Assembly (NCBI GenBank): GCA_019347575.1
Contig: JAHWKY010000002.1
Location: 62,001 to 126,000 of the forward strand
Length of the DNA: 64,000 nt
Source of the DNA: Actinomycetota bacterium
Lineage (GTDB): Bacteria > Actinomycetota > Nitriliruptoria > Nitriliruptorales > Nitriliruptoraceae
Direction: 5' to 3'
Shown: piece after piece, positions 1 to 64,000 of the stretch
How the letters are laid out: the number at the start of each line of letters is the position of its first letter
Position numbering within the stretch: the stretch's first letter is position 1
Notes under the pieces: model-generated
Databases searched by the model: none
What the model was told of the DNA's origin: nothing
Seen by the model: the letters and a program-made list of their open reading frames with translations, nothing else
Program-made: the position numbers and the translations under genes

Positions 1-450
1 GACGCGGCTCTCGCGTAAGACCTCGAGGGCCTCGTCTGCGTGAGCCTCCATGTCGCTCTCGCTCGACATCGCGTGCAGTAGCCGACGGTCGGTGTCGATG
101 ACGAAGGTCTGACGCTTGCTCCACAGGGGGCCGAGCCGCTTCGCACCGAACAGCTTGGCGACGGACCCGTCCTGATCCGCGATCAGTGGGTAGTCGAGGG
201 CGTGCTCGTCGCGGAAGCGCTGTTGCGTCGCGGGATCGTCGCGGCTGATGCCGAAGCGCTGCGCCCCGAGCTCCTCGAACTCCGTGGCCAGGTCGCGGAA
301 GTGGCAGGCCTCCGCGGTACAGCCCGGCGTGAACGCCTTGGGGTAGAAGAACAGCACCACCGGGCCGCCCGCGAGCAGCTCGGTCAGCGTCGTGGTCGTT
401 CCGTCGTCGAGCGTCGCCGTGAAGTCCGGGACGGTGTCGCCAGGTTCCAC
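1..450 (-). CDS. Peroxiredoxin (BCP/AhpC-TSA family), 3' end cut by the window edge
   Basis: This is a thiol peroxidase that reduces hydroperoxides, probably with thioredoxin. The frame is open from GTG at 450 to base 1 (150 codons) without a stop, so only a few C-terminal residues should be missing for a family of about 150-160 residues. The active site FTPGCTAEAC gives peroxidatic Cys44 and a resolving Cys49 five residues later, the spacing of atypical 2-Cys BCP enzymes. The start is supported by a GAGGGGAGAG purine tract just upstream. The next gene on the same strand begins upstream at 1605 and ends at 466, so the two may be cotranscribed. Family assignment is secure; the physiological substrate is unknown. 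Confidence 0.88.
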   Translation of the reverse strand, partial: MEPGDTVPDFTATLDDGTTTTLTELLAGGPVVLFFYPKAFTPGCTAEACHFRDLATEFEELGAQRFGISRDDPATQQRFRDEHALDYPLIADQDGSVAKLFGAKRLGPLWSKRQTFVIDTDRRLLHAMSSESDMEAHADEALEVLRESRV

Positions 451-465
451 GCTCTCTCCCCTCGT

Positions 466-1605
466 TCAGTGCACCGACCAGGGTACGCGCAGCAGCTCCG
501 CCCCGAGCTTGGTGAGCATCCGCCCGCTGACGCCGCCGGTGCCAAGGCCCATCGCCACGATGTCCTCGAGCACCCGTGGATCGCTTCGGCCCGCACGGAC
601 GCTCACGTCCACCGAGCGACGGTGCTGGAAGGCACGCGCGGCCAGGCCGACGTGCCTGAGGTGGCGTCGGAGCCGTCGCCGCAACGCCTCCGTGTAGGCA
701 CCGCCCGGATCCTCGCGAGATCGCATCGCGGCCGTCCCCGCCAGCGCCCCGCTCACCAGTGCGGTGTAGATGCCCTCGCCGGTCAGCGGGTTCACCAGTG
801 ACGCGGCGTCCCCAGCGAGCAGCACGCGGCCGTACGCGGGCTCGGGACGCTGGGTCGACAGCGGCAGGTGGTGGGCCCGCAACGTCGCGGGGTCCGGGAT
901 GGCGTGCGGGAACAGGCGGGCGATGGGTTCCGTGAGGTCCCGGCGCGCGCCGAGGGTGGTCGAGTCGAACACGCCGTACCCGACGTTCGCGTGATCTGTC
1001 CCGGTCGGGAAGCACCACGCGTACGCGGGCCAGCGATCGTCCACGAAGTCGAAGGCCAGCTCCTGCGGTACCTCCGGGGCGTGGGCGTAGCCCCGCATCG
1101 CTATCGCGACGCGTTCGCGACGCTGGGTAGGACCACCGATCTGGCGTCGCACGGTCGAGTTCGCCCCGTCCGCCCCGACGACGACCCGTGCCCGGTAGCG
1201 GCCGTTGAGGAGCACCACCGCACCGTCCGGTTCGACCGTGCGGATGTGCACGGTGCTCAGCTCCGCCCCGCGCTCCAGCGCGAGCGCGGCTAGTCGAGCA
1301 TCGAACACGGCTCGGGGCACGACGTAGCCAGGACGGGCGGTGGTGTGCAACACCGTGGTGCGGTCGGGCGACGTGATCCGGATGCGGTGCACCGGGGACG
1401 CATCGGCGAGCACGCTCGACGCACCGAGAGAGTCGAGGACGTCGGCCCCCTCGGGTCCGATGCCGTCGCCGCACACCTTGTCGCGGGGGAAGTCGGCCCG
1501 GTCGAACAGCACGATCCGCGCGGACGGGTCGGTGGCGGACGCGGCCAACGCGGCGGCCGCTCCGGCCGGCCCCGCGCCCACGATGGCGACGTCGATGTGC
1601 CTCAC
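466..1605 (-). CDS. Geranylgeranyl reductase family FAD-dependent oxidoreductase
   Basis: The 379-residue protein opens with a Rossmann FAD-binding motif (VAIVGAGPAGAAAALAA, about residues 7-23), followed by DKVCGDGIGPEG, typical of the geranylgeranyl-reductase group, and has the second FAD motif GRVLLAGDAASLVNPLTGEG in the C-terminal half. Family members reduce prenyl chains, for example of menaquinone (MenJ) or archaeal-type lipids, or related polycyclic substrates. Which applies here cannot be told from sequence, and no menaquinone genes are in the window. The gene lies 15 bp upstream of the peroxiredoxin on the same strand and 18 bp downstream of dacB, so all three could share a transcript. 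Length is normal and no defects are seen. Confidence 0.82.
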   Translation of the reverse strand: MRHIDVAIVGAGPAGAAAALAASATDPSARIVLFDRADFPRDKVCGDGIGPEGADVLDSLGASSVLADASPVHRIRITSPDRTTVLHTTARPGYVVPRAVFDARLAALALERGAELSTVHIRTVEPDGAVVLLNGRYRARVVVGADGANSTVRRQIGGPTQRRERVAIAMRGYAHAPEVPQELAFDFVDDRWPAYAWCFPTGTDHANVGYGVFDSTTLGARRDLTEPIARLFPHAIPDPATLRAHHLPLSTQRPEPAYGRVLLAGDAASLVNPLTGEGIYTALVSGALAGTAAMRSREDPGGAYTEALRRRLRRHLRHVGLAARAFQHRRSVDVSVRAGRSDPRVLEDIVAMGLGTGGVSGRMLTKLGAELLRVPWSVH

Positions 1606-1623
1606 GTGCGCAGGCTACGGCGG

Positions 1624-3144
1624 TCAGGCGGCGGCACAGACCCAGCTCAGGGGTGGCGCCGCATCCGGCGCGGCGTCCGGTACCAACTCGTGCACAGTGC
1701 GTTTGCACCCGTAGAGGTCCTCGGTGAGCAGCAGCACGACCTCGTCGAAGAACAGTCGTGCCTGGTTACGCCACGCCGCCCCGCCCGGCCCGTTGACCAG
1801 CACGGCCAGGTGGTACGTCCGCCCGTCGTGGCCGTGGGCCGTACCGACGAGCGAGACGACGTCCGCGAGCGTGCCCGTCTTGCCGGCGAAACGGCTCTGC
1901 GCAGGGGTCCCCTGGAGGCGCCCACGCAGCGTCCCGGTGTCACCGGTCACCGCCATGAGACTGCGCCACAACGTCCTGTGCTCCCCAGCACCCATCTGCC
2001 GGTCGAGGCTCGCCAGCATCCGCGCCGAGAGACGATCGCTACGCGACAGCCCCGATCCGTCCGCCAACACCGCACCCGTCCAGTCGACGTCGAGGTCCCC
2101 GAGGGCCAGTCTCGTCGCGAGGTCCCCGGCGGCCCACGACCCGGCTCCGACGAGACGCCGGCCGAGCTCGTGGAAGAGGTGGTCGGCGAGGTGGTTGTCG
2201 CTGCGCTGCACGGTGTGGGCCAGCAGCTCCGAGACCGGTTGGCTGTGCAGCTCGGCGATGACGGCCGGGGTGGGGCCGGCGTCTCCGACGCGGACACCTC
2301 CGGCGATGCTGACGCCCCGATCGCCCAACATCGCGGCGAGCCGTTCGACCGTCGCCAGGGCGGGATCCGGCGACAGCTGCACCTCGAGGTCGCCATCGGG
2401 TTCGACGACGACGTCGAGTGCCGCGTCGGAGGTCAGGCCCACCACGGGGCGCGCGTCGAAGTCGGCGAGGTAGCCGTCGGTCCAACCCTCGGCCAGTGGC
2501 GCCCCGCCGTAGGCGCGACCATCCGCGACCAGCGCGCCGGTGATCCTCACCACACCGGCCGCCACGATCGCGTCGGCGAGCTGCTCGAGCTGGGTGCACG
2601 GCCGGACGGGGTAGATCTCGGCGCAGAAGACACCGGTCGCGAGGGTGGGATCACCGCCACCCTGGATCACGAGATCGCCGGCGATGGCGCCACCCGTCGA
2701 CACCGGCACGGCGGCGCGCGCCGTGGTCGTGAAGCGGTGATCGGCGCCCAAGCCGCGCAGCGCCGCAGCCGCGGTCACCAGCTTCTGCGTCGACGCCGGC
2801 ATGACCGCGCTGGCACCGAGCCGGTCGACGACGGTCGTACCGGCCTCGTCGAGCACCACGAGCGAGATCTGTCCGGTGGGGACGAGTCCGGGGTCGTTGA
2901 TCGCCCCGTAGAGGCTCCGGCGGAGTGCGTCTCGGCCCTCGGGCTCCGCGGGCGCCTGCGCTGGGGTCGGGTCGGACGCCGGCTCGGGTGCGGTCGTGGG
3001 GGGTGGCTCGGTCGCGAGCGGGCCGGCCGCGGCCAGCGCGGGTTCGGCCTCGACCATCGTCGGCTCGCCCGTGACCACCGCGGCGGTCAGGGCGAGTGCG
3101 AGGACCAGTGTCGTCGCGATCACGAGGGGCAGGTGGGAGCGCAT
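1624..3144 (-). CDS. dacB: D-alanyl-D-alanine carboxypeptidase/endopeptidase (PBP4, peptidase S13)
   Basis: This is a penicillin-binding protein of the S13 (DacB) family that trims peptidoglycan stem peptides or cross-bridges outside the membrane. All three penicillin-binding motifs are present: STQK with nucleophile Ser118, SDN at 315-317 and KTG at 422-424. Residues 5-25 form a hydrophobic signal segment, followed by a Pro/Ala/Thr-rich linker to about residue 70. The 506-residue length is normal. The start ATG is preceded by intergenic sequence holding a 38-bp tandem repeat. The oxidoreductase gene follows after 18 bp on the same strand. Confidence 0.92.
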   Translation of the reverse strand: MRSHLPLVIATTLVLALALTAAVVTGEPTMVEAEPALAAAGPLATEPPPTTAPEPASDPTPAQAPAEPEGRDALRRSLYGAINDPGLVPTGQISLVVLDEAGTTVVDRLGASAVMPASTQKLVTAAAALRGLGADHRFTTTARAAVPVSTGGAIAGDLVIQGGGDPTLATGVFCAEIYPVRPCTQLEQLADAIVAAGVVRITGALVADGRAYGGAPLAEGWTDGYLADFDARPVVGLTSDAALDVVVEPDGDLEVQLSPDPALATVERLAAMLGDRGVSIAGGVRVGDAGPTPAVIAELHSQPVSELLAHTVQRSDNHLADHLFHELGRRLVGAGSWAAGDLATRLALGDLDVDWTGAVLADGSGLSRSDRLSARMLASLDRQMGAGEHRTLWRSLMAVTGDTGTLRGRLQGTPAQSRFAGKTGTLADVVSLVGTAHGHDGRTYHLAVLVNGPGGAAWRNQARLFFDEVVLLLTEDLYGCKRTVHELVPDAAPDAAPPLSWVCAAA

Positions 3145-3185
3145 GGGGCGGCGAGTGTAACGAGGGGCTCCCGACTCGCACCGGG

Positions 3186-3260
3186 GTCGGTCTCAAGTAG
3201 CCCGCAGGGCGGTAGACCAACAAGTCGGTCTCAAGTAGCCCGCAGGGCGGTAGACCAACA
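3186..3260. repeat. Tandem duplication of a 37-bp unit (period 38)
   Basis: Two identical 37-bp copies lie at 3186-3222 and 3224-3260, starting GTCGGTCTCAAGTAGCCCGC and ending GGTAGACCAACA, separated by one base. Each contains the small hairpin GCCC-GCA-GGGC. They fill the gap between the divergent dacB and PP2C genes, so they sit in both upstream regions. Perfect identity suggests a recent duplication. Function unknown. Confidence 0.9.
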
Positions 3261-3298
3261 GAGTCGGGGTAGGTTCCCGCGCGACCGAGGAGGCCACG

Positions 3299-3976
3299 CT
3301 GGACACCGGGGCGGCGAGCGACATCGGCAAGGTCCGCGAACGCCAGGAGGATGCGTTCCTGTGCGCCCCGGAACGCCACCTGCTCATCGTCGCGGATGGC
3401 CTCGGAGGTCACGCCGCTGGTGAGGTGGCGAGCCGGATGACGGTGGAGCGGCTCGATGAGCTGCTCAGCGCCGAGCGGCTCGCCGACAGCGACGACGTGG
3501 CGGTCATGATCGCGGAGTCGTTGCACGAGGCGCAGGGCGTCGTCCTGGCCGACGAACGCGCGAACCCCGCGCACCACGGGATGGGCACGACCGCGGTCGT
3601 CGTCCACGTCGCGACCGACCGACGGGTCGCCACCGTGGCCAACCTCGGGGACAGCCGCTGCTACGTGATGCGCCGCGACGAGCTGGCGCAGGTGACCGTG
3701 GACCACGTCTGGACCAGCCCGTCCGGTCGGTCACTGACGCAGGCGATCGGCTCGTCCGATGGCATCGAACCCGAGCTGTTCGAGGTCACGCTCGAGTCCG
3801 GAGATCGCCTCCTGCTGTGCACCGACGGACTCACCGACATGGTCGATGACCCGGGCATCGCAGAGGTCCTGGGGACGGCCGAGACCGCACAGGGGGCCGC
3901 TGACGGCCTCGTCGCCGCCGCGCTGGACCGGGGCGGGCAGGACAACATCACCGTCGTGGTGGCCTTCGTCGACTGA
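3299..3976 (+). CDS. PP2C-family serine/threonine protein phosphatase
   Basis: This is a soluble metal-dependent phosphatase of the Stp/PstP type. In-frame coding continues well upstream of the first internal GTG (3425): the PP2C motifs RERQEDAF and VADGLGGHAAGE lie at about residues 13-36 when translation begins at CTG 3299, followed by GMGTTAV, LGDSRCYVMR and GQDNITVVV. The frame is closed by TAG at 3251 and has no ATG, GTG or TTG before these motifs. CTG 3299 has GAGGAGG five bases upstream, so I take it as the start (225 aa). That start is inference. Without N-terminal lobe motifs the enzyme would be inactive, so the 3425 start is unlikely. It is convergent with the sigma-factor gene. Confidence 0.85.
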   Translation: MDTGAASDIGKVRERQEDAFLCAPERHLLIVADGLGGHAAGEVASRMTVERLDELLSAERLADSDDVAVMIAESLHEAQGVVLADERANPAHHGMGTTAVVVHVATDRRVATVANLGDSRCYVMRRDELAQVTVDHVWTSPSGRSLTQAIGSSDGIEPELFEVTLESGDRLLLCTDGLTDMVDDPGIAEVLGTAETAQGAADGLVAAALDRGGQDNITVVVAFVD

Positions 3977-3985
3977 TCCTGCCTA

Positions 3986-5128
3986 TCAGTTCCCTTGCTC
4001 GGCGGTCGAGTCGAGCAGCCCGCGCAGCTGGAAGCCCCGGGAGGGGTGACGGAGCTTGGTGAGGGTCTTCTTCTCGATCTGTCGGATGCGCTCGCGGGTG
4101 AGCCCGAACTGCGCCCCGATGTCCTCGAGCGTGTGCTCCTCGCCATCGATGAGGCCGTAGCGCAGCATCAGCACGGTCCGCTCCCGATCGGTGAGGGCGC
4201 CCAAGGCCCGCAGCACCTCCTTCTGCGTGAGCGCACCGGTGGCCGACTCCTCGGGGCTGATGGCGCCGTCATCGGCGACCAGCTCGCCCATGGTCGCGTC
4301 GCCGTCCTCACCGATGGGCTTGTCGAGCGACGCCACGTCCTGCGCGGCGAGCCGCACCTCGCGCAACCGCGCGACCGTGAGCCCGAGCTCGTCGGCGACC
4401 TCGCGCTCCGAGGCTTCGCGGCCGAGCTGCTGCAGGAGCGCGAACTCGGCGTAGCGGATCTTGCCCATCAGCTCGTGCACGTGGACCGGGAGGCGGACGG
4501 TCCGTCCGGTGTTCGCCAGTCCACGTTGGAGCGCCTGACGGATCCACCAGGTGGCGTACGTCGAGAACTTGTAGCCCTTGGTGTGGTCGAACTTCTCGAC
4601 GCCCCGGATCAGTCCGAGGTTCCCCTCCTGGATCAGGCTCAGCAGGTCGACGCCACGACCGCGGAACTTGCGCGCCACCGACACGACCAGGCGCAGGTTC
4701 GCCCGGATCATGTGGTCCTTGGCCCGCGTGCCACCGTCCATGATCCGCATCAACAGGGCACGACGGCTGGGCGCCAGGGCGACCTCGGAGTCGCTGAGGA
4801 TCTCACGCGCCGCCAGGCCTGCCTGGTAGCGCTTGGCGAGGTCGACCTCCTCCTCCGCGGTGAGCAGATCGGTCCGACCGATCTCGTTCAGGTACTGGCG
4901 AACGGAGTCCGACGAGGCCGATAGCGGCTGAGCCTCGGGGCGCTCACCATCCTCCGACAGGTCGTCGACGATCTGCATACCGGCGTCGCGCGCTTCCTGG
5001 GCGGCGTCATCGACCCACGAGGGGCCGTGGTTCAGCGGATCGAACAGCTCCTGGAGCTCCGAGAGCAGCACGTAGCCGCGGCTGGCACCACGCTGGAACA
5101 GCTCGCTGAGCGGCGCGACCTCTGCCAC
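3986..5128 (-). CDS. RNA polymerase sigma factor, sigma-70 group 1/2
   Basis: The 380-residue protein has all regions of a primary-type sigma factor: 1.2 (SVRQYLNEIGRTDLLTAEEE), region 2 with the core-binding and -10 recognition helices (GNLGLIRGVEKFDHTKGYKFSTYATWWIRQA, written here in part), region 3, and region 4 with the -35 helix-turn-helix (TLEDIGAQFGLTRERIRQIE). The N-terminus SELFQRGASRGYVLLSELQELF resembles region 1.1. The GTG start has GAGGAAG upstream. A second, clearly paralogous sigma factor lies at 7105-8256 with the same N-terminal layout. I cannot say which, if either, is the housekeeping factor. Confidence 0.93.
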   Translation of the reverse strand: MAEVAPLSELFQRGASRGYVLLSELQELFDPLNHGPSWVDDAAQEARDAGMQIVDDLSEDGERPEAQPLSASSDSVRQYLNEIGRTDLLTAEEEVDLAKRYQAGLAAREILSDSEVALAPSRRALLMRIMDGGTRAKDHMIRANLRLVVSVARKFRGRGVDLLSLIQEGNLGLIRGVEKFDHTKGYKFSTYATWWIRQALQRGLANTGRTVRLPVHVHELMGKIRYAEFALLQQLGREASEREVADELGLTVARLREVRLAAQDVASLDKPIGEDGDATMGELVADDGAISPEESATGALTQKEVLRALGALTDRERTVLMLRYGLIDGEEHTLEDIGAQFGLTRERIRQIEKKTLTKLRHPSRGFQLRGLLDSTAEQGN

Positions 5129-5372
5129 GTGCGGTCTTCCTCGTCAATGGCCCGTGGGCCGGCACCCGTGCTCCTGGGTTCGTCGGCGACGACGTGAGGG
5201 GCCTTGAGCGTGACGTGGCGTCCACGCGGCCCTGACCGCCGACCGGCCCCAGGGTGCGCGGATGGTATCCACCTAGAGCCCGCCCGACACGTGTCTCCAG
5301 TACGCCGTGGGAAGGGACGCGGGCTCCGCGTGTCGAAGGTCCCCCGCAGTCGTCTCCAGAGGGGTAGCGCTC

Positions 5373-7040
5373 GTGTCCATCACCCGTCGTGAACTGCTGA
5401 AGGCCGGAGCTCTAGGGGTCGGGGCGGGGCTCCTCGCCGCCGCGGCCCCCGGGCGCGTGTCCATCGCCCCATCCGCGCCTGCGCTGCACCTGGTCAGGGT
5501 CCCCGGGCCCGTGTCGGGGCGCCAGGCGGCGATGCTGGCGACGCTCGACGACACGCACCGCATCCTGGTGGGCGGCGGGCGGGAGTTCCTGCTGTGGCCA
5601 GGTGACGCCGACGCGCTCGACGCCGCCGGGATCGCCTACGACGCCCTCGACGCGGACGTGCTCCGCGACGCACGCCGCGACCCGGGTCGGTCCATCGCCC
5701 CGCAACCCGGCGAGCGCGACGAATACCGCATCGTCGACGACTACCGGACCGACCTCGTGGCGCTCGTCGAGCAGTTCGGCCCCGAGGGGCTGGCGCGGCT
5801 CATCGAGCTGCCGACCCCCTCGCTGGTCGGACGAACGCTGTGGGGCATCGAGATCGCCGAGGATGTCGACCGTCAGGACGGGCGTCCGGTGCTGTACATG
5901 GACGGGCTGCACCACGCGCGCGAGTGGCCCGCGGGCGAGATGCCGATCATGTGGGCACACGACCTCCTCGAGGGCCACGGCACCGACCCGGACATGACCC
6001 ACATCGTCCGCAACGCCCGCACGATCATCGTCCCGTGCGTGAACCCCGATGGCTTCGTGCGCTCGCGGATGTCGCCGGTCCAGGTGGACAGCTCCAACGA
6101 CGTCTTCAACGCGGGCCAGTTGGCCCTGGGCATCTCCGGGCAGGAGAGCTACTGGCGCAAGAACCTGCGCTCGTTCAGTGGCGTCAACGTCGACGGTGGC
6201 GCCACGGACCGCGACAACCCCGACGCCTACGGCATCGACCTGAACCGCAACTACCCCTTCCTGTGGGGCGACAACGCGGGTTCCTCGAACCTCCAGGTCG
6301 GGCAGACCTACCGCGGGACCGCCCCGTACTCCGAACCCGTCACCCACAACGTCCGCGATCTGTTCCTCGCGCACACCCCGATCGCCGCGATCACGCATCA
6401 CACCTACGGCGAGATCATGCTGATCCCGTGGGGCCGCAACCCCGCCGTGGTGCGCAGCCCCGACTGGGATCTGATGTTCGAGATCGGCGAGGAGATGCAG
6501 GCGAGCAACGGCTACGGGCCGCAGCAGGCGTTCAGCCTCTACGCCACGTCGGGCACCAGCCGCGACTGGGGGCACGCCGCCACCAGCACGATCATCTACA
6601 CCTTCGAGCACGGCACGGAGTTCCACGGGCCCTACGGCTCGACCATCCCGCAGATGTACAGCGACAACCGTGGGGCGTTCATCACCTGGTCCCACCGCGC
6701 CATCGACCCCGCCTCCCACCTGGTCATCACCGGTCGGATCGTGGACGGGGCGGGCAACCCCGTTCCCGACGCCGAGGTGGCCCTCACGAAGTCGTTCGAG
6801 ACCCCGACGGCTCAGGGCACCCTCGTGCCGGAGTCCGTCACGAAGGTCGTGCGTGCCGGCGCGGACGGACGGTTCGAGCTGCACGCGCCCCCCAGTACGC
6901 GGCCGCACCTGGCCGAAGCCGTATTCGGCGGCCCCAAGACCGAGCCGTGGCTCGTCGCGTTCGGACCCGCCGGCCTTCCAACCGTGCCGGTGGAGGCCGG
7001 GCGGGGGGAGGTCGTCGACCTCGACGATGTCACCATCTAG
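5373..7040 (+). CDS. Secreted M14 zinc carboxypeptidase with C-terminal carboxypeptidase-regulatory-like domain
   Basis: This is a metallocarboxypeptidase, probably exported by the Tat system: from GTG 5373 the protein begins MSITRRELLKAGALGVGAGL, with the twin arginine and a hydrophobic h-region. Zinc ligands are H181 and E184 (HHARE) and H343 (HHTYGE); substrate-binding residues lie in GIDLNRNYPF, and catalytic Glu412 in YTFEHG. Residues from about 450 form a beta-sandwich (TGRIVDGAGNPVPDAEVAL) like CarboxypepD_reg domains. An upstream GTG at 5307 would add 22 residues before the Tat motif and is less likely; GAGGGG lies upstream of 5373. The gene sits between two paralogous sigma factors on the opposite strand. 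Confidence 0.88.
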   Translation: MSITRRELLKAGALGVGAGLLAAAAPGRVSIAPSAPALHLVRVPGPVSGRQAAMLATLDDTHRILVGGGREFLLWPGDADALDAAGIAYDALDADVLRDARRDPGRSIAPQPGERDEYRIVDDYRTDLVALVEQFGPEGLARLIELPTPSLVGRTLWGIEIAEDVDRQDGRPVLYMDGLHHAREWPAGEMPIMWAHDLLEGHGTDPDMTHIVRNARTIIVPCVNPDGFVRSRMSPVQVDSSNDVFNAGQLALGISGQESYWRKNLRSFSGVNVDGGATDRDNPDAYGIDLNRNYPFLWGDNAGSSNLQVGQTYRGTAPYSEPVTHNVRDLFLAHTPIAAITHHTYGEIMLIPWGRNPAVVRSPDWDLMFEIGEEMQASNGYGPQQAFSLYATSGTSRDWGHAATSTIIYTFEHGTEFHGPYGSTIPQMYSDNRGAFITWSHRAIDPASHLVITGRIVDGAGNPVPDAEVALTKSFETPTAQGTLVPESVTKVVRAGADGRFELHAPPSTRPHLAEAVFGGPKTEPWLVAFGPAGLPTVPVEAGRGEVVDLDDVTI

Positions 7041-7057
7041 CGCGGGAGACCGCGAAA

Positions 7058-7084
7058 CGCCCCGCACCGAGAGGTGACGGGGCG
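7058..7084. terminator. Bidirectional terminator-like hairpin
   Basis: CGCCCCG (7058-7064) and CACC (7065-7068) pair with GGTG (7073-7076) and CGGGGCG (7078-7084) around a GAGA loop, with one bulged A. It lies between the converging carboxypeptidase and sigma-factor genes. There is no strong T tract. Confidence 0.7.
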
Positions 7085-7104
7085 CTCCGTTGGTGGCTCG
7101 ATCG

Positions 7105-8256
7105 TCAAGCCGCCTCGATGGCCTCGAGCAGGCCCGCGAGCGTGTCGCTCTGGGCCGGGTGACGCAGCTTGGCGAGAGCCGCGTTTTGCATCTGACGGAT
7201 CCGCTCGCGGGTGAGGCCGAAGTGGTCCCCGATCTCGTCGAGCGTGCGCGTCTCGCCATCGATCAGACCGAAGCGCATCATCAGGATGGTGCGTTCGCGT
7301 TCGGAGAGGCCGGCCAGGGCACGATCGATCTGAGCTCGGGCGTCGCCTGCTGCGGCGGACCACGACGGATCCACGGCGTTGTCGTCCGGCAGGAGGTCAC
7401 CCAGCGCAGCGTCACCATCCTCGCCGACGGGCTTGTCGAGCGAGACCGCGCGGGCCAGACCCTCGCGGACCTCTCGGAGCCGTTCGACGGTCAGGTCGAC
7501 GCGCTCAGCGAGCTGCGCCTCGGTCGGATCCTCGCCGAGCTCTCGACGCAGGTCCTGCTCCGCACGCCGGATCTTCCCGCCGAGTTCCCAGACGTGCACG
7601 GGCAGGCGCACGGTCCGGGCCTTGGTGGCGATCCCGCGCTGCATCGCCTGACGGATCCACCAGACGGCGTAGGTCGAGAACTTGTAGCCCTTGCGGAAGT
7701 CGAACTTCTCCACCGCCCTGATCAGGCCGAGGTTGCCCTCCTGGATCAGCTCGAGCAGATCGAGGTCACGGGAGCCGTACTTCTTCGCCTGCGACACCAC
7801 CAGCCGCAGGTTTGTCCGGACCATCTCGTCCTTGGCTCGCTGACCTTCCTTGACGATGCGCTCGAGGGTCGCGCGAGCGCCGGGGGTGAACGAGACACCG
7901 CTGCGGAGCATGTCCTTGGCGGCCTCGCCGGCCTGGTAGCGCTTGGAGAAGTCGGCTTCCTGCTCTGCGGTGAGCAGCTCGTGCTGGGCGGCCTCGTTCA
8001 GGTACTGGCGGATCGAGTCGCGCGACAGCCCCCGCGAGGGGACCTCGGGGACCTCGACGTCGCCGGTGACGTCGTCGACGACCACGAGACTCAGGTCCTC
8101 AGCGCGTTCGACCTGCTCGGAGACCCAGTCGTCGTGCTCGTCCAGCGGAGCGGCGAGATCCTCGAGCTCGGACATGAGGAGATAACCGCGCTCGGAAGCG
8201 CGGTCGAACAGCTCCGTCAGAGCGTTCCCGAGGGGTTCGGTCAGCGTGTCGGCCAA
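7105..8256 (-). CDS. RNA polymerase sigma factor, sigma-70 group 1/2 (paralogue of 3986-5128)
   Basis: This is a second primary-type sigma factor with regions 1.2 (SIRQYLNEAAQHELLTAEQE), 2 (KFDFRKGYKFSTYAVWWIRQ), 3 and 4 (TLDEIGDHFGLTRERIRQMQ). I choose TTG 8256 as start because it has AGAGAGGAT upstream and gives an N-terminus (LTELFDRASERGYLLMSEL) that aligns with that of its paralogue; an ATG at 8307 in the same frame would add 17 residues but lacks a ribosome site. The tail of region 4 reads IRQMQNAALAKLRHP where the paralogue has IRQIEKKTLTKLRHP. The two factors probably recognise overlapping promoters, which is inference. Confidence 0.9.
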   Translation of the reverse strand: MADTLTEPLGNALTELFDRASERGYLLMSELEDLAAPLDEHDDWVSEQVERAEDLSLVVVDDVTGDVEVPEVPSRGLSRDSIRQYLNEAAQHELLTAEQEADFSKRYQAGEAAKDMLRSGVSFTPGARATLERIVKEGQRAKDEMVRTNLRLVVSQAKKYGSRDLDLLELIQEGNLGLIRAVEKFDFRKGYKFSTYAVWWIRQAMQRGIATKARTVRLPVHVWELGGKIRRAEQDLRRELGEDPTEAQLAERVDLTVERLREVREGLARAVSLDKPVGEDGDAALGDLLPDDNAVDPSWSAAAGDARAQIDRALAGLSERERTILMMRFGLIDGETRTLDEIGDHFGLTRERIRQMQNAALAKLRHPAQSDTLAGLLEAIEAA

Positions 8257-8552
8257 GTCGGTTCGATCCTCTCTGGTGCCTCGCGGTCGTACCCAGGGGT
8301 CCAGCATCGGTGCTCAGCACCGCTACCGGTGGCGCAGCCCCCGCCGGGTCGGACGGGGTGGAAGGTGGGTTCCCGACCGTTGGGACGGGCACCCCCGGCT
8401 ACCGACAACCGTCGAACGGGAGACACGACAGGAACAACTCCCGTGGATGCCGGGCTGTTCCCCGTCGGCTCTAACGCACCGTGGTCAAGGAGGGTTCCAC
8501 CACCGTCCGCCAGGCGCGCGCCTCCCTCGCACGCCTCTCGCGGAGCGTCTCG

Positions 8553-9338
8553 CTACCGCGGAGCGATCAGCAGCGACTGGGCTCCGCGGCCGATGTGGCC
8601 GTCCAGGTCGGCGATGCGGGTGGTGGCCAGCCCGACCCCGTGGGCCCCGCTGATCGTGCGGGCGTCGAGGCAGACCCACTCCCCGACGGGGTAGCGGTGC
8701 AGGCTCACGGTCAGATCCGGGTTGATGAACATCCAGCGGTCGAGCGGCAACGAGGCGCTGATGCCGTTCCCGGAGTCCGCGGCGATGAGCACACGGCCGA
8801 GCGGCGACAGCGGCTCGTCGGGAAGCAGTGGGTACCTGGCCCGCAGCCACATGGTGGCGGGCCCCAGCTCGTCGAACGCGGCGGCGCCCCCGACCGAGAT
8901 GGCCTCGATCGAGGTGTGGTAGCCGACATCCCACGGCAGCGCGAAGAACGGCGCCACCGCGCCCGCCTCCGGCGGTGGAGGCGGAGGGTCGTCGGGCAGG
9001 TCGGCCTCGTCTCCGAGCTGGTCGGTGCGTATCCGCCACGCGCGTGCGAGTGCGACCGGTCCTCGGTCATCGCTCAGCTCCGCTTCGGACAGCTCGACGC
9101 TGCGGCCGGGGCGCACGACGCGGCCCGAGACCCGCAGGTGCCCCATGGGGATGGGGCGGAGGATCTCGACCGTGAACCGCGCCACGATCGCGTCCTCGAT
9201 CCCCGAGACCTGCTCGATCGCGCGGCCCATGAGTGCCGCCGGCGGGCCGCCGTGCAGCGCGTCGGGATCCCACGGCCCACGTGCGTGCTCGGTCGCGCGG
9301 AAGCCTTCGTCGGTGGGTACGAAGAAGGCGTCGGTCAT
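8553..9338 (-). CDS. Acyl-CoA thioesterase-like protein (hotdog fold, TesB/4HBT type)
   Basis: This 261-residue soluble protein has the start typical of the tandem-hotdog thioesterase family: FFVPTDEGFRATEHARGPWD, then HGGPPAALMGRAIE, the segment carrying the substrate-binding helix of the first hotdog. The second half contains a second hotdog ending in RTISGAHGVGLATTRIADLDG. Members hydrolyse acyl-CoA thioesters; chain-length specificity cannot be inferred. It is transcribed divergently from the hypothetical gene at 9411 across a 72-bp gap. The neighbouring genes give no pathway context. Confidence 0.78.
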   Translation of the reverse strand: MTDAFFVPTDEGFRATEHARGPWDPDALHGGPPAALMGRAIEQVSGIEDAIVARFTVEILRPIPMGHLRVSGRVVRPGRSVELSEAELSDDRGPVALARAWRIRTDQLGDEADLPDDPPPPPPEAGAVAPFFALPWDVGYHTSIEAISVGGAAAFDELGPATMWLRARYPLLPDEPLSPLGRVLIAADSGNGISASLPLDRWMFINPDLTVSLHRYPVGEWVCLDARTISGAHGVGLATTRIADLDGHIGRGAQSLLIAPR

Positions 9339-9410
9339 CTGCCGAACCCTACTCTTGACCTGCCTCCCCCAGGGCGGGACAGTTCACGGGTGCCGTGCGG
9401 GAGCCGTGAC

Positions 9411-10013
9411 GTGTTCACCCAGGTGATCGAGGGACGGGTCGACGATGCCGCGGCGCTGCGACAGCAGCTCGACCGTTGGGTGGCCGACCTCGCGCCCTCG
9501 GGATGGCTCGGCACGACGGCGGGTGTCACCACGGATGACGACGCGATCATCATCGTGCGCTTCGCGACGACCGCCGACGCACAGGCCACCAGCGTCCGCC
9601 CCGAGCAGGACGCGTGGTGGCGAGACACCCAGCCGCTGTTCACCAGCCCCGTGACCTTCCGGGACTGCGCCGACACCGAGATCTACCTGGCCGGCGGGAG
9701 CGACGACGCGGGTTTCGTCCAGGTGATCCGAGCTGGTGTCGCCGACCCGCACCGCCAGAACGAACTGGCCCGCGAACTCGAGGCCCTGCTCCCCCGACAC
9801 CGGCCCGAGATCATCGGCATGACCATCGCGCGGCACGAGGACGGCGGCATGACCCAGGTCGTCTACTTCACCGACGAACAGCAGGCGCGACGAGGCGAAC
9901 GGGACGAGCCGACGGGCGAACTCGCGGGGATCCTCGCCGAATGGCGCGACCTGCTCGATCACCCGCGCTACCTCGACCTGACCGGCCCCTGGCTGTTGTC
10001 CCCGGTGCCGTGA
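9411..10013 (+). CDS. Conserved hypothetical protein, two ABM/dimeric-barrel-like repeats
   Basis: I do not recognise a characterised homologue. From GTG 9411 (GGGAG upstream) the 200-residue product reads as two alternating beta-alpha-beta segments: residues 1-75 (FTQVIEGRVDD, TTDDDAIIIVRFATT) and 100-165 (AGFVQVIRAGVADP, MTQVVYFTDEQQA), resembling a duplicated ferredoxin-like barrel of the antibiotic-biosynthesis-monooxygenase type. Such proteins often bind small hydrophobic ligands or haem, but no specific residues support this here. The frame stays open far upstream (to 8481) antisense to the thioesterase, but that part lacks protein character. A strong hairpin follows at 10041. Confidence 0.7.
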   Translation: MFTQVIEGRVDDAAALRQQLDRWVADLAPSGWLGTTAGVTTDDDAIIIVRFATTADAQATSVRPEQDAWWRDTQPLFTSPVTFRDCADTEIYLAGGSDDAGFVQVIRAGVADPHRQNELARELEALLPRHRPEIIGMTIARHEDGGMTQVVYFTDEQQARRGERDEPTGELAGILAEWRDLLDHPRYLDLTGPWLLSPVP

Positions 10014-10040
10014 ACGCGGCGGATGCAGCGTCGCCAAAGG

Positions 10041-10080
10041 CCGAAGCCCCGGTGACGCTCGCGCGCCGCCGGGGCCTCGG
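10041..10080 (+). terminator. Rho-independent terminator-like hairpin
   Basis: CCGAAGCCCCGG (10041-10052) pairs with CCGGGGCCTCGG (10069-10080) over 12 positions with one mismatch and a 16-base loop. It starts 27 bp after the stop of the 9411 gene. No T run follows. Confidence 0.7.
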
Positions 10081-10569
10081 TTCAGTGGCTCGAACCTCGC
10101 GGTCTGTCGCCACCAGGTCGAGACGTCGGACTGCGATCCTCGTCTCTCCGCCGGGCGGTACCGCACCCGTCGGTCGGTCGTGGACCTCACGACCTCCCAC
10201 CCGGAGGTGAGCGGCCGATCAACGGCCCACCACCACGGTGCCGGATCGGGTCGATCTCGGTACCTCGTCTCCCGATCCTGCCTCTCGGTCCCTCCGCAGT
10301 GGTCCCGATCAGCAGGCCGGAACGTAGATAGGTCACCGACGTCTGTCCAGGGTTCGGGGGATCTCGGGGCGGCTCCGTGCGCGCTGCGACCGACACGTGC
10401 GCCAGTTCCTGTGGGCTTCCCTGTGGACGCCCTGTGGGAGCGGTGTGGGCACGGTGTGGGTAACCCGTGCTGCGCCGCGCAGAGTCGCCTGCCGTCACCC
10501 GTTCGGGAGGGCCGAGGACCGCACGCGTCCACCGGCGGTCCGTAGGCTGGTTCCACGAGAGGTGATGTC
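10081..10569. other. Non-coding interval upstream of ftsH
   Basis: About 490 bp separate the terminator from ftsH. Open frames here (for example 10180-10545 on the plus strand) have arginine/proline-rich, low-complexity translations and no ribosome site, so I do not call a gene. The only clear structure is a phased TGTGG array at 10410-10460. The ftsH ribosome site GAGAGGTGA lies just before 10570. Confidence 0.6.
10410..10460 (+). repeat. Five TGTGG motifs spaced 11-12 bp apart
   Basis: TGTGG occurs at 10410, 10422, 10433, 10444 and 10455, so successive copies are 12, 11, 11 and 11 bp apart, about one helical turn. The last three have the form (C/G)TGTGGG. The array ends 110 bp before the ftsH start and could be a protein-binding site array. 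That role is inference. Confidence 0.6.
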
Positions 10570-12456
10570 GTGGCGCACCTGCCTGATGGTGACCGACCTG
10601 CCCGGGGCGATCGTCCCCTCCCCCATCCCACCTCGACCGAGGATGCGGGGAGCGAGGACTCGTGGCAGCGCTGGATCGGACCCGCGGTCGCCATCCTCGT
10701 CGGCGCGATCCTCCTCAGCGGCCTGTTCTCCCCGGGCGCGGGCAACGAGGTCGACTACTCCCGCTTCCTCGACCAGGTCGAGGCGGGCGAGATCGCGACC
10801 GCAACCATCGACTCCGATGGGCGCATCGAGGGCGAGACCGCGGAGGGCGAGGCATACACGACGGTACTGCCCACCGCGACGGGGGATCGCGACCTGGTCG
10901 CGTTGCTGCGTGAGAACGACGTGGAGGTGGACGCCACCGCCCCGAGCGCCGGATGGTTGCAGGCGCTGATCGGGTTCGCGCCCTTCCTCCTGCTCATCGG
11001 TTTCTTCTGGTGGATGAGTCGTCGTGCTCGTGGGCAGATGGGTCAGATCACCGGGATCATGCGGTCGCGGAAGAAGATCATCGATCGCGAGCGCCCCGAG
11101 ACCGGCTTCGACGATGTCGCGGGCTACGCCGGGGTGAAGGAGGAGGTCCGCGAGATCATCGACTACCTCCGCGACCCCCGGCGCTACGCCGCCACCGGTG
11201 CGCGCGGGCCCGGCGGTGTGCTGCTCGTGGGCCCACCCGGGACCGGCAAGACGCTGCTCGCCCGCGCCGTGGCGGGCGAGGCAGACGTGCCGTTCATCTC
11301 GGTAGCGGGGTCCAGCTTCGTCGAGATGCTGGTCGGGGTCGGAGCCGCGCGCGTTCGGGACCTGTTCGAGGAGGCACGCAAGCGCGCCCCGGCCATCATC
11401 TTCATCGACGAGCTCGACTCCGTCGGACGCAAGCGCGGATCCGCCGCCACCATCGGCTCGCACAACGAGCAGGAACAGACGCTCAACCAGCTCCTGGCCG
11501 AGCTGGACGGCTTCGATCCACGCGAGGGCGTCGTCGTGCTCGCCGCGACGAACCGGCCCGAGATGCTCGACCCGGCCCTACTGAGGCCGGGGCGGTTCGA
11601 CCGTCGCGTCACCGTCCCACCGCCGCTGCTGGAGGATCGGAAGGCGATCCTCCACCTCCACGCGGACGACAAGCCGCTCGCGAGCGACGTCGACCTCGAA
11701 CGCGTCGCCCGCGGCACCCCGGGCTTCAGCGGGGCCGACCTCGAGAACCTCGTCAACGAGGCTGCTGTGCACGCCGTCCGCGACGGCCGCGAAGAGGTGG
11801 CGCAGGCGGACTTCGACGCCGCGCGCGACCGTCTCCTGCTCGGTCGCCGCGACGAGGCCCTGATCCTGACCGAGGACGAGAAGGAGCGGATCGCCGTCCA
11901 CGAGGCCGGCCACGCCCTGACCGCGGCGCTGCAGCCGGAGGCCGACCCCGTCAGCAAGGTCACCATCATGCCCACGCGCAAGGCGCTGGGGAACACGCAA
12001 CAGCTGCCGCTCGAGGACCAGCGCCTGCACGCGGAGTCGTACCTCGACGCCAAGCTCACGGTCTTGCTGGGGGGCCGCGCTGCCGAGCACCTCGTACTGG
12101 GGGAAGGCTCGACCGGCGGCGCCCAGGACCTGCGGGGCGCGACCGCGCTGGCGATGAAGATGGTGTCGGAGTTCGGACTGTCCCCCCGCCTGGGACCGGT
12201 CGGCTGGGCATCGCAGAACGGCGAGTACGTCCCGGTCCCACTGCGGCAGCGTCCGTACGCGGAGGCCACCGGCGAGCTGATCGACGACGAGGTCCGGCGA
12301 CTGGTCGGCGAGGCCGAGGACAACGCGACGCGGATGCTGCAGGCGCACCGCGACGCTCTGGACGAGCTCGTCTCACGCTTGCTCGAGGACGAGACGGTCG
12401 ACGGCGACTTCGTGTACGAGCTCGTCGGACGCCAGGTCCCGCAGCGGTCCGAGTAG
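10570..12456 (+). CDS. ftsH: ATP-dependent zinc metalloprotease FtsH
   Basis: This is a membrane-anchored AAA+ protease that degrades misfolded membrane and regulatory proteins as a hexamer. Two membrane helices flank the short extracytoplasmic domain (about residues 36-55 and 135-152). Walker A GPPGTGKT spans 221-228, Walker B is [11 protein letters not shown], the second region of homology includes [21 protein letters not shown], and the zinc site HEAGH is at 444-448. The 628-residue length is typical for actinobacteria. The start is GTG with GAGAGGTGA upstream. The Rieske gene follows after 32 bp. The upstream phased TGTGG array may be a control region. Confidence 0.95.
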
Positions 12457-12488
12457 GGTCCCCCGGGACCGATCGAGGAGGGGCCCCC

Positions 12489-12839
12489 GTGGGCGAGACG
12501 CACGTCGGACCGGCGACCGGGATCGCCGCAAAGTCGGTGACCGGAGCCGGGGGGTGGGCCGTCGGGCGCGACGCCGAGGGCGAGACGTTCGCCGTCTCGC
12601 GGCGCTGCCGCCACCTGTACGCCGATCTGGCGCAGGGCAACATCGCTGCCGACGGCTGTCTCGTGTGTCCGTGGCACGCCTCGAAGTACGACGTCAGCAC
12701 GGGGCGGATGGTGCGGGGCCCTCAGGGGGTCTTCGCCAAGGTCCCCGGTCTCGGCGCAGCGTTCCGAGCCCTCAGCCGCGTCGTTCCGCTCCGGCGCGGT
12801 GAGGTCGTCGAGCGCGAGGGCGAGCTGTACGTCCGCTGA
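12489..12839 (+). CDS. Rieske [2Fe-2S] domain protein
   Basis: A small 116-residue soluble protein made almost entirely of a Rieske domain: C40-R-H42 and C60-P-W-H63 supply the cluster ligands. It lacks a signal peptide or membrane helix, so it resembles bacterial Rieske ferredoxins that pass electrons to oxygenases or reductases; no partner enzyme lies next to it. The GTG start has GAGGAGGGG upstream. It follows ftsH by 32 bp and is probably cotranscribed. It is convergent with the PgpH-like gene across only 6 bp. Confidence 0.85.
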
Positions 12840-12845
12840 CGCCCG

Positions 12846-15035
12846 CTACGACGCTGCGGCCTCGGGTGGTTGGGGCTTGGACTGACCCCGTTGCCGGCGA
12901 GACGTCTCGGGGTACGCGATGCGTGGGTGGTAGATACCGACCAGCGCCTCGACGATCGAATCGCGTACGTGCTGCAGCTCGGCGAAGGTGAGGTCGGCCT
13001 CGACCAGCTGATGGTCCTCGATGCGTTCGTCGAACAGGCCGTCGACGGTGTCCTCGATCTCCTCGCGGGACAGGGTCCCTCGATCCATCGCCATCGACCG
13101 TGTCGTGGCTTCGCAGGAATCGGCGAGGAACAGCACCGCCGCTTCCTTGCGCCTGGGCTTGGTCCCCTTGTAGCGGAAGTGGGCCTCGTCGACCTCGGCG
13201 CCGTGCTCACCGGCCCGCTGCACCGCCTCGTTGTAGAAGTACTTCACCAGCGTGGTGCCATGGTGCGCCCCGATCGCCGCGACGACATCGGGCGGGAGGC
13301 GGTACTGCCTGGCCATCTCCACCCCGTCGACCACGTGGTTCTGGATGATGATGGCGGAGACCTCGGGCTCGATCTCGTCGTGCGGGTTGGGGATCCCCTG
13401 CTGGTTCTCGATGAAGAAGTGAGGACGTCGGACCTTGCCGATGTCGTGGTAGAGCGCGGCCACCGACCCCAGGAGCGCGTTGGCGCCGATCGTCCGGCAC
13501 GCCCGCTCCACCAGGGTGGCCGTCATCACCGAGTGGTTGTAGGAGCCCAGCGCCTTGTGCTCGAGCTCACGGAGCAAGGGGTGGTTGCGGTCGGCGAGGT
13601 CCAGCAGCGTCGTGACCGTCGATATGCGGAAGATGGACTCGAAGAACGGCAGCGTGCCGTTGACGATGAGCGAGGTCAGGACACCGTTGGCGAACCCGGC
13701 CACCGCGGCGGTCCCGATGACGCCTAGTGGATCGAAGACGGCGGCTGTCACCACCGCGATGATCGGGTAGGTCACCATCGTCTGCCACGAGGCCCGTCGC
13801 AGGTCACCTCGCGAGGCGATCCGCGCCACGAGGGGAACGCTGAGCAGGACTGCGGCCGCCGCGAAAACCGCCACTCCGGGGGTCCGTGGCGTTAGGAGAA
13901 CGGGGAGGAGGACGCCCGGGAGGACGGTCAGGGCACCGACGGAGGGGTTCACGAGGATGGTCGCGAGCATGGCGAACGCGCCCGCCGGCACGACGTACCA
14001 CCAACCCGACTGCGTCGACTCGACGAGGAACGAGATGCCCGCGGCGAACAACCCGTAACCGAGCGTCAGCACCGCCAGCAGGAGCATCAACGCGGGGTTG
14101 GTCCAAACGATCCTCTGCGTGACGACGAGGAACGCGACGGCGATCAGGACCAGCAGCGCCACGATCCCGGCGGCCTTCGCGAGTTCGCGGCGAGCGTCCG
14201 TGCCCTCGAAGCCGACCTCCTCGAGCGCCGCGAACTGGACCTCGTCGACGACCTCACCTGCCCGCACGATCGGGCTCCCCGCCGGGAACGTGCGCACGAC
14301 GTCGTCGACCTCGGCGGCCGCCCGGTCGCGGGCCGCCTCGGTCTGGGCCGGGTCGACCTGGACGGTGGGTTGCATGACGGCGCGGATGAGCGGGTCCACC
14401 ACCGTGCTCCCGGAGTCGTCGGGGAAGCTGCGGAGCGCGAGCTCGATGCGGAGCTGCTCGTTCAGCACCCGCTCGAGCTGCTCCTCGGTGATGGCTTGCC
14501 GAGCCAGCTCACGCGCGATGTCGACCGTCTCGGGCTCGAGGAAGTCGAGTTCGGAGCTGGACAGGTCGACGAGCGCCCCGAGCACGGCGTCGTCGAGGAA
14601 GGGGATCCGCTCACGCAGCGCCTCGATCTGTTCCTCGCGGGACGGGGTGACCGGCTCCCGATCCTGGGCCGTCTCGGTCACCGTGCCATCAGGGTCGGTT
14701 GCGGCGGGGGCCGGCGCCGGAGCGGGGCGCCGGACCTCCTCCACCGCGGCGAAGACGTCCTGGGCGCGTCGGATGACGGTCGCCTGCGCCTCGTCGTCGA
14801 ACACCGTGACGGGGTTCACCGAGTCGCGGGCGTCGCGTCGCGCCCGCTCGGTGGCGTCCTCGTCGATGACGCGCACGAGGTCCGCGGTGATCACCGTGCG
14901 CGGAGAGGGTTCACTGACACGGATGGTCTCGTCGTCCCGGAACGCCTGCAGGGCCAGCACGAGCGGCAGCACGATGACGACGAGCACGCTTGCGAGCACA
15001 CGCATGAACAGCGCACGTCGCCTCGCCGCGTCCAC
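12846..15035 (-). CDS. PgpH-like HDIG membrane protein (7TMR-HDED / 7TM / HD phosphodiesterase)
   Basis: The architecture is that of PgpH, a c-di-AMP phosphodiesterase of Gram-positive bacteria: one N-terminal helix (about 10-30), a large extracytoplasmic 7TMR-HDED domain to about residue 290, seven membrane helices (about 295-480), then a cytoplasmic HD domain with NHSVMTATLVERA, ALYHDIGKVRRP and HHGTTLVKYFY. HD residues are intact. GTG 15035 has GGGGAG six bases upstream and is preferred over GTG 15077 in the same frame, giving 729 residues. Cyclic dinucleotide hydrolysis is inferred from the family. It is divergent from the M50 protease gene. Confidence 0.88.
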   Translation of the reverse strand: MDAARRRALFMRVLASVLVVIVLPLVLALQAFRDDETIRVSEPSPRTVITADLVRVIDEDATERARRDARDSVNPVTVFDDEAQATVIRRAQDVFAAVEEVRRPAPAPAPAATDPDGTVTETAQDREPVTPSREEQIEALRERIPFLDDAVLGALVDLSSSELDFLEPETVDIARELARQAITEEQLERVLNEQLRIELALRSFPDDSGSTVVDPLIRAVMQPTVQVDPAQTEAARDRAAAEVDDVVRTFPAGSPIVRAGEVVDEVQFAALEEVGFEGTDARRELAKAAGIVALLVLIAVAFLVVTQRIVWTNPALMLLLAVLTLGYGLFAAGISFLVESTQSGWWYVVPAGAFAMLATILVNPSVGALTVLPGVLLPVLLTPRTPGVAVFAAAAVLLSVPLVARIASRGDLRRASWQTMVTYPIIAVVTAAVFDPLGVIGTAAVAGFANGVLTSLIVNGTLPFFESIFRISTVTTLLDLADRNHPLLRELEHKALGSYNHSVMTATLVERACRTIGANALLGSVAALYHDIGKVRRPHFFIENQQGIPNPHDEIEPEVSAIIIQNHVVDGVEMARQYRLPPDVVAAIGAHHGTTLVKYFYNEAVQRAGEHGAEVDEAHFRYKGTKPRRKEAAVLFLADSCEATTRSMAMDRGTLSREEIEDTVDGLFDERIEDHQLVEADLTFAELQHVRDSIVEALVGIYHPRIAYPETSRRQRGQSKPQPPEAAAS

Positions 15036-15179
15036 CTCGGGCTCCCCTTCTCTCGTCCGGCCCGCCGCGGCCGGCACGGTTCGCGATGCTGCAGGGTACG
15101 CGCGCGGGAGGAGCCGGTGGCGTGCCGGGACCCGTTACGATCGCGGCCCGCGTCGTGAGAGGGCGACCTGGCCGGTCAG

Positions 15180-15797
15180 GTGCTGCTCCTGCTCGCCGTG
15201 CTCGCCCCGTCGGTGATCCTGCACGAGGTGGCGCACGGCGCGGTCGCCCTGCGCTTCGGCGATCCCACCGCGAAGGAAGCCGGGCGCCTGACGCTCAACC
15301 CCGTGCGGCACGTGGATCCGCTCGGGACGATCATCCTGCCCACGATCCTCGCGGTCACCGGTGGTGCGGTCTTCGGTTGGGCCAAGCCCGTCCCGGTCAA
15401 CCCCTCGCGCATGCGCCGACCGCGCGATCACGGGTTGGTCGTCAGCCTCGCTGGCCCGGCGGTGAACATCGCGCTGGCGGTCGGGGCGGCGCTCGTGTTC
15501 CGAGCCATCGAGCCCGAAGGCGGGTTGGGCATCCGTGCCGACGAGGTCAGCCTGCGTGCGTACGTGGTCTTCTTCGGCCTCGTGAACGTGGTCCTGGCGG
15601 CCTTCAACCTCATCCCCGTCCCGCCCCTCGACGGCTCCGCCATCATCGAACGGTTCATGCCCGTCCGTTTCCTCGGACCGTGGCACCAGGTCCGCCAGTA
15701 CTCGATGCTGCTGGTCCTCGGTCTGGTGCTACTCGTCCCCGGCGCACTCGACACCGTGTTCGACGTCGCCATCGACCTGTGGGCTCGCCTGCTCTGA
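15180..15797 (+). CDS. Site-2 protease family (M50) membrane metalloprotease
   Basis: This 205-residue integral membrane zinc protease has H15-E-V-A-H19 in the first helix and the third ligand in NLIPVPPLDGS (Asp151), as in short stand-alone M50 proteins with about six helices and no PDZ domain. Substrates are unknown. The annotated GTG 15180 has weak ribosome-site spacing; an in-frame CTG at 15168 lies five bases after GAGAGGGC and would add four residues, so either may be used. It is transcribed away from the PgpH-like gene and convergent with the lipoprotein at 15801. Confidence 0.87.
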   Translation: MLLLLAVLAPSVILHEVAHGAVALRFGDPTAKEAGRLTLNPVRHVDPLGTIILPTILAVTGGAVFGWAKPVPVNPSRMRRPRDHGLVVSLAGPAVNIALAVGAALVFRAIEPEGGLGIRADEVSLRAYVVFFGLVNVVLAAFNLIPVPPLDGSAIIERFMPVRFLGPWHQVRQYSMLLVLGLVLLVPGALDTVFDVAIDLWARLL

Positions 15798-15800
15798 GGT

Positions 15801-16910
15801 TCACTCGGCTCGCGCCAGCGTGGCCAGACCACGCACCGGCAGGGTGCTCACGGTCGGCTCGGCGCCGGAAAGATCGACCACCAGCGGCTCGCTCCAGGTA
15901 GGCCGTTCGACATCCGCGCTGCCGCGGGAGACGACCACGAGCCCGCCGACGGTATCGACGGCGCGGGGCGCGAAGCCTGCGTCGTACTGCTGAGGCAACC
16001 GCAGCAGCGTCGCGCCCGTCCGCAGATCGAGCACGACGAGCTCCCAGGAACGGATGACGCCGTCGTCCCCCGGGACGAGTTGCGTGTAGGCGAGCCTGCT
16101 GCCGGTAGGGTCGAGCGCCGGGTGATCGGGGCACGTGACATCGTCCGCGCAGGGCGAGCCCGGAGGGAGCGGGTTGTGCTCCACCTCGACCGGTGTTCCG
16201 GTCGCCGCGACGAACTCGAACCACCGCGACGCCTCGGCGCTCGTGTTCAGCAGGTACAGACCCCCTCCAGCGGAGACCGAGACCGGCCCGTACTCCCAGC
16301 CGCCGACCTCGAGGACGCGCCGGGTGTCGCCGGTCCCCACGTCGTAGGTGAACAGCTCCTCGCTCGCGTCCTGCGGTGTCGCCCCCCGCCGCACCGAGTA
16401 CACCGCGAGGACCTGCTCGTCGCTGACGACGGGGCCGTGGAGCCGCAACGTCACGTCGACGTTGCCCTCGACGACCGGGACGGGTTCATCGGTCCCGACC
16501 CGTGCGTGGTAGATGGAGGTGTCCTCCTCCGTGCTGGCGTGGAAGCCCTCGGTGAACTGCATGAGCGCCCCGCCAGCCCCGTCGTCGAACGCGATCGCGG
16601 CCGGGTCGTGCGCGAGCTCGGTCGTGACGCCGTCCTCGTACCGCACGACCCCGCCGTCGGAGGCGACGACGAACCGCGGATCGGCTGTGAGGTCAGATGG
16701 CCGCGTGGTGGGGGCGCCGTCGCCGGTCGCTGCGGAGGTCGGCGACGAGATCCCCGCGCCCGGGGCCCGGTCCTCGGTCGCGGCGGGACCGGTCGGGATC
16801 TCGGGCGCGGTCGTGACCGGCGTCACTGCCCCGTCAGGGGCTTGCGAACCGTCACCGCACGCGCTGAGCAGCGCGACGAACAGGACGAGGAAGCACATGC
16901 GCCGGCTCAC
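15801..16910 (-). CDS. Lipoprotein with beta-propeller-like repeats
   Basis: The N-terminus MSRRMCFLVLFVALLSACGD is a lipoprotein signal with lipobox LSAC (Cys18). It is followed by a Thr/Ala/Pro-rich linker (to about residue 75) and a region of repeated beta-strand motifs with blade-like segments such as GGVVRYEDGV, GGLYLLNTSAEASRW, DPTGSRLAYTQL and GGLVVVSRGSADV, consistent with a TolB/WD40-like propeller. No catalytic residues are recognisable, so function is unknown; a surface binding or sensor role is possible. It stands 68 bp upstream of the TetR gene's stop, on the same strand. Confidence 0.72.
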   Translation of the reverse strand: MSRRMCFLVLFVALLSACGDGSQAPDGAVTPVTTAPEIPTGPAATEDRAPGAGISSPTSAATGDGAPTTRPSDLTADPRFVVASDGGVVRYEDGVTTELAHDPAAIAFDDGAGGALMQFTEGFHASTEEDTSIYHARVGTDEPVPVVEGNVDVTLRLHGPVVSDEQVLAVYSVRRGATPQDASEELFTYDVGTGDTRRVLEVGGWEYGPVSVSAGGGLYLLNTSAEASRWFEFVAATGTPVEVEHNPLPPGSPCADDVTCPDHPALDPTGSRLAYTQLVPGDDGVIRSWELVVLDLRTGATLLRLPQQYDAGFAPRAVDTVGGLVVVSRGSADVERPTWSEPLVVDLSGAEPTVSTLPVRGLATLARAE

Positions 16911-16978
16911 GCTTCGCCGATGTGCTCGATCACCTCGGTCCGCGGCAACTCACCATCCTCGTCGGCGCACGACAGAGC

Positions 16979-17614
16979 CTACGCGCCCCGCGTGCGGCGG
17001 CGAGAGGATCTCAGCGGGTCGGGATCCAGACCCTGGAGCCCGTTCCAGGCGAGGTTGACCAGGTGTGCGGCGACCTCGCTCGGCTCCGGCTTGCCGGTCT
17101 CGAGCCACCACTCCCCCACGAGAGCGACCATCCCGACGAGCGCGCGCGCGTACAGCGGCGCCAGCTTGGGGTCGAGGTCGCGCGCCTCGAACTCGGCCGC
17201 GAGGATCGACTGGGCCTGGTCGGCGACATCGTTGAGCAGGCTCGGGAGCGTCCCGGCCGAGGTGCCCACCGGTGCGTCCCGGACGAGGATGCGGAAGCCA
17301 TCCCGGTGTTTGTCGATGTACTCGAGGAAGACGTCCACGCTGCGTTCGACGGCGGCGCGGGGATGTGGGGCGTCGCTGAGCGCATGGACCAGGGCGTCGA
17401 GGAGGCGGTGCACCTCGAGGTCCACCACCACGGCGTACAGGCCGTCCTTGCCCCCGAAGTGCTCGTAGACGACCGGCTTGCTGACCCCGGCCCGGTCGGC
17501 GATCTCCTCGACCGAGGCGGCTTCGAAACCCCGTTCGGCGAACACCTTCCGGCCGACCCCGATGAGTTGCTCCCGCCGCTCCTGGCCCGTCATACGGACC
17601 CGGTTGGCGGTCAC
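16979..17614 (-). CDS. TetR/AcrR family transcriptional regulator of the desaturase operon
   Basis: The product (211 aa from GTG 17614) has the N-terminal TetR helix-turn-helix: LIGVGRKVFAERGFEAASVEEIADRAGVSKPVVYEHFGGK, quoted here in overlapping halves FAERGFEAASVEEIADRAG and VSKPVVYEHFGGKDGLY. The rest is the helical ligand-binding domain. GTG 17614 overlaps the desaturase stop by GTGA, so the gene is translationally coupled downstream of it. A double palindrome in front of the desaturase (18674-18707) is the natural candidate operator. By analogy with lipid regulators of this family, an acyl-CoA ligand is plausible but not shown. Confidence 0.88.
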   Translation of the reverse strand: MTANRVRMTGQERREQLIGVGRKVFAERGFEAASVEEIADRAGVSKPVVYEHFGGKDGLYAVVVDLEVHRLLDALVHALSDAPHPRAAVERSVDVFLEYIDKHRDGFRILVRDAPVGTSAGTLPSLLNDVADQAQSILAAEFEARDLDPKLAPLYARALVGMVALVGEWWLETGKPEPSEVAAHLVNLAWNGLQGLDPDPLRSSRRRTRGA

Positions 17615-18651
17615 CCGATCGCCCGCGCCCGCCGGGGTAGACGCCCGAGCCGACGCAGACGCTCGGGTGTGCCGGTCCACTTGCGCTGCAGGAGCGACGG
17701 CGACGGGAGCCGGATGTCACGGGCGAGGCGGATCCACGACAGCACGCGGATGAAGACCCACGCCGGGTCGAACTGCCCGCGGAGGAGGCCATGTCGCGCG
17801 GACGTGGGGAAGGCGTGGTGGTTGTTGTGCCACGACTCGCCGAAGCTGAGCAGCGACAGCACCCAGTTGTTGGTGGACAGGTCGCGGCTCTCGAACGGCC
17901 GCTCGCCGAAGAAGTGGCAGATGGAGTTGATGCTCCAGGTGACGTGCTGGAGCACGAACACCCGGACGACCGAGCCCCACAGGAAGGCGGTGAACGCACC
18001 CCACAGCGACCAGGTGACGAGCCCACCGATCAGCGCGGGGGCGACGAACGTGACGAGGGTCAGCCTCGGCCACAGTCGGTCCATCCCCACCATCGTCGGC
18101 TCGTCCTCGAGGTCGGGTGCCCACCGTTCGCCCAGGGTGGTGTTGGGCCGGAACATCCAGCCCATGTGCGCGTGCCACAGACCCCGGAGCGTCCCACGCA
18201 GCCCCGGTTCCTCGACCAGGTGGGGTGAGTGGGGATCGCCGTAGGCATCGGAGTAGGCGTGGTGGCGACGGTGGGTCGCGACCCACTCGATGATCGGGCC
18301 CTGCACGGCGAGGGACCCCGCCAGCGCGAGCAGGAACCGGACCGGCTTCGCGGCTTCGAAGCTACGGTGGGTGAAGAGCCGGTGGTAGCCGACGGTCACC
18401 CCGACGAGGGTGAACAGGTAGAAGGTCAGGAACAGGGCGAGATCGACGGCACTGAGGCCACGCCCCCACAGCAGCGCCCCGGCCACGGCCACGCCGACCA
18501 GCGGGCCGACCGTGAACAGCACGGCCATGCGCCGCTGGAACGCCACCTCGGAGGGGGTGGCGGGGCGGACACCGGGGACTTCCGGTGGACCTTCCTCGGC
18601 GAGGGCACGCGCGACGATGGGGTCGTTGTCGAGGGTGGCGCTGTCGGGCAC
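17611..18651 (-). CDS. Acyl-CoA / fatty-acid delta-9 desaturase (membrane di-iron)
   Basis: This is an integral membrane di-iron desaturase that introduces a cis double bond into fatty acyl chains. The histidine boxes are HRLFTH (90-95), HRRHH (127-131) and SWHNNHHAFP (about 270-280). There are four predicted membrane helices. From GTG 18651 it is 346 residues long, normal for DesC-type enzymes; the open frame upstream is non-coding. The TetR gene follows with a GTGA overlap, and a double 12-bp palindrome precedes the start. Electron donors are not encoded nearby. Confidence 0.9.
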   Translation of the reverse strand: MPDSATLDNDPIVARALAEEGPPEVPGVRPATPSEVAFQRRMAVLFTVGPLVGVAVAGALLWGRGLSAVDLALFLTFYLFTLVGVTVGYHRLFTHRSFEAAKPVRFLLALAGSLAVQGPIIEWVATHRRHHAYSDAYGDPHSPHLVEEPGLRGTLRGLWHAHMGWMFRPNTTLGERWAPDLEDEPTMVGMDRLWPRLTLVTFVAPALIGGLVTWSLWGAFTAFLWGSVVRVFVLQHVTWSINSICHFFGERPFESRDLSTNNWVLSLLSFGESWHNNHHAFPTSARHGLLRGQFDPAWVFIRVLSWIRLARDIRLPSPSLLQRKWTGTPERLRRLGRLPRRARAIG

Positions 18652-18673
18652 GGTCCGTATCTCCGCTCGCTGG

Positions 18674-18707
18674 AACCTACGCCTCCGTAGGTTACGCCAC
18701 CGTAGGT
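18674..18707. promoter_or_regulatory. Double palindromic operator, probable TetR binding site
   Basis: Two copies of the 12-bp palindrome TACGCC(T/A)CCGTA lie at 18678-18689 and 18693-18704, with a period of 15 bp. The first extends to AACCTACG (18674-18681) paired with CGTAGGTT (18686-18693). The site ends about 23 bp upstream of the desaturase start and 17 bp upstream of azlC, so a bound regulator could affect both promoters. Assignment to the coupled TetR protein is inference. Confidence 0.72.
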
Positions 18708-18723
18708 CGAAAGCGAATCGAGC

Positions 18724-19479
18724 GTGCGGACACCGGACCGGCAGACTCCCGCCGTGACCCACGACCGTGAGCCAGCCACGTCGGTCCGCACGTCCGCTGA
18801 GGCGGCACGTGCGGGGGCGGTGGACGTCACCCCGATCCTGATCGGGGTGATCCCCTTCGGGCTGCTGGCCGGCGTGACCGCCACCGACATCGGACTCGGC
18901 GTCCTCGAAGCCAGCGGCTTCTCGGTCATCGTCTTCGCCGGCGCCGCACAGCTGGCAGCGATCGACCTCCTCGGCCGCGACGCGGCGGTGCCGATCGTGA
19001 TCGCGACCGCCCTGATCATCAACCTCCGGATGCTGATGTACGGGGCATCGCTCGCGCCCTACCTCGCGCACGAACCACGGTGGCGCCGTGCCGGCGTGGC
19101 CTACGTGCTCACCGACCAGTCCTACGCGCTGGCAGTGGTGCGTTACGACGCGGGCGAGCCGCTGCGCACACGCATCGCCTACTACCTCGGGGTGGCCGTC
19201 CCCATGTGGCTGTCGTGGCAAGCGGCGACGCTGGTCGGGGCGGCGGCGGGCAACACCATCCCCGAGTCGGTACCGCTGTCGTTCGCCATCCCGCTGATGT
19301 TCCTGGCGCTGCTGCAACCCGCGGTGAAGGACCCAGCGACGACGTGGGCGGCAGTCGTCGCCGGAACGGTGGCCGTGGTCGCCGCACCGCTTCCCGCCAA
19401 CCTCGGTCTGCCGCTGGCTGCGGTCAGCGGCATCGTCGCCGGGACCACGATCAGCTCGCGCCGGCGAGGCACGGCGTGA
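18724..19479 (+). CDS. azlC: AzlC-family branched-chain amino-acid exporter, large subunit
   Basis: This hydrophobic 251-residue protein has the AzlC signature near the first helix (DVTPILIGVIPFGLLAGVTA) and GFSVIVFAGAAQLAAIDLL, with about seven membrane helices. AzlC works with the small protein AzlD to export branched-chain amino acids and analogues; AzlD follows immediately with a GTGA overlap. GTG 18724 is taken as start; GTG 18754 in frame would remove ten non-conserved residues and is also possible. It is divergent from the desaturase across the double operator. Confidence 0.87.
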   Translation: MRTPDRQTPAVTHDREPATSVRTSAEAARAGAVDVTPILIGVIPFGLLAGVTATDIGLGVLEASGFSVIVFAGAAQLAAIDLLGRDAAVPIVIATALIINLRMLMYGASLAPYLAHEPRWRRAGVAYVLTDQSYALAVVRYDAGEPLRTRIAYYLGVAVPMWLSWQAATLVGAAAGNTIPESVPLSFAIPLMFLALLQPAVKDPATTWAAVVAGTVAVVAAPLPANLGLPLAAVSGIVAGTTISSRRRGTA

Positions 19480-19805
19480 GCCTGCGGGAGCGCGCCTGGG
19501 TCGTCATCGTCGCGGTCGGCGTGGGTACCTACGCCATCCGTCTGACGTTCCTGGCGCTGGCCGACCGGATGACCGCGTTGCCGCCCCGAGTGACGTCGGC
19601 GCTGCAGATGATCCCCCCCTCCGCGCTCGCCGCCCTCGTGGCTCCCGCGCTGTTGCGCCCCGCTGGGACGATCGATCTGGCACAGCCGCGGCTGTTGGCC
19701 GGGGCGATCGCGGCGGTCGTCGCGTGGACGACCCGGAGCGTGCTCGGCACCATCGTCGTGGGCATGGTCGTGCTGGTCGCCCTGCAGGAGCTCGGGTGGT
19801 CGTGA
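19476..19805 (+). CDS. azlD: AzlD-family branched-chain amino-acid exporter, small subunit
   Basis: From GTG 19476, which overlaps the azlC stop by four bases, the 109-residue product has three to four membrane helices and the family pattern GVGTYAIRLTFLAL, LPPRVTSALQMIPPSALAAL and GWS end. It is the partner of AzlC. The frame stays open upstream inside azlC, but the overlap, the family length and the conserved Thr-Tyr-Ala-Ile-Arg near residue 20 fix the start. Confidence 0.87.
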   Translation: MSLRERAWVVIVAVGVGTYAIRLTFLALADRMTALPPRVTSALQMIPPSALAALVAPALLRPAGTIDLAQPRLLAGAIAAVVAWTTRSVLGTIVVGMVVLVALQELGWS

Positions 19806-19889
19806 GGAACCTCAGCGGCTCCGCTCACGCCTCCGCGACGAGCCAGGTGAGGACCGCGATGTCCAGCACCTTGACGCGGAGTTCGTCCT

Positions 19890-21650
19890 TCACCTCGACT
19901 CCGCTCGCGCCGCCAACCACCGCATCGATGGTCGCACATCGGGTCCTCCGACGGGGCGTTGCCGGCCACCTCGGACCAGCCGGCCCGGCAGCTCGCCGGT
20001 GTGCTCGCCCTGCGCGTACGTGACCGTCCCGCCGACGATCGTCACCTTGTACCCATCGGCACGCTGGACCAGGCGCTTGCCGCCGGCGGGCAGGTCGAAG
20101 ACCATCTCGGGACGACGTGGCGCGAGGCGGTCGAGGTCGATCACGTTGAGATCGGCGCAGTACCCGGGAGCCAGCACCCCGCGATCGTGCAGGCCGACCG
20201 ACGCGGCGGTGTCGAGGGTGTGGGCCTTGACGAGCCACGGCAGGTCGATCCTGGGACCACGGCTGCGGTCGCGCCCCCAGAAACCGATCAGTGTGGTGGG
20301 GAAGCTGGCGTCGCAGATCGTCCCGACGTGCGCCCCGCCATCGCTGAGGCCGACGACCGTGTCGGGGTGCAGCAGCAGCTCGCGCTGGTCGTCGAGGGTG
20401 GCGTCCGCGTAGTTGAAGACGGGGAAGTACAGCAGCTCGCGTCCGTCGTCCTGCAGCAGCAGGTCGTAGGTCAGCTCCGCGGGAGATCGTTCCTCTCGTG
20501 CGGCTCGCGAGGCGACGCTGTCGTCGGGAGGCGGCTCGTAGTCGGGCGGATCCCCGAGCGGGAAGAGCCGGTCGTAGCGGTCCGCCATGAAGGAGTCGGC
20601 GGCACCGGCCTGCAGGATCCGCGCACGGCGGTCGGGGTCGCGGAGGGCAGCGACCTTGGCATCGTGGTCGAGCTGGCTGACCTCGGCCTGGTAGACGGGG
20701 TTGGCCAGCAGCGGGTGGAGGGTCGCCTGCAGGCCCATCAGGATCCCGATGCCACGGACCGCGACCTGCGCGCACATCGGAAGGCCCTCGTCGGCGGCCG
20801 CGGCGATGAGCGCGAGTTCCTCGCGCCACTGGCCGGGCACGACCGCGCGTTGGTTGAGCGAGACGTGGACCGGCCGGCCGGTGGCGGCCATGCGCCGGAA
20901 CGTCTCGAACTCCGGGGCCAGGTCCTCGAAGTCGGAGATGAGCTCGATGTAGCCGCGCCCCGTGGTCCCCATGGCCTGAGCGAGTCCCACGAGCTCGTCT
21001 CGCTCGGCGCTGAGGCTGGGGGTCAGCTCGCCGGTCGACGCACGGTGGTTGATGGTCCTCGACGTCGAGAACCCCAGCGCGCCGGCGCGCAGCCCGTCGG
21101 CGAGCAGCTCGCCCATCCGAGCCACGTCATCGGGCGTCGCGGGCTCGCGCTCCGCCCCGCGCTCGCCCATGACGTACAGGCGCAGCGGGGCGTGTGGCAC
21201 GAGCACCCCGACGTCGAGGTCGAACCGGCGACGTCCGACCGCATCGAGGTACTCGGGGAACGACTCCCACTCCCACTGGATGCCCTCGTGGAGCGCGGTG
21301 CCGGGGATGTCCTCGACCCCCTCCATCAGCTCGATCAGCGTCGCGTGATCGGCGGGTCGGACCGGGGCGAAGCCCACCCCGCAGTTGCCCATCACCGCGG
21401 TGGTGACCCCGTGCCAGGACGTCGGCGTCAGCTGTGGCGACCACGTGACCATGCCGTCGTAGTGCGTGTGGATGTCGACGAAGCCCGGCGTTACGAGGGC
21501 ACCGTCGGCATCGACCACGCGGTGCGCTGTGCCGACCACCTCCCCGACCGCGCTGATGACCCCGCCGGTGACGGCGACGTCGGCGGCGCGGGGCGGGGCG
21601 CCGGTGCCGTCGAGCACCGTGCCACCACGCACGATGAGGTCGTGGGTCAG
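19890..21650 (-). CDS. N-acyl-D-amino-acid deacylase-like amidohydrolase
   Basis: This is a metal-dependent amidohydrolase of the D-aminoacylase group. It has the beta-sandwich start THDLIVRGGTVLDGTGAPP, the metal motif PGFVDIHTHYD, then GNCGVGFAPVRP, LSDGGAHVGTICDAS and the C-terminal GGTVTYAQGEHTGELPGRLV typical of the family. The natural family start falls at a CTG codon (21650) that has AGGAG eight bases upstream; the only conventional start in frame, GTG 21713, has no ribosome site and would add 21 unmatched residues. Substrate is inferred; related enzymes act on N-acyl-D-amino acids, hydantoins or similar amides. It lies divergent to the pirin gene. Confidence 0.83.
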   Translation of the reverse strand: MTHDLIVRGGTVLDGTGAPPRAADVAVTGGVISAVGEVVGTAHRVVDADGALVTPGFVDIHTHYDGMVTWSPQLTPTSWHGVTTAVMGNCGVGFAPVRPADHATLIELMEGVEDIPGTALHEGIQWEWESFPEYLDAVGRRRFDLDVGVLVPHAPLRLYVMGERGAEREPATPDDVARMGELLADGLRAGALGFSTSRTINHRASTGELTPSLSAERDELVGLAQAMGTTGRGYIELISDFEDLAPEFETFRRMAATGRPVHVSLNQRAVVPGQWREELALIAAAADEGLPMCAQVAVRGIGILMGLQATLHPLLANPVYQAEVSQLDHDAKVAALRDPDRRARILQAGAADSFMADRYDRLFPLGDPPDYEPPPDDSVASRAAREERSPAELTYDLLLQDDGRELLYFPVFNYADATLDDQRELLLHPDTVVGLSDGGAHVGTICDASFPTTLIGFWGRDRSRGPRIDLPWLVKAHTLDTAASVGLHDRGVLAPGYCADLNVIDLDRLAPRRPEMVFDLPAGGKRLVQRADGYKVTIVGGTVTYAQGEHTGELPGRLVRGGRQRPVGGPDVRPSMRWLAARAESR

Positions 21651-21776
21651 CCGCCGCTCTCCTGGAGGCTCCGCGTCGACCGTACCGGGGCGACGTACGT
21701 GCTTGCACTCCACGCGCGCCCGGGAAGTCCTTGCGTGCGCGAGTCGTTACGGTGGATGCTCAACCAGGAGCCCGCT

Positions 21777-22748
21777 GTGCCCGCCGTGACCACCGATCCG
21801 CTCGTCCTGCCCCGCATCGCCAGCCCGGACCTCGCGACGACGGAGTGGCGTCGCGTCAACCGCATCGTGACGGCTCAGCGCACGCTCGAGGGCGAGGGGT
21901 TCGAGGTCCGCCGCCCCTTCCCGGGGGTGATCTCACTGCACGAGGCCGACCCGTTCCTGCTGCTGGATCACATGGGCGGCCGCGAGTTGGCGCCCTACGA
22001 GGCCAAGGGTGCTCCCGACCACCCCCACCGCGGCTTCGAGACCGTCACCTACCTGTTCGACGGCGAGCTCGAACACCGCGACTCGACCGGCAGCGGCGGC
22101 GTCATCTACGGCGGAGACACGCAATGGATGACGGCTGGCGCCGGGATCGTCCACTCCGAGATGCCCACCCACCACATCCTCACGAAGGGTGGGATCGTCG
22201 AGGGCTTCCAGCTGTGGGTGAACCTGCCCCGGACGGACAAGCTCGTCACCCCGCGCTACCAGGACCTGACCCGCAAGGACCTGACGCTGGTCGCCTCGCA
22301 CGACGGGGCGTCGCTGATCCGGATCGTCGCCGGTGAGCTCGGCGGGCACGCCGGACCCGGCAGCACCTACACGCCCATCGTGTACGCGCACGCCTCCGTC
22401 GCTCCGGGTGCCGAACTCCGGCTGCCGTGGCCAAGGGACTTCAACGCGCTCGTCTACTCCCCCGCCGGAACGGGCTTCGCCGGCACGGAGCGCCTCGCCT
22501 TCGGCGAGAGCCAGCTCGTCGTGTTCGGCGAGGGGGACGGCGTGGTCCTCGCCGCGGCGGAGCACCAGCCGACGAACGTCGGCAACCTCGAGGTGCTCCT
22601 GCTCGGCGGAAGGCCCATCCGCGAGCCGATCTTCCACTACGGCCCGTTCGTGATGAACACCCGCGAGGAGGTCCTCACGGCACTGGAGGACTTCCGATCG
22701 GGGCGCATGGGACGGATACCTCCGAAGCACGGCGCGCCGAACCCGTGA
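21777..22748 (+). CDS. Pirin family protein
   Basis: This bicupin protein contains the pirin metal site DHPHRGFETVTYLFDGELEH, with the His/His/Glu pattern, followed by QWMTAGAGIVHSE and EGFQLWVNLP. Pirins bind iron and some act as quercetinases or redox-linked regulators; no specific role can be read here. GTG 21777 has AGGAG seven bases upstream and is preferred over ATG 21756, giving 323 residues. The C-terminus has the usual GPFVMNTREEV. An aldo/keto reductase gene follows after 45 bp and may be cotranscribed. Confidence 0.87.
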   Translation: MPAVTTDPLVLPRIASPDLATTEWRRVNRIVTAQRTLEGEGFEVRRPFPGVISLHEADPFLLLDHMGGRELAPYEAKGAPDHPHRGFETVTYLFDGELEHRDSTGSGGVIYGGDTQWMTAGAGIVHSEMPTHHILTKGGIVEGFQLWVNLPRTDKLVTPRYQDLTRKDLTLVASHDGASLIRIVAGELGGHAGPGSTYTPIVYAHASVAPGAELRLPWPRDFNALVYSPAGTGFAGTERLAFGESQLVVFGEGDGVVLAAAEHQPTNVGNLEVLLLGGRPIREPIFHYGPFVMNTREEVLTALEDFRSGRMGRIPPKHGAPNP

Positions 22749-22793
22749 CCGCGGCACCGTAGGCTCACGCCGTCCCGCGACGAGGAGGCGGCG

Positions 22794-23771
22794 TTGGAGT
22801 ACGTGCGGCTGGGCCGGACCGGCCTGAAGGTGTCGCGGGTCTGGCTCGGGATGATGAGCTACGGCGACCCCGACTGGCGTGACTGGGTGCTCGACGAGGC
22901 CGCGGCGGAAGCGTTCGTCATCCGCGCCCTCGAGGCCGGCATCAACACCTTCGACACCGCCGACATGTACTCGCTGGGGATCTCCGAGAAGGTCACGGGG
23001 AAGCTGCTGCTGAAGCACGCCCCGCGGTCCGAGATCGTCATCGCCACCAAGCTCTTCTTTCCCCACAACGACGAGCCGAACCAGGGCGGGCTGTCGCGCA
23101 AGCACGTCATGGACGCCATCGACGCGTCGCTGCGCCGGCTCGGGACTGACCACGTCGACCTGTACCAGATCCACCGCTTCGACCCCGACGTCCCGGTCGA
23201 GGAGACGATGGCGGCGCTGCACGACGTCGTGCGGGCGGGCAAGGCGCGCTACCTCGGGGCGTCGTCGATGCACGCGTGGCAGTTCGCCAAGATGCAGCGG
23301 GTCGCCGCGGTCAACGGCTGGACCGAGTTCGTCTCGATGCAGCCGCACTACAACCTGCTCTACCGCGAGGAGGAGCGCGAGATGCTCCCCCTGTGCCTCG
23401 ACCAGGGCGTGGGCGTGGTGCCGTGGAGCCCGCTGGCGCGCGGGGTCCTCGCGCGTCCCCGCGACGCTTACGACGACAAGCCGACCGCCCGCGCCGAGAG
23501 CGACGGGTTCACCCCCTACCTGTACGACGAGGCCGCGCTCGAGATCGTGGACCGCGTCGGTCAGGTGGCGGACGAGGTCGGGGCGAGCCGCGCCCAGGTG
23601 GCGCTCTCGTGGGTGCTGCGCAACCCCGCGGTCACCGCCCCGATCGTCGGAGCGACGAAGATGGACCATCTCGAGCAGGCCCTCGGGGCGCTCGACGTGG
23701 TTCTGAGCGACGAGCAGGTCGCACGCCTCGAGGAGCCCTACGTCCCCCGCGAGGTCCGGGGGCACGGTTAG
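22794..23771 (+). CDS. Aldo/keto reductase
   Basis: A 325-residue NADPH-dependent oxidoreductase of the AKR superfamily with a TIM-barrel fold: start MEYVRLGRTGLKVSRVWLGM, catalytic Asp and Tyr in FDTADMYSLG, Lys in VIATKLFF, and the phosphate-binding SQ/R region near PIVGATKMDHL. The TTG start has GAGGAGG seven bases upstream. Its stop abuts the stop of the next, convergent AKR gene (0-bp gap). The two proteins are related but not recent duplicates. The physiological carbonyl substrate is unknown. Confidence 0.88.
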   Translation: MEYVRLGRTGLKVSRVWLGMMSYGDPDWRDWVLDEAAAEAFVIRALEAGINTFDTADMYSLGISEKVTGKLLLKHAPRSEIVIATKLFFPHNDEPNQGGLSRKHVMDAIDASLRRLGTDHVDLYQIHRFDPDVPVEETMAALHDVVRAGKARYLGASSMHAWQFAKMQRVAAVNGWTEFVSMQPHYNLLYREEEREMLPLCLDQGVGVVPWSPLARGVLARPRDAYDDKPTARAESDGFTPYLYDEAALEIVDRVGQVADEVGASRAQVALSWVLRNPAVTAPIVGATKMDHLEQALGALDVVLSDEQVARLEEPYVPREVRGHG

Positions 23772-24734
23772 TTAGTCGACGATGGCGTCGATGCGCTCGA
23801 GCACGTCGTCGGTCAGCTTCGGGAGGACGTCGAGCGCCCCGAGGTTCTCCTCGAGCTGGCTCAGCCTGCTCGCTCCGAGGATCACCGTCGAGACGTTGCG
23901 GTTCGCGGCGCACCACGCGATCGACAGCTGCGCGAGCGAACAACCGAGGTCGTCGGCGACGTCCTTCAGCGCGCGGACCTGCTCGTTGGCGCCCTCGTCG
24001 GTGAGGTAGCGCTGCAGCCACCCGTAGCCCTCGAGGTCGGCACGGCTGCCCTCCGGGATGCCATCGAGGTACTTGCCCGTCAGCAGCCCGGAGGCGAGCG
24101 GACTCCACGTCGTCAGCCCGAGGCCGAGGTCCTCGTAGAGCCTGGCGTACTCCCTCTCGACCTTCTTGCGGGTGAGGATGTTGTACTGCGGCTGCTCCAT
24201 CACCGGCTTGTGCAGGTGGTGGCGCTCCGCGATCTCGTAGGCGGCGCGGATCTCGTCCGCGGACCACTCCGACGTTCCCCAGTAGTGCGCCTTGCCCGCC
24301 GAGACGATGTCGCTCATCGCCCAGACCGTCTCCTCGATCGGGGTCTCGGGGTCGGAGCGGTGGCAGAACAGCAGGTCGACGAAGTCGAGCTGCAACCGCT
24401 CGAGCGAGCCGTCGATGGCCTGGGCCAGGTACTTGCGGTTGAGGGTGTTGCGCATGTTCACGACGTCGCCGTGGATCCCCCAGAACAGCTTGGTCGAGAT
24501 GACGTAGCGCTGTCGGGGCCAGCCGAGCTTCGCGATGACCCTCCCCATCTGCGCTTCAGAGTCACCGCGCTCGTAGGTCTCGGCGTTGTCGAAGAAGTTG
24601 ACGCCGGCGTCGTACGCGGCCTGCATGCACTCGAGGGCGGTGTCGTCGCCGTGCTGCTTGGCGAACGTGACCCACGAGCCGAAGCTGAGCACGCTCACCT
24701 TCAGGCCGGAGCGGCCCAGGCGGCGGTAGGTCAT
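23772..24734 (-). CDS. Aldo/keto reductase, potassium-channel beta-subunit-like group
   Basis: This 320-residue AKR begins [20 protein letters not shown], with active-site motifs FFDNAETY and VISTKLFWG, and resembles the group related to eukaryotic Kv-beta subunits (YRRLG...[10 protein letters not shown]). ATG 24734 is chosen; an in-frame GTG nine bases upstream (24743) is an equally acceptable start. It is tail-to-tail with the AKR gene at 22794. On its own strand, the conserved exported protein gene ends 91 bp upstream, followed by a terminator hairpin. Confidence 0.87.
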
Positions 24735-24792
24735 CTCGGTCACGGTCTCCCTCGCGTTCGACGTGCGCTCGAGCCTAACCCTCGAGATGGAG

Positions 24793-24821
24793 CCGTTGAA
24801 CCCGTCGGCCAGGTTCAGCGG
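24793..24821 (-). terminator. Terminator-like hairpin after the gene at 24835
   Basis: CCGTTGAACC (24793-24802) pairs with GGTTCAGCGG (24812-24821), ten positions including one G-T wobble, with a nine-base loop. It lies 13 bp beyond the stop codon of the 24835-26499 gene. Confidence 0.6.
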
Positions 24822-24834
24822 TTCGACCTTCCCC

Positions 24835-26499
24835 TCACTGGTAGCTGACGAACCAGGGGCGCGGATCGCGCGCGTAGGTCTCGGCCGGACCGAGCACCGC
24901 GGGAGTGTCCTCGTCGTAGAAGTTCTTCCACCCGAACCACGTGCCGGGGGGCGCATCGCGGGTGATCGTCGCGTAGGTCCCCACCTTCGAGGCCTGGCTG
25001 CCTTGGCCATCCATCTGGATGAGGACCGCGAGCTCGCCCCGGGAGGTGTCGAGACGAGCACGGTCGCCGATCATCGACCGCTGGAACTGGTGCACGATCA
25101 GCAGCTTCTGCGGCAGCGCCTCCTCCCGGACCAGATCGGCCAGCCACGCCACCATCTGGTTCACCTCGTCGACGTGCACCGATCCGATCTGCCGCAGGTG
25201 GACCTGATCGGGCGTGAGGCGCCACTCCGGATCGAGCGCGAGCCCCACGTGCGGGCGACGCAGGAACTCCTCGTACTCCTTGGCCTGCGTGACGAAATCG
25301 GTGCGCCCGGGCTGGAGGTCGAGGACGACGTAGATCCCCTCGCGCTCAGCGACGTCGATCCACTCGCCGAGACGAGTCCGGTCGGTCCGGCGCGAGTAGT
25401 CGCCACCGGCCCCCGGTCCACCCGCGGCGACGGTCGCGATGATCTCGAACGTCGGGACGACCGGTTCCTCGGCGAGCCCGTCGTACTGCGCGGCGAGATC
25501 CCGGACACGGTCGGCAGCGGCGTCGGGGCCCTGCTCTCCGAGCGCCCCGAGCGCCGCGCTCTCGGTGGCGCCGTACAGCGCCACCAGGCGCCGGTGCGGG
25601 AACAGCACCTGGCCGCCACCCGGTAGCTGCAGCCCACGGCGCACCACGGCCACCTGCCACCTCGCCACCTCAGGGTCCAGCTGCTGCCACGCACCGCTCG
25701 ATCCGACCAAGATCGTGGGCCCAGCGACCGCGCGCAGTCGGTCACCGATCACCGGATCGGCACGCAGGTCGGAGGCGGCCGTGGCCACGACCTCGAAGCC
25801 CGCGGCCCGCGCGACCCAGGCGCTGTCCGCTGCGACGCGGTCGTCGACACGGACCACGGCGATCCCTCGAACCTGAGCGGGGCGCGCCGACCGGAGCAGG
25901 TCGTTCACCTCGGACAGATCGGCGCTGGTGGGTACCGCATCGGCGAACGGATCGGACACCACGCCCGCCGTGGCGGTCTCGGGGACGAGGGTGAGCGCGG
26001 GCCCGAGCCCCCGGCCGATCGGCACCCGCAGCACCGGGACGCCGGAGGGGCCCACTGCCGACCCGACCGCGACGATCAGTTCGGGGCTCAGCCGCGCCGC
26101 GGCGTGCGCGCTCGGCACGAGGGGCGCACGCAGGCGGTTGCCGAGCCACACACCCACCTGGCTCGCCGTCCCATCGGGAGCGGCGACGACGACGATCGGG
26201 GTGCGCGCCAACAGCGTGTCCGTCAGGGCGGCTTCGAGCTCCGCCCGATCCGGCGCTTCGATCCGTGCGAGGTCCTGCGGTTCGGCCAGGACGGGCGGCT
26301 GCCAGATCGGTGTGGTGGGTGACGGCGTGGGACTCAGCGCCGCCACCGCTACGGAGGCGACGGCCGGGCGTCGGGCCGCGACGGAGGCGCTGACATCCCA
26401 GGCCACACCAGCGACGACACCGGCCACCATCACGCTCAGCACGAACCAGCCACGTCGCGTGACGCGGAGCGGTGGGGTGGCGCTGGGTGACGAGGACAC
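24835..26499 (-). CDS. Membrane-anchored conserved protein with a C-terminal putative TIM-barrel domain
   Basis: No characterised function is recognised. Residues 13-35 form a membrane anchor; residues about 70-290 are a divergent Rossmann-like region that could be degenerate CWB2 repeats; residues about 310-554 match the C-terminal half of the CWB2 protein at 42963. Shared blocks, in order, include LGEQ, PTFE, DLQPGR, ALDPEW, VNxxxxxLA, LPQKLL, HQF, MDG, YDED and a terminal SYQ. Alternating strands with acidic residues at strand ends (DLQPGR, LDPEW, YDED) suggest a glycosidase-like barrel, which is inference. Similar actinobacterial lipoproteins are known to me but unassigned. Confidence 0.72.
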
Positions 26500-26539
26500 G
26501 ACGGCGTAGGGTGCCCGTTCCCAGCGACGATGGCAGGTT

Positions 26540-27184
26540 ATGGCTTCTCGCGACCTCGCTCCCGGGCTCGACCATGGACCCGACGGAGCGCCCCGCTGCT
26601 GGTGGGCGACCAGCGCAGCCGACTACACGGAGTACCACGACGCAGAGTGGGGCTACCCCGTCGGGGACGACGCGCGGCTGTTCGAGAAGCTGTGCCTCGA
26701 GGGGTTCCAATCCGGACTGAGCTGGCTGACGATCCTGCGCAGGCGCCCCGGTTTCCGTGCGGCCTTCCACGGCTTCGACATCGAGAAGGTCGCCCGGATG
26801 GACGGCTCCGACGTCGACCGACTGCTCCAGGACCGCGGCATCATCCGGCACCGCGGCAAGATCGAGGCCACCCTGCAGAACGCGCGAGCGGCGCTCGAGA
26901 TCATCGACGAGCACGGTTCCCTCGCCGGGTACGTGTGGCGCTTCGAACCGTCTCCGGAGGACCGACCTCGCCGCATCGACCACGACACCCTGCTGTCGCT
27001 CACCCAGACGCCGGCATCGCGAGCCCTGGCGAGGGACCTCAAGGACCGAGGCTTCCGCTTCGTCGGTCCGACGACGGCGTACGCGTTCATGCAGGCGATG
27101 GGGCTGGTCAACGACCACCTCGAGGGCTGCTCGATCCGACCCGCCGTCACCGCTGCACGCGACGACTTCGAGGTACCGACGTGA
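26540..27184 (+). CDS. tag: DNA-3-methyladenine glycosylase I
   Basis: This base-excision repair enzyme removes 3-methyladenine from DNA. Zinc ligands are conserved: Cys20 and His33 at the N-terminus (CWWATSAADYTEYHDAEWG) and His193 and Cys197 at the C-terminus (NDHLEGC). The core FEKLCLEGFQSGLSWLTIL is diagnostic of the Tag family. The start is ATG 26540; an ATG at 26530 is in another frame. The aldo/keto reductase gene that follows overlaps the stop by GTGA, so the pair is translationally coupled. No SOS box is seen upstream. Confidence 0.94.
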   Translation: MASRDLAPGLDHGPDGAPRCWWATSAADYTEYHDAEWGYPVGDDARLFEKLCLEGFQSGLSWLTILRRRPGFRAAFHGFDIEKVARMDGSDVDRLLQDRGIIRHRGKIEATLQNARAALEIIDEHGSLAGYVWRFEPSPEDRPRRIDHDTLLSLTQTPASRALARDLKDRGFRFVGPTTAYAFMQAMGLVNDHLEGCSIRPAVTAARDDFEVPT

Positions 27185-28104
27185 CCGGACCGACCCACGA
27201 GATCGCTCCCGACGTCCACATGCCGCTGCTGGGCTTGGGCACCTACCTGCTCGATGAGGGGGCGGAGTGCACCCGTGCCGTGGCTACGGCGCTCGAAGCG
27301 GGGTACCGCCACATCGACACCGCCTGGATGTACGACAACGAACGCAGCGTCGGACGTGCCCTGCGCGACAGCGGCGTGCAGCGCGAAGAGGTGTTCGTGA
27401 CCACGAAGCTGTGGAACACCAGACAAGGCGCGGACACCCGTCCGGCGTTCGAGGAGAGCCTCGAGAACCTCGGCCTGAGCTACATCGACCTCTACCTCAT
27501 CCACTGGCCGCACATCGGCGACGGCGCATCCGCGCCGTCGATGGAGCCGTCGGACGGCTCCCGCGACCGAGAGCGCGGTCTCGGCCGCTCCGTCGGCAAG
27601 GGGACCCGACCCATCGCCGCCGCGTGGGAGCAGAGCTGGGAGACGATGCAGAGCTTCGTCGAAGAGGGGCTCGCACGAGCCGTGGGGGTCAGCAACTTCC
27701 TCGTCCCGCACCTGGAGCGCCTCGAGCAGCTCGGTCTGCCGATGCCCGCGAACGACCAGATCGAGCTGCACCCGTTCCTGTACGCGAAGCGCCGAGACGT
27801 CCTCGACCGTTGCGAGCGCGACGGCATCAGCATCACCGCTTACAGCCCGCTGACGCGCGGCCGCCGGTTCGACCACCCGGCGGTCCGGGCGGTCGCCGAC
27901 GAGCACGGCGCCACCTCCGCGCAGGTGCTGATCGCGTGGGGCCTCGCGCATGGGTACGCATCCATACCCAAGTCGGCCAACCCCGACCGGATCCGTGAGA
28001 ACGCCGGGGCGCTCGACGTCGACCTCGACCGCGACGATCTCGCGGCACTCGACCGTCTCGACGAGACCCTCGTGGTGAGCTGGAACCCCGACCGCACCGT
28101 CTGA
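27181..28104 (+). CDS. Aldo/keto reductase (AKR5-like)
   Basis: This 307-residue AKR has the AKR5-type pattern [28 protein letters not shown] (catalytic Asp and Tyr), [10 protein letters not shown] (catalytic Lys) and IDLYLIHWP (His), with [13 protein letters not shown] binding the NADPH phosphate. Relatives reduce 2,5-diketo-gluconate, methylglyoxal and similar carbonyls; the substrate here is unknown. There is an insertion of about 25 residues rich in charged residues after HWPHIGDG ([16 protein letters not shown]). The gene is coupled to tag by GTGA and ends just before a long dyad at 28114. Confidence 0.88.
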
Positions 28105-28113
28105 CGAAGACCG

Positions 28114-28166
28114 ACTTCGTCCCCCACTTCGGTTCCATATCCAACCGGTTCGGGGGACGAAGTGGG
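28114..28166 (+). terminator. Dyad with two mutually exclusive stems
   Basis: ACTTCGTCCCCC (28114-28125) is the exact complement of GGGGGACGAAGT (28152-28163). The overlapping CCCACTTCG (28123-28131) can instead pair with CGAAGTGGG (28158-28166). The inner loop holds AACCGGTT. It lies ten bases after the aldo/keto reductase stop and 60 bp before the response regulator. It may terminate the former or act as a switch for the latter. Confidence 0.65.
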
Positions 28167-28226
28167 CTCGGAGCCGCGTGGGTACCTTCTCAGCCGCTTC
28201 TCAGACCGGCGAGCGAAGCTCGGCCC

Positions 28227-28907
28227 ATGCAGATCCTCGTGGTGGACGACGATCGCGCCGTGCGTGAGTCGCTGCGCCGTGCGCTGGAACTGCACGACTA
28301 CGACGTGATCCTGGCCGCCGACGGCATGGAGGCGCTCCAGCAAGTCCAGCGCCAACGCCCCGACGCCATCATCCTCGACGTCAACATGCCCGGCGCGGAC
28401 GGCTTCGCGGTCGCACGCCGGCTCCGGCACGGCGGGGACGACGTACCGATCCTGATGCTGACGGCGCGCGACGATGTACCCGACCGCGTGACCGGTCTCG
28501 AAGCCGGCGCGGACGACTACCTCGTCAAGCCGTACGCGCTCGACGAGCTGCTCGCGCGGGTCCGGGCGCTGCTGCGGCGGGCGGGTGGCGAGGTCGCGAC
28601 GCGCGAGGGTCCGCTGCGGTTCGCCGACCTCGTGCTCGATCCCGACGAGCTCGAGGTCACGCGGGCGGGGCGCACGATCGAGCTCACCCGCACCGAGTAC
28701 GACCTGCTCCTGGTGTTCATGGAGAACCCCCGGAGGGTGCTGACCCGCGAGGTGCTCCAGGATCGGGTGTGGGGGTCGGACGCCACGTCGTCGAACACGC
28801 TGGAGGTGTACGTCGGTTACCTTCGGCGCAAGCTCGAGGCCGATGGTGAGCCGCGGCTGATCCAGACGGTGCGCGGGTTCGGGTACGCGCTACGGGAGCC
28901 GTCGTGA
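28227..28907 (+). CDS. OmpR/MprA-like response regulator
   Basis: A 226-residue two-component response regulator: receiver domain with acidic pocket DDD (7-9), phospho-acceptor Asp51 in ILDVNMPG, Thr in LMLTARDD and Lys in YLVKPY, then an OmpR-type winged helix ([18 protein letters not shown] to [13 protein letters not shown]). It overlaps the histidine kinase gene by four bases, forming an MprAB-like pair. In mycobacteria MprAB controls envelope stress; no shared target gene can be identified here. Confidence 0.94.
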
Positions 28908-30223
28908 GCTTCCGCGCGCGCGTGGCCTTCATCGCGGCGGCCGCCGTGGCGGTCGCGGTCATCGCGGCGAGCGTGGGGATCTACCTCGCCGCCGCGAACG
29001 TACTGCGGGGCGAGGTCGACGACTCGCTCCGGGAGATGGCAGCCGAGGTCGACCGGGCGGTGCGGGAACGGCGACCGATATTCGGTCCCCGCCCCGGCCG
29101 GCTCGGCGGCCCAGGGGGCTTCATCCAGGTCATCGACGCACGCGGCAACGTCGCCGACGCCGTCGGCGCGACCGAGCCGCTGCCCGTGACCGAGCAGGCA
29201 CGTCAGGTCGCGCGGGGTGGTGAGGCGCGCTTCGAGACGCTTGACGTCGACGGTCAGCCGGTCCGCGTGCTCACCCTGCCGGCCGTTCGGGGATTGGCGT
29301 TGCAGATCGCACGACCGCTGACCGAGGTCGAGGGTTCTCTCGACCAGCTCCGCGCCCGGTTGGTGGTCGGCAGCCTCGTCGGCATCGCGCTCGCGGCCGC
29401 CCTGGGCACGATCGTCGCCCGTCGCGCGGTCCGGCCGGTCGAACAGCTCACCGACCTGGCGGAGAACGTCGCCGCAACCCAGGACCTGTCCCGCCGCATC
29501 GAGGTCCAGAGCGAGGACGAGATCGGACGCCTCGCGACGACGTTCAACCGCATGCTCGCCGAACTCGAACAGGCCCGTGACAGCCAGCGCCAACTCGTCG
29601 CCGACGCCAGCCACGAGCTGCGCACGCCGCTGACCAGCCTGCGTACCAACATCGAGGTGCTCGCCGACGCGGACCGGTTGCCGGTGCAGGATCGGCGCGA
29701 GCTCATCGAGGATGTGGTGACCCAGCTCGACGAGTTCGGACGCCTCATCGCAGGCTTGGTCGAGCTCGCAAGGGGGGACCGTCCCGTCACCGCACCCACC
29801 GAGGTACGGCTCGACGAGCTCGTGATCGACGTGGTCGAACGGACCCGGACCTTCGCTGGCGGAGAGGTCGCGGTCGTCCTCACCGCTGCTCCGACAACGG
29901 TGACGGGCGAGAGCGATCGCATCGAACGCGCCGTCGCCAACCTGCTCGACAACGCCATCAAGTACGGCGGAGGCCGACCAATCGACGTAACGGTCGGGGA
30001 CGGTGCGGTCTCCGTTCGCGACCGCGGCTCCGGGATCGATCCCGCCGACCTGCCGTACGTCTTCGACCGGTTCTACCGCGCTCCCGCGTCGCGGGGGGAA
30101 CCCGGCAGCGGCCTCGGCCTGTCGATCGTGCAGCAGGTCGCCGAGAGCCACGGCGCGAGCGTCGAGGTGGAGGCACCACCCGACGGAGGGACGAGGCTCA
30201 CGGTGCGGTTCCCGACCCGCTGA
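28904..30223 (+). CDS. Sensor histidine kinase, MprB-like
   Basis: Membrane histidine kinase of 439 residues: helix 1 (about 8-30), extracytoplasmic domain (31-150), helix 2 (about 152-172), HAMP (173-225), HisKA with phospho-accepting His237 in [10 protein letters not shown], and HATPase with the N box [11 protein letters not shown]1 DRGSGIDP, F box FDRFYRAP and G2 GSGLGLSIV. It is coupled to the response regulator upstream by GTGA. Its sensing domain is short with a Gly/Pro-rich patch ([16 protein letters not shown]), so the signal cannot be guessed. Confidence 0.94.
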
Positions 30224-30284
30224 GGACCACTCGAGGGAGACTGTTTCCCCTACCCTGTGCCTGTCCTCCGAGCTCAGGCATCGC

Positions 30285-31073
30285 GTGGAACCCGTCTACC
30301 GCACCGTCGTCGGCCTGTTCATCGGCGCCTTCAGGCTCCGTGGGTGGGACGTGCGGGTCTCGGGCGGCGAGCACGTCCCGCAGCATGGCGGTGCGGTCAT
30401 CGCCACCAACCACGTCAGCTACCTCGACTTCGTGTTCGTCGGCGCGGGTGTGCGCGCCGTGACGCGCGACAAGCGACTCGTGCGCTTCGCCGCGAAGAAG
30501 GAGGCCTTCGACCACCGCCTGTCGGGGCCACTGATGCGGGCGATGCGACACATCCCCGTCGACCGCCACGGCAACCCCGCAGCGGCCATCGAGGAGTCCG
30601 TGCGCCGGCTCCAGGCGGGTGAGCTGGTGGGGATGTTCCCGGAGTCGACGATCAGTCCGTCGTACGAGCCGCTGCCGGGCAAGACCGGGACCGTGCGGAT
30701 GGCGCAGGCAGCGGGGGTCCCCATCGTCCCCGGCGCCGTGTGGGGGTGCCAGCGGCTGTTCCCCAAAGGTCGCGAGCGCGACCTGCGCCGCAACGTGGTC
30801 GTGACCGTGGCGTTCGGCGAGCCCCTGTACCCCGGACCCGATGACGATCCCGAGGTGGCGACCAAGGCGATGATGGAGGGCATCGGTGGGCTGGTACGTG
30901 CGGCGCAGGACGCCTACCCGCAGGCGCCGGCGACGGGTGAGGAGCCGTGGTGGCTACCGGCCCGACTGGGCGGCACCGCTCCCACCCCCGAGGAGGCCGC
31001 GCGGATCGTCGCCGAGGCGGCCGCCCGCAAGCGTGAACGTCAGGCGGCGTCGGAGCTACCGTCCAGCGACTGA
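30285..31073 (+). CDS. 1-acyl-sn-glycerol-3-phosphate acyltransferase family (PlsC-like)
   Basis: This membrane-associated acyltransferase has the catalytic NHVSYLD (Asn42 to Asp48, the H-x4-D box) and the substrate motif FPEST (118-122) in place of the usual FPEG, followed by GAVWGCQ. From GTG 30285 it is 262 residues. Family members add an acyl group to lysophosphatidate in phospholipid or triacylglycerol synthesis, which fits the WS/DGAT gene at 31754. Its last 34 bp overlap the 3' end of the oppositely transcribed CarD gene. Confidence 0.87.
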   Translation: MEPVYRTVVGLFIGAFRLRGWDVRVSGGEHVPQHGGAVIATNHVSYLDFVFVGAGVRAVTRDKRLVRFAAKKEAFDHRLSGPLMRAMRHIPVDRHGNPAAAIEESVRRLQAGELVGMFPESTISPSYEPLPGKTGTVRMAQAAGVPIVPGAVWGCQRLFPKGRERDLRRNVVVTVAFGEPLYPGPDDDPEVATKAMMEGIGGLVRAAQDAYPQAPATGEEPWWLPARLGGTAPTPEEAARIVAEAAARKRERQAASELPSSD

Positions 31074-31558
31074 GCCACCTCGGCGAGAGCCTGGGCGATC
31101 GCGGTGGCGACATCCTCGCGATCGCGCCCCGTCGCCGCGGTGATCTCGTCCAGAAGCCTCTCGTGCGCCTCGCGGTACAGGCGCATATCGGTCGTGGACA
31201 AGCCGTCCTCGACCTGGCGCGCGTGAAGATCTCGCAGCGCGATGGCGATCTGCTCGGGATCCCCGGAGTGGACACGTTTGTCGTTGCGAGCGTGTCGCTT
31301 GCGCCACGATCCCTTCTTCTCGCTGGGCTCGTCGTCGAGGACGTTGAGCAGGCGCGCGACGTCGCCCTCGTCGATCACGTGCCGCAGCCCGGCGTCATCG
31401 AAGTCGGCGCGGGGCACGTGCACGATGAGGTGGTCCTCGGGACGCTCGAGCACGACGTACTCGACCTCGTGACCTCGCACGGTGCGGGTCTGGAAGCCCG
31501 CCACGGTCGTCGTTCCGTGCTGGGGGTGGACGAGGGTGTCTCCGACGTTGGGCTCCAC
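31040..31558 (-). CDS. CarD/CdnL-family RNA polymerase-binding regulator
   Basis: The N-terminal half (residues 1-65) is the CarD/TRCF Tudor-like RNA polymerase interaction domain, beginning VGDTLVHPQHGTTTVAGFQTR; the C-terminal half is a helical DNA-binding domain containing WRKRHARNDKRV, which carries the tryptophan that in CarD wedges into the upstream edge of the transcription bubble. CarD stabilises open complexes and is essential in mycobacteria. Length 172 is normal. It reads convergently into the acyltransferase (34-bp overlap) and divergently from WS/DGAT. Confidence 0.9.
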   Translation of the reverse strand: MEPNVGDTLVHPQHGTTTVAGFQTRTVRGHEVEYVVLERPEDHLIVHVPRADFDDAGLRHVIDEGDVARLLNVLDDEPSEKKGSWRKRHARNDKRVHSGDPEQIAIALRDLHARQVEDGLSTTDMRLYREAHERLLDEITAATGRDREDVATAIAQALAEVAQSLDGSSDAA

Positions 31559-31753
31559 GGATCTCCTGGCGGCAGCAGGGGTGAACGAAGCTGGGACGCA
31601 GGGACCGGTCCCGGGGCTGACCTTACGCAGGGATCGCCACGGACGGTCGTGTCGCGTGTACCACCACGGTACGTCATGGCCGCGCTACGCGCACGTCCCC
31701 GTCCCGCCTGACCGAACGGGAGGTTACGGTCCCCGCGAGGGTGGGAGGGGACG

Positions 31754-33133
31754 ATGCGGCGGTTGAGCGTCTCGGACGCGGGCTGGCTGTTGATCGAGGA
31801 GCGCGAGCGCCCGATGCACGTGGGCGGGCTCATGTTGTTCCAGCTCCCCGACGATGCCCCTCCCGATCTCGTGCGCCGGGTGGTGCGGTCCGCACGGGAG
31901 CACGACGAGGTCCGCCCGCCCTTCGATCACAAGCTGGCCCGCCCGTACGGGCTCGCCGGGCTGTACCACTGGGTCGAGGACGAGGTGGAGCTCGACTACC
32001 ACTTCCGGCACCTCGCGTTGCCCGAGCCGGGTCGGATCCGCGAGTTGCTGTCCCTGGTCTCGGTGCTGCACGCCAACCTGCTCGACCGTCACCGTCCGCT
32101 GTGGGAGATGTACCTGTTCGAGAACATCGAGGGCGGCCGGGTCGGGGTCTACACGAAGATCCACCACGCGATGCTCGACGGCGTGGCGGCCATCCGTCAG
32201 GTGCTCGCCTCGTTCACCCCTGACGCCGACAGCCGTGACCTTCCGCCTCCGTGGGCGACGCCCGTCGGCGGTCAGACGACCGCCGGCGCGATGGACGGCG
32301 GTTGGTCTCCGCTGGGGCAGGCAGCCAGCCTGGTTCGCCAGGTGACGGACGGGATCACGTCGACGGTGACGGTCGCGAGAGCCATCACCGAGCAGCTGGT
32401 GCGTGCTCAACGCGATGCGGCCGAGGTCGCGCCGTTCCAGGCGCCACCCTCGATGCTCAACGCCAAGCTCACCCCGGCGCGTCGGTTCGTCGCCCAGTCC
32501 TACGACCTCGAACGCATCCGGGGCGTCAGCAAGACGCTCGGCGCGACGATCAACGACGTCGTGATGGCGATGTGTGCCGGCGCGCTGCGCCGCTACCTCG
32601 CGACGCACGATGCGCTGCCGGACAAGCCGCTCATCGCGCTCGTGCCGGTCTCGTTCCGCCGCGATGACAGCGCGTCGGGGAACGCCATCAGTCTGGTCCC
32701 CGCGAACCTCGCCACGCACATCGAGGACCCCGAGGCGCGCCTGGATCTGATCCGCAGCTCGATGGACCGTGCCAAGGCTCGGCTCCGCGACATGAGCCCG
32801 ACCGAGCTGATCGAGTACGGCCTGCTCATGACCGCGCCGATCCTGATCGGTCAGCTGACGGGTCTCGCCGGTCGCATCCGGCCCACCTACAACCTGGTGA
32901 TCTCGAACGTGCCCGGTCCCGACCAGCCCTTGTACTGGAACGGCGTACCCATGACCGGGATGTACCCGCTGTCACTGCTGACCGATGGGCAGGCGATCAA
33001 CATCACCCAGACGTCGTACGCCGGCTCGATGGAGTTCGGTGTCACCGCCGACCGGCGTGCCCTCCCCAGCATCCAGCGCCTCATCGACCACCTCGAGGAG
33101 GCGCTCGTCGAACTCGAGGCCGTCGCAGGCTGA
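31754..33133 (+). CDS. Wax ester synthase / diacylglycerol acyltransferase (WS/DGAT)
   Basis: This bifunctional-type acyltransferase transfers acyl-CoA to diacylglycerol or fatty alcohol. The catalytic HHxxxDG motif is H137-H138-A-M-L-D142-G143, and PLWEMYLFEN, NDVVMAMCAGALRRYL and the C-terminal NLVISNVPGP match the family. The 459-residue length is typical. ATG 31754 has GGAGGGGA upstream. Together with the PlsC-like gene, this suggests neutral-lipid storage capacity, which is inference. It is convergent with the LVIVD protein gene across 3 bp. Confidence 0.93.
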   Translation: MRRLSVSDAGWLLIEERERPMHVGGLMLFQLPDDAPPDLVRRVVRSAREHDEVRPPFDHKLARPYGLAGLYHWVEDEVELDYHFRHLALPEPGRIRELLSLVSVLHANLLDRHRPLWEMYLFENIEGGRVGVYTKIHHAMLDGVAAIRQVLASFTPDADSRDLPPPWATPVGGQTTAGAMDGGWSPLGQAASLVRQVTDGITSTVTVARAITEQLVRAQRDAAEVAPFQAPPSMLNAKLTPARRFVAQSYDLERIRGVSKTLGATINDVVMAMCAGALRRYLATHDALPDKPLIALVPVSFRRDDSASGNAISLVPANLATHIEDPEARLDLIRSSMDRAKARLRDMSPTELIEYGLLMTAPILIGQLTGLAGRIRPTYNLVISNVPGPDQPLYWNGVPMTGMYPLSLLTDGQAINITQTSYAGSMEFGVTADRRALPSIQRLIDHLEEALVELEAVAG

Positions 33134-33136
33134 CGA

Positions 33137-34528
33137 TCACTCGGGCAGGTTCACCTTCAGCAGGAACAGCCCCTCGTCGATGGTGCTCACCACGATCGTC
33201 CCCGACTCGAAGAAGGGGTAGACGTTCCAGGCACCGCCGTACGCCTCGACGTTCAGACCGGGGTCGACGTCGAAGTACGCGACCTCCTCGAGTTGACCCT
33301 GGCGCAGGCCCTCCTCCGTGTAGCGCAGGACCCGCAGCCCCTCGTTGTAGTTCGCCTCGAAGACGAGGTCGTCCTGGATGTAGAGGTTGTGGTCGATCGT
33401 GAGGGTCTCGTGGCTGTAGCGCTTGACGTCCGCGTCGGTGTACGGAGCGTCGAGGTCGGTGACCTCGACGATGTAGGTGGTCGTGTTCGACACCGTCTGC
33501 TCGTCGTACGCGTACTCCTCGTCGAGCTCGTCGTTGAAGATCAAGAAGTCCTGGCCCGGCGTCAGCCACCCCTGGTGGGTGTACCTGGCGCTGTCGTAGC
33601 CGATCCGGTTGATCTGCCTCGGTGCGAGCGGGTCGGTGACGTCCACGATCGTGACCGTGTCCTCGTTGAAGGCGAAGCAGATCTCGCGCTGGAGGACGAC
33701 GTTGCCCTCCTCGTCGGCCTGGTAGTAGTCGGTGTCGGGGCCCTCGTACAGCACGCACTGGGCATCGTGGGTGTAGCCGTCGTCGTCGAACACGCCGAGG
33801 AACGTGGGGTTGGCGGGATCGGCGATGTCGACGATGTGCAGGCCACCGTTGCGGTTGCGACCGACGAGGTACGCGCGGTCGCTGTCCTCGTTGATCACGA
33901 TGTTGTGCGCGCTGTTGAAGTTCGCACCCGTGTAGGTCGCGACGGGCGCGATCTCGCGCGTGGGGTCGACCGACAGGCCCACGAGCTGGGTCAGGTCGAC
34001 GACCTGCATCCCGCCACCGCGCTCGGTGACGATGTAGGCGTGGCCGTCGTTCACCTTGATGTCACGCCAGATCGCCCCGGTCGTTTCCGTGGTCACACCA
34101 CCCGCCTGCGGCGTCTGTCCGAGGACGGCGGGCGCGCTCGGGTCGGTCACGTCGACGAAGCTCGTACCGGTGCCGGTGCCCATGATCGCGATCTCGGTCC
34201 CGGTCTCGGGATCGGTCCAGCCCCAGCTGTCGTTGCCAGCGGCTCCACCGAGCTCGGCGAGCGGGACGATGGAGAGCAGGTCGACGTTCGAGCAGGGGTA
34301 GGGGCCAGCGAACCCTGCGGTGCACGGCACGGGAGCCGGCACCGGCACCGTCGCCGCGGCACCGACGCCCGCCAGGGAGGACGCGTCGGGTGCCGTCAGG
34401 TCGACCTCCAGCAGGCCCGCATCGACAGCGCGCGCTTTCCCGTCGAGCGCGGCGGGGGTCCCGGTCGCGGCGACCGTGACGGCGGCCGCGACCGCAGCGA
34501 GTGGAGGCAGGATCCTGCGCAGTAGCAT
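33137..34528 (-). CDS. Exported LVIVD-repeat beta-propeller protein (choice-of-anchor B-like)
   Basis: A secreted protein with an N-terminal signal (RRILPPLAAVAAAVTVAATG) and repeated LVIVD-type blades: TSFVDVTDPSAPAVLG, MQVVDLTQLVGL, LHIVDIADPANPTFLG and VTIVDVTDPLAPRQIN. The CTAGFAGPYPCSNVDLLS segment (two cysteines) near residue 65 is typical of the choice-of-anchor B group. Function is unknown; these propellers are thought to mediate surface binding. From ATG 34528, with GGAGAG upstream, it is 463 residues; the much longer open frame upstream is not coding. It converges on WS/DGAT. Confidence 0.85.
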   Translation of the reverse strand: MLLRRILPPLAAVAAAVTVAATGTPAALDGKARAVDAGLLEVDLTAPDASSLAGVGAAATVPVPAPVPCTAGFAGPYPCSNVDLLSIVPLAELGGAAGNDSWGWTDPETGTEIAIMGTGTGTSFVDVTDPSAPAVLGQTPQAGGVTTETTGAIWRDIKVNDGHAYIVTERGGGMQVVDLTQLVGLSVDPTREIAPVATYTGANFNSAHNIVINEDSDRAYLVGRNRNGGLHIVDIADPANPTFLGVFDDDGYTHDAQCVLYEGPDTDYYQADEEGNVVLQREICFAFNEDTVTIVDVTDPLAPRQINRIGYDSARYTHQGWLTPGQDFLIFNDELDEEYAYDEQTVSNTTTYIVEVTDLDAPYTDADVKRYSHETLTIDHNLYIQDDLVFEANYNEGLRVLRYTEEGLRQGQLEEVAYFDVDPGLNVEAYGGAWNVYPFFESGTIVVSTIDEGLFLLKVNLPE

Positions 34529-34810
34529 CGAGGTCTCTCCGGGTGATCGAGGGGCTAGAAGGCTGTCCAAGGCCACCTTCGACGGCCGGGAGGCCCGTTC
34601 CTGCCCGCGTCCCCGACCCGATGGCCAGGGTCTGCGGCCCGCGCGCTCGCCCGCACCTCGGTTGCTCTGCGTGATGAGTAGGAACACATCGTGAGGATGG
34701 CGAACCCCTGCGCCTGCGTTCCGCCGTCGCCATCGCCGTCTTCGCGCTCCCACCCCGGCGCTGACGGCGCACGCGCGTAGGCTCCGGCACGATCCTGTTC
34801 GGAGGTGATC

Positions 34811-35287
34811 GTGCGCGCCCGCCCCGAGACCCTCGACTTCGTCGATCGCGCCCCTCTCGTGATCACCGCCGAGCGGACGATGCCCCACACGCCTGAGCGC
34901 ATCTTCGGGGCGCTGGCCGACACGCCATCGTGGTCGTCGTGGTGGCCCTCGCTGACGATCGCCGAGTGGACGTCCACCCAGGAAGGCGGGGTCGGTGCCA
35001 CCCGGAGGGTCCGCGTCCGGGGCCTCGAGGTGCACGAGCGGTTCATCGTGTGGGAGCCGCCCCGGCGGTGGGGGTTCACCTTCCTCGAGACGAACGTGCC
35101 GTTCGCCCGTGCCGGGGTGGAACTGGTCGAGCTCGAGCCCAACGACGGCACGACACGGGTCACCTACCGGATGGCGGTCGACCCCCCGGCCCTGCTCGGC
35201 CCGTTGCTGCGCGGGCTCCGGGGGAGCATCCGGGGCGGCATCGAGGACGGCCTCACCGCGCTCGACAGCTACCTGGAACGCTCGTGA
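34811..35287 (+). CDS. SRPBCC (START-like) family protein
   Basis: A 158-residue helix-grip protein: DRAPLVITAERTMPHTPERIF, then the conserved WSSWWPSL, and a C-terminal helix that would close a hydrophobic cavity. Such proteins bind lipids or polyketides; ligand unknown. GTG 34811 has GGAGGT five bases upstream and is preferred to GTG 34805. Its stop overlaps a GTG that opens the first of three tandem 69-nt ORFs leading to the carboxyltransferase gene, so the two genes could be translationally linked through them. Confidence 0.82.
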   Translation: MRARPETLDFVDRAPLVITAERTMPHTPERIFGALADTPSWSSWWPSLTIAEWTSTQEGGVGATRRVRVRGLEVHERFIVWEPPRRWGFTFLETNVPFARAGVELVELEPNDGTTRVTYRMAVDPPALLGPLLRGLRGSIRGGIEDGLTALDSYLERS

Positions 35288-35352
35288 CGGATCGAGCCTC
35301 ACCCCCCAGGCCGGCAACGCCGGCCCCTCCCCCCTCAAGGGGGGAGGCATGA
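35284..35352 (+). CDS. Tandem short ORF a (22 aa) in a 65-bp repeat
   Basis: GTG 35284 overlaps the SRPBCC stop (GTGA). The frame encodes a 22-residue Pro/Ala-rich peptide starting MTDRASPPRPATPAP and ending at TGA 35350-35352, which overlaps the ATG of ORF b. It occupies the first of three near-identical repeat units. Translation is not proven; it may only be a by-product of the repeat. Confidence 0.4.
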   Translation: MTDRASPPRPATPAPPPSRGEA

Positions 35353-35417
35353 CCTATCGAGCCTCACCCCCCAGGCCGGCAACGCCGGCCCCTCCCCCCT
35401 CAAAGGGGAAGGCATGA
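35349..35417 (+). CDS. Tandem short ORF b (22 aa) in a 65-bp repeat
   Basis: ATG 35349 overlaps the stop of ORF a by ATGA. The peptide starts MTYRASPPRPATPAP and ends SKGKA; its TGA (35415-35417) overlaps the ATG of ORF c. GGGGAGG lies only one base before the ATG, which favours termination-reinitiation over independent initiation. Confidence 0.4.
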   Translation: MTYRASPPRPATPAPPPSKGKA

Positions 35418-35482
35418 CCTATCGAGCCTCACCCCCCAGGCCGGCAACGCCGGCCCCTCCCCCCTCAAAGGGGGAGGCATGA
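35414..35482 (+). CDS. Tandem short ORF c (22 aa), coupled to the carboxyltransferase gene
   Basis: ATG 35414 overlaps the ORF b stop; TGA 35480-35482 overlaps the carboxyltransferase ATG 35479, again as ATGA. It differs from ORF b at one residue (Glu for Lys near the end). Its last codons form the 3' arm of a hairpin that contains the G-rich ribosome site of the next gene. Confidence 0.42.
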   Translation: MTYRASPPRPATPAPPPSKGEA

Positions 35483-37287
35483 TCACGGTCACCAGCCCGG
35501 TCGCCGGCACGGTCAGCCACATCGCCGTCTCGGCTGGCGACACCGTTGCCGCAGGGGCGGCGTTGATGCACGTCGAGGTCATGAAGATGGAGCACCGGGT
35601 CGTCGCCCCGGAGGCCGGGCTCGTCGACGACGTGACGGTCGCGGTCGGAGACACCATCGAGGCGGGCGCGCTCCTGGTCACCCTGACCCCCGTCGAGGTC
35701 GAGGTCAACGGTTCGCTCGAGGCGGACACGACGGCGTCGCCGCGACGAGACCTGCAACGTCTCGCCGAACGCAAGGCCCTCCTCGCCGACGACGCGCGCC
35801 CCGATGCGGTGGCGCGCCGGCACGAGCAGGGCCACCGGACCGCGCGCGAGAACGTCGCCGACCTGCTCGACGACGGCAGCTTCCTCGAGTACGGCGGCCT
35901 CGCGGTCGCCGCGCAGCGCAGTCGCCGCCCGCTCGAGGAGCTCCGCGCCGCGACGCCCGCGGACGGGCTCATCACCGGCACGGGAACCGTCAACGCCGAG
36001 CTGTTCGGTGCCCAGCAGGCACGCGTGACCGTCGCGGCCTACGACTACACCGTGCTGGCGGGGACCCAGGGCTACACCAACCACCACAAGAAGGACCGTC
36101 TCTTCCGGCTCGCCCACGACCAGCGCCTCCCGCTCGTCGTCTTCGCGGAGGGTGGTGGTGGCCGCCCCGGCGACACCGACGTCCTGGCCGCGTCCTGGCT
36201 CGACGCCGAGGCGTTCCACCTCTTCGCGAGGTTGTCGGGACACGTGCCGACCGTCGCCATCGTCAACGGACGCTGCTTCGCCGGTAACGCCGCGCTGGCG
36301 GGCTGTGCCGACGTGCTCATCGCGACCGAGGACAGCAACCTCGGGATGGCCGGCCCCGCGATGATCGAGGGCGGCGGGCTCGGCGTCCACGCATCGGAGG
36401 ACATCGGCCCCATCGAGGTGCAACGGACCAACGGCGTGGTGGACGTCGTGGTCGCGGACGAGGCGGAGGCGGTCGCGGAAGCGCGCCGCTACCTCAGCTA
36501 CTTCCAGGGCCACCTCGACGACTGGTCGGAGCACGCACAGCAGCCGCTGCGCACCGCGGTGCCCGAGGACCGCAAGCTGGTCTACGACCCGCGGCCCATC
36601 CTCGACACCGTCGCCGATCCGGGCACGGTGTTCGAGCTCCGCCGCGACTTCGGGCGCGGGATGATCACCGCTCTCGCACGGGTGCGTGGCCGTCCGCTTG
36701 GGATCCTGGCCAACGATCCCAACCACCTCGGCGGTGCCATCGACGCCGATGGTGCCGACAAGGCCGCACGGTTCCTCCAGCTGTGCGACGCGCACGAGCT
36801 CCCGGTCGTCGTGCTGTGCGACACCCCGGGTTTCATGGTCGGCCCGGACGCGGAGCGCGACGCCGGGGTGCGGCGGTTCTCACGGATGTTCGTCGTCGGC
36901 GCGAACCTGCGCGTCCCGCTCGTCGTGATCGTCACCCGCAAGGCCTACGGGCTCGGCGCCCAGGCGATGATGGGCGGTCACCTCGCGGTCCCCGTCCTCA
37001 CCGTCGGATGGCCGACGTCGGAGCTCGGGCCGATGGGTCTCGAAGGGGCGGTGAGGCTCGGCTTCAGGCGGGAGCTTGAAGCCATCGACGACCCGGTCGA
37101 GCGCGAGGAGCGCGAGCGCGAGATGATCGCGCTGGCCTACGCCAACGCTGAGGGCCTCAACGTGGCATCGTTCGCCGAGATCGACGACGTCATCGATCCC
37201 GCGGATACGCGCGACCACATCGCCGCCGCCCTGTCGACGCCACACCGAGCGCATGCAGGCACCAGGAGGTTCATCGACACCTGGTGA
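35479..37287 (+). CDS. Biotin carboxyl carrier domain fused to acyl-CoA carboxyltransferase
   Basis: Residues 1-72 form a biotinyl domain with the biotinylation site EVMKME (Lys36); residues about 85-602 form both carboxyltransferase halves, with GGGGRPGDTDV, GRCFAGNAALAG, GGGLGVH, LANDPNHLGGAIDADGADKA, DTPGFMVGPDAE and KAYGLGAQAMMGG. It should transfer carboxyl from biotin to an acyl-CoA. BCCP is more often attached to biotin carboxylase, and no biotin carboxylase gene is in the window, so that subunit must come from elsewhere. The ATG sits inside ATGA of ORF c. Substrate unknown. Confidence 0.88.
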   Translation: MITVTSPVAGTVSHIAVSAGDTVAAGAALMHVEVMKMEHRVVAPEAGLVDDVTVAVGDTIEAGALLVTLTPVEVEVNGSLEADTTASPRRDLQRLAERKALLADDARPDAVARRHEQGHRTARENVADLLDDGSFLEYGGLAVAAQRSRRPLEELRAATPADGLITGTGTVNAELFGAQQARVTVAAYDYTVLAGTQGYTNHHKKDRLFRLAHDQRLPLVVFAEGGGGRPGDTDVLAASWLDAEAFHLFARLSGHVPTVAIVNGRCFAGNAALAGCADVLIATEDSNLGMAGPAMIEGGGLGVHASEDIGPIEVQRTNGVVDVVVADEAEAVAEARRYLSYFQGHLDDWSEHAQQPLRTAVPEDRKLVYDPRPILDTVADPGTVFELRRDFGRGMITALARVRGRPLGILANDPNHLGGAIDADGADKAARFLQLCDAHELPVVVLCDTPGFMVGPDAERDAGVRRFSRMFVVGANLRVPLVVIVTRKAYGLGAQAMMGGHLAVPVLTVGWPTSELGPMGLEGAVRLGFRRELEAIDDPVEREEREREMIALAYANAEGLNVASFAEIDDVIDPADTRDHIAAALSTPHRAHAGTRRFIDTW

Positions 37288-37302
37288 AACCAGTGGGCCC
37301 GC

Positions 37303-39273
37303 TCAGGTGAGGTCGAGGCGGAAGGCGGTCAACACGGTCTCGGTGACGGCCACCGGACCACCGATGACCACGCCCGACGCGGCTCGGTCCGCACGGCGGT
37401 GCAGGAACGCGCGAGCGGCGTCGTCGGCACCGGCACCATCGCCATCGACCAGCACGAGGACCTCGGCGTGACCGGAGACGATGGGACCGGCGGTCGCCGC
37501 GTCGGGCCAGTTCCGGCCGGTCGCAGCCCACACACGGGTGGCGGTGACCAGGTCTCGTTCCAGCAGATCCGATGTCACCTCGACGGCGGTGGCGTAGCGG
37601 TCGTCGCCGAAGATCCGACCCGTCGAGGAGACGAGCGCTGCGACCTCGGCGTAGACGTCCTCGGTCACCGCAGCGGGGCCACCCACGACCTCCACGTCGG
37701 CGACGCCCTCGAGGGCCGCGGCTGTCGCCGGCGGCAGAGCGGCCTCGTCGACGAGGAGGACCGGCCTCCCGAGCGTCGAGCCGTAGTACGACGCCATGAG
37801 CGAGTCCGGCCACGACCGTGTGGGATCGCTGTGGGCTCCGAGCGCCACGAGTGCCCGACGCTCCTCGACGTTGCGCACCTCGAAGCTCGCCGTGATCCGC
37901 TCGGTCTGACCGTCCGGTCGCGTCAGCACCGCGGTGAGGGTGTGCTCCCCGTTGGACAGCACCGTGGTGTCGAAGCTCCTCGTGCCGCTCCGGTCCGAGG
38001 TCCCGACGTCCCAGGGCGCGTGCTCCTCGACGTTGACGGGATCGCCCTCCGCCTCCGGATCGTCGAGGTGGAACGCCACGTCGGTCGTGTCCTCATCCGT
38101 GGGGCTCGTCAGCCGGACGTGGACCGAACCACTCACACGGGCGCCGTCGAGCAGGAACGGATCCGCGTGGTCGTGGTCGGCCGCTACCTCGAAGCGCGGG
38201 GAGGCCACATCGTCGTCGGCTGCCTCGCCGTCGACGGGCGGCGGGTCCCGCGGCGGCGCAGCATCGCCCTCGATCGTGTGCTCGAGCGGGTCTCCCGCGC
38301 CCTGGAGTCGCCACACCTCATCCGCCACGGCCGCCGCGGTCACGAACAGGTCGCCGCCACCGAGCCGCGTGACCACGTCGAGGTCGAGCTCGATCCCGTC
38401 GAGGAGGTCGCCGACGAGGTAGACCTGGGTCACACCGAGCGCGGCCAGTTCGTCCGCCACCCGCGGATCGAGCCGGTCCCGGTGCGTCACCAGCACGGGG
38501 GCCTCGAGCGCCGCGGCCAGCGGCCCCGCGACGATCGCCTCGCCGGGACTGTCCCACGGCGCGAGCAGCGCCACCTCGGCGGCGTCGAACCTCGACCTGG
38601 CCAGCTCGATCGAGGTGCCGATGCGGTCCTCACCTGCGACCCGTTCAGCAGCGTCGGCGTGGAACGAGGTGCCATCGGGGATGTCCCCGCGCGACAGCGC
38701 GGCCAGCAACGTCGGGTAGGGGTTGACGCGGTGGTCGCCGTACGGATCGACGACGCGATCGTCGAAGATGTCGAGATGCAGGTGCGGGGCGGTGTCCTCG
38801 GCGTTGCCGGAGTCGCCCATGTAGGCGATGTGCTGGCCGCGCGCGACACGCACTCCACGACGCATGCCGGGCGCGTAGACGTGCTCGAGACCGGCGGCGT
38901 TGTCGTCCGTGCCTGGTGTGTCGTTGTTGAGGTGCAGGTAGCGGTAGCGACGGCCGTCGTCGCCGCACACGGTGATGTGGCGGCCGTGATCGTCCTCAGC
39001 CCCGTCGTCGATCCCGCAGATCTCTCCCTCGACCATGGCGTAGAGGGGGTACATCCGCTCGCCCATCAGGTCAGTCGCCTTGTGCACCCGCGCGCAGTCC
39101 GATCGGCACGCGTCGTAGGTGTCGCTGAACCGCACCTGCGGGTCGGTGGGGAAGGTCGCATCGATGACCTGCTGGTAGTCCTCGGAGGCGAGCGCGGGGG
39201 CTGCGAACGGGGTGCTCGACGCGGCGGTCGCCAAGGTGGCGAGCAACGCGGTGGCGAGACGGCGCACGTGCAC
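37303..39273 (-). CDS. Secreted M23 peptidase-like protein with CWB2 cell-wall-binding repeats
   Basis: From GTG 39273 (AGGAG six bases upstream) the 656-residue product has a signal peptide (RRLATALLATLATAASSTPF), an M23/LytM-like domain with HKATDLMGER and PHLHLDI near residues 60-190, then CWB2-type repeats (VAGEDRIGTSIELARSRFDA; ALLAPWDSPGEAIVAGPLAA; later ATRVWAATGRNWPDAATAGP), separated by an Ig-like region around residues 370-470. M23 enzymes cleave peptidoglycan cross-bridges; the first zinc His is in HKATD rather than the usual HxGxD, so activity is uncertain. It probably remodels or decorates the wall. Confidence 0.86.
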   Translation of the reverse strand: MHVRRLATALLATLATAASSTPFAAPALASEDYQQVIDATFPTDPQVRFSDTYDACRSDCARVHKATDLMGERMYPLYAMVEGEICGIDDGAEDDHGRHITVCGDDGRRYRYLHLNNDTPGTDDNAAGLEHVYAPGMRRGVRVARGQHIAYMGDSGNAEDTAPHLHLDIFDDRVVDPYGDHRVNPYPTLLAALSRGDIPDGTSFHADAAERVAGEDRIGTSIELARSRFDAAEVALLAPWDSPGEAIVAGPLAAALEAPVLVTHRDRLDPRVADELAALGVTQVYLVGDLLDGIELDLDVVTRLGGGDLFVTAAAVADEVWRLQGAGDPLEHTIEGDAAPPRDPPPVDGEAADDDVASPRFEVAADHDHADPFLLDGARVSGSVHVRLTSPTDEDTTDVAFHLDDPEAEGDPVNVEEHAPWDVGTSDRSGTRSFDTTVLSNGEHTLTAVLTRPDGQTERITASFEVRNVEERRALVALGAHSDPTRSWPDSLMASYYGSTLGRPVLLVDEAALPPATAAALEGVADVEVVGGPAAVTEDVYAEVAALVSSTGRIFGDDRYATAVEVTSDLLERDLVTATRVWAATGRNWPDAATAGPIVSGHAEVLVLVDGDGAGADDAARAFLHRRADRAASGVVIGGPVAVTETVLTAFRLDLT

Positions 39274-39387
39274 GAGCGCTCCTGACGGTGGCGGATCCGT
39301 CAGTCGACGGCCCGTCAGGGGAATCGGTGAGCTGGCGCGGTCCCTTGAGCCAGCACCTCGGGGCCAGGCCAGAACCACCCGCCGGGA

Positions 39388-39597
39388 CTAGTCCTCCGCG
39401 TCCGGGCAGGCCGCGACGACGACCGTCACCGGGAGGTCGACGCCATCCGTCGTCGGGCTGGCATCACCGAACGACCACGACGCACAGACCGGCTCGGGGA
39501 CCGGCGCGGTGGTGACCGCGGCCAGGGTCGTCGGTGTCAGCCACCACCCGGCGAGCACGAGCGCGAGGAGTGTCCGGACGATCCCTCGTACCAGCAC
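39388..39597 (-). CDS. Small exported hypothetical protein (69 aa)
   Basis: GTG 39597 follows a GGGGGG tract and opens a 69-residue frame: residues 1-27 form a signal peptide (VRGIVRTLLALVLAGWWLTP then LAAVTTA), and the mature part contains two cysteines, in PEPVCASWSF and VVAACPDAED at the very end, which could form a disulfide. No family is recognised. It ends 114 bp upstream of the M23-CWB2 gene on the same strand. The frame is open further upstream but without protein character. Confidence 0.55.
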   Translation of the reverse strand: MLVRGIVRTLLALVLAGWWLTPTTLAAVTTAPVPEPVCASWSFGDASPTTDGVDLPVTVVVAACPDAED

Positions 39598-39677
39598 CGG
39601 CCCCCCGTTCGCGTGAGCTACGAGAGTCTGCCCGGGCGCGCCCCCGGACGGACGGGTACGGCCCAAGTTGACGAGGA

Positions 39678-39710
39678 GTGACGGCCTGTCGTCCGCCGTC
39701 AGGCCGTCAC
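39678..39710. promoter_or_regulatory. Perfect inverted repeat, 11-bp arms
   Basis: GTGACGGCCTG (39678-39688) and CAGGCCGTCAC (39700-39710) are exact complements separated by 11 bp, so arm centres are two helical turns apart. It lies 44 bp before the short ORF at 39755 and 80 bp upstream of the small exported gene on the other strand. It could be an operator or a transcript hairpin. Confidence 0.6.
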
Positions 39711-39754
39711 GGTCGGGTCTAGGGTCCTGTACGCCGCGTCCGAGAGAGGACAAC

Positions 39755-39847
39755 GTGGCGAGTGAGCGCGTCGTCGTCACCGATCCTCAGGGAGCCGCCC
39801 CGTCGATCATCGACCCCGATCCCGCCTTCGACCCCGCCGGCGCGTAG
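39755..39847 (+). CDS. Possible short ORF (30 aa)
   Basis: GTG 39755 has AGAGAGG five bases upstream and opens 30 codons beginning MASERVVVTDPQGAAPS and ending DPAGA. The codon pattern is compatible with coding, but the length is too short to judge. It overlaps the 3' end of the penicillin acylase gene on the opposite strand by 41 bp. No homologue recognised. Confidence 0.35.
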   Translation: MASERVVVTDPQGAAPSIIDPDPAFDPAGA

Positions 39848-42782
39848 CCCACCGACGACGCGACGGCACCAGCGCGAGGGCCGCGATCGCGACGCCGGCC
39901 AACACAGCGCCACCACCGGTCGTCGGCGTGTCGGCAGGGAGCGGCGCCGGCGGTGGTGGCGGCAAGGGTGGGCCTGGGGTGGCGGTGGGGAGCTGGACCA
40001 CCTGCTGGAAGGTCGGGCGGTTCACCCAGTGGATGTCGTCCACCGCCGCGAGCCCGAGGGTGCGGTGCACCACCGCGTCGTCGGCGATCGTGCGGTCCCA
40101 GTCGTCCACCGACCCCGATCCGAACTCGTCCTCGAGCGCGGCCATGGTCGCCGACAGCGACTGCCAGAGGTTGTCGCGGCAGGTCCCGAGGTCACCCTGA
40201 CCGCAGTAGCTGCGCGACCAGGGGCTGACCGTCACCTCCCCGAGCAGCTGACGCAGGTCCTTGTGGACGTGGGTGTAGCTCGCATCCTGGAAGGCGGAAC
40301 CGACGTGCCCGCGCAGGTTGCCGTCGTGAGCGCTGATGCCGATCGTGCGACGCAGGTCGATGTCGTGCCCGGCCGCGAACACGGCGTCGAGCAGACGGGT
40401 CTCGTCGTGCTCGGGAGTGTCGCCCCACCACGCGTCCATGATGGCGACCGCCTCGGCGTGCTCGTACGCCCCGTCGCGGTCGTGGTCCCGACGGTGCCCG
40501 AGGTCGTCGGCCGCCCAGGCACGGAGCAGGTCCCACGCCTGCTGGGTCCGCGGATCGAGATCATCGGGCGCTGTGGCGCCCATCACCTCGAGCAGCAGCG
40601 GCATCAGCTCCTGGGCCCGCAGATCGGTCGTGCCGGCCAGCGCCATGACATCAACGACGTCACCGACGCCCAGCTCACCCTGCTCGTCAAGGAGGTCCTC
40701 GGCGCGACGTTGCAGCAGGTCGGACCGGTGGATCGGGCCGAAGGACTGCGACGAGTCGCTCGAACGGAACCCCGGCGCCTCCTTGTTGTTCCACGAGACG
40801 AGCAGGCCCTCGTCGGGGTTGAGATCCCACGGCAGATCGTCGCGCGGCAGCGTGGGTTGCCAGTCCCAGCCACCGTCACCCCACTGGGGCAGGTAGGGGT
40901 CGGTGCCCTCCGCCGGAACCGGGCACGCACAGGACACGCTGTAGCCGATCTCATCGTCGTCGACGTAGAACCAGTTGAAGACGTAGTCGACGTTGTGGCT
41001 GAAGTTCTCGCGCCAGCGCTCGAACTCGCCCTGGATGACCGAGGGGTCGTTGAGCAGCAGGAAGCCCACGGCGGAGCCGAGCTCGTTGCCGTAGGTCCAC
41101 CGCTTCTCCGCGACCGCGATGGGTGTGCCGTCTCGCAGCGTGCCGCGCGCGATGACCGGGCCGTAGTCGGCGGTGCGTTCGAAGTACTTGTTGACGTAGA
41201 CGTCGTCGGGACCGTCGGGTTGCCCGGCCGCCCCCGGCTTGGACAGCTTGACCTCCTGGACCGCCTCGATCTCTTCACACGAGGCATCGTGGAGGTAGCC
41301 CATCGACTCGGTGGTCGCCTCGCCGAGCGGGTCGTCGGCACCCGGCTCGCACAGCCGCAGGACGAACTCGTCGACGTTGTCAACGTGGCTCGACGTCGCG
41401 CTCCACGCGTAGTCCACACCCCGCCCGAGCTGGATCCACAGGTCGGTCCCGGCGAAGGAGACGCCGCGGGCATGGATGCCGGGTCCGTGGATGTCCTTCT
41501 CGACGAGGAGCTGGGGGGAGAAGTACCCGGTCTGGGGGCCGAAGACGGCGATCGGGACGCCGCTGTCGCTGGCCTCTGCGCCGATCAGGATCGCGTTGCT
41601 CATAGCGTCGTTGAACGTCAGCGAGTCCAGGAAGGGGACGTCGCCGTCGACCAGCGGCAGATCCTCCGGTCCATCCGGCAGCGGCGGAGTGGGCACGACG
41701 TCGACGATCGCCCCGGCTACATCGTCGAGGCCGGGGTCGGGGGCCTGCAAGGGCTGCAAGCTCTCACAGTCGACGTCCGGCACGCTGGCGGGGTCGAACG
41801 GGGCGGTGTCGGGGTAGGCGAAGGCGTCGAAGCTCGACGTCGGCGCCTCGCCGTCGGCGGGGAACGTCAGGTCGTCGAAGACCTCGCGTGCGGTCGCCGC
41901 GTCGCCGTAGTGCGCCTCCAGATCGTGCAGCGCACAGAGGTTGCGCACCTCCCGGCCTCCGGACTTGCCGAAGATGCCGCCCACCAGTGACGCGATGGCG
42001 ACCGCGTCCTCGATGACCCACTCCTCCGGCACCAGCTGCAGAGCCGGGTACTCGCCTGGGAGCTTCGAGGGGTCGAGCAGGGCCTCCTGGATGTACTGGT
42101 TCACGCCCGCGGTGTAGGCCACGATGTCGTCGTAGGCCCGCTGCCCGACCTCGCCGCGGCCGTCGCGGATGGCCTCGATCTGGGCTGTGAAGTCGGCCTC
42201 GATGTACGGGGCGACGGCGAGCTGGTTCGCGTCCTCGTTGCGGTTCCCCTGCGCCGCGCCGAGCCACGCGGCGAGGTCGGCGCGCCCGAGGTGGCGCAGG
42301 ATGTCCATGAGGAACAGCCGGTCCTCTGCGGCGGTGTAGCCGTTGGCGAACAGGGTCCCTTCCCGGGTCTCGCCGAACATGTGCGGTACGCCGAAGCTCG
42401 CGTCGCGGATGACGACGACGTCGTCCCGACCGCCGGGGCTGTAGACCTCGGCGATGTCGTCCTGGGCCACACCGAACGAGGCGTCCTTGAAGTACTCGAG
42501 GATGCGCCCGACGTCGAAGCCAGGCGTGGCGTCGTCGTATACCAGGTCGCCGTACAGGTGCAGCTGGTCGTCGACGTGCTGCGGCAGCCCCAGCCCTGCC
42601 TGTGCCTGAGCTCCCTCCGGTCCGTTGAGGGTCCCGTCCTGCCCCGGTGGGACGATGTTGTAGAAGCCGGTGGCGTCACCGAACCCCTGGTAGTGGCCCT
42701 GCTGGTCCTGGGCGGCGACCGGAACCACGGATGCGAGCACCAGAACCACGCCCAGAACGGCGAGCAGGACGCGGGACCGCAC
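39807..42782 (-). CDS. Penicillin acylase family protein (S45 Ntn hydrolase) with C-terminal surface anchor
   Basis: This is a large exported N-terminal-nucleophile hydrolase of the penicillin/acyl-homoserine-lactone acylase family. A signal peptide (1-24) precedes the alpha chain with RDASFGVPHMFGETREG; autocatalytic cleavage should expose Ser395 in NDAMSNAILIG, starting the beta chain (GPQTGYFSPQ, SFAGTDLWIQLGRGVDYAWS). Residues about 930-950 are Pro-rich and are followed by ADTPTTGG (950-957), a hydrophobic segment and an Arg-rich tail, the layout of a cell-wall sorting signal with a non-canonical LPxTG. Substrate (beta-lactam, acyl-homoserine lactone or acyl peptide) is unknown. Confidence 0.88.
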   Translation of the reverse strand: MRSRVLLAVLGVVLVLASVVPVAAQDQQGHYQGFGDATGFYNIVPPGQDGTLNGPEGAQAQAGLGLPQHVDDQLHLYGDLVYDDATPGFDVGRILEYFKDASFGVAQDDIAEVYSPGGRDDVVVIRDASFGVPHMFGETREGTLFANGYTAAEDRLFLMDILRHLGRADLAAWLGAAQGNRNEDANQLAVAPYIEADFTAQIEAIRDGRGEVGQRAYDDIVAYTAGVNQYIQEALLDPSKLPGEYPALQLVPEEWVIEDAVAIASLVGGIFGKSGGREVRNLCALHDLEAHYGDAATAREVFDDLTFPADGEAPTSSFDAFAYPDTAPFDPASVPDVDCESLQPLQAPDPGLDDVAGAIVDVVPTPPLPDGPEDLPLVDGDVPFLDSLTFNDAMSNAILIGAEASDSGVPIAVFGPQTGYFSPQLLVEKDIHGPGIHARGVSFAGTDLWIQLGRGVDYAWSATSSHVDNVDEFVLRLCEPGADDPLGEATTESMGYLHDASCEEIEAVQEVKLSKPGAAGQPDGPDDVYVNKYFERTADYGPVIARGTLRDGTPIAVAEKRWTYGNELGSAVGFLLLNDPSVIQGEFERWRENFSHNVDYVFNWFYVDDDEIGYSVSCACPVPAEGTDPYLPQWGDGGWDWQPTLPRDDLPWDLNPDEGLLVSWNNKEAPGFRSSDSSQSFGPIHRSDLLQRRAEDLLDEQGELGVGDVVDVMALAGTTDLRAQELMPLLLEVMGATAPDDLDPRTQQAWDLLRAWAADDLGHRRDHDRDGAYEHAEAVAIMDAWWGDTPEHDETRLLDAVFAAGHDIDLRRTIGISAHDGNLRGHVGSAFQDASYTHVHKDLRQLLGEVTVSPWSRSYCGQGDLGTCRDNLWQSLSATMAALEDEFGSGSVDDWDRTIADDAVVHRTLGLAAVDDIHWVNRPTFQQVVQLPTATPGPPLPPPPPAPLPADTPTTGGGAVLAGVAIAALALVPSRRRWATRRRGRRRDRGR

Positions 42783-42834
42783 GGATGACCTCGCTGGGAG
42801 ACTGCGCCGAACCTAGCCGCGCCCATCCGGAGGC

Positions 42835-42890
42835 CGCGTCGGTGTGCCCATCCTGGTGCCATCTGGCACCGGAACCGGTACATCGACGCG
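42835..42890. repeat. Dispersed 56-bp dyad element, copy A
   Basis: Imperfect palindrome running CGCGTCGGTGTGCC...GGTACATCGACGCG, with inner GGTGCC-ATCT-GGCACC; 21 of 28 base pairs match. It shares outer arms and exact length with copies at 50181 and 53350. It lies between the divergent penicillin acylase and CWB2 genes, within both upstream regions. Confidence 0.75.
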
Positions 42891-42962
42891 GCTAGCCTCG
42901 CGCGCGGCTGCACGCGGCCGCAGGCGACGAGAACGCACGAGGGGCGACTGGACGGAGGCTGC

Positions 42963-44756
42963 GTGACCGCAGGGGCACGGTGGCTGGCCGCCACCCTCAC
43001 GACGCTCGTCGCGGCCCAGGGCGTCGTGGCGAGAGCCGAGGACGGGGCCGTGCCGCTCGAGCGCCTCGCGGGCGAGGACCGGATCGCCACCGCTATCGCG
43101 GTGAGCGCAGCCGTCCACGACTCGTCGACCACCGCGGTGCTCGCGCGGGCGGACGACTTCGCCGATGCGCTGGCGGCGGCCCCGCTCGCGCACGCGCTCG
43201 CCGCCCCGCTGCTGCTGACCTCCTCGGACCAGCTCGACGCGCGTGTCGCGGACGAGCTCGAACGCCTCGGCGTCTCCGAGCTGGTCCTCCTCGGGGGCGA
43301 GACCGCGATCTCGGACGACGTCGAGGAGGAGCTGGCCGAGGGCTACGACGTGCGACGTGTCGAGGGCGACGATCGCTACCGAACGGCGGCGGCCGTCGCG
43401 TTGGAGCTCGATGCACCCTCGGGTGCGGTGGTCGTGTCCGGCACCTCCTTCGCCGACGCGCTGTCGGCTGCGCCGCTCGCGGCGCAGCTCGGCTGGCCGT
43501 TGCTCCTGACCGCCGCCGACCAGCTGACGCCGGTGACCCGCCGGACCCTCGAACAGCTCGAGCCCGAGGTCGTCTTCGTGATCGGCGGTTCCGCCGTGGT
43601 CGGCGACGCCGTCTCCGAGGAACTCGGAGGACTCGCCCCGCGGGTCGAGCGCCTCCACGGCCCCGACCGCTACGCCACCAGCATCACGGTGCACCGGGAG
43701 GCGCTCCAGCACGGCCTCGACGCCCGGACGCTGTGGTTGGCGACCGGTCGGGACTTCCCCGATGCGCTGGCGGCCGGACCTGCCGTCGCAGCGGAAGGGG
43801 CCAGCCTGCTGCTCGTCGACGGCTCCGACCTCCGGCACGTACCCGACACCGCACGCCACCTGCGCGATCTCGTCGGTGACGGGACCACCGAGGCGTTCGT
43901 GCTGTCCGGAGGTCCCGCCGCCATCACCGACGATGCCCCGTGGCAGCTCGACGTGGTGCTCACCGGAGCCGAACTGCCGCGGGGCGGCTTCACGCTCTTC
44001 CCCACGTTCCGGATGGTCGCCTTCTACGGCCACCACACCTCACCGCGACTGGGCGTGCTCGGCGAGCAGCCACCCGACGCGGCCTACGAACGCCTGTGGC
44101 AGCAGGCCCAGCCCTACGAGGCGGGCGGACGGCCGCTCCTGCCCACGTTCGAGCTGATCGTCTCGGTCGCGACGTCCGGACCCGGGCCGGATGGCGACTA
44201 CAGCGCCCCGTCCTCACCCGAGCAGATCCAGCCGTGGCTCGACGCCGCGAGGCGTCACGGCACCTACCTGCTGCTCGACATCCAGCCCGGTCGTAGCGAC
44301 TTCCTGTCGGAGGTCAGGCGCTACGAGACGTTCCTGCGCGAACCCGACGTCGGGGTCGCCCTCGATCCCGAATGGCGCATGGACGCCGACGAGGTGCCGG
44401 CCCAGAGCGTGGGTGAGGTCCACGCCAGCGAGGTCAACGCCGTCGCCGACTACCTCGCGACGATCGTGCGCGAGCAACACCTGCCGCAGAAGCTGCTCGT
44501 CGTGCACCAGTTCCAGACGCGCATGGTCGAGGACAAGCACCTCGTTGGACACCCACCGGAGCTGGCGGTGCTGTTCCACATGGACGGGCACGGCGGCCGC
44601 CAGCAGAAGCGCAACACCTACAGCCACGTCAGCGACCCGACGGGGCGGTGGTGGAACGGCTGGAAGCTGTTCTACGACGAGGACGACCAGATGTACACGC
44701 CGCACGAGCTGCTCGCCGAGGTCCGCCCCGTCCCCGACTTCATCAGCTACCAGTGA
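42963..44756 (+). CDS. CWB2 repeat protein with C-terminal putative TIM-barrel domain
   Basis: After a signal peptide (ARWLAATLTTLVAAQGVVARA), three cell-wall-binding-repeat-2 units follow (about 30-110, 118-205 and 213-310), each with the pattern LAGEDRIATA, SFADALSAAPLA and LLGGETAISDDV. Residues about 335-597 form a domain also found in the protein at 24835 (LGEQPPDAA, PTFELIVSVAT, LLLDIQPGRSDF, ALDPEWRMD, LPQKLLVVHQF, MDGHGG, FYDEDD, SYQ). The CWB2 fusion implies a surface location. Catalytic activity is unproven. The gene follows dyad copy A by 72 bp. Confidence 0.85.
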   Translation: MTAGARWLAATLTTLVAAQGVVARAEDGAVPLERLAGEDRIATAIAVSAAVHDSSTTAVLARADDFADALAAAPLAHALAAPLLLTSSDQLDARVADELERLGVSELVLLGGETAISDDVEEELAEGYDVRRVEGDDRYRTAAAVALELDAPSGAVVVSGTSFADALSAAPLAAQLGWPLLLTAADQLTPVTRRTLEQLEPEVVFVIGGSAVVGDAVSEELGGLAPRVERLHGPDRYATSITVHREALQHGLDARTLWLATGRDFPDALAAGPAVAAEGASLLLVDGSDLRHVPDTARHLRDLVGDGTTEAFVLSGGPAAITDDAPWQLDVVLTGAELPRGGFTLFPTFRMVAFYGHHTSPRLGVLGEQPPDAAYERLWQQAQPYEAGGRPLLPTFELIVSVATSGPGPDGDYSAPSSPEQIQPWLDAARRHGTYLLLDIQPGRSDFLSEVRRYETFLREPDVGVALDPEWRMDADEVPAQSVGEVHASEVNAVADYLATIVREQHLPQKLLVVHQFQTRMVEDKHLVGHPPELAVLFHMDGHGGRQQKRNTYSHVSDPTGRWWNGWKLFYDEDDQMYTPHELLAEVRPVPDFISYQ

Positions 44757-44762
44757 GCGCGA

Positions 44763-45512
44763 TCAGGTGAGTTCGAGGATCTCGCCGACGAGGTTCAGCA
44801 GCGCCAGCGCGAACACGACCGCGAGTCCGCCACGCGCGACCCACGCCAGCTTGGCGGACGCGGACGCGTCGGCGGTGGCGAGGTAGAGGTTGCGCAGAGC
44901 CCACGCGATCAGCACCGCGATCACGAGCGGCCAGAACGGGATCAGGGCCACGAGCACCGGCGCAACGTGGCTGAGCGGCCGCCGCCGGAACCAGGCGTCG
45001 TCGGCGAGCCAGCGCTCGGCGAGGAGGGCGACCGAGAGCGCGTACACGCCTGGGAGCGCGACGAACAACGCGATCGCGAACCAGGCCGGGTGGAGCACGC
45101 GGAAATCGATGCCGTCGGTGTGCACCAGCATGCTCCCCACGACGACGGACGGACCGACGAACAGGGCGGCGTGCTGGAACCACGAGGGCCCCATCCGTAG
45201 GGGCCGGATGGCGAGGTAGAGCAGGCCCCCAACCGCACCCAGGATGGTGCTGAACAGCACCAGGCCCATCGTGTCGCCGAGGGTGAACTGTCCCATCCGG
45301 AAGCCGTCGTCGCTGATGCGTCCGGTGACCTCGGGGTTGAGCTTTGCCAGCAGCATCATGGCGAGGCGGCTCCCCCACCCGATCACCACGAAGCCCAGGA
45401 GGGTTCCCGCCGCGACGGCGGCGGAGGCCGCGCGCACGTCGCTCTCGACGCGGGCCCGAGGCACGCCCAGCCACGTCCCAGACGCCACCGGCTGCTGCAC
45501 CGCCACGACCAC
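44763..45512 (-). CDS. Hypothetical integral membrane protein
   Basis: A 249-residue protein with about six or seven hydrophobic helices (for example AAVAAGTLLGFVVIGWGSRL, VLFSTILGAVGGLLYLAI, FAIALFVALPGVYALSVALL and VALIPFWPLVIAVLIAWAL). No family motif or catalytic residues are recognised. Charge distribution suggests a cytoplasmic N-terminus. It is convergent with the CWB2 gene (6-bp gap) and downstream of the YbaK gene on the same strand but separated from it by a terminator hairpin. Confidence 0.7.
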   Translation of the reverse strand: MVVAVQQPVASGTWLGVPRARVESDVRAASAAVAAGTLLGFVVIGWGSRLAMMLLAKLNPEVTGRISDDGFRMGQFTLGDTMGLVLFSTILGAVGGLLYLAIRPLRMGPSWFQHAALFVGPSVVVGSMLVHTDGIDFRVLHPAWFAIALFVALPGVYALSVALLAERWLADDAWFRRRPLSHVAPVLVALIPFWPLVIAVLIAWALRNLYLATADASASAKLAWVARGGLAVVFALALLNLVGEILELT

Positions 45513-45528
45513 ACCTCACCTCGCGAAG

Positions 45529-45551
45529 GGGGGAGCGTACGCCGCTCCCCC
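45529..45551 (-). terminator. Terminator-like hairpin after the YbaK gene
   Basis: GGGGGAGCG (45529-45537) and CGCTCCCCC (45543-45551) pair perfectly around a TACGC loop, 11 bp beyond the YbaK stop. It would end the enoyl-CoA hydratase / FAD dehydrogenase / YbaK transcript. Confidence 0.72.
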
Positions 45552-45562
45552 AGCCGGCGAGG

Positions 45563-46066
45563 TCACATCGGCAACCTCGCGATGTCCTCTACCCGGGCGT
45601 TGGGCAACGCGGCGAGAACGGCGGGATCGACCAGGATCTTGAGGCGGCGGCTGCCTCCACCGACGATGACCCGCGCGCGGCGTACCACGTGCTCGTCGAT
45701 GAGCAGGGGGATCGTGGGGGGGAGCGCGAACGGCGTCACGCCGCCGATCTGCATCCCGGTGAGGTCGCGGACGAGATCCTCGGGGGCGAACGACAGCCGA
45801 CGCACGCCCATGAGCTTGCGGACCCGGCTGTTCACGTCGAGTTGGGTGGTGGCGAGCACGAGGCACGCCGCGACCTGTGGGGGATCCTGCTTCGACGCGA
45901 CGAGGATGCAGTTGGCCGAGTCCTCGAGCGCGTAGCCGTAGTGCGCGCAGAAGTCGGCGGTGTCCGCGAGGTCGGGATCGATCTCGATGACCTCGTGCTC
46001 ACCACCGGACGCGGCGAGGTGGTCGAGCACGGCACGTTCGAGGTCGTCGCGGGGCGTGACGTCCAC
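45563..46066 (-). CDS. YbaK/ProX-family aminoacyl-tRNA deacylase-like protein
   Basis: This 167-residue protein belongs to the YbaK/EbsC/ProRS editing-domain family: EDSANCILVASKQ, followed by LDVNSRVRKLMGVRRLSFAP and GGVTPFALPPTIPLLIDEHV, which carry the conserved Lys and GG-x-T-P loop. Members hydrolyse mischarged Cys-, Ala- or Ser-tRNA. GTG 46066 begins two bases after the stop of the FAD dehydrogenase, so they are cotranscribed; a longer frame to 46123 lies inside that gene. Specificity cannot be predicted. Confidence 0.85.
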   Translation of the reverse strand: MDVTPRDDLERAVLDHLAASGGEHEVIEIDPDLADTADFCAHYGYALEDSANCILVASKQDPPQVAACLVLATTQLDVNSRVRKLMGVRRLSFAPEDLVRDLTGMQIGGVTPFALPPTIPLLIDEHVVRRARVIVGGGSRRLKILVDPAVLAALPNARVEDIARLPM

Positions 46067-46068
46067 GG

Positions 46069-47727
46069 CTAACCCACCGCGGCGGCTGCGGCGCGCCCCG
46101 CCGTGCGTCCCGAGAACAGACATCCCCCGAGGAAGGTCCCTTCGAGGGCGCGGTAGCCGTGCATCCCGCCGCCGCCGAAGCCCGCGACCTCGCCAGCCGC
46201 GTACACGCCCGGGAGCGGCTGACCAGATGCCTGCATGACGCGGGCGTCCAGGTCGGTCTCCAGTCCTCCGAGGGTCTTGCGGGTGAGGATGTTCAGCTTC
46301 ACGCCGATGAGCGGCCCGTGCTTGGGGTCGAGGATGCGGTGGGGAGAGGCGACCCGGACGAGCTTGTCGCCGAGGTAGTTGCGGGCATCCCGGATCGCCG
46401 CGATCTGCAGGTCCTTCGTGTAGCCGTTGTCGAGCTCGCGGTCCCGGGCCTGGACCTCGTGGCGGACCGTCTCGAAGTCGAGCACCTCGTCACCGTTGAT
46501 CGCGTTCATGCCACGGACGAGCGCCTCGAGCGAGTCCTCGACCACGAAGTCGACGCCGTGCTGCTTGAACTTCTCGACCGGCTCCGGGGCGCCCGAGCGG
46601 ACGCGACCGAGCACGCCTCTGATCGACCTGCCGGTGAGGTCGGGGTTCTGCTCGGACCCGGAAAGGGCGAACTCCTTCTCGATGATGGTCTGGTTGAGCA
46701 CGAACCACGAGTGGTCGTGCCCGCTGCGGAGGATGAGTTCCAGCGTGCCGAGCGTGTCGAAGCCCGGCAGGCCGGGGATCGGGAGGCGCTTACCCGTGGC
46801 GTCGAGCCAGATGCTCGACGGGCCCGGGAGGATGCGGATGCCGTGATGGGTCCAGATCGGGGCCCAGTTGCGGATGCCCTCGGTGTAGTGCCACATGCGG
46901 TCGCGGTTGATGATGCGGCCACCCGCCGCCTCGGTGATGCCGAGCATGCGCCCGTCGACGAAGTCGGGCACGCCGGCGATCAGGTTCTGCGGAGCCGGCC
47001 CGACCCGGTCGGTGGGCCAGTTACGCCGGACGAGGTCGAAGTTCCCGCCGATGCCGCCGCTGGTCACGATCACCGCCTGCGCGGACAGCTCGAACGCCCC
47101 AACCTCCTCGCGGTTGCTGGGTTGCGCGCGCCCACAGTCGTCGGGGGCGAGGACGGTGCCGCCGACCCCCGTCGCCTCGCCGGCCTGAGTGCTCAGCTCA
47201 TCGACGCGGTGGCGGAAGCGCAGCTCGACGCCTCCCGCCTCGGCGTGTGCACGCACCCGCGCCTCGAACGGCTCGACGATCGCCGGTCCGGTGCCCCACG
47301 TGATGTGGAACCGGGGCACCGAGTTGCCGTGGCCGGTCGCGAGGCCACCGCCCCGCTCGGCCCAGCCCACGACGGGGAAGAACCTCACCCCCTGCGCGGT
47401 GATCCACGCCCGCTTCTCGCCGGCGGCGAAGTCGACGTACGCCTCCGCCCACGCCCGCGGCCAGTGGTCCTCCTCGCGATCGAAGCCAGCGGTTCCCTGC
47501 CAGTCCTGCCAGGCGAGGTCGTGGCTGTCCCTGATGCGCAGCCGCCGCTGCTCGGGGGAGTCGACCAGGAACAGCCCGCCGAACGACCAGAACGCCTGGC
47601 CGCCCAGGCACTGTTCCGGCTCCTGGTCGAGCAGGATCACCTTGCGTCCCGCGTCGGCTGCCTCCGCGGCCGCCACCAGTCCCGCGAGGCCGCCGCCCAC
47701 CACGATCACGTCCGCGTCGTACGCCAC
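46069..47727 (-). CDS. FAD-binding dehydrogenase (fumarate reductase / 3-ketosteroid dehydrogenase-like flavoprotein)
   Basis: A 552-residue flavoprotein with the N-terminal FAD site VIVVGGGLAGLVAAAEAADA (residues 7-26), GGQAFWSFGGL, the central TSGGIGGN and the C-terminal YAAGEVAGFGGGGMHGYRAL, as in stand-alone FAD-binding dehydrogenases of the succinate dehydrogenase/fumarate reductase family. GTG 47727 has GGAGGAGG five bases upstream, one of the best ribosome sites in the window. Relatives act on steroids or other alpha,beta-desaturable ketones; substrate here is unknown. It lies between enoyl-CoA hydratase and YbaK genes in one operon. Confidence 0.88.
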   Translation of the reverse strand: MAYDADVIVVGGGLAGLVAAAEAADAGRKVILLDQEPEQCLGGQAFWSFGGLFLVDSPEQRRLRIRDSHDLAWQDWQGTAGFDREEDHWPRAWAEAYVDFAAGEKRAWITAQGVRFFPVVGWAERGGGLATGHGNSVPRFHITWGTGPAIVEPFEARVRAHAEAGGVELRFRHRVDELSTQAGEATGVGGTVLAPDDCGRAQPSNREEVGAFELSAQAVIVTSGGIGGNFDLVRRNWPTDRVGPAPQNLIAGVPDFVDGRMLGITEAAGGRIINRDRMWHYTEGIRNWAPIWTHHGIRILPGPSSIWLDATGKRLPIPGLPGFDTLGTLELILRSGHDHSWFVLNQTIIEKEFALSGSEQNPDLTGRSIRGVLGRVRSGAPEPVEKFKQHGVDFVVEDSLEALVRGMNAINGDEVLDFETVRHEVQARDRELDNGYTKDLQIAAIRDARNYLGDKLVRVASPHRILDPKHGPLIGVKLNILTRKTLGGLETDLDARVMQASGQPLPGVYAAGEVAGFGGGGMHGYRALEGTFLGGCLFSGRTAGRAAAAAVG

Positions 47728-47807
47728 GTTGCCTCCTCCGATCCAGAACCGACGGTAGTCGCCGATCGTGATCCTCGTCCGGGGCAGCGATCCGGTGAGC
47801 GTCCGCC

Positions 47808-48701
47808 TCAAGGTTCGATGACGTGGTCCGGTTCCGGCCGCTGTTGCTCGGGGGCCTGCGAGTAGTCGCCGAAGGGTCCGTCGCGCTGCGCGATCGCCGC
47901 ACCGACGCCCGCGTCCGCGACGAGCTGCATCCAGCGGTGCGCGTCGGGGGTGTTGCGCATCAGCCCGTCGAGGATGGGTCCCAGCGTCTGGGTGCTGGCC
48001 AGACCCATGGCCTCGAACGCGTGGTTGACGACCAGCTTCTGCGCGGCGAGCTGCGACGCGGGGATGGTCGTGAGTCGTTCGGCGATCGCGCGGACCGTCG
48101 CCTCGAGTTGCTCGAACGGGACCGCGCGGTTGATCAGGCCGATGTCGGCCGCCTCCCGCCCCGACAGCGGGGCGCCGGTCAGCGCGTACTCCTTGGCCCG
48201 GGTCAGACCCAGCCGGTAGATCCACATCCCCGACAGGTACGCGCCCCACATGCGCGCGTACGGCGTGCCGATGCGGGCGTCCTCCGACGCGATGACGATG
48301 TCGCCGCACAGCGCCGTGTCGCTGCCGCCGCCGACGCACCAGCCGTGCACCTGCACGATCACCGGCTTGGGGCAGCGCCACATGCTCATGAAGTGCTGGG
48401 TCGGCGACAGCTCGGGGGCGGTGGCGAACACGAAGTCCTTCCCGGCGTCCCACGCCCCTTCGGTGGTGAGCTGCTCGTCCCAGCCCTCCCAGCCCTCGCC
48501 GAAGTCGTAGCCGGCACAGAACGAGCGTCCCGCTCCCCGCACGACGACGACCTTGACGTCGTCGTCGCGGGTCGCGCGGACGATGGCGTCGCGGAACTCC
48601 TCGGGCATCGGGGGCACGATGGTGTTGAGCCGCTCGGGGCGGTTGAGGGTCACGGTGGCGATGGCGCCGTCGACCTCGTAGAGGATGGTCTCGTAGCTCA
48701 C
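47808..48701 (-). CDS. Enoyl-CoA hydratase/isomerase family (crotonase)
   Basis: This 297-residue crotonase-fold protein has VTLNRPERLNTI, the oxyanion-hole motifs GAGRSFCAGYDFGEG and HGWCVGGGSDTALCGDIVIA, and ARIGTPYARMWG. The catalytic glutamates of classical hydratase (at the GGGCE position) appear replaced, GGGSDTAL here, so it may catalyse a different crotonase reaction. It is first in an apparent operon with the FAD dehydrogenase and YbaK, suggesting acyl-CoA or steroid-side-chain catabolism, which is inference. Confidence 0.88.
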   Translation of the reverse strand: MSYETILYEVDGAIATVTLNRPERLNTIVPPMPEEFRDAIVRATRDDDVKVVVVRGAGRSFCAGYDFGEGWEGWDEQLTTEGAWDAGKDFVFATAPELSPTQHFMSMWRCPKPVIVQVHGWCVGGGSDTALCGDIVIASEDARIGTPYARMWGAYLSGMWIYRLGLTRAKEYALTGAPLSGREAADIGLINRAVPFEQLEATVRAIAERLTTIPASQLAAQKLVVNHAFEAMGLASTQTLGPILDGLMRNTPDAHRWMQLVADAGVGAAIAQRDGPFGDYSQAPEQQRPEPDHVIEP

Positions 48702-48765
48702 ATCCGCCCCATCGTTCGCAGGTCACGGACCCTAACGTCGTCACCGACCGCGAGGAGGTGGGACC

Positions 48766-49467
48766 GTGCTGGTGCTCGCGCTGGCGCTGAGCGTCGCGCT
48801 GGTCGCGTACAACATCGTCACGAACCTGGCGGTCACCCGCGAGTGGGTCTACCTCGCCAGGAACCTGGCGGCGGGTACAGCGCTGGTCGTCGTAGCTCAC
48901 ACCGTCGGACTGACGTGGAGGGACCTCGGACTCGATCCGGACGCCCTCGAGGCGGGGTTGCGCTGGGGGCGGCTGGTCGTACTGGGGGCGGCTGTGGGAG
49001 CGGCGACCGCCGGGGCGCTGGCCGCCCACGTCGGGGCGATCGAGCGTGCACTCGCGGACCAGCGCGCGGATCTGCCTCCCGGTCGGCTGGCCTACCACGT
49101 CCTCGTGCGCATCCCCATCGGGACGGCGGCGTTCGAGGAGGTCGCGTTCCGCGGTGTCCTGCTCGGCGTCTACGCCGAGGCGGTCGGCGGGGCGTGGGCC
49201 GTCGCGGCGTCGAGCGTGACGTTCGGGCTGTGGCACATCGGACCGGCCCGCCTCACGGCCCACCTCAACGACCGCACGGATCCACGCGCCGTCCGTCGCG
49301 AGATCGCCGTCGCCGTCTTCGTCACGACGGTGGGCGGCGTGGCGTTCGCGCTGCTGCGCCTCGGCAGTGGCAGCCTCCTCGCACCCATCCTCGCGCACGC
49401 GAGCATCAACGCGTTCGGACTGCTCGTCGCTGCGGTCACCCAGCGGACCGGGGCGGCGGTCGAGTGA
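48766..49467 (+). CDS. CPBP family intramembrane metalloprotease (Abi-like)
   Basis: A 233-residue membrane protein with the CPBP/Rce1 motifs: E124-E125-x3-R129 in FEEVAFRG, then FGLWHIGP with a conserved His and LAPILAHASINAFG with the final His/Asn. These are predicted glutamate-type intramembrane proteases; some give bacteriocin self-immunity, others process regulators. Substrate unknown. The GTG start has GAGGAGGTGGG upstream. It is divergent from the enoyl-CoA hydratase gene. Confidence 0.87.
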   Translation: MLVLALALSVALVAYNIVTNLAVTREWVYLARNLAAGTALVVVAHTVGLTWRDLGLDPDALEAGLRWGRLVVLGAAVGAATAGALAAHVGAIERALADQRADLPPGRLAYHVLVRIPIGTAAFEEVAFRGVLLGVYAEAVGGAWAVAASSVTFGLWHIGPARLTAHLNDRTDPRAVRREIAVAVFVTTVGGVAFALLRLGSGSLLAPILAHASINAFGLLVAAVTQRTGAAVE

Positions 49468-49563
49468 ACCGCGCCGTCCGTCCGGTCGCGACGGCGGGGC
49501 AGCCCGCTCGCTCTGATGCTTACCTTCGGGACGCTTCCGTTCCCTACGAGACTGGAGCCTCGC

Positions 49564-49605
49564 ATGGACGCCCGCGGACGCGCCGAGCCGCCACCCGCCG
49601 CATGA
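49564..49605 (+). CDS. Possible 13-residue leader ORF coupled to the lipoprotein gene
   Basis: ATG 49564 has GGAG six bases upstream and opens MDARGRAEPPPAA; its TGA (49603-49605) overlaps ATG 49602 of the next gene as ATGA. The downstream gene itself lacks a ribosome site, so initiation may depend on translation of this leader. Confidence 0.5.
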   Translation: MDARGRAEPPPAA

Positions 49606-50159
49606 GGTACGGACGCTTCGTCCCGTGGGCCGCGGTGGGGGTCATCGCGGTCCTGGGAGCGTCGTGTATCGAGGGCGACGATCCCTCCAACGACGTCGAC
49701 ATCGCTCCGGGCCCGACCGATCCCTCGGAGCCCGTCGCCACGCCGCTGCCGGGCCCCGAGGCGACCTCGACGGCGACCACCGACCCCGATGTGACGGCCT
49801 CGCCGACCGGCGGCGAGACACCCGACGACCTCGGCACGTTCGTGTTCGACGGGACGACCGACTACGCCGTGATCCACGCGTGCACCAGCGGGACGAGCGA
49901 GGAGCGCACCACCTACGAGGCGCTCATGGTCGAGCGAGGCGGAGGTCGTGCGGCGTTCGAGTTCATCGTGGTCGACGACGATCCGGACGCCGCGGACGAG
50001 CTGTACTTCGAGTTGTACGGGCCCGGCGACGCGGGGGCGCAGTTCACCGGCACGGCGTCGCACGAGCTGCGTGGAGACGTGTCGGCCGGCGCAGGCGAGT
50101 TCGATCAGGGCGGATCCTTCGCGTACGAGGTCGACCTCTCGACCGCCCCGCCCTGTTGA
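49602..50159 (+). CDS. Hypothetical lipoprotein
   Basis: The 185-residue product begins with a lipoprotein signal (FVPWAAVGVIAVLGASCIEG, lipobox LGASC) followed by a Pro/Thr/Asp-rich linker to about residue 72 and a compact beta-rich domain with two further cysteines (VIHACTSG and the C-terminal PPC), probably a disulfide. No family recognised. There is no ribosome site before ATG 49602; a 13-codon leader ORF overlaps it. Dyad copy B follows 22 bp after the stop. Confidence 0.68.
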   Translation: MRYGRFVPWAAVGVIAVLGASCIEGDDPSNDVDIAPGPTDPSEPVATPLPGPEATSTATTDPDVTASPTGGETPDDLGTFVFDGTTDYAVIHACTSGTSEERTTYEALMVERGGGRAAFEFIVVDDDPDAADELYFELYGPGDAGAQFTGTASHELRGDVSAGAGEFDQGGSFAYEVDLSTAPPC

Positions 50160-50180
50160 GCGGAGCTTGCGCGACGCCGA

Positions 50181-50236
50181 GCCGTCGATGTACCGCTCCT
50201 GTCGGTCATGACCGAGCAGACCGGCACATCGACGCG
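50181..50236. repeat. Dispersed 56-bp dyad element, copy B
   Basis: Arms GTCGATGTACCG and CGGCACATCGAC flank the central perfect palindrome CGGTCATGACCG; 21 of 28 base pairs match. Length and arm sequence match copies A (42835) and C (53350). It lies between the lipoprotein and the TGA-interrupted methyltransferase. Confidence 0.78.
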
Positions 50237-50324
50237 TGCGAGCGGACCAGGTCCCGTCGCGCGACCTTGACGTAGGCAGGCCGCGGACGCCACCCTCGGA
50301 CCGTCACCGACGAGACGGAACACC

Positions 50325-51101
50325 GTGTCAGAGCAGGCCATGGTCGACGTCGACACCCTCCGCAGCGAGGTGTCGGCGCACTACGCCGAGGTCGCCGAGC
50401 ATCCCGAGGGCGAGTACCACTTCCACACCGGGCGCACCGCGACGACCCGGCTCGGCTACGCGGACGAGCTGCTCGAGGGCCTTCCGGAGCCGTGCATCGA
50501 GGCCTTCGCCGGCGTCGCGAACCCGTTCGCCTGGGGGCCGCCGCAGCCGGGTGAGCGCGTCGTCGACGTGGGCTCGGGTGCCGGACTCGATTCGCTCATC
50601 GCGGCGCGATCGGTCGGGGCAGATGGGGCGGTGATCGGTGTAGATATGACCCCGGCGATGCTGGAGCGTGCGGGGCGCAACGCCGAGGCGGCCGGAGTCG
50701 GCAACGCCGAGTTCCGTCAGGGCTTCGCGGAGGAGCTGCCGGTCGAGGACGGCTGGGCCGATCTCGTGATCTCCAACGGGGTGCTCAACCTCGTCCCCGA
50801 CAAGGTCGCCGCGTACCGCGAGATCTTCCGCGTGGTGCGCCCCGGCGGTCGCATCCAGATCGCCGACGTCTGCGTCGAGCGTGACGTGCCGGATGCGGCG
50901 AAACGGGACATCGACCTCTGGAAGGGTTGAATCGCCGGGGCGCTGGCCTGTCCAGGTTGGACGGCCATCATCGAAGGGGTCGGTTTCCGCGATCTGCGTT
51001 TCGGCGAGTCGGTCGACACCTACGGCGGGGCGTCGGGCGAGGGCAACGCTCGCACCTACGGCGTCTCCGGCTACCCGTTCACCGCCGTGAAGCCGGCGTA
51101 G
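50325..51101 (+). CDS. ArsM-like SAM-dependent methyltransferase with in-frame TGA, candidate selenoprotein
   Basis: Codons 1-201 encode a class I methyltransferase: SAM motif I VVDVGSGAGLDSLIAA (80-95), VIGVDMTPAML, LVISNGVLNLVPDK and GGRIQIADVCVERD. Codon 202 is TGA (50928-50930), after LWKG. The same frame then continues for 56 codons (IAGALACPGW to YPFTAVKPA) to TAG 51099-51101, with about 86% G/C at third positions and the C-terminal DTYGGASGEGNARTYGVSGY expected in this family. From memory, relatives have Cys in a GCIAGAL-like motif at the TGA position. A SECIS-like hairpin follows. Read-through as selenocysteine gives 258 residues; otherwise this is a nonsense mutation truncating the protein. 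Confidence 0.78.
50944..50967 (+). promoter_or_regulatory. Candidate bacterial SECIS element
   Basis: TGGCC (50944-50948) pairs with GGCCA (50963-50967); a single T (50949) is bulged; GTCCA (50950-50954) pairs with TGGAC (50958-50962); the apical loop is GGT (AGGTT if the top pair opens). A bulged U a few pairs below a loop containing GGU is the hallmark of the E. coli fdhF SECIS. The GG is 25-26 nt after TGA, within the 16-37 nt range I recall for bacterial SECIS searches. Confidence 0.62.
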
Positions 51102-51182
51102 CAGCGGCCTGGCTGCCCGGTCGTCCAGGGAGGCCCACCCACGCCCTTGGTTAGCCTCGGCTGACCGACGGGAAGGTCGCAC

Positions 51183-52379
51183 GTGATCACGGACGATGCC
51201 AGCGCACCGCTCGGTCGTTTCGATGAGGCGGCACGGCTCGACGTCGTCCGTCGCTACGACATCCTGGATACGCCGCCCGACGGGGCGTTCGACCGCATCA
51301 CGCAGCTGGCTGCGCGGTTCTGCCGGGCCCCCATCAGCACGATCTCGATCGTCGACGTCGACCGTATCTGGTTCAAGTCGGCGCACGGCATCGCGGTGGA
51401 GCAGATCGGCCGCGACCCCGGGCTGTGTGCCTCGGCCGTGATGCAACTCGATCCCTACGTGGTCACCGACGCCAGCATCGACCCGCGGACGCTCGACAAC
51501 CCGCTGGTCTGTGGCGAGCTGGGCCTGCGCTTCTACGCAGCGGTACCGCTCACCACCCACAGCGGGTACAACCTCGGCACGTTGAACGTGATCGATGTCG
51601 AGCCGCGCGAGATCACGGACGAGGAGCTCGCGACCCTCCGCGACCTCGCAGCCGTGGTCGTGGACGAGCTCGAGCTCCGGCTCGCGGCCCGGAACCGCGT
51701 GGCCTCCGAGGCGGCGCAAGAGGCAGCGCGCCTCCGTGAGGCCATCGTTGCGGGGGTGTCGCACGAGATGCGGACGCCGCTGGCGGTCCTACAGGGCACC
51801 GCCAGCCTGCTGGACGAGCCGGACGGGCTCAGCGACGAGGAGGCCGCCTCGCTGCGCGCGATGCACCGTCGCCATCTGGCGCAGCTCGACCGCCTCGTCC
51901 ACCAGTTCCTGGATTACGTGAGCCTCGAGGGCGAGCACCCCCCGACCGTGGCTTGCGTACCCATCGACCTGGTCCCGATCGTGGAGGAGGCGTGCGAGAT
52001 CTTCGGTGACCACACGATCGCGGTCCGAGCGGAGGCCGCCGTGCCGCGGGGCCTGGGTGACCCTGCGCGGACCAAGCAGATCGTCCTGGAGCTGGTGAAC
52101 AACGCTACGCGCTTCAGCGGGGGCACCTCGGTCGAGGTGTCCGTCGCCACGTACGACGAGCGAACGGTGCGGATCGCGGTCAGCGACCGAGGTCGAGGCC
52201 TCCATCCCCACGATCTCGAGCGGGTCTTCGACAAGGGCTTCCGGGGCCGGCATAGCACGGGTACCGGTCTCGGGCTCTACGTGTCGAAGGTCCTCGCAGA
52301 GGCGCAGGGAGGCCGGATCGAGGTCGACTCGGAGCCGGGCATCGGCAGCACCTTCGCGCTGCTGCTCCCCACCGCGTAG
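51183..52379 (+). CDS. GAF-domain sensor histidine kinase
   Basis: A soluble 398-residue kinase: an N-terminal GAF domain (about 25-165; YDILDTPPDGAFDRITQLAA is typical of this class), a coiled segment, HisKA with His194 in GVSHEMRTPLAVLQG, and HATPase with LVNNATRFSGG, SDRGRGLHPHD, FDKGFRG and GTGLGLYVSK. No membrane helix is present. No response regulator is adjacent, so it is an orphan in this window. It lies between the TGA-interrupted methyltransferase and a decayed fragment of that gene. Confidence 0.92.
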   Translation: MITDDASAPLGRFDEAARLDVVRRYDILDTPPDGAFDRITQLAARFCRAPISTISIVDVDRIWFKSAHGIAVEQIGRDPGLCASAVMQLDPYVVTDASIDPRTLDNPLVCGELGLRFYAAVPLTTHSGYNLGTLNVIDVEPREITDEELATLRDLAAVVVDELELRLAARNRVASEAAQEAARLREAIVAGVSHEMRTPLAVLQGTASLLDEPDGLSDEEAASLRAMHRRHLAQLDRLVHQFLDYVSLEGEHPPTVACVPIDLVPIVEEACEIFGDHTIAVRAEAAVPRGLGDPARTKQIVLELVNNATRFSGGTSVEVSVATYDERTVRIAVSDRGRGLHPHDLERVFDKGFRGRHSTGTGLGLYVSKVLAEAQGGRIEVDSEPGIGSTFALLLPTA

Positions 52380-52391
52380 ACCGGCCCCCGC

Positions 52392-52480
52392 GCGCGTGGT
52401 CGACACCGGCTCCGGTGCGGGGCGCAACGCCGAGGCGGCGTGTCGGCAACGCCGAGTTGCGTCAGGGCTTCGCGGAGGAC
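52392..52480 (+). pseudogene. Decayed fragment of the methyltransferase gene
   Basis: Bases 52415-52480 match 50669-50735 of the methyltransferase at nearly every position (GGGGCGCAACGCCGAGGCGG, then TCGGCAACGCCGAGTT and GTCAGGGCTTCGCGGAGGA), and 52396-52416 (GTGGTCGACACCGGCTCCGG) corresponds to its SAM motif I. The roughly 90 bp between these parts in the intact gene are deleted at a GGTGC/GTGCGG microhomology. A two-base loss also breaks the frame. It is a remnant of a partial duplication. Confidence 0.8.
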
Positions 52481-52514
52481 AAGCCTGCCTGACCACGCGC
52501 GGGACCACGGGTTG

Positions 52515-52949
52515 CTACAGGACGTCCGAGGGCGGGACGACGGTGAGCTGGACGTCGATGTTGCCCGCGACGGCGTTGCTGAAGGGACAGACCTTGTGGG
52601 TCGCGTCGACGAGCGCTCGGGCCTCGTCCTCGTCGAGTTCGGGCAGGCTGACGAGCAGCTCCACCTCCAGACCGAACCGGCCCGCCTCGAACATGCCCAG
52701 GCCGACCTGCGCGGTCACCCGGGAGCCCGTGGCGTCGAGCTTCATGCGCCGCGCGACCAGCAACATGGCGTTGTCGAAGCACCCAGCGAAGCCGGCCGCG
52801 AAGAGCTGCTCGGGGTTGGTCCCCGGGCCCCCCGGACCACCGAGCTCCTTCGGGAGGGCCAGCTCGAGGTCGAGCCGGCCGTCGGAGGTGTGCACGTGCC
52901 CTTCCCGGCCGCCCGTGGCGGTGGCATCGGTGGTGTAGAGGATCTTCAT
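52515..52949 (-). CDS. ohr: Organic hydroperoxide resistance protein (Ohr/OsmC family)
   Basis: A 144-residue thiol peroxidase that reduces organic hydroperoxides. The redox pair is Cys57 (FAGCFDNAML) and Cys121 (KVCPFSNAV), and the N-terminus MKILYTTDATATGGREGHV and the conserved Arg and Glu match Ohr rather than OsmC. ATG 52949 has GGGAGGG upstream. No OhrR regulator is visible nearby. The gene ends just beside the methyltransferase remnant on the other strand. Confidence 0.92.
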   Translation of the reverse strand: MKILYTTDATATGGREGHVHTSDGRLDLELALPKELGGPGGPGTNPEQLFAAGFAGCFDNAMLLVARRMKLDATGSRVTAQVGLGMFEAGRFGLEVELLVSLPELDEDEARALVDATHKVCPFSNAVAGNIDVQLTVVPPSDVL

Positions 52950-53039
52950 CGCGTCCCTCCCGGTCGCTCCCCGTGGTGTAGTGGCTGATCGCGGCCACGC
53001 CAACGCCGCGTCGCTGCGTGACACCCGCTCGGGTGAGCG

Positions 53040-53318
53040 TCAGCTGCGCGGCGGCAGCCCCAACCGGGAACGGACCTCGGGGCGGCGCAGTGGTGGCTCG
53101 ACCTTGGGCGGCTGGCGGCGGGGCGGCAGCGCCCGCAGCAGATCGGCGCTCACGCGGGCGATCTCGGCGACCGCCTCCTCGTAGCCCGCGTCCAGCACGG
53201 CCTCGCTGGGCTGGCGGATCCCGCTGATCTTGCGCACGTACTGGCGCGCGGCCGCCTCGATCTCGTCGTCGGTCGCGGGCGGGTCGAGCCCGCGCAGCTC
53301 GAGGATGTTGCGGCACAT
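53040..53318 (-). CDS. DUF2277 family protein
   Basis: This 92-residue protein starts MCRNILELRGLDPPATDDEI and continues AARQYVRKISGIRQPS, the diagnostic pattern of DUF2277, a small uncharacterised family found widely in actinobacteria. The C-terminal Arg/Pro-rich tail (PPKVEPPLRRPEVRSRLG) is also typical. Function is unknown. Dyad copy C lies 31 bp upstream of the start. Confidence 0.88.
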   Translation of the reverse strand: MCRNILELRGLDPPATDDEIEAAARQYVRKISGIRQPSEAVLDAGYEEAVAEIARVSADLLRALPPRRQPPKVEPPLRRPEVRSRLGLPPRS

Positions 53319-53349
53319 GTCGCACCTCCCGGTCCACGCCCCACGCTAC

Positions 53350-53405
53350 CGAGTCCGTGTGCCGGTCCGCTCGGTCATGACCGAGCACCGCTACACACCG
53401 ACGCG
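53350..53405. repeat. Dispersed 56-bp dyad element, copy C
   Basis: The centre is the perfect palindrome GCTCGGTCATGACCGAGC (53369-53386); outer arms are GTGTGCCGG and ACACACCGACGCG; 20 of 28 base pairs match. It ends like copies A and B in CGACGCG and has the same length. It lies between DUF2277 and the nrdJ terminator. Confidence 0.78.
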
Positions 53406-53416
53406 CCGAACCATGC

Positions 53417-53444
53417 GGAGGGGCGCCCCGCGGGGCGCCCCTCC
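53417..53444 (-). terminator. Strong terminator hairpin after nrdJ
   Basis: GGAGGGGCGCCCC (53417-53429) and GGGGCGCCCCTCC (53432-53444) pair perfectly over 13 bp with a two-base loop, 21 bp beyond the nrdJ stop. Confidence 0.8.
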
Positions 53445-53465
53445 TTCACCCAGTGAGGTGACCTG

Positions 53466-56400
53466 TCACGAGCAGCCGCTCGTAGTGCCGCAGGACTCGC
53501 ACACGTGGCACGCCCCGGCCCGCTTCATCTTGATGCCGCAGTTGAAGCACATCGGGGCGTCGACGTCGACGCGGTTGGTCGGGGCGGGCGACTGGGGCAG
53601 CTCGGTCGCTGCCTCCGGCACCGCTGCTTCCGCGGAATCACCGTAGCCATCGGCGTCGAGCGCCTCGGTGCGCTCGCTCGTCGTCGCGATGCGGAGCGCC
53701 GCGCGCTTGTCGGCGGGCAGGTACTCGATCGCGAGCTTGCGCGCGATGAAGTCGACGATCGAGGTCGCGAACCGCACGTCGGGATCGTCGGTCATGCCGG
53801 CGGGCTCGAAGCGCATGTTCATGAACTTCTCGATGTACGCGTCGAGCGGGACCCCGTACTGCAGGCCGAGCGACACGCTTATCGCGAACGCGTCCATGAC
53901 ACCCGACAGGGTCGAGCCCTGCTTGCCCAGCTTGAGGAAGATCTCGCCGAGACCGTCGCCGGGGTACTCCCCGGCCGTCAGGTAGCCCTGCGCGTCGCCG
54001 ACCTGGAACGAGATGGTCTGGCTGGGGCGCTGCCTGGGCAGCTTGCGCCGGATCATCCCTTCTTTGACCTGGATGCCGCCGGTCTCGCCCGCCACCCCCC
54101 CAGCCTTCTTCGTGACCGACAGGGGCTGGCCGACCTTGCAGTTGTCGCGGTAGATCGCGATCGCCTTCAGGCCGAGCTTCCAGCCCTCGTAGAACAACTG
54201 CTCGACGTCCTCGACCGTCGCCTCTTCCGGAACATTCACGGTTTTCGAGATTGCTCCGCTGAGGGCTGGCTGGCAGGCAGCCATCATCTTCACGTGCCCC
54301 ATGTAGTGGATGGCGTTGTCGCCCATGGCGCACTGGAAGACGGCGCGGTGCTCCTCACGCAGGGCCGGTGCCCCGTCGATGGTCTTGTTCTCATCGATGT
54401 GGGCGATGATCGCCTCGGCCTGCTCGGCGTTGTAGCCCAGGTGCTCGAGCGCCGCGGGGATCGACTGGTTGACGATCTGCATCGAGCCACCGCCGACCAG
54501 CTTCTTGGTCTTGACCAGCGCCAGGTCGGGCTCGATCCCGGTCGTGTCGCAGTCCATCATGAGCCCGATGGTGTTGTGGCTCACGAACCCGTTGGCGATG
54601 TAGGTGACGTTGTCCGGCACCGACAGGTCGTAGGTCAGCTCGTCCTCGCCGAGCTCTGCCGAGGCGACCTCGTCGTAGAAGAAGCCCAGCAGGTGACCCA
54701 ACTCCGCGTCCGCCGTGGCGTCGAACACCTCGCTGGCCAGGCGACGCGACACCGAGGCCGTCCGGCCGAGCGCCATCAGGAGCAGCTTTCGGAAGCGGCC
54801 GTTGTGCGGGGCGACACGGTCGATGAGTTCGCGCGTTATCGGGATGTGGTCGTAGCGCGCGCTCTGTTGACTGCCCTTGATCGCAACGCCGGCGTTCTTG
54901 CGGTCCGAGATGAACCCGACCTCCTCCAGCCACGGCTCGTTGTAGGACGAGTTGAGGATCCGCAGGACCGCGAGATCGGAATCGCCCCAGCCGGAGCGGT
55001 CCATCTTGCGGGTGGTCGGGTAGCCCATCGCGAGCAGCAGCGACTGCACGTCGTGGGACAGCTGGAGCGACGTCGTCGACCAGCTCGGGTACCCGCCCCC
55101 GGCCACGGTGCCATCCGCCTCGAACAGGCCGCGCACGAAGGCGGAGTAGACCGCGCGGTCGTTGGTGTACAGGATCGCGTCCGGGATGTGCGGCTCCCAG
55201 CCCTTCCCGCTGTGGCCCGGCTGCGGCACGCGCTTGGCGAAGCCGACCGCCTCCCACCACTCGACCAGCCGGACCGAGTGGAACGCCACCTCGGTGTAGC
55301 CGACCTGCTCGGTGACGTGCGCCTCGAGGTTGAACAGCTCCTTGCCGAGGACCTTGAGGCGCTCGATGACATCCCAGTCCTCCGCCGCGACGCACAGGCG
55401 GATGCCACGCGCGTGCAACGAACCGTCACCCATGAAATAACCGACCAGCTCGGCGAGCTGCGGCGTCACCTCGCGGGGCGCGACGGCGTGACGCTCGCCG
55501 GTCCAGTAGCCCTCGCCGAGCGGCGACAGGCTCACGCTCTGCGGCTCGCCGACGAGCTGGTCCAGCGACAGCGGCACGCGATCACCGGCAGCGATGTCGC
55601 CGAAGCGCTTCCACTCCCACGTGCCGTCGGGCCGTACGACTTTGATGCGGTGCTTGGGCGTGCCCTGGATGCGGTAGCCGCGCCCGGTGTTGACCGTCAC
55701 CACGGACTCGAGCCCGTTGACGTAGAACTTGCTCGCCTCGCGGACGCCCTCGTCCGTCGCGACGTCGATGCCGAGGTCCTGCCACTGCTCCCCCGCCGGA
55801 TCCCCCAGCGAGGTCAGGCGGACGAGTCCGCGCTCGGTCGGCACCAACGTGCCACCGACGAGGCAGCCGGTAGGAGCGAGCACTGAGGCCTGGCTGTTGC
55901 GGTAGCCGTGACGCTCGCCGAGCGTCAGCGCCTCGTCCCAGGCGGTGCGGGCCGCTTCGAGCAGATCCTCTGGGACCCTGCGCGGGTCGATGTCGTCGAC
56001 CGCATCGCGGTGCTTGCCGATGACGCGCAGCATCGGCTTCTCGTTCTTCTTGTAGCCGTCGAAGGCACCCACGACGCGCGCGAACTCGGCCGAGCTGCGG
56101 TAGGCGTGCCCGGTCATCAGCGCCGTGATGGCGCCCGCCCAGGCGCGACCCTCGTCGGAGTCGTAGGGCAGCCCGATCGACATCAGCAGCCCACCGAGGT
56201 TGGCGTAGCCGAGGCCCAGCTCGCGGAACGCCCGCGCGTTCTCGCCGATCTTCTCGGTCGGGTAGCTGGAGTTGCCGACCAGGATCTCCTGGCCGAGGAA
56301 CACGACCTCGACCGCGCGCTTGAACGCCTCGACGTCGAAACGCCCCGTCTCGTAGTCGTAGAACTTCTTGAGGTTCAGCGACGCGAGGTTGCAGGCGGAG

Positions 56401-58040
56401 TTGTCGAGGTGCATGTACTCGCTGTTGTGCACGATCACGCTCTGGCCGAGCGAGATGCTCGCACTCGTAACCGCGAAGTTGTGCGTGTCATCGACCTCGA
56501 GGTCGTAGACCCGCACGGGCTCGGCCTCCTCCTGCCGACGTACCCGTTCCACCACGTCGGTTGCGTCGTCACCGTGCTCATCGACGGCACGCAGTTCCGT
56601 TCCGACGTCGAGCAGTCGAGCTTCGACGTACGCGCCCGCAGCCGTCAGGAACCGGTGCTCGGGCGTGCACACGAGCGCCAGCCCGCCGACCGTGCGGACC
56701 TCGACGAGCGACGTCGTCTCGCCGGCCACCCACACGTTCATCATCGGCCGCAGAACGTGCTTGCCGGTCACACGGTCGAACGCGCGGACCTCGGGCAGAG
56801 GCTGGCCCGCGCTTGCGAGCTTCTCGAGGCGCTCGAACTCGATGAGGCCATCCGTGGTGTCGACCAGCGTCTCGCCGACGAAGCAGCACGGGTTGGAGCC
56901 GTTGATGCGCCCCGACTCGGGCGCGGTGTGCCAGTCGTTGATGGTGGTGTCGTACTGCATGCCGGGGTCGGCGCACTCCCAGGCGGCCTCGGCGATCTGT
57001 CGCATGACGTCGCGAGCGCTGCGCTGGTCGAGGGCCTCACCGGTGGTGACGGCACGCACGTCGTAGTCGGTCTCGTCCTCGTACGCCTTCATGAACTCGT
57101 CGGTGACACGCACCGAGTTGTTGGCGTTCTGGTACTGGATCGAGTGGCTGTCGGCACCGTCGAGGTCCATGTCGAACCCGGCCTCACGCAGCACCCGGGC
57201 CTTGCGCTCCTCGGACGCCTTGCACCAGATGAAGTCCTCAACGTCAGGGTGGTCGACGTTCAGGATCACCATCTTGGCCGCTCTGCGGGTCTTTCCTCCG
57301 GACTTGATCGTTCCCGCAGAGGCGTCCGCGCCCCGCATGAAGCTGACCGGTCCCGACGCGGAACCTCCACCCTGCAAGGGCTCCTTCGACGAGCGGATGG
57401 CCGACAGGTTCACGCCTGCACCGGAGCCGCCCTTGAAGATGATCCCCTCTTCGCGGTACCAGTTGAGGATCGAGCTCATCGTGTCCTCGACCGACAGGAT
57501 GAAACACGCGCTCGCCTGCTGGGGGACGCCGGGGACGCCGATGTTGAACCACACCGGGGAGTTGAACGCGGCCTTCTGGTTGACCAGCAGGTGCTTGAGC
57601 TCGGCGTTGTAGATCTCGGCCGACTCGGCGTCGGCGAAGTAGCCGTCCTTGAGCCCCCAGGCGGTGATGGTGTCGGCGACGCGGTCGACGATCTGGCGCA
57701 CGGAGCGCTCGCGCTCGGGCGTGCCGAGCTGACCGCGGAAGTACTTCTGCGCGACGATGGTGGTGGCGTTCATCGACCACGTGGTGGGGAACTCGACGCC
57801 CCGCTGCTCGAAGTTGACCGTCCCGTCCCGCCAGTTCTTGATGACCGCGTCGCGCAGCTCCCACTCGATCTCGTCGTAGGGGTGGACGCCCTCGGTCGAG
57901 AAGTAGCGGTTCAGGCGCAGCCCGAGGCCACCGTCCCCCCCTCGCGGGGCGGTGTGCAGCGGCGCGTGTTCGGCCAGCACGATGGGGTCGGTCGACCCGT
58001 CGGCGGCGGGGTTGGGGGTGTCGTCGGTCTTCTTGGCCAT
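53466..58040 (-). CDS. nrdJ: Adenosylcobalamin-dependent (class II) ribonucleotide reductase with two inteins
   Basis: This enzyme reduces ribonucleotides to deoxyribonucleotides using a cobalamin-generated thiyl radical. From ATG 58040 (GGAG six bases upstream) the precursor is 1524 residues; removing inteins of 154 and 431 residues leaves 939, a normal NrdJ. Extein motifs include [57 protein letters not shown] (interrupted by intein 1 after the catalytic-site Cys) and [23 protein letters not shown] (interrupted by intein 2). The C-terminus is a Cys-rich zinc-like tail ([20 protein letters not shown]). The promoter carries a NrdR-box palindrome and DnaA-box-like 9-mers. Confidence 0.96.
   Translation of the reverse strand: [1524 protein letters not shown]
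54573..55865 (-). other. Intein 2 in NrdJ (431 aa, with LAGLIDADG endonuclease)
   Basis: Residues 726-1156 of the precursor: starts Cys ([17 protein letters not shown]), has block B [17 protein letters not shown]-type motifs [11 protein letters not shown] and [11 protein letters not shown], block F [17 protein letters not shown] and ends VSHN before Thr. It splits APTG from TIGLMMDCD, a highly conserved extein site. The endonuclease acidic residues (Asp in both motifs) are intact, so homing may still be possible. Confidence 0.93.
56424..56885 (-). other. Intein 1 in NrdJ (154 aa mini-intein)
   Basis: Residues 386-539 of the precursor: starts [13 protein letters not shown] (Cys1), block B [11 protein letters not shown], block F [16 protein letters not shown] and block G VIVHN before Ser. 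There is no endonuclease domain between blocks B and F. It sits directly after the NPC cysteine of the active-site loop, so unspliced protein cannot be active. Confidence 0.93.
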
Positions 58041-58076
58041 CTGAGGCTCCGGCTCCGGTCGAGTTGCGGTCGTGTG

Positions 58077-58105
58077 ATTACAGCGACGGCATCCCGGCAT
58101 GTCAA
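58077..58105 (-). promoter_or_regulatory. Sigma-70-type promoter of nrdJ
   Basis: On the minus strand TTGACA (58105-58100) is followed after exactly 17 bp by TGTAAT (58082-58077). The predicted transcript would start near 58070, about 30 nt before the nrdJ ATG. It is one of the closest matches to the consensus in this GC-rich window. Confidence 0.65.
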
Positions 58106-58155
58106 CGAGCTCCTACGAGGGTAACCACTACACCTAGGGCTCACTCCACCGGGTC

Positions 58156-58175
58156 AACCACAACATGTTGTGGTT
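58156..58175. promoter_or_regulatory. NrdR-box palindrome upstream of nrdJ
   Basis: AACCACAACATGTTGTGGTT is a perfect 20-bp palindrome; its core CCACAACATGTTGTGG resembles high-GC NrdR boxes. A related 16-mer, CCACAAGATGTTGGGG, lies upstream of nrdR at 61457. It is about 50 bp upstream of the -35 hexamer. Confidence 0.75.
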
Positions 58176-58238
58176 CCACAGGGTTGTCCGCAGGCCATCC
58201 ACAGGCGCATCCACGCCATCGGGGCCGGGTTGTCCACC
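58172..58238 (+). promoter_or_regulatory. Cluster of DnaA-box-like 9-mers upstream of nrdJ
   Basis: GGTTCCACA (58172), TTGTCCGCA (58184), CCATCCACA (58195), GCATCCACG (58207) and TTGTCCACC (58230) each differ by one or more bases from the high-GC DnaA box TTGTCCACA and lie on the same strand 11-23 bp apart. The cluster begins at the edge of the NrdR palindrome. DnaA control of nrd genes is known in E. coli; here it is inference. Confidence 0.5.
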
Positions 58239-58339
58239 GCTTGCCCTTCGCTAGCAGCGCGCCTGGCGCACGTTCGGCTCGTCCCACCGCCCACCGGGCT
58301 GCCGGAAGGCAGCCCTCCCCCGTACGCACGGAGGCGTCG

Positions 58340-59044
58340 TCACCGGCGATCCTGCGGCGGCGTCGGTGCGCGAGGCGCGGGAGCAGTGTCGCCCCGCGCT
58401 GTGACACGCTCCGGTGAGGCGCCCCGAGCGAGTCCGCGCAGCACGACGGCCGCGGCTAGCGCGAGCCACAGGTCCGCCGTGGTGTTGAAGAACCGCTGCT
58501 GCAGGCCACCGAGCGCATCGGTGACGCCGGCGGTGCGGATGACGAAGCCGGCCGTGGCGATCGCCCCGAGCAGCCACGACCAGGCGGCGAAGCCCGGCTC
58601 CTTGTGGCGCACGCGGTAGCCGAACGCCAGCGGGGCGAGCACGAGCGCCAGGTAGCCGCTGCCGGCGGTGATCACGTGCACCGAGTCGTCGAACGTCGTG
58701 CCGTACCCCGGACACGCGGCCGAGCACGGGAAGAACGCGACCGCCGCGGTCATGACCCCGGAGTAGACCACCAGCCACGCCCCGAGGGCCCCCCTCCCCG
58801 GGAGTCGGCGGTGCAGCGTCCAGGCGAAGGGCACCAGCAGCACCCCGGTGATGACCAGCACGGCGGTCATCGTCCGCGCCTGCTGGACCGGCGCCCCGAC
58901 GGCGTACAGCTCCGAGATCGCCTGCCGCAGCGGGTCGTAGCCGCGTCGCGTCGCCCCCAGCACCGCCCACGTCGCGACGTAGGCGGCGACGCCGCCGATA
59001 CCCGCCCAGGCGACGGCGCGATCGACGCCCGCGAGGGTGCGCAC
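58340..59044 (-). CDS. DUF998 family membrane protein
   Basis: A 234-residue protein with about six membrane helices beginning RTLAGVDRAVAWAGIGGVAAY; the pattern YDPLRQAISELYAVGAPVQQ and FFPCSAACPGYGTTFDDSVHVI identifies DUF998, a family of uncharacterised membrane proteins. GTG 59044 has GAGG five bases upstream; the frame remains open to 60016 but that part is antisense-like. It follows the amidase stop by 11 bp and is probably cotranscribed. Function unknown. Confidence 0.82.
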   Translation of the reverse strand: MRTLAGVDRAVAWAGIGGVAAYVATWAVLGATRRGYDPLRQAISELYAVGAPVQQARTMTAVLVITGVLLVPFAWTLHRRLPGRGALGAWLVVYSGVMTAAVAFFPCSAACPGYGTTFDDSVHVITAGSGYLALVLAPLAFGYRVRHKEPGFAAWSWLLGAIATAGFVIRTAGVTDALGGLQQRFFNTTADLWLALAAAVVLRGLARGASPERVTARGDTAPAPRAPTPPQDRR

Positions 59045-59055
59045 GGGGACCTCGG

Positions 59056-60405
59056 TCAACCGGGGACCCGCGCGAGCGGGGCGTGGCGGGGCCACGGGGC
59101 GAGCTCCTCGAGCAGACGCGCGACCTCGAGCACGCGCGCCTCCTCGCCGCGCGGGGCGATGAGCTGGACCGCGACTGGCAGCCGGCTCGGCCCGCGGGCG
59201 GCCGGCACGCTCGCGGCTGGGAACCGGGCGAGGTTCCACGGCGAGGTCATCGGGGCGAACCGGAACGCCGCGAGGAAGTTGCGGACCCACCCGCGGTCCC
59301 TCCAGGCATCGGCCGGGAGAGGGTCGTGCGCGAGCGGTGGCGTGATCAGCACGTCGTGGTCGGAGAAGAACCCGTCGGCCTGGGCGGCCCAGCGCTCCAC
59401 CGCGGACTCCCGCGCCCCGCGACGCAGGAGCGCCCCGATGCGCACGTGGACACGGGTGCGCCTCTCGAGCCGGCTGCGGTCCAACCCCTCCGCCTCCTCG
59501 GCAGGGCCGCCGGTCCAGCGAGCGGCGATGGCGAGGATGTTTCGTGGGGGCGCGGGCGGATCGTCGGTGGCGACGTGGTGCCCCGCCCCGGCCAGCGCCT
59601 CGCCGGCATCGCCCACCGCTCGCGCCCACTGGTCGGCGATCGCGATGCCAGGTCCCGGCGGGGCGGCCGAGACGGCCACGCGCAGCGGTGAGTCGGGCAG
59701 GCGGGCCTGGCGGTGGCGGTCGGTCCCGGCCAGAGCATCGAGCAGCAGCGCGGCGTCGGCCACCGTCGTCGCCAGGGGGCCGTGCTCGCTCATCCCCATC
59801 CAGTCGTTGCCGTCGCCGGGGACCACGCCGGGGCCGGGTTTGATGCCGAACACCCCGCAGCACGCCGCGGGTATCCGGATCGATCCCGCCCCGTCCGCTC
59901 CGTGCGCGACCGGCGTCATGGCGCTCGCGACGGACGCTGCGGAGCCGCCCGACGACCCGCCAGGGACACGCGAGAGATCCCAGGGGTTGCGGGTCGTTCC
60001 GAACGCGTTGTCGCACATCGGCCAGATGTCGAGCTCCGGGACGCGCGTCTTGCCGACGATCACCGCTCCCGCTGCGCGCAGCGCGGTGGCGATCGGCCCA
60101 TCGGCGCGGGCAGGTGCCGGCGAGCTGGCGTCCGACCCGTTGCGGAACGCCAGCCCCGCGACGGGGACGTTGTCCTTCACCGCGATGGGGACCCCCGCCA
60201 GCGCGAGGTCGGCCAGGTCCGGCCGGTCCTTCAACGCTCGGGCGGTCTCGAGCGCCCCGTCCGCATCGACGACCTCGAACGCGCCCACCCGGGCGTCGAG
60301 CGAATCGATGTGATCGAGGTGGTCCTCCACGACGACGACCGGGTCGAGCTCACCCGCACGCACTCGCGCCGCGATCGTGGTGGCCCCCTCCCCGACCGAA
60401 CTCAC
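59056..60405 (-). CDS. Amidase (amidase signature family)
   Basis: This hydrolase has the Ser-cisSer-Lys catalytic triad region: Lys in AGVPIAVKDNVPVAG and the serines in VPGGSSGGSAASVASA, followed by ADGAGSIRIPAACCGVFGIKP. Members cleave diverse amides, or act as GatA-like subunits; at 449 residues and without GatB/C neighbours it is likely a stand-alone amidase. GTG 60405 has GGAGAGG six bases upstream and is preferred over GTG 60411; the much longer open frame upstream is non-coding. Substrate unknown. Confidence 0.88.
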   Translation of the reverse strand: MSSVGEGATTIAARVRAGELDPVVVVEDHLDHIDSLDARVGAFEVVDADGALETARALKDRPDLADLALAGVPIAVKDNVPVAGLAFRNGSDASSPAPARADGPIATALRAAGAVIVGKTRVPELDIWPMCDNAFGTTRNPWDLSRVPGGSSGGSAASVASAMTPVAHGADGAGSIRIPAACCGVFGIKPGPGVVPGDGNDWMGMSEHGPLATTVADAALLLDALAGTDRHRQARLPDSPLRVAVSAAPPGPGIAIADQWARAVGDAGEALAGAGHHVATDDPPAPPRNILAIAARWTGGPAEEAEGLDRSRLERRTRVHVRIGALLRRGARESAVERWAAQADGFFSDHDVLITPPLAHDPLPADAWRDRGWVRNFLAAFRFAPMTSPWNLARFPAASVPAARGPSRLPVAVQLIAPRGEEARVLEVARLLEELAPWPRHAPLARVPG

Positions 60406-60487
60406 CTTCACCCTCTCCGTCCGCGCCGCCGTCACGGTGTTCTGGCACGCTAGCCGCCCCCACACCCCCGACCAGGGGAGACACCGC

Positions 60488-61363
60488 GTGTCCGATGGCG
60501 CCGAGGTCCGGCTGCGCATGCTCACCGCCGGAGACGTGGACTGGGTCGTCGAGGTCGATCGCGAGACCACGCCGTTCGCAGGTCCGATCGGGTGGGAACC
60601 GGAGGCGCTTGCGGGCCAGCTCGAGGCCGGCGACTGGGCCAGCGACGACCGGTGGGGGTGGGGGGTCCTGGCCGATGGAGAGCCCGCCGGGTTCGCACTG
60701 GTCAACGACATCCGCAGCGGCGACGCGGTCATCGACCTGCGGGTGTCGGCGACACACCGTGGACGGGGTATCGGTCGGGAGGTGCTGCGCCAGCTCGCCG
60801 ACCACCACTTCGCCGAACACGCCGAGCTGACGCGCCTCTCTGGGCGGACCCACGAGCAGAACGTGCCGATGCAGCGCGCGTTCAACGCGGCCGGCTTCCG
60901 GATGGAGGCCCGCTACCGGGACTCGTTCGCGCTCCCCGACGGCGGCCCGGCGTCGGAGTGGGGCTACGCCCTGACGCGAGCCGACTGGCAGGCGGGGCGC
61001 CACCGTGCCGACGAACACGGCTACGACCTGCACGGCCTGCAGTTCGAGGTCGAGGAGATCACCGGCCAGGAACCCCACGTCGTCGAGGGCACCATCTACA
61101 AGTTCCTCCAGGAGGGGCGCCGCATCCTGGCGCGCTACGCGGCAGGGGACATCGTCGAGGGTGAGCTCGCCGGAACGCTCGTGAACGATCTGCTCGTGTA
61201 CCGCTACGTGCACGACCTCGAGACGGAACGCGGGTTGCGCACGGTGACCGGCGGCGGGCGGAGCCGGCTCCAGCGCCGCCAGGACAGCCGCCTCGAACTC
61301 GTCAACGAGTGGAACGGCGACGACGGCCGGCACGGCCGTCAGGTCCTCGTCGAGTGCCGCTGA
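60488..61363 (+). CDS. GNAT acetyltransferase fused to a small C-terminal domain
   Basis: Residues 1-165 form a GNAT domain (VRLRMLTAGDVDWVVEVDRE, then the acetyl-CoA loop ATHRGRGIGREVLRQLADHH and HEQNVPMQRAFNAAGFRMEA). Residues about 180-291 (LQFEVEEITGQEPHVVEGTI, ARYAAGDIVEGELAGTLVND, LLVYRYVHDLE) resemble a small beta-rich protein family sometimes annotated as N-acetylglutamate synthase in proteobacteria, recognised from memory. GTG 60488 is chosen because conserved sequence begins there. Substrate unknown. It is divergent from the amidase and precedes nrdR by 131 bp. Confidence 0.82.
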   Translation: MSDGAEVRLRMLTAGDVDWVVEVDRETTPFAGPIGWEPEALAGQLEAGDWASDDRWGWGVLADGEPAGFALVNDIRSGDAVIDLRVSATHRGRGIGREVLRQLADHHFAEHAELTRLSGRTHEQNVPMQRAFNAAGFRMEARYRDSFALPDGGPASEWGYALTRADWQAGRHRADEHGYDLHGLQFEVEEITGQEPHVVEGTIYKFLQEGRRILARYAAGDIVEGELAGTLVNDLLVYRYVHDLETERGLRTVTGGGRSRLQRRQDSRLELVNEWNGDDGRHGRQVLVECR

Positions 61364-61456
61364 CCCGGCAGGGCCGAGTGGGTGCAGATCGACCCGCCAG
61401 CGGAGTGGCTGCGGGGGTGCTCGGTGGCCCTGCGGGGTGGCGGTACGGTCGCGCGA

Positions 61457-61472
61457 CCACAAGATGTTGGGG
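61457..61472. promoter_or_regulatory. NrdR-box-like palindrome upstream of nrdR
   Basis: CCACAAGATGTTGGGG is an imperfect version of the nrdJ palindrome core, located 22 bp before the nrdR GTG. It implies autoregulation or control of nrdR by its product, by analogy with nrdRJ loci. Confidence 0.6.
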
Positions 61473-61494
61473 TCGTGGTCGAGGAGGAGGGTCC

Positions 61495-61944
61495 GTGCGC
61501 TGTCCCGCGTGTGGCGAGGACGACGACCGCGTCGTCGATTCCCGTCCCAGCGTCGACGGCGAGGCGATCCGGCGCCGGCGCGAGTGCCGCGCGTGCAAGC
61601 AGCGGTTCACCACCTTCGAGCGCCTCGAGCTGCCCGAGCTGGTGGTCCGCAAGCGCAGCGGCGCCGTCGCCCCGTTCGACCGCGCCAAGGTGCGCGAGGG
61701 CATGGTCCGCGCGACCAAGGATCGCGTCCCCGACGAGGAGCTCGACCTCGCCGCCGCCGCGGTGGAGCGAGCGGTGCGCGAGCTGGGCCGCCGGGAGGTC
61801 ACCTCGGAGCAGGTGGGCCTCCAGGTGCTCGCCCAGCTCCGCACGCTCGACGAGGTGGCCTACGTGCGCTTCGCCTCGGTCTACAAGGACTTCCAGGGTC
61901 CGGAGGACTTCGAGAAGGAGCTGTACCAGCTACGCAAGGAGTAG
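61495..61944 (+). CDS. nrdR: Transcriptional repressor NrdR
   Basis: A 149-residue regulator with an N-terminal zinc ribbon (Cys3, Cys6, Cys31, Cys34 in MRCPACGEDD and ECRACKQRF) and an ATP-cone domain (VVRKRSGAVAPFDRAKVREG). It senses ATP/dATP and represses ribonucleotide reductase genes. GTG 61495 has GAGGAGGAGGG upstream. The two candidate NrdR boxes, here and before nrdJ, fit this role. A strong hairpin follows the gene. The nrdR / LysM / lexA order matches the mycobacterial arrangement. Confidence 0.95.
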   Translation: MRCPACGEDDDRVVDSRPSVDGEAIRRRRECRACKQRFTTFERLELPELVVRKRSGAVAPFDRAKVREGMVRATKDRVPDEELDLAAAAVERAVRELGRREVTSEQVGLQVLAQLRTLDEVAYVRFASVYKDFQGPEDFEKELYQLRKE

Positions 61945-61996
61945 CCGCCGGAGGGAGTCCGACACCTGACCGCGGGTCTCCGCCGGGTCGAGGAGC

Positions 61997-62034
61997 GAGG
62001 GGGGCCCGCGGGGCGGAGTCCGCGGGCCCCCCTC
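61997..62034. terminator. Bidirectional terminator, 15-bp stem
   Basis: GAGGGGGGCCCGCGG (61997-62011) and CCGCGGGCCCCCCTC (62020-62034) are perfect complements with an eight-base loop, between the converging nrdR and LysM genes. Confidence 0.85.
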
Positions 62035-62048
62035 GGTGCCGGGACGGG

Positions 62049-62483
62049 TCAGGGAGCCACCGAGGACGGTTCGGTGGGCAGCAGCACGACCGTCCAGGCG
62101 GGGACGCCAGCACCGTCGAACCCGTTGAGCACGAGCAGGTCGGCGAGGTACGCGCGCGGGTCGGAGCCCGCGGGCGCCGCCGCGACGGCGACGTCCCACA
62201 GCGTCTGACCGGGTTCGACGACGACGTGACCCGCGACCGCGGCGGCGGGCTCAGCCGTCCCCGTGCCGACGCCGAGCAGTGCGAGCAGGCCCAGCGCCGC
62301 GCCGGCGAGCAGCGCCCCGATGGCCAGCTTCCCGCGCCGCGTCAGGCGCAGAACCGGCGCCGTGTCCGGGTGGTACTGGACCGGACCGAGATCGATGACC
62401 GGCGCGAGCGGTCGGTCGGACACGGGGGCGGGAAGCGGTTCGGACGGTCGCTGCAGCGGCAGGGCCAGGGCGGTGGCGGTCAC
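62049..62483 (-). CDS. LysM-domain membrane protein, DivS/ChiZ-like SOS cell-division suppressor
   Basis: A 144-residue single-pass protein: a cytoplasmic Pro-rich stretch, a membrane helix (IGALLAGAALGLLALLGVG, about 55-74) and an external LysM domain (HVVVEPGQTLWDVAVAAAP to VLNGFDGAGVPAWTVVLLP) that binds peptidoglycan. Its position between nrdR and lexA and divergent orientation match Rv2719c (ChiZ) of M. tuberculosis and divS of Corynebacterium, which are SOS-induced division suppressors. Four SOS boxes lie between it and lexA. The role is by analogy. The GTG start has GAGGAGG upstream. Confidence 0.83.
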   Translation of the reverse strand: MTATALALPLQRPSEPLPAPVSDRPLAPVIDLGPVQYHPDTAPVLRLTRRGKLAIGALLAGAALGLLALLGVGTGTAEPAAAVAGHVVVEPGQTLWDVAVAAAPAGSDPRAYLADLLVLNGFDGAGVPAWTVVLLPTEPSSVAP

Positions 62484-62495
62484 GGGCGTCCTCCT

Positions 62496-62550
62496 CGTTG
62501 TGCGCTCGTTGTGCGCTCGTTGTGCGCTCGTTGTGCGCTCGTTGTGCGCT
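62496..62550 (+). repeat. Five tandem 11-bp repeats
   Basis: CGTTGTGCGCT occurs five times without gaps (62496, 62507, 62518, 62529, 62540), followed by a partial copy. Read on the minus strand it forms the leader just before the LysM gene's ribosome site. The one-turn period could phase a bound protein, or it may be a slippage-prone microsatellite that varies in copy number. Confidence 0.88.
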
Positions 62551-62637
62551 CGTTGCGCTGCTCTTCGTCCAGCTGCTCGTGCCCCACGGTAGTGAGGGGG
62601 TGTGACACGACTCCGGCGCTGGCCTTCAGGGCTGTCC

Positions 62638-62651
62638 CGAACACGTGTTCC
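62638..62651. promoter_or_regulatory. SOS (LexA) box 1
   Basis: CGAACACGTGTTCC: GAAC-N4-GTTC core intact, matching the Gram-positive LexA box. It is the box closest to the divergent LysM gene. Confidence 0.75.
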
Positions 62652-62660
62652 CTAGTGTGC

Positions 62661-62674
62661 CGAACGCGTGTTCG
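62661..62674. promoter_or_regulatory. SOS (LexA) box 2
   Basis: CGAACGCGTGTTCG: full CGAAC-N4-GTTCG match, 23 bp from box 1. Confidence 0.8.
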
Positions 62675-62709
62675 CGCGTCAAGTGCGAGGTTGGGCCGAA
62701 CCTGGCAGG

Positions 62710-62723
62710 GGAACGGGTGTTTG
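62710..62723. promoter_or_regulatory. SOS (LexA) box 3, degenerate
   Basis: GGAACGGGTGTTTG: GAAC-N4-GTTT, one mismatch in the right half-site. It lies between boxes 2 and 4. Confidence 0.5.
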
Positions 62724-62751
62724 CACCAGCGCCGTGGGGCCAGTACCGTGC

Positions 62752-62765
62752 CGAACGCCCGTTCG
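62752..62765. promoter_or_regulatory. SOS (LexA) box 4
   Basis: CGAACGCCCGTTCG: full CGAAC-N4-GTTCG match, 88 bp before the lexA start, expected to mediate lexA autorepression. Confidence 0.8.
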
Positions 62766-62853
62766 TGACGGGGCGGTGCCGCCTCGGGACGAGACCCGAG
62801 CGGCCCGCCGCCAGCCTCCGGACAACGAGAACCTCCGGACAAGAGGAGACGCC

Positions 62854-63519
62854 ATGGTCCGCAAGCCACGCCCGCGTCCACGCTACGACAAGGAGGATCT
62901 GACCGAGCGACAACGCCAGATCCTCGGGGTGGTGGCCAAGCACCTCGACGAGTACGGCTACCCGCCGTCGGTGCGCGAGATCGGCGACGCGGTCGGACTG
63001 TCGTCGCCCTCCTCGGTGCACGCGCAGTTGTCGGCGCTCGAGATCCGCGGCTACCTGCGCCGCGATCCCACCAAGCCGCGCGCGCTCGAGCTCGAGCGCG
63101 ACCTCGACACTGACCTCGAGCTGCGCCCCGACCCCAGCCGCAACGTGCCGTTGGTCGGTGACATCGCCGCCGGCGGGCCGATCGTCGCCGAGGAGCGGGT
63201 CGATGCGCTCTACACCCTGCCGAAGGACCTCACTGGTGACGGCGAGCTGTTCATGCTGCGCGTGCGCGGTGACTCGATGATCGAGGCAGGTGTGCTCGAC
63301 GGCGACCTCGTGGTCGTCCGCCAGCAGCCCAAGGTCGAACAGGGCGACATGTGCGCGGCGCTGATCGACGGCGAGGCCACGGTCAAGTTCTTCCGGCGCA
63401 CGCGCGGCGGGCGGATCATGCTCGACCCTGCCAACGAGCGCTACGAACCGATCGAGCTCGACCCCTCCGGCGAGAACGCGATCATGGGTCGGGTCGTCTC
63501 CGTCCTCCGGCGGCTCTGA
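62854..63519 (+). CDS. lexA: SOS-response repressor and self-cleaving protease LexA
   Basis: A 221-residue repressor: winged helix-turn-helix (ILGVVAKHLDEYGYPPSVRE then SSPSSVHAQLSALEIRGYL), cleavage site Ala106-Gly107 in VGDIAAGGPI, and the Ser141/Lys178 catalytic dyad in RGDSMIEAG and ATVKFF. It represses DNA-damage genes until RecA-stimulated self-cleavage. ATG 62854 has AGAGGAGA upstream. Four LexA boxes precede it, implying autoregulation and control of the divergent LysM gene. Confidence 0.96.
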   Translation: MVRKPRPRPRYDKEDLTERQRQILGVVAKHLDEYGYPPSVREIGDAVGLSSPSSVHAQLSALEIRGYLRRDPTKPRALELERDLDTDLELRPDPSRNVPLVGDIAAGGPIVAEERVDALYTLPKDLTGDGELFMLRVRGDSMIEAGVLDGDLVVVRQQPKVEQGDMCAALIDGEATVKFFRRTRGGRIMLDPANERYEPIELDPSGENAIMGRVVSVLRRL

Positions 63520-63593
63520 CCGCCCTCACGTAGCCTCCCCGCACCGACGACACCCGTCGCGCGCCGCGCACGGGTGACCCAGAGAGGTGCGGG

Positions 63594-64000
63594 GTGGCGT
63601 CTGCGTATGGACCGGACCGGGCGTCCCTCCGCGTCTGCGTGGCCGTGCTCGCGCTGGCCGGCTCGTTGGTCGCCTGCGGTCAAGGCGTACCCGGTCCGCA
63701 GGACACGGCCGCGCCTCCCGCCTCCCCCACCGGCACGTCAGGGACCGCCGCACCCGACGAGGACGCGACGACGCCAGGGACCGCCGCTCCGACGGCCCCC
63801 GGTGCCACCCCGGACGGAGTCACGGCGCCGGCGACGCAACCCCCCGGCCCCGGTCCTGGCGCGACGACCGTGACGCCCCCGAGCCGGACCCCCCCTCCCC
63901 AGGCACGCCAGGAACAGCTGCCCGCACGGCCGCTCGTGTGGATCGTCTCCGCCTTCGACGGCCGCGTCAGCGTGGTCGATCCCGCGAGTGGAACCGTCGC
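63594..64000 (+). CDS. Lipoprotein, 3' end cut by the window edge
   Basis: From GTG 63594 (AGAGAGG upstream) the frame is open to the window end (135 codons). It begins with a lipoprotein signal (VCVAVLALAGSLVACGQG, lipobox LVAC), then a long Pro/Thr/Ala-rich linker, and just before the edge LVWIVSAFDGRVSVVDPASG, which looks like the first blade of a beta-propeller. Function cannot be judged from the fragment. It follows lexA by 74 bp on the same strand. Confidence 0.72.
   Translation, partial: MASAYGPDRASLRVCVAVLALAGSLVACGQGVPGPQDTAAPPASPTGTSGTAAPDEDATTPGTAAPTAPGATPDGVTAPATQPPGPGPGATTVTPPSRTPPPQARQEQLPARPLVWIVSAFDGRVSVVDPASGTV

Follow-up and report, generated by a model that had tools for sequence, protein, structure and literature searches.

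The 64-kb window, by which we mean the whole stretch of 64,000 nucleotides analyzed here, contains a membrane desaturase gene followed by a TetR-family regulator gene, and a divergently oriented azlC gene on the other side of a short intergenic region. The features at this locus are as follows:

16979..17614, minus strand: TetR-family regulator, 211 aa, FasR-like; its start codon GTG overlaps the desaturase stop codon
17611..18651, minus strand: 346-aa membrane desaturase of fatty acids, in family PF00487 and resembling the acyl-CoA desaturase SCD1; its gene is the proposed target
18674-18707: whole tandem operator, with the pattern TACGN4CGTAN3TACGN4CGTA at 18678-18704 plus flanks
18674-18693: palindrome 1, AACCTACGCCTCCGTAGGTT, a perfect 8-bp inverted repeat with a 4-bp centre (AACCTACG-N4-CGTAGGTT), conserved in relatives; one TetR dimer is proposed to bind here
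18678-18689: core of palindrome 1, TACGCCTCCGTA
18693-18704: core of palindrome 2, TACGCCACCGTA (TACG-N4-CGTA), offset by 15 bp from core 1; a second dimer is proposed to bind here
18724..19479, plus strand: azlC (PF03591), divergent neighbour; probably no dedicated target

Read directly, the stretch 18674-18708 is AACCTACGCCTCCGTAGGTTACGCCACCGTAGGTC. The initial annotation had described two TACG-N4-CGTA palindromes in the divergent region with starts 15 bp apart, the first of them extended to 20 bp, and both statements are borne out by the letters, the extended palindrome being a perfect inverted repeat at 18674-18693. The palindromes had also been called overlapping, which holds for their extended arms but not for the 12-bp cores (18678-18689 and 18693-18704). 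With the 15-bp offset of the core starts goes a 15-bp direct repeat (18678-18692 and 18693-18707, 93% identical), whose unit at palindrome 2 extends to 18707. The observation of two palindromes repeated at 15 bp is thus confirmed. The operator is 22 bp upstream of the desaturase start codon (GTG 18651) and 16 bp from that of azlC (GTG 18724; an in-frame GTG at 18754 is the other candidate), and occupies about half of the 72-bp gap between the two genes.

The closest solved relatives of the desaturase are the acyl-CoA desaturases 4ymk and 4zyo. The TetR gene lies directly downstream of it, in the same order as in Streptomyces loci, and the TetR start codon (GTG, 17614-17612) and the desaturase stop codon (17613-17611) share the letters GTGA; given this overlap, the earlier description of the two genes as translationally coupled is fair. 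The regulator carries the Pfam domains TetR_N and TetR_C_46. Its top family model is FasR, but the score of 113.1 bits is below the family cut-off of 330, and a strict FasR identity was therefore rejected. A fold search with its AlphaFold2 model (mean pLDDT 85.0, pTM 0.72, 37 sequences) returned FasR as the best match with 34% identity, the five highest PDB matches all being FasR entries; Bacillus FadR and DesT (3lsj, 22% identity) were also among the matches. The recognition helix, as deduced from the TetR fold, reads SKPVVYEHF compared to SKPVLYQHF in FasR. The FasR-like fold of the model suggests that the protein may sense acyl-CoA. A second FasR-like TetR (34% identity) is encoded in the same genome at L072:3284-3907, beside an acyl-CoA-dehydrogenase-like ORF; it scores 72.9 bits with the FasR model.

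Within the window, TACGN4CGTA occurs twice, both times in the operator, compared to 0.19 expected occurrences. The exact tandem pattern is present as a single copy in the 4.9-Mb genome. No second place has two or fewer mismatches to it, and 15 places have three (reversed control: 4 places in total); the six of these 15 that we inspected by eye, without domain scans, had no recognisable desaturase downstream. Allowing up to three mismatches, there is just one convincing site in this genome. The lone palindrome CTACGN4CGTAG is not enriched genome-wide (3 copies versus 8 for the reversed pattern), so that the argument is built on the tandem arrangement and its conservation, not on a single palindrome.

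To assess conservation, the window's genome and 80 related ones (81 in total) were searched with the TetR. A match at 1e-15 was obtained in 59 of them, and 53 were counted as orthologue-bearing (best E 3.4e-53 or better; the remaining six matches were at 7.5e-28 or worse). Thirty loci including our own were fetched, with a desaturase beside the TetR gene in 22. A TetR profile run against named genomes gave 574 confirmed places; among the best 80, mostly from Streptomyces, a desaturase was found within the fetched DNA in 71 and an exact tandem site in 60. The TetR of the window is 60-66% identical to the TetR proteins of these best 80 loci, which do not include S. coelicolor. There were then 93 loci combining a TetR orthologue with a nearby SCD1-like membrane desaturase (the window included, many from the best 80 of 574). 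Each was scored by its best tandem match out of 16 in the roughly 300 bp preceding the aligned start, with the reversed pattern as a control. The score was 16 in 71 loci, 15 in 14, 14 in two, 13 in two and lower in four; the reversed pattern reached 8-11 in all 93. The operator is thus kept, with at least 14/16, upstream of 87 of the 93 orthologous desaturase-TetR pairs, which is what the initial annotation had named as a check on its idea. The four low scorers are L152 (12), L029 (11), L170 (10) and L203 (7), of which L170 has an exact site further upstream and L203 offered just 208 bases. Across the 81 genomes the exact tandem site is present in 41, and the reversed pattern in none. Conservation extends over a large number of genera, the spacers having diverged and the geometry being constant, and because of it the observation stands above chance.

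The presence of the site follows that of the TetR orthologue. Among the window's genome and its relatives, 37 have both the orthologue and the site, 16 the orthologue alone, 4 the site alone and 24 neither, that is, the site is found in 37 of 53 genomes with the orthologue versus 4 of 28 without it (p = 1.8e-6); in one of the four site-only genomes, G033, a TetR fragment is located at a contig edge. A second set comprised 150 genomes of the order around locus L193, where the orthologue was defined by a best E of 5.3e-34 or better and the 36 orthologue-less genomes had matches at 7.5e-28 or worse, one having no match at all. The exact tandem site was present in 88 of the 114 orthologue-bearing genomes of this order and in 0 of the 36 others (Fisher 3.5e-18, a value to be taken as indicative only, given the non-independence of related genomes and the incompleteness of some of them). 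The reversed pattern matched in seven of the 150 genomes, and in one of eight genomes of a further set. The orthologue-bearing genomes lacking an exact site (26 of 114 and 16 of 53) include some with near-exact copies and some without any copy nearby. Where no desaturase was present in the fetched DNA (eight TetR genes), the best score was only 11-12/16, compared to 10-11 for the reversed control, and six loci (L315-L319, L323) in which about 1.5-6 kb separate the two genes have the operator at the desaturase. The operator tracks the target gene rather than the regulator gene. The co-occurrence, 88 of 114 versus none of 36, speaks for the initial proposal that the TetR is the likely binder and the desaturase the probable target.

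The geometry of the site is strict. In 110 loci picked by their TetR, the N4 spacer occurred 167 times and any other spacer from 0 to 12 at most 17 times, and all of the 72 close palindrome pairs were 15 bp apart. When all loci were pooled, including many identified with the pattern, the corresponding numbers were 308 for N4 and at most 13 for any other spacer, with 142 of 149 distinct pairs 15 bp apart and four of the seven off-pitch pairs at 30 bp. Four distinct triple arrays (L036, L214, L220 and L313) keep the 15-bp pitch, which fits one stacked dimer per palindrome. The earlier suggestion of two dimers is thus favored by the fixed pitch and the triple arrays, the dimers themselves being deduced from this geometry. 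The central CGTA-N3-TACG was considered as a dimer site and set aside, since the triple arrays repeat the entire 15-bp unit; the sequence separates this reading from that of TACG-N4-CGTA incompletely.

In 68 loci among the best 80 of 574, a conserved TTG precedes the first core by 28 to 26 bp, and TGCCATACT runs directly into the first palindrome. These elements look like a -35 box and an extended -10 box abutting the operator, an arrangement that favors repression. The promoter boxes are less clear in the relatives of the window. A simple scan for promoters in the 72-bp gap found none, and in hand scoring the best candidate reached 6/12 in each direction, so that the window's promoter is not confidently placed.

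Taken together, the conservation, the co-occurrence with the orthologue and the nature of the downstream genes (see below) indicate that this is very probably a desaturase operator, and for this part of the interpretation the sequence comparisons provide strong support. We consider it likely (probability of about 0.84) that the two palindromes form a double operator through which the TetR of the desaturase operon represses the desaturase and its own gene. We infer that the TetR is the binder, that it represses, that it binds as two dimers and that its ligand is an acyl-CoA. In the proposed mechanism, each TACG-N4-CGTA palindrome would be bound by one TetR dimer, and the two dimers, 15 bp or about 1.4 helical turns apart, would cover the desaturase promoter. 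Desaturase and TetR genes would be co-transcribed and co-repressed. If it works like FasR, MadR and DesT, the repressor probably loses its hold when saturated long-chain acyl-CoA is bound, and the desaturase would then be produced when acyl chains are over-saturated.

DesT from Pseudomonas aeruginosa, a TetR-fold protein that responds to acyl-CoA, represses an acyl-CoA desaturase together with its reductase. Its structure with palmitoyl-CoA (3lsj) is among the fold matches of our TetR (22% identity), but DesT is distant in sequence and comes from another phylum. The closest known system is SCO3129/SCO3128. The Streptomyces loci studied here show the desaturase gene, then the TetR gene, and the tandem operator in front. 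SCO3129, a TetR of S. coelicolor, controls SCO3128, SCO3130 and itself, and of this regulation autoregulation alone is fully conserved in C. glutamicum, according to an excerpt of PMC8303971. SCO3129 itself is presumably the orthologue of the window's TetR, and the window locus is SCO3129-like. A difference is the reported role, as SCO3128-3130 are mentioned in osmotic stress (PMC7169405, excerpt). SCO3128 is a putative fatty-acid desaturase whose mutants make more than 100-fold more actinorhodin in Streptomyces (PMC6585502, excerpt), and the circuit may therefore bear on antibiotic yield. Among the matches listed in a literature search for the operator sequence or Cg1098, nothing looked relevant by its title, which does not imply that the operator is unpublished.

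Among solved structures, FasR (Rv3208) of Mycobacterium tuberculosis comes nearest in both sequence and fold; it has a near-identical recognition helix, its crystal DNA contains the letters CGTA and TACG (PMC7382501, excerpt), and its ligand is long-chain acyl-CoA (PMC7382501, excerpt; PMC7652896 also deals with FasR). FasR differs in activating its target fas-acpS via three inverted repeats (PMC7382501, excerpt), whereas the sites found here precede mostly desaturase genes. The mycobacterial MadR (Rv0472c) is a TetR repressor of the desaturase genes desA1 and desA2 that is relieved by saturated acyl-CoA, with the published motif TCTGTGxxxxxxxGT (PMC8872791, excerpt). This different motif reached at best 5/8 on either strand in the 72-bp intergenic region and was not enriched in the 64-kb window. 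MadR is similar in that soluble PF03405 desaturases, to which DesA1 and DesA2 presumably belong, are also among the apparent targets of the operator found here.

The initial annotation had linked membrane fluidity to the promoter of an amino-acid exporter. A two-sided operator, through which the TetR would also set azlC and tie membrane fluidity to branched-chain amino-acid export, is unlikely. Branched-chain amino acids and branched fatty acids have common precursors, and a protein bound 16 bp from the azlC start, on a site filling about half of the 72-bp gap, would probably hinder transcription in both directions. However, azlC adjoins the operator in none of 18 related desaturase-TetR loci, and the proposed link is not supported. 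In 15 of the 18 the divergent neighbour is an inositol-monophosphatase gene; azlC and azlD are near the operator in one genome (G017), behind that gene. For most loci the check extended roughly 3 kb past the operator, and for one (L257) about 0.6 kb. Among the best 80 of the 574 TetR-profile loci, no azlC-like match was present at E 1e-6. There is no inositol monophosphatase gene within the 64-kb window, and since the adjacency of azlC is not kept in relatives, the juxtaposition looks like a lineage-specific loss or rearrangement. Judged from these comparisons, azlC is most likely a bystander; an accidental local effect of an operator so close to its start codon may occur, and any regulation of azlC would be a side effect.

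We regard it as equally improbable that the TetR activates the desaturase. DesT is a repressor; in loci from the best 80 of 574, the proposed extended -10 box runs right up to the operator, and a protein bound 22 bp from the start codon would block the polymerase. MadR is a repressor as well (PMC8872791, excerpt), although FasR, the nearest solved relative, activates fas-acpS (PMC7382501, excerpt).

Still less probable is that a different regulator, such as a paralogue of the FasR type, acts on the operator, with the neighbouring TetR merely co-traveling. The recognition helix of FasR is very similar and the FasR crystal DNA contains CGTACGTAG (PMC7382501, excerpt), the window's genome has TetR paralogues including the further FasR-like one (72.9 bits versus 113.1 for the TetR of the operon), and the co-occurrence would be compatible with a regulator that constantly travels along. 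Against this, none of the 36 genomes without the orthologue has an exact site, although 35 of them keep distant TetR relatives. The soluble desaturases behave in the same way: PF03405 was sought in 30 genomes of the order (15 with and 15 without the orthologue) and was present in 18; its upstream DNA scored 14-16/16 in eight of nine genomes with the orthologue, the ninth case being a weak family match with a score of 11, and 9-10/16 in all nine genomes without it, which lack the operator at these genes. That the palindromes arose by chance or form a stem-loop without a regulatory role is next to impossible, for although the lone CTACGN4CGTAG is not enriched in the genome, the conservation of the site across numerous genera, at constant geometry and with spacers that have diverged, refutes it.

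The downstream genes extend the double-operator reading to a broader set of apparent targets. We counted 163 distinct exact sites over all loci, including those chosen by their TetR and taking a triple array as two. Of these, 101 precede a PF00487 desaturase like that of the window, 42 a PF03405 desaturase, six a reductase, five a FabK/FabX-like protein, one a dehydrogenase E1 component and eight other sequences. Five of the latter eight precede a second PF00487-type desaturase beside a reductase gene in four genomes (three scanned, one assigned by eye), which brings the total before membrane or soluble desaturases to 148 of 163; the last three (L043, L064 and L067) are exact sites without an assigned downstream gene. 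Seventy pattern-found loci, namely those listed from three genome sets (30, 10 and 30, with two places counted twice), gave 31 sites before a window-like desaturase, 31 before a PF03405 desaturase, four before a FabK/FabX-like gene, two before a reductase, one before a dehydrogenase E1 component and one unassigned (L043).

PF03405 is present in 38 of the 81 genomes comprising the window's own and its relatives. Of 14 such genes without an exact site that were fetched, one was cut off; the remaining 13 scored 15/16 in six cases, 14, 13 and 11 in one case each and 10 in four. The latter include the gene of the window's own genome (on C12), whose upstream score of 10/16 equals background. By this motif, the soluble desaturase appears to be a target in many relatives and not in the genome of the window.

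Based on these patterns, it is rather probable that one TetR lineage and one operator grammar form an ancient regulon for making double bonds across Actinomycetota, in which the enzyme is swapped while regulator and operator stay. Its grammar would be two or three consecutive TACGN4CGTA units at a strict 15-bp pitch, and its members would be membrane acyl-CoA desaturases, soluble acyl-ACP desaturases, the FabK/FabX-like oxidoreductase and a flavin/2Fe-2S reductase with a second membrane desaturase. This wider regulon across different desaturation enzymes is more interesting and less certain than the window locus. It would provide a testable rule for the setting of membrane fluidity in actinobacteria, and the operator, whose fixed 15-bp pitch can be read from sequence alone, a ready marker for their unsaturated-fatty-acid genes, including that of the 490-aa FabK/FabX-like protein.

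This protein, encoded by a gene for about 490 aa, is preceded by a double or triple operator in L036, L045, L046 and L047. It matches PF03060 (three of four scanned) and gave weak, piecemeal PDB matches to FabK and to a 2-nitropropane dioxygenase group, which we take to be Helicobacter FabX. Of the genomes with such a site, G038, G043 and G062 have no PF03405 match and G061 has one. The protein is a candidate unsaturated-fatty-acid enzyme.

Domain searches assigned FAD-binding and 2Fe-2S domains to the reductase and placed its NAD domain narrowly under the cut-off. The operator precedes this flavin/2Fe-2S reductase gene in L214 (340-1560) and in L311-L314, and in L311-L314 a second operator is located before the adjoining membrane desaturase gene; this reductase-desaturase pair resembles Rv3230c-DesA3. 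In a Georgenia genome, a tandem operator (L213:1501-1527) precedes the gene for a dehydrogenase E1 component (PF00676), an enzyme that might supply primers for branched-chain fatty acids. In Streptomyces coeruleorubidus, the operator before the soluble PF03405 desaturase is triple (L220:1501-1542), and the one before the membrane desaturase is double.

Follow-up and report, generated by a model that had tools for sequence, protein, structure and literature searches.

A dispersed 65-bp two-hairpin repeat at operon start codons, with a probable MIRU-like part in translational coupling

Between an SRPBCC-family gene and a carboxylase gene in the window (the whole 64,000-nt stretch of DNA that was analysed), a 65-bp unit is repeated in tandem and each copy carries a short ORF of its own. 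Does this repeat relay ribosomes from one gene to the next, and is it peculiar to this locus?

Three-unit array in the window

The original prediction described a triple 65-bp repeat and a chain of overlaps running from the SRPBCC gene through small ORFs a, b and c to the carboxyltransferase gene. Both were borne out. Three tandem copies were found at window 35285–35352, 35350–35417 and 35415–35482 with a spacing of 65, the units being 94–96% identical to the first (TRF score 370). The SRPBCC gene, three 22-codon ORFs and the biotin/carboxyltransferase gene form a single relay, with a 4-nt overlap (GTGA or ATGA) at every step. The features are as follows.

34805–35287, + strand: SRPBCC / polyketide-cyclase family gene (Pfam Polyketide_cyc2)
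35285–35287, + strand: TGA stop of the SRPBCC gene, sharing GTGA (35284–35287) with the GTG that opens small ORF a
35284–35352, + strand: unit 1, holding small ORF a (22 codons from GTG, then TGA)
35309–35325, + strand: hairpin 1 of unit 1, GGCCGGC-AAC-GCCGGCC, recurring at +65 and +130
35326–35347, + strand: hairpin 2 of unit 1, CCTCCCCCC-TCAA-GGGGGGAGG, recurring at +65 and +130
35349–35417, + strand: unit 2, holding small ORF b (22 codons from ATG, then TGA)
35414–35482, + strand: unit 3, holding small ORF c (22 codons from ATG, then TGA)
35479–35482, + strand: ATGA overlap of the small ORF c stop and the carboxylase ATG
35479–37287, + strand: final gene of the relay (602 aa; Biotin_lipoyl and Carboxyl_trans domains)

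Read from the proposed start, the carboxyltransferase protein has its first Pfam domain from residue 3. Two other repeats were seen in the window: a 38-bp direct repeat of 2.1 copies (3186–3267) and an 11-bp tandem repeat, CTCGTTGTGCG, of 5.6 exact copies (62494–62563).

Copies and their placement across the genome

The genome from which the window derives (4.89 Mb, 120 contigs, 98.8% complete) was searched with a 24-nt core, allowing up to 3 mismatches. This returned 63 copies, compared with 0 for a reversed control pattern, so the repeat is not a product of chance. All 63 fell inside 40 arrays, with no additional core copies in the genome, and a degenerate copy brings the total to 64 units. 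Twenty arrays held one unit, 16 held two and 4 held three; these numbers are minima at the four contig ends that interrupt an array (C9, C41, C49 and C61; loci L010, L012, L029 and L039), where the assembly was probably broken by the repeat.

The original prediction had tied its case to where such copies lie. Rather than falling without regard to starts and stops, nearly all 40 arrays were in sense orientation and directly at a start codon. The 3′ end of an array reads AGGGGGGAGG-N-(A/G)TGA and, with few exceptions, its ATG or GTG opens the next gene. Pfam domains were detected in 32 of 36 tested downstream proteins, often from residue 2–15, indicating that the gene starts at the element are real in most cases. 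These included GatB, UPF0047, PrmA, ArsA, NuoJ (Oxidored_q3), UbiA, SDR, MoaE, 3HCDH, AMP-binding, HisC-like aminotransferase, SelA, RecD-like, NuoG, FabF-like, ATP sulfurylase/APS kinase and Asd. Downstream starts at arrays were mostly ATG. In contrast, native RTGA overlaps, collected from 277 kb of the same genome with a simple ORF and codon-composition filter, were GTGA in 34 of 34 cases, and the element therefore seems to supply its own ATG.

Two arrays did not fit this placement. One is degenerate and lies on contig 11; the other, before a gatC-like gene (a label given from position alone), closes with an ORF of 6 codons, ~50 nt short of a GTG with a GGAGG of its own. The latter region (L009:3164–6940; G000 C1:167163–170939) holds three arrays in 3.8 kb: before the gatC-like gene, just before gatB and after gatB.

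Upstream junctions and reading frames

At ~26 arrays the first small ORF starts on the stop of the upstream ORF with a 4-nt overlap (GTGA or ATGA), and at one the stop/start junction is TGATG. A handful occupy a leader position without an overlapping upstream gene. At three arrays the upstream gene reads through the element and terminates at the next ATGA. Element-encoded C-terminal tails were seen in NuoF (nuoF-nuoG, L040), where the new tail is ...LISPPRPTTSAPPPSRGKA (PPRPTTSAPPPSRGKA), and in a LysC-like protein before asd (L042:9994–10034), which ends in ...GASGNAGPSPLRGEA (SGNAGPSPLRGEA).

The path from the first start either leads to the start of the gene or shares the gene's frame in nearly all assessable arrays. 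The translational relay first proposed for the window was supported in part: placement favours it, as most arrays begin on an upstream stop. At five arrays (contigs 8 twice, 13, 26 and 32), the small ORF does not end at the gene but shares its frame. Selection on frame among length variants was not significant (3 of 15 out of frame, P 0.21; one entry, L038, reflected a misassigned start). Since the frames through the core differ between loci, the peptide is not the conserved feature.

Each 65-nt unit consists of a ~50-nt two-hairpin core and a variable leader of ~11–15 nt. The core is near-invariant, while the adjoining leader varies freely between loci and is mostly common within an array, which argues that arrays grew by local duplication. 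At L015:7310–7377 and downstream, the first codons of a UbiA-family gene repeat the leader and 5′ core; to judge by the sequence, it looks as if a truncated second unit had entered the protein.

Distribution and origin

DNA searches (E ≤ 1e-6) gave no match to the element in 34 other genomes of the family, nor in a 66-genome class set beyond its own genome. The family search returned two matches of 24–33 nt outside the own genome, both at chance level. No match was found beyond the own genome in a 396-genome phylum sample, whose mycobacterial members are not specified, and an exact 30-mer had none in IMG/VR or GTDB contigs. A search of the 66 class genomes for the architecture itself, an SD-masking hairpin followed by TGA, returned the own genome and two single matches only. 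In ten relatives from seven other genera, GatB, NuoG, Asd and HisC have ordinary junctions and lack the element; its gain in the present lineage is therefore the most likely origin. No SRPBCC partner was found at the 80 carboxylase loci examined, so the array in the window has no empty-site counterpart among them. The genomes searched included no second member of the host genus, and the unit numbers come from one genome.

The element is presumably mobile. At ~5 loci the leader matches the first 12–15 nt of the gene, more commonly than in shuffled pairings (P<0.0002); elsewhere the match is mostly TGAC alone. Such matches are what target duplication would leave, and together with dispersed hairpins in sense orientation they fit an element of REP/MITE type that a RAYT or IS transposase mobilizes and that survives at starts only because copies elsewhere do harm. 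Random insertion followed by purging, however, predicts ordinary intergenic copies in both orientations, and none were seen. In addition, no Y1/RAYT transposase (Y1_Tnp, PF01797) was found in the own genome, which is 98.8% complete, whereas control genomes were positive. We consider this origin distinctly improbable, and the description of the unit as REP-like is not supported in the strict sense; by design it is nearer to MIRUs.

Hairpins and masking of the G-rich site

One unit is predicted to fold into two abutting hairpins, of 7 bp with a 3-nt loop and of 9 bp with a 4-nt loop (−33.7 kcal/mol). The 3′ arm of hairpin 2, GGGGGGAGG, contains the G-rich ribosome site, and the ATG follows one base on, in agreement with the fold originally claimed. 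Standard pairs made up 96.5% of pair cells over 45 distinct units, and the loops varied. Two compensatory double changes were present, both in hairpin 1 (nuoG and ATP-sulfurylase loci).

Very stable G+C hairpins could also serve as terminators or stabilize RNA, with no translational role. A terminator was rejected on the absence of a T-run after the hairpin, where ATGA instead follows one base later. The arrays also lie between co-directed operon genes, and either function is highly improbable.

The element was compared with the 34 native RTGA junctions. The predicted MFE from −40 to +20 was −34.7 kcal/mol at the element and −22.0 at native junctions. Predicted accessibility of the G-rich region was lower at the element (0.21 versus 0.33), but that of the start codon was higher (0.67 versus 0.31). 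Strict hiding of the ribosome site by the hairpin is therefore not supported, as the start codon is more open than at native junctions; in silico, masking is real yet only partial. The gap from GGAGG to ATG is 1 nt only, and a usable Shine-Dalgarno register would require a G-run farther upstream.

A rival reading, that of the original prediction with its tuning of carboxylase synthesis by copy number, takes the element for a selected regulatory device: translation of the upstream ORF would be needed to open the hairpin and release the downstream gene, and the number of units would fix how much downstream protein is made relative to upstream protein. A nearly invariant core beside a freely varying 11-nt leader, the compensatory changes, the stronger fold and the range of 1–3 units between loci would all be consistent with it. 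There is also a precedent in M. tuberculosis, where longer tandem repeats upstream of fpg1 accompany modestly higher mRNA (PMC2734929). However, the downstream genes share no common pathway, relatives manage without the element, and replication slippage could explain copy number. We regard such a device as a tentative possibility.

Proposed mechanism

It is probable, in our assessment, that a lineage-specific dispersed element docks at operon start codons and maintains translational coupling, with a MIRU-like mode of action. Docking sites would mostly be operon junctions where an RTGA overlap of stop and start was already in place. The small ORF of each unit would begin on the upstream stop and end at the ATGA one base past the G-rich stretch. 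A ribosome arriving from the upstream gene would translate this ORF, opening hairpin 2 as it goes, and initiate anew at the ATGA; the cycle would repeat where there are several units. Supplying a new start and keeping coupling in this way may be the reason the element is tolerated at essential genes, and its effect on expression is likely to be near-neutral.

A stronger proposal is that this is an independent MIRU-type family, unrelated in sequence, that targets RTGAC and adds an ATGA and a hairpin-masked ribosome site. Some 40 genes, essential ones included, would then depend strictly on the preceding ORF, with unit number acting as a graded step-down. This version is doubtful.

MIRUs are known chiefly as tuberculosis typing markers, and start-codon docking by them has, to our knowledge, so far been confined to mycobacteria. 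A further family of different sequence, from a different actinomycete lineage, would point to operon translational coupling as a safe harbour open to small elements in general. A near-identical cassette at ~40 unrelated genes, in 1–3 units, also represents a natural series in which to measure re-initiation efficiency.

Comparison with known systems

Other small repeats and leader designs share parts of this arrangement. REP/BIME sequences with RAYT are likewise dispersed, tandem hairpin units, but they lie outside genes, whereas the present element sits at start codons, and no RAYT/Y1 enzyme was found in its genome. Rickettsia palindromic elements (PMC10969869) are small palindromic repeats amid coding sequence, and the in-frame fusions at five arrays resemble them; those elements, however, are protein inserts within ORFs, while the element here is at the start codon and usually outside the protein. 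In synthetic bicistronic designs, a short leader ORF likewise brings the ribosome to a start that it overlaps, so that initiation no longer depends on local structure; the element is natural, dispersed and tandemly repeated in operons.

The closest likeness is to the MIRUs of M. tuberculosis, units of 40–100 bp at 41 loci (PMC2734929), against 65 bp in 40 arrays and 64 units here. PMC12548453, citing Supply 1997, describes a mode of action in mycobacteria by start-codon docking and translational coupling. Both kinds of element are placed at start codons, have an internal ORF with a 4-nt overlap into the downstream gene, and vary in tandem copy number by locus (1–3 here). They differ in that the present host appears to belong to another actinomycete class (probably Nitriliruptoria, judging from a single hit of 62% identity in Nitriliruptoraceae), the G-rich site lies under two abutting GC hairpins, and some copies continue in frame into the gene. 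The element is of a kind known from MIRUs; what sets it apart is its host, a sequence with no match in the genomes searched, and the 9-bp hairpin that covers its G-rich site. We would therefore call it MIRU-like in its apparent way of working, which makes no claim of common descent.

Follow-up and report, generated by a model that had tools for sequence, protein, structure and literature searches.

The question raised by this locus, which lies in a window of 64,000 nucleotides (the whole stretch of DNA that was analyzed), is whether a reading frame containing a TGA codon ends at that codon or continues through it and, if it continues, on what substrate the resulting methyltransferase might act. 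Apart from the one TGA, the gene is a single uninterrupted frame of 258 residues (Table 1), for which an alternative ATG start is possible at 50340. Under the standard code, the ORF stops at 50930 and gives a product of 201 residues. Translation of the frame places DIDLWKG directly before the TGA at codon 202, followed by 56 codons up to a TAG at 51099 to 51101; this agrees with an earlier preliminary description of the sequence, which had reported the TGA, the preceding LWKG, and the same downstream extent. Judging from the computational evidence, we regard it as highly likely that the locus encodes a selenoprotein, with selenocysteine (Sec) at UGA 202.

Table 1. Features of the methyltransferase locus and of two genes downstream of it (positions within the window)
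Feature	Coordinates	Strand	Remarks
ArsM-like methyltransferase gene	50325..51101	+	GTG start; TGA 202 read as Sec; TAG stop
Val64 codon	50514..50516	+	Opposite CmArsM Cys72, an As ligand absent here
Gly152 codon	50778..50780	+	Opposite CmArsM Cys174, an As ligand absent here
TGA codon 202 (Sec202)	50928..50930	+	Aligns with Cys224 of CmArsM
SECIS-like hairpin	50944..50967	+	5 bp, bulged U at 50949, 5 bp, GGU loop at 50955-50957
Cys209 codon	50949..50951	+	7 residues C-terminal to Sec202
Ohr/OsmC family peroxiredoxin gene	52515..53024	-	1.4 kb downstream, opposite strand
Ribonucleotide reductase-like gene	53466..58100	-	1544 aa; apparently two intein-like insertions

The codon aligned with residue 202 was TGA at 101 of 111 loci and TGC at the other 10; no other codon was found. 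Two sources supplied these homologous loci: 66 genomes of the same class, and a species-level genome collection, which was scanned once. The count includes loci found in both collections, and the distinct proteins number 101 (92 Sec forms and 9 Cys forms). It is mainly this comparison that excludes chance, and it bears out the earlier proposal that Sec replaces Cys here, since the TGA aligns solely with TGA or TGC in relatives and never with the codon of an unrelated residue. A TGA homologue is present in 26 of the 66 class genomes, and the carriers as a whole are annotated as Actinomycetota, Chloroflexota, Dormibacterota, Pseudomonadota, deltaproteobacterial groups, Acidobacteriota, and Gemmatimonadota. 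When the window gene was compared with its four nearest relatives, dN 3′ of the TGA was about 0.16 to 0.18, versus a dS of 0.7 to 1.1, a contrast resembling that found upstream of the TGA in the same five sequences. That dN lies well below dS after the TGA indicates selection at the protein level on the downstream part.

In bacterial SECIS elements resembling that of E. coli fdhF, a hairpin closely follows the UGA and has both a U bulge and a GGU loop. The hairpin that the preliminary description had singled out, with its bulged U, its GGU loop, and a GG 25 to 26 nt past the TGA, was found as placed; its sequence (UGGCC-U-GUCCA-GGU-UGGAC-GGCCA) forms ten base pairs. It resembles the fdhF-type element in its nearness to the UGA, its bulged U, and its GGU loop, and it differs in having ten base pairs and a bulge five pairs below the loop. 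No Rfam family matched at the hairpin, the best candidate (ROSE_2) falling far under its gathering score. Folded as a 25-nt segment, the window hairpin reaches −14.9 kcal/mol (z, −3.65), and none of 200 dinucleotide shuffles was as low; compared with synonymous-codon shuffles of its protein segment, it beats 99.7% of recodings (p about 0.003). In a 53-nt fold around the hairpin, the signal vanished (z, −0.39), owing to the high GC content of the region; the statistics thus hinge on the segment chosen. When the codons for an energy test were pooled from within the hairpin region, nothing useful emerged; the informative tests were those of a narrow segment with outside codon usage, together with the covariation count.

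That count was made on 74 TGA sequences of relatives, in which nucleotides 13 to 19 (from the T of the TGA) pair with nucleotides 25 to 31 to form 7 bp, with 96.5% of cells paired. Five of the seven pairs are altered on both sides (e.g., G-C and C-G at columns 14/30), none of 500 shuffles matched this pairing and covariation, and pairing in slid registers did not exceed 46%. A run of at least 6 pairs in this register was found in 86% of TGA homologues and in none of the 9 TGC homologues. The comparison of folding among relatives that the preliminary description suggested therefore revealed a covarying downstream hairpin, albeit in a register other than that of the window, whose loop lies about 8 nt farther from the UGA. 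In this respect, too, the window differs from the fdhF type: its relatives use another hairpin, with a loop about 8 nt nearer the UGA.

The source genome is a draft of 4.9 Mb in 120 contigs (98.8% complete, 4.6% contamination). As the preliminary description anticipated for a genuine Sec codon, it encodes a tRNA-Sec with anticodon TCA (76.8 bits, above the family cutoff) and adjacent selA (498 bits) and selB (278 bits) genes, both above their cutoffs; the exception was selD, for which the 120-contig draft gave only subcutoff matches. An assembly gap is the likely cause, given that selD is present in 49 of the 66 class genomes. Among class genomes with completeness of 90% or more and contamination of 5% or less, selA occurs in all 12 TGA carriers and in 12 of the 21 others (Fisher p, 0.012, with kinship ignored). 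The family gene itself is located near selA or selD in a few relatives, at 25 to 28 bp from selD in two. Two other genes of the draft also have an in-frame TGA. One, near selB and selA, is a formate dehydrogenase alpha-like (FdhA) gene with the TGA in ARIUHSS (L158; C26, 31654 to 32397, reverse strand), which is a probable further selenoprotein of this genome; the other encodes a SelW/Rdx-like small protein with the TGA in a CVPU motif (L166; C33, 31831 to 32049, forward strand).

We propose that SelB and Sec-tRNA(UCA) would decode UGA 202, assisted by the hairpin starting 13 nt past it, and that the ribosome would read on to the TAG to yield a 258-residue class I SAM-dependent methyltransferase of the ArsM superfamily. 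By the standard code, of course, the ORF ends at 50930, and the gene might instead have been truncated at codon 202 by a nonsense mutation, the remainder being a remnant; a recent TGC-to-TGA change was the alternative offered by the preliminary description. We reject this very improbable reading because the TGA is common to 101 loci of a family spanning several phyla. The selection acting 3′ of the TGA, the covarying hairpin in relatives, and the presence of Sec machinery and further Sec genes in the genome likewise argue against truncation. Translation past a UGA does not by itself name the residue inserted, and a variant code or a suppressor tRNA could in principle supply another amino acid. 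This we find scarcely credible, and an alternative genetic code was rejected, because the genome has selA, selB, and a tRNA-Sec with anticodon UCA, and because 64 of the family's 101 genes with an internal TGA still use TGA as their terminal stop codon; in addition, TGC is the sole alternative codon at the site.

The window protein matches Methyltransf_31 (hmmscan E value, 1e-31), which identifies it as a class I SAM-dependent methyltransferase, and it also matches NCBIfam ArsM-type models, scoring under the cutoff of every one. CrArsM and CmArsM ranked first in a sequence search against solved structures, and the best PDB matches of an AlphaFold2 model (mean pLDDT, 95.5) were ArsM structures (Z, 26). 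The fold is thus shared with canonical ArsM and AS3MT (CmArsM, 4fr0 and 6cx6, with a Z of 26; CrArsM, 5evj; human AS3MT, 8xt7). Aligned identity with algal ArsM is 31 to 36%, the Cys224 equivalent being present as Sec; the window protein differs from canonical ArsM in having Val64 and Gly152 in place of Cys72 and Cys174 and in its shorter C terminus. By analogy with Cys224 in ArsM, we infer that Sec202 may be an active-site nucleophile or a ligand that holds a soft substrate beside SAM. Cys209 is a possible candidate for a resolving or second-ligand residue.

Alignment to CmArsM places Sec202 on Cys224, Val64 on Cys72, and Gly152 on Cys174, such that only one of the three As(III)-coordinating residues of ArsM, the Cys224 equivalent, is kept, and then as Sec. 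Gly occupies position 152 in all 92 Sec and all 9 Cys proteins; at position 64, most of these 101 family members have Val, Thr, or Ile. Activity of CmArsM on arsenite depends on three cysteines and that on monomethylarsenite (MMA) on two of them (174 and 224); the C174A and C224A variants have no activity on either substrate, and DMA(III) requires one thiolate only (PMC3877260). A survey of ArsM orthologues found all three cysteines conserved (PMC5552862). The cysteine motifs (LGCG or L-GCG, SNCVINL or SNCVVNL, and GCI(A/S)GA) are retained in ArsM-like proteins of the class (L142 and L144, and L141 over its aligned part), as well as in annotated ArsM proteins that Paenibacillus and Rubrobacter encode within ars operons; in another ArsM-like protein, L143, Ser replaces the first Cys. 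The family also has an invariant HFH.GR stretch in its N-terminal part, which stands where annotated ArsM proteins carry a CC motif. Against NF008823, the window protein reaches 211 bits, short of the 263-bit cutoff, which no gene of the source genome passes. In a literature search, which was incomplete, we found no paper noting the missing As ligands, and we make no claim of priority.

The family gene has a DsrE gene as a neighbor at 12 loci (same strand and less than or equal to 300 bp away at 9 of these) and a gene for an ArsR-rhodanese regulator at 12 loci, both as raw counts with no background rate; other neighbors, again as raw counts, were a metallo-beta-lactamase/rhodanese protein (4 loci), SelA (4 loci), and SelD (4 loci). 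These recurrent neighbors in relatives weakly indicate sulfur or selenium chemistry. Single-query tblastn, a search of limited sensitivity, found no homologues of ArsC, ArsH, or ArsN1 in the 660 kb surrounding 80 family loci. The window gene's own neighbors, a GAF histidine kinase and Ohr, give no pointer to a substrate, and between the window and its nearest relatives (L051 to L056) no synteny was conserved beyond the gene itself. An OsmC gene likewise adjoins the haloarchaeal HFETGR relative L167, and the ribonucleotide reductase-like gene listed in Table 1 lies beyond Ohr.

Since only one of the three As-coordinating residues is left, methylation of arsenite or monomethylarsenite in the manner of ArsM is probably not what this protein does; the loss of two ligands, taken together with neighbors such as DsrE, ArsR-rhodanese, and SelD rather than ars genes, points away from arsenite. 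Our reading of the sequences is that the window protein probably has some other substrate, more likely one requiring just one selenolate contact. This might be a reactive sulfur or selenium species, in view of the DsrE, rhodanese, and SelD genes adjoining in relatives, or else a monothiol-bound metalloid; none of these candidates, taken singly, is more than tentatively favored. Of the substrates first suggested for this protein, arsenic is accordingly weakened by the absence of two of the three ArsM ligands, while the wider wording (selenium or other thiophilic substrates) is still tenable. It is conceivable, albeit unlikely, that the protein is a genuine Sec-dependent arsenite methyltransferase in which Sec202 tightens As binding and glutathione or other residues replace the lost ligands. 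ArsM proteins are, after all, its closest solved structures by both sequence and fold, NCBIfam and reviews call the family arsenite methyltransferase, and one thiolate is enough for DMA(III) (PMC3877260). This must be set against the Val, Thr, or Ile and the invariant Gly that stand for Cys72 and Cys174 in the family, the inactivity of CmArsM C174A on arsenite and MMA (PMC3877260), the retention of the cysteines by annotated ArsM in ars operons and by same-class ArsM-like proteins, and the low-sensitivity search that found no ArsC, ArsH, or ArsN1 homologue around the family.

Sec-containing ArsM-like proteins have already been catalogued, and the finding is therefore less new than the preliminary description supposed. 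Two reviews (PMC9312934 and PMC13188914) list an “arsenite methyltransferase” with the motif UxxG as a selenoprotein (PRK11873/NF008823); the first source cited for it in PMC9312934 is Fomenko et al. 2007, and the review example is WP_011987699.1. The window protein shares with this entry the superfamily, the UxxG motif (here UIAG), and Sec at the equivalent of CmArsM Cys224, but it scores below the model (211 versus 263 bits) and is without the two As-binding cysteines. NCBIfam also describes double selenoproteins built on the same domain, namely, NF041537 (ArsM_AhpD_UU), NF041536 (ArsM_DUF2284_UU), and NF047649 (MTase_UXPK_star). Their methyltransferase domain aligns over residues 7 to 228 of the window protein at 190 to 220 bits, the Sec region included. 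In contrast to these, the window protein, at 258 residues, stands alone without an AhpD, DUF2284, or UXPK-star part, has a single Sec, and scores far under their cutoffs of 460 to 575 bits. It is, then, a new stand-alone member of the already reported Sec-containing ArsM-like proteins.

When a quick maximum-likelihood tree was rooted on ArsM, the Cys forms of the branch made up one clade (support, 99) lying within the Sec forms. No more than two changes of state are required, which is consistent with Sec having been gained once and having reverted once to Cys. Cys194 is present in 8 of the 9 Cys forms, and Cys is not among the main residues at that position in Sec forms. Conversely, 71 of the 92 Sec forms have Cys209, and Cys does not figure among the residues recorded at that position for the 9 Cys forms. 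The partner residue thus seems to differ between the two, which is an observation and not a mechanism. A second ArsM-like protein is encoded near the family gene at two loci (L145 in G003 and L147 in G045); these tandem paralogues have Gly at 152 and Cys at 202 (AWAGCIAGAL and AWAGCVAGAL, respectively). There is also a sister group of Cys proteins (L050, L137 to L140, and L167), found in the same class and in haloarchaea, with HFETGR and LWA(S/A)CIGGA motifs and Gly at 152. One tentative picture of the HFHTGR branch as a whole, which we hold with clear reservations, is of Sec-dependent methyltransferases acting on a chalcogen species (persulfide, sulfide, or selenide, for example) or on a singly bound metalloid, and not on arsenite, with Sec ancestral and a single return to Cys accompanied by a new Cys194.

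A standard-code reading gives this protein as a 201-residue product without its probable active-site residue, and the same holds for homologues in several phyla. If the argument about the substrate is right, a widespread selenoprotein family bears a misleading name. A Sec-containing transferase would, moreover, widen Sec chemistry past the redox reactions that are thought to cover most prokaryotic selenoproteins.
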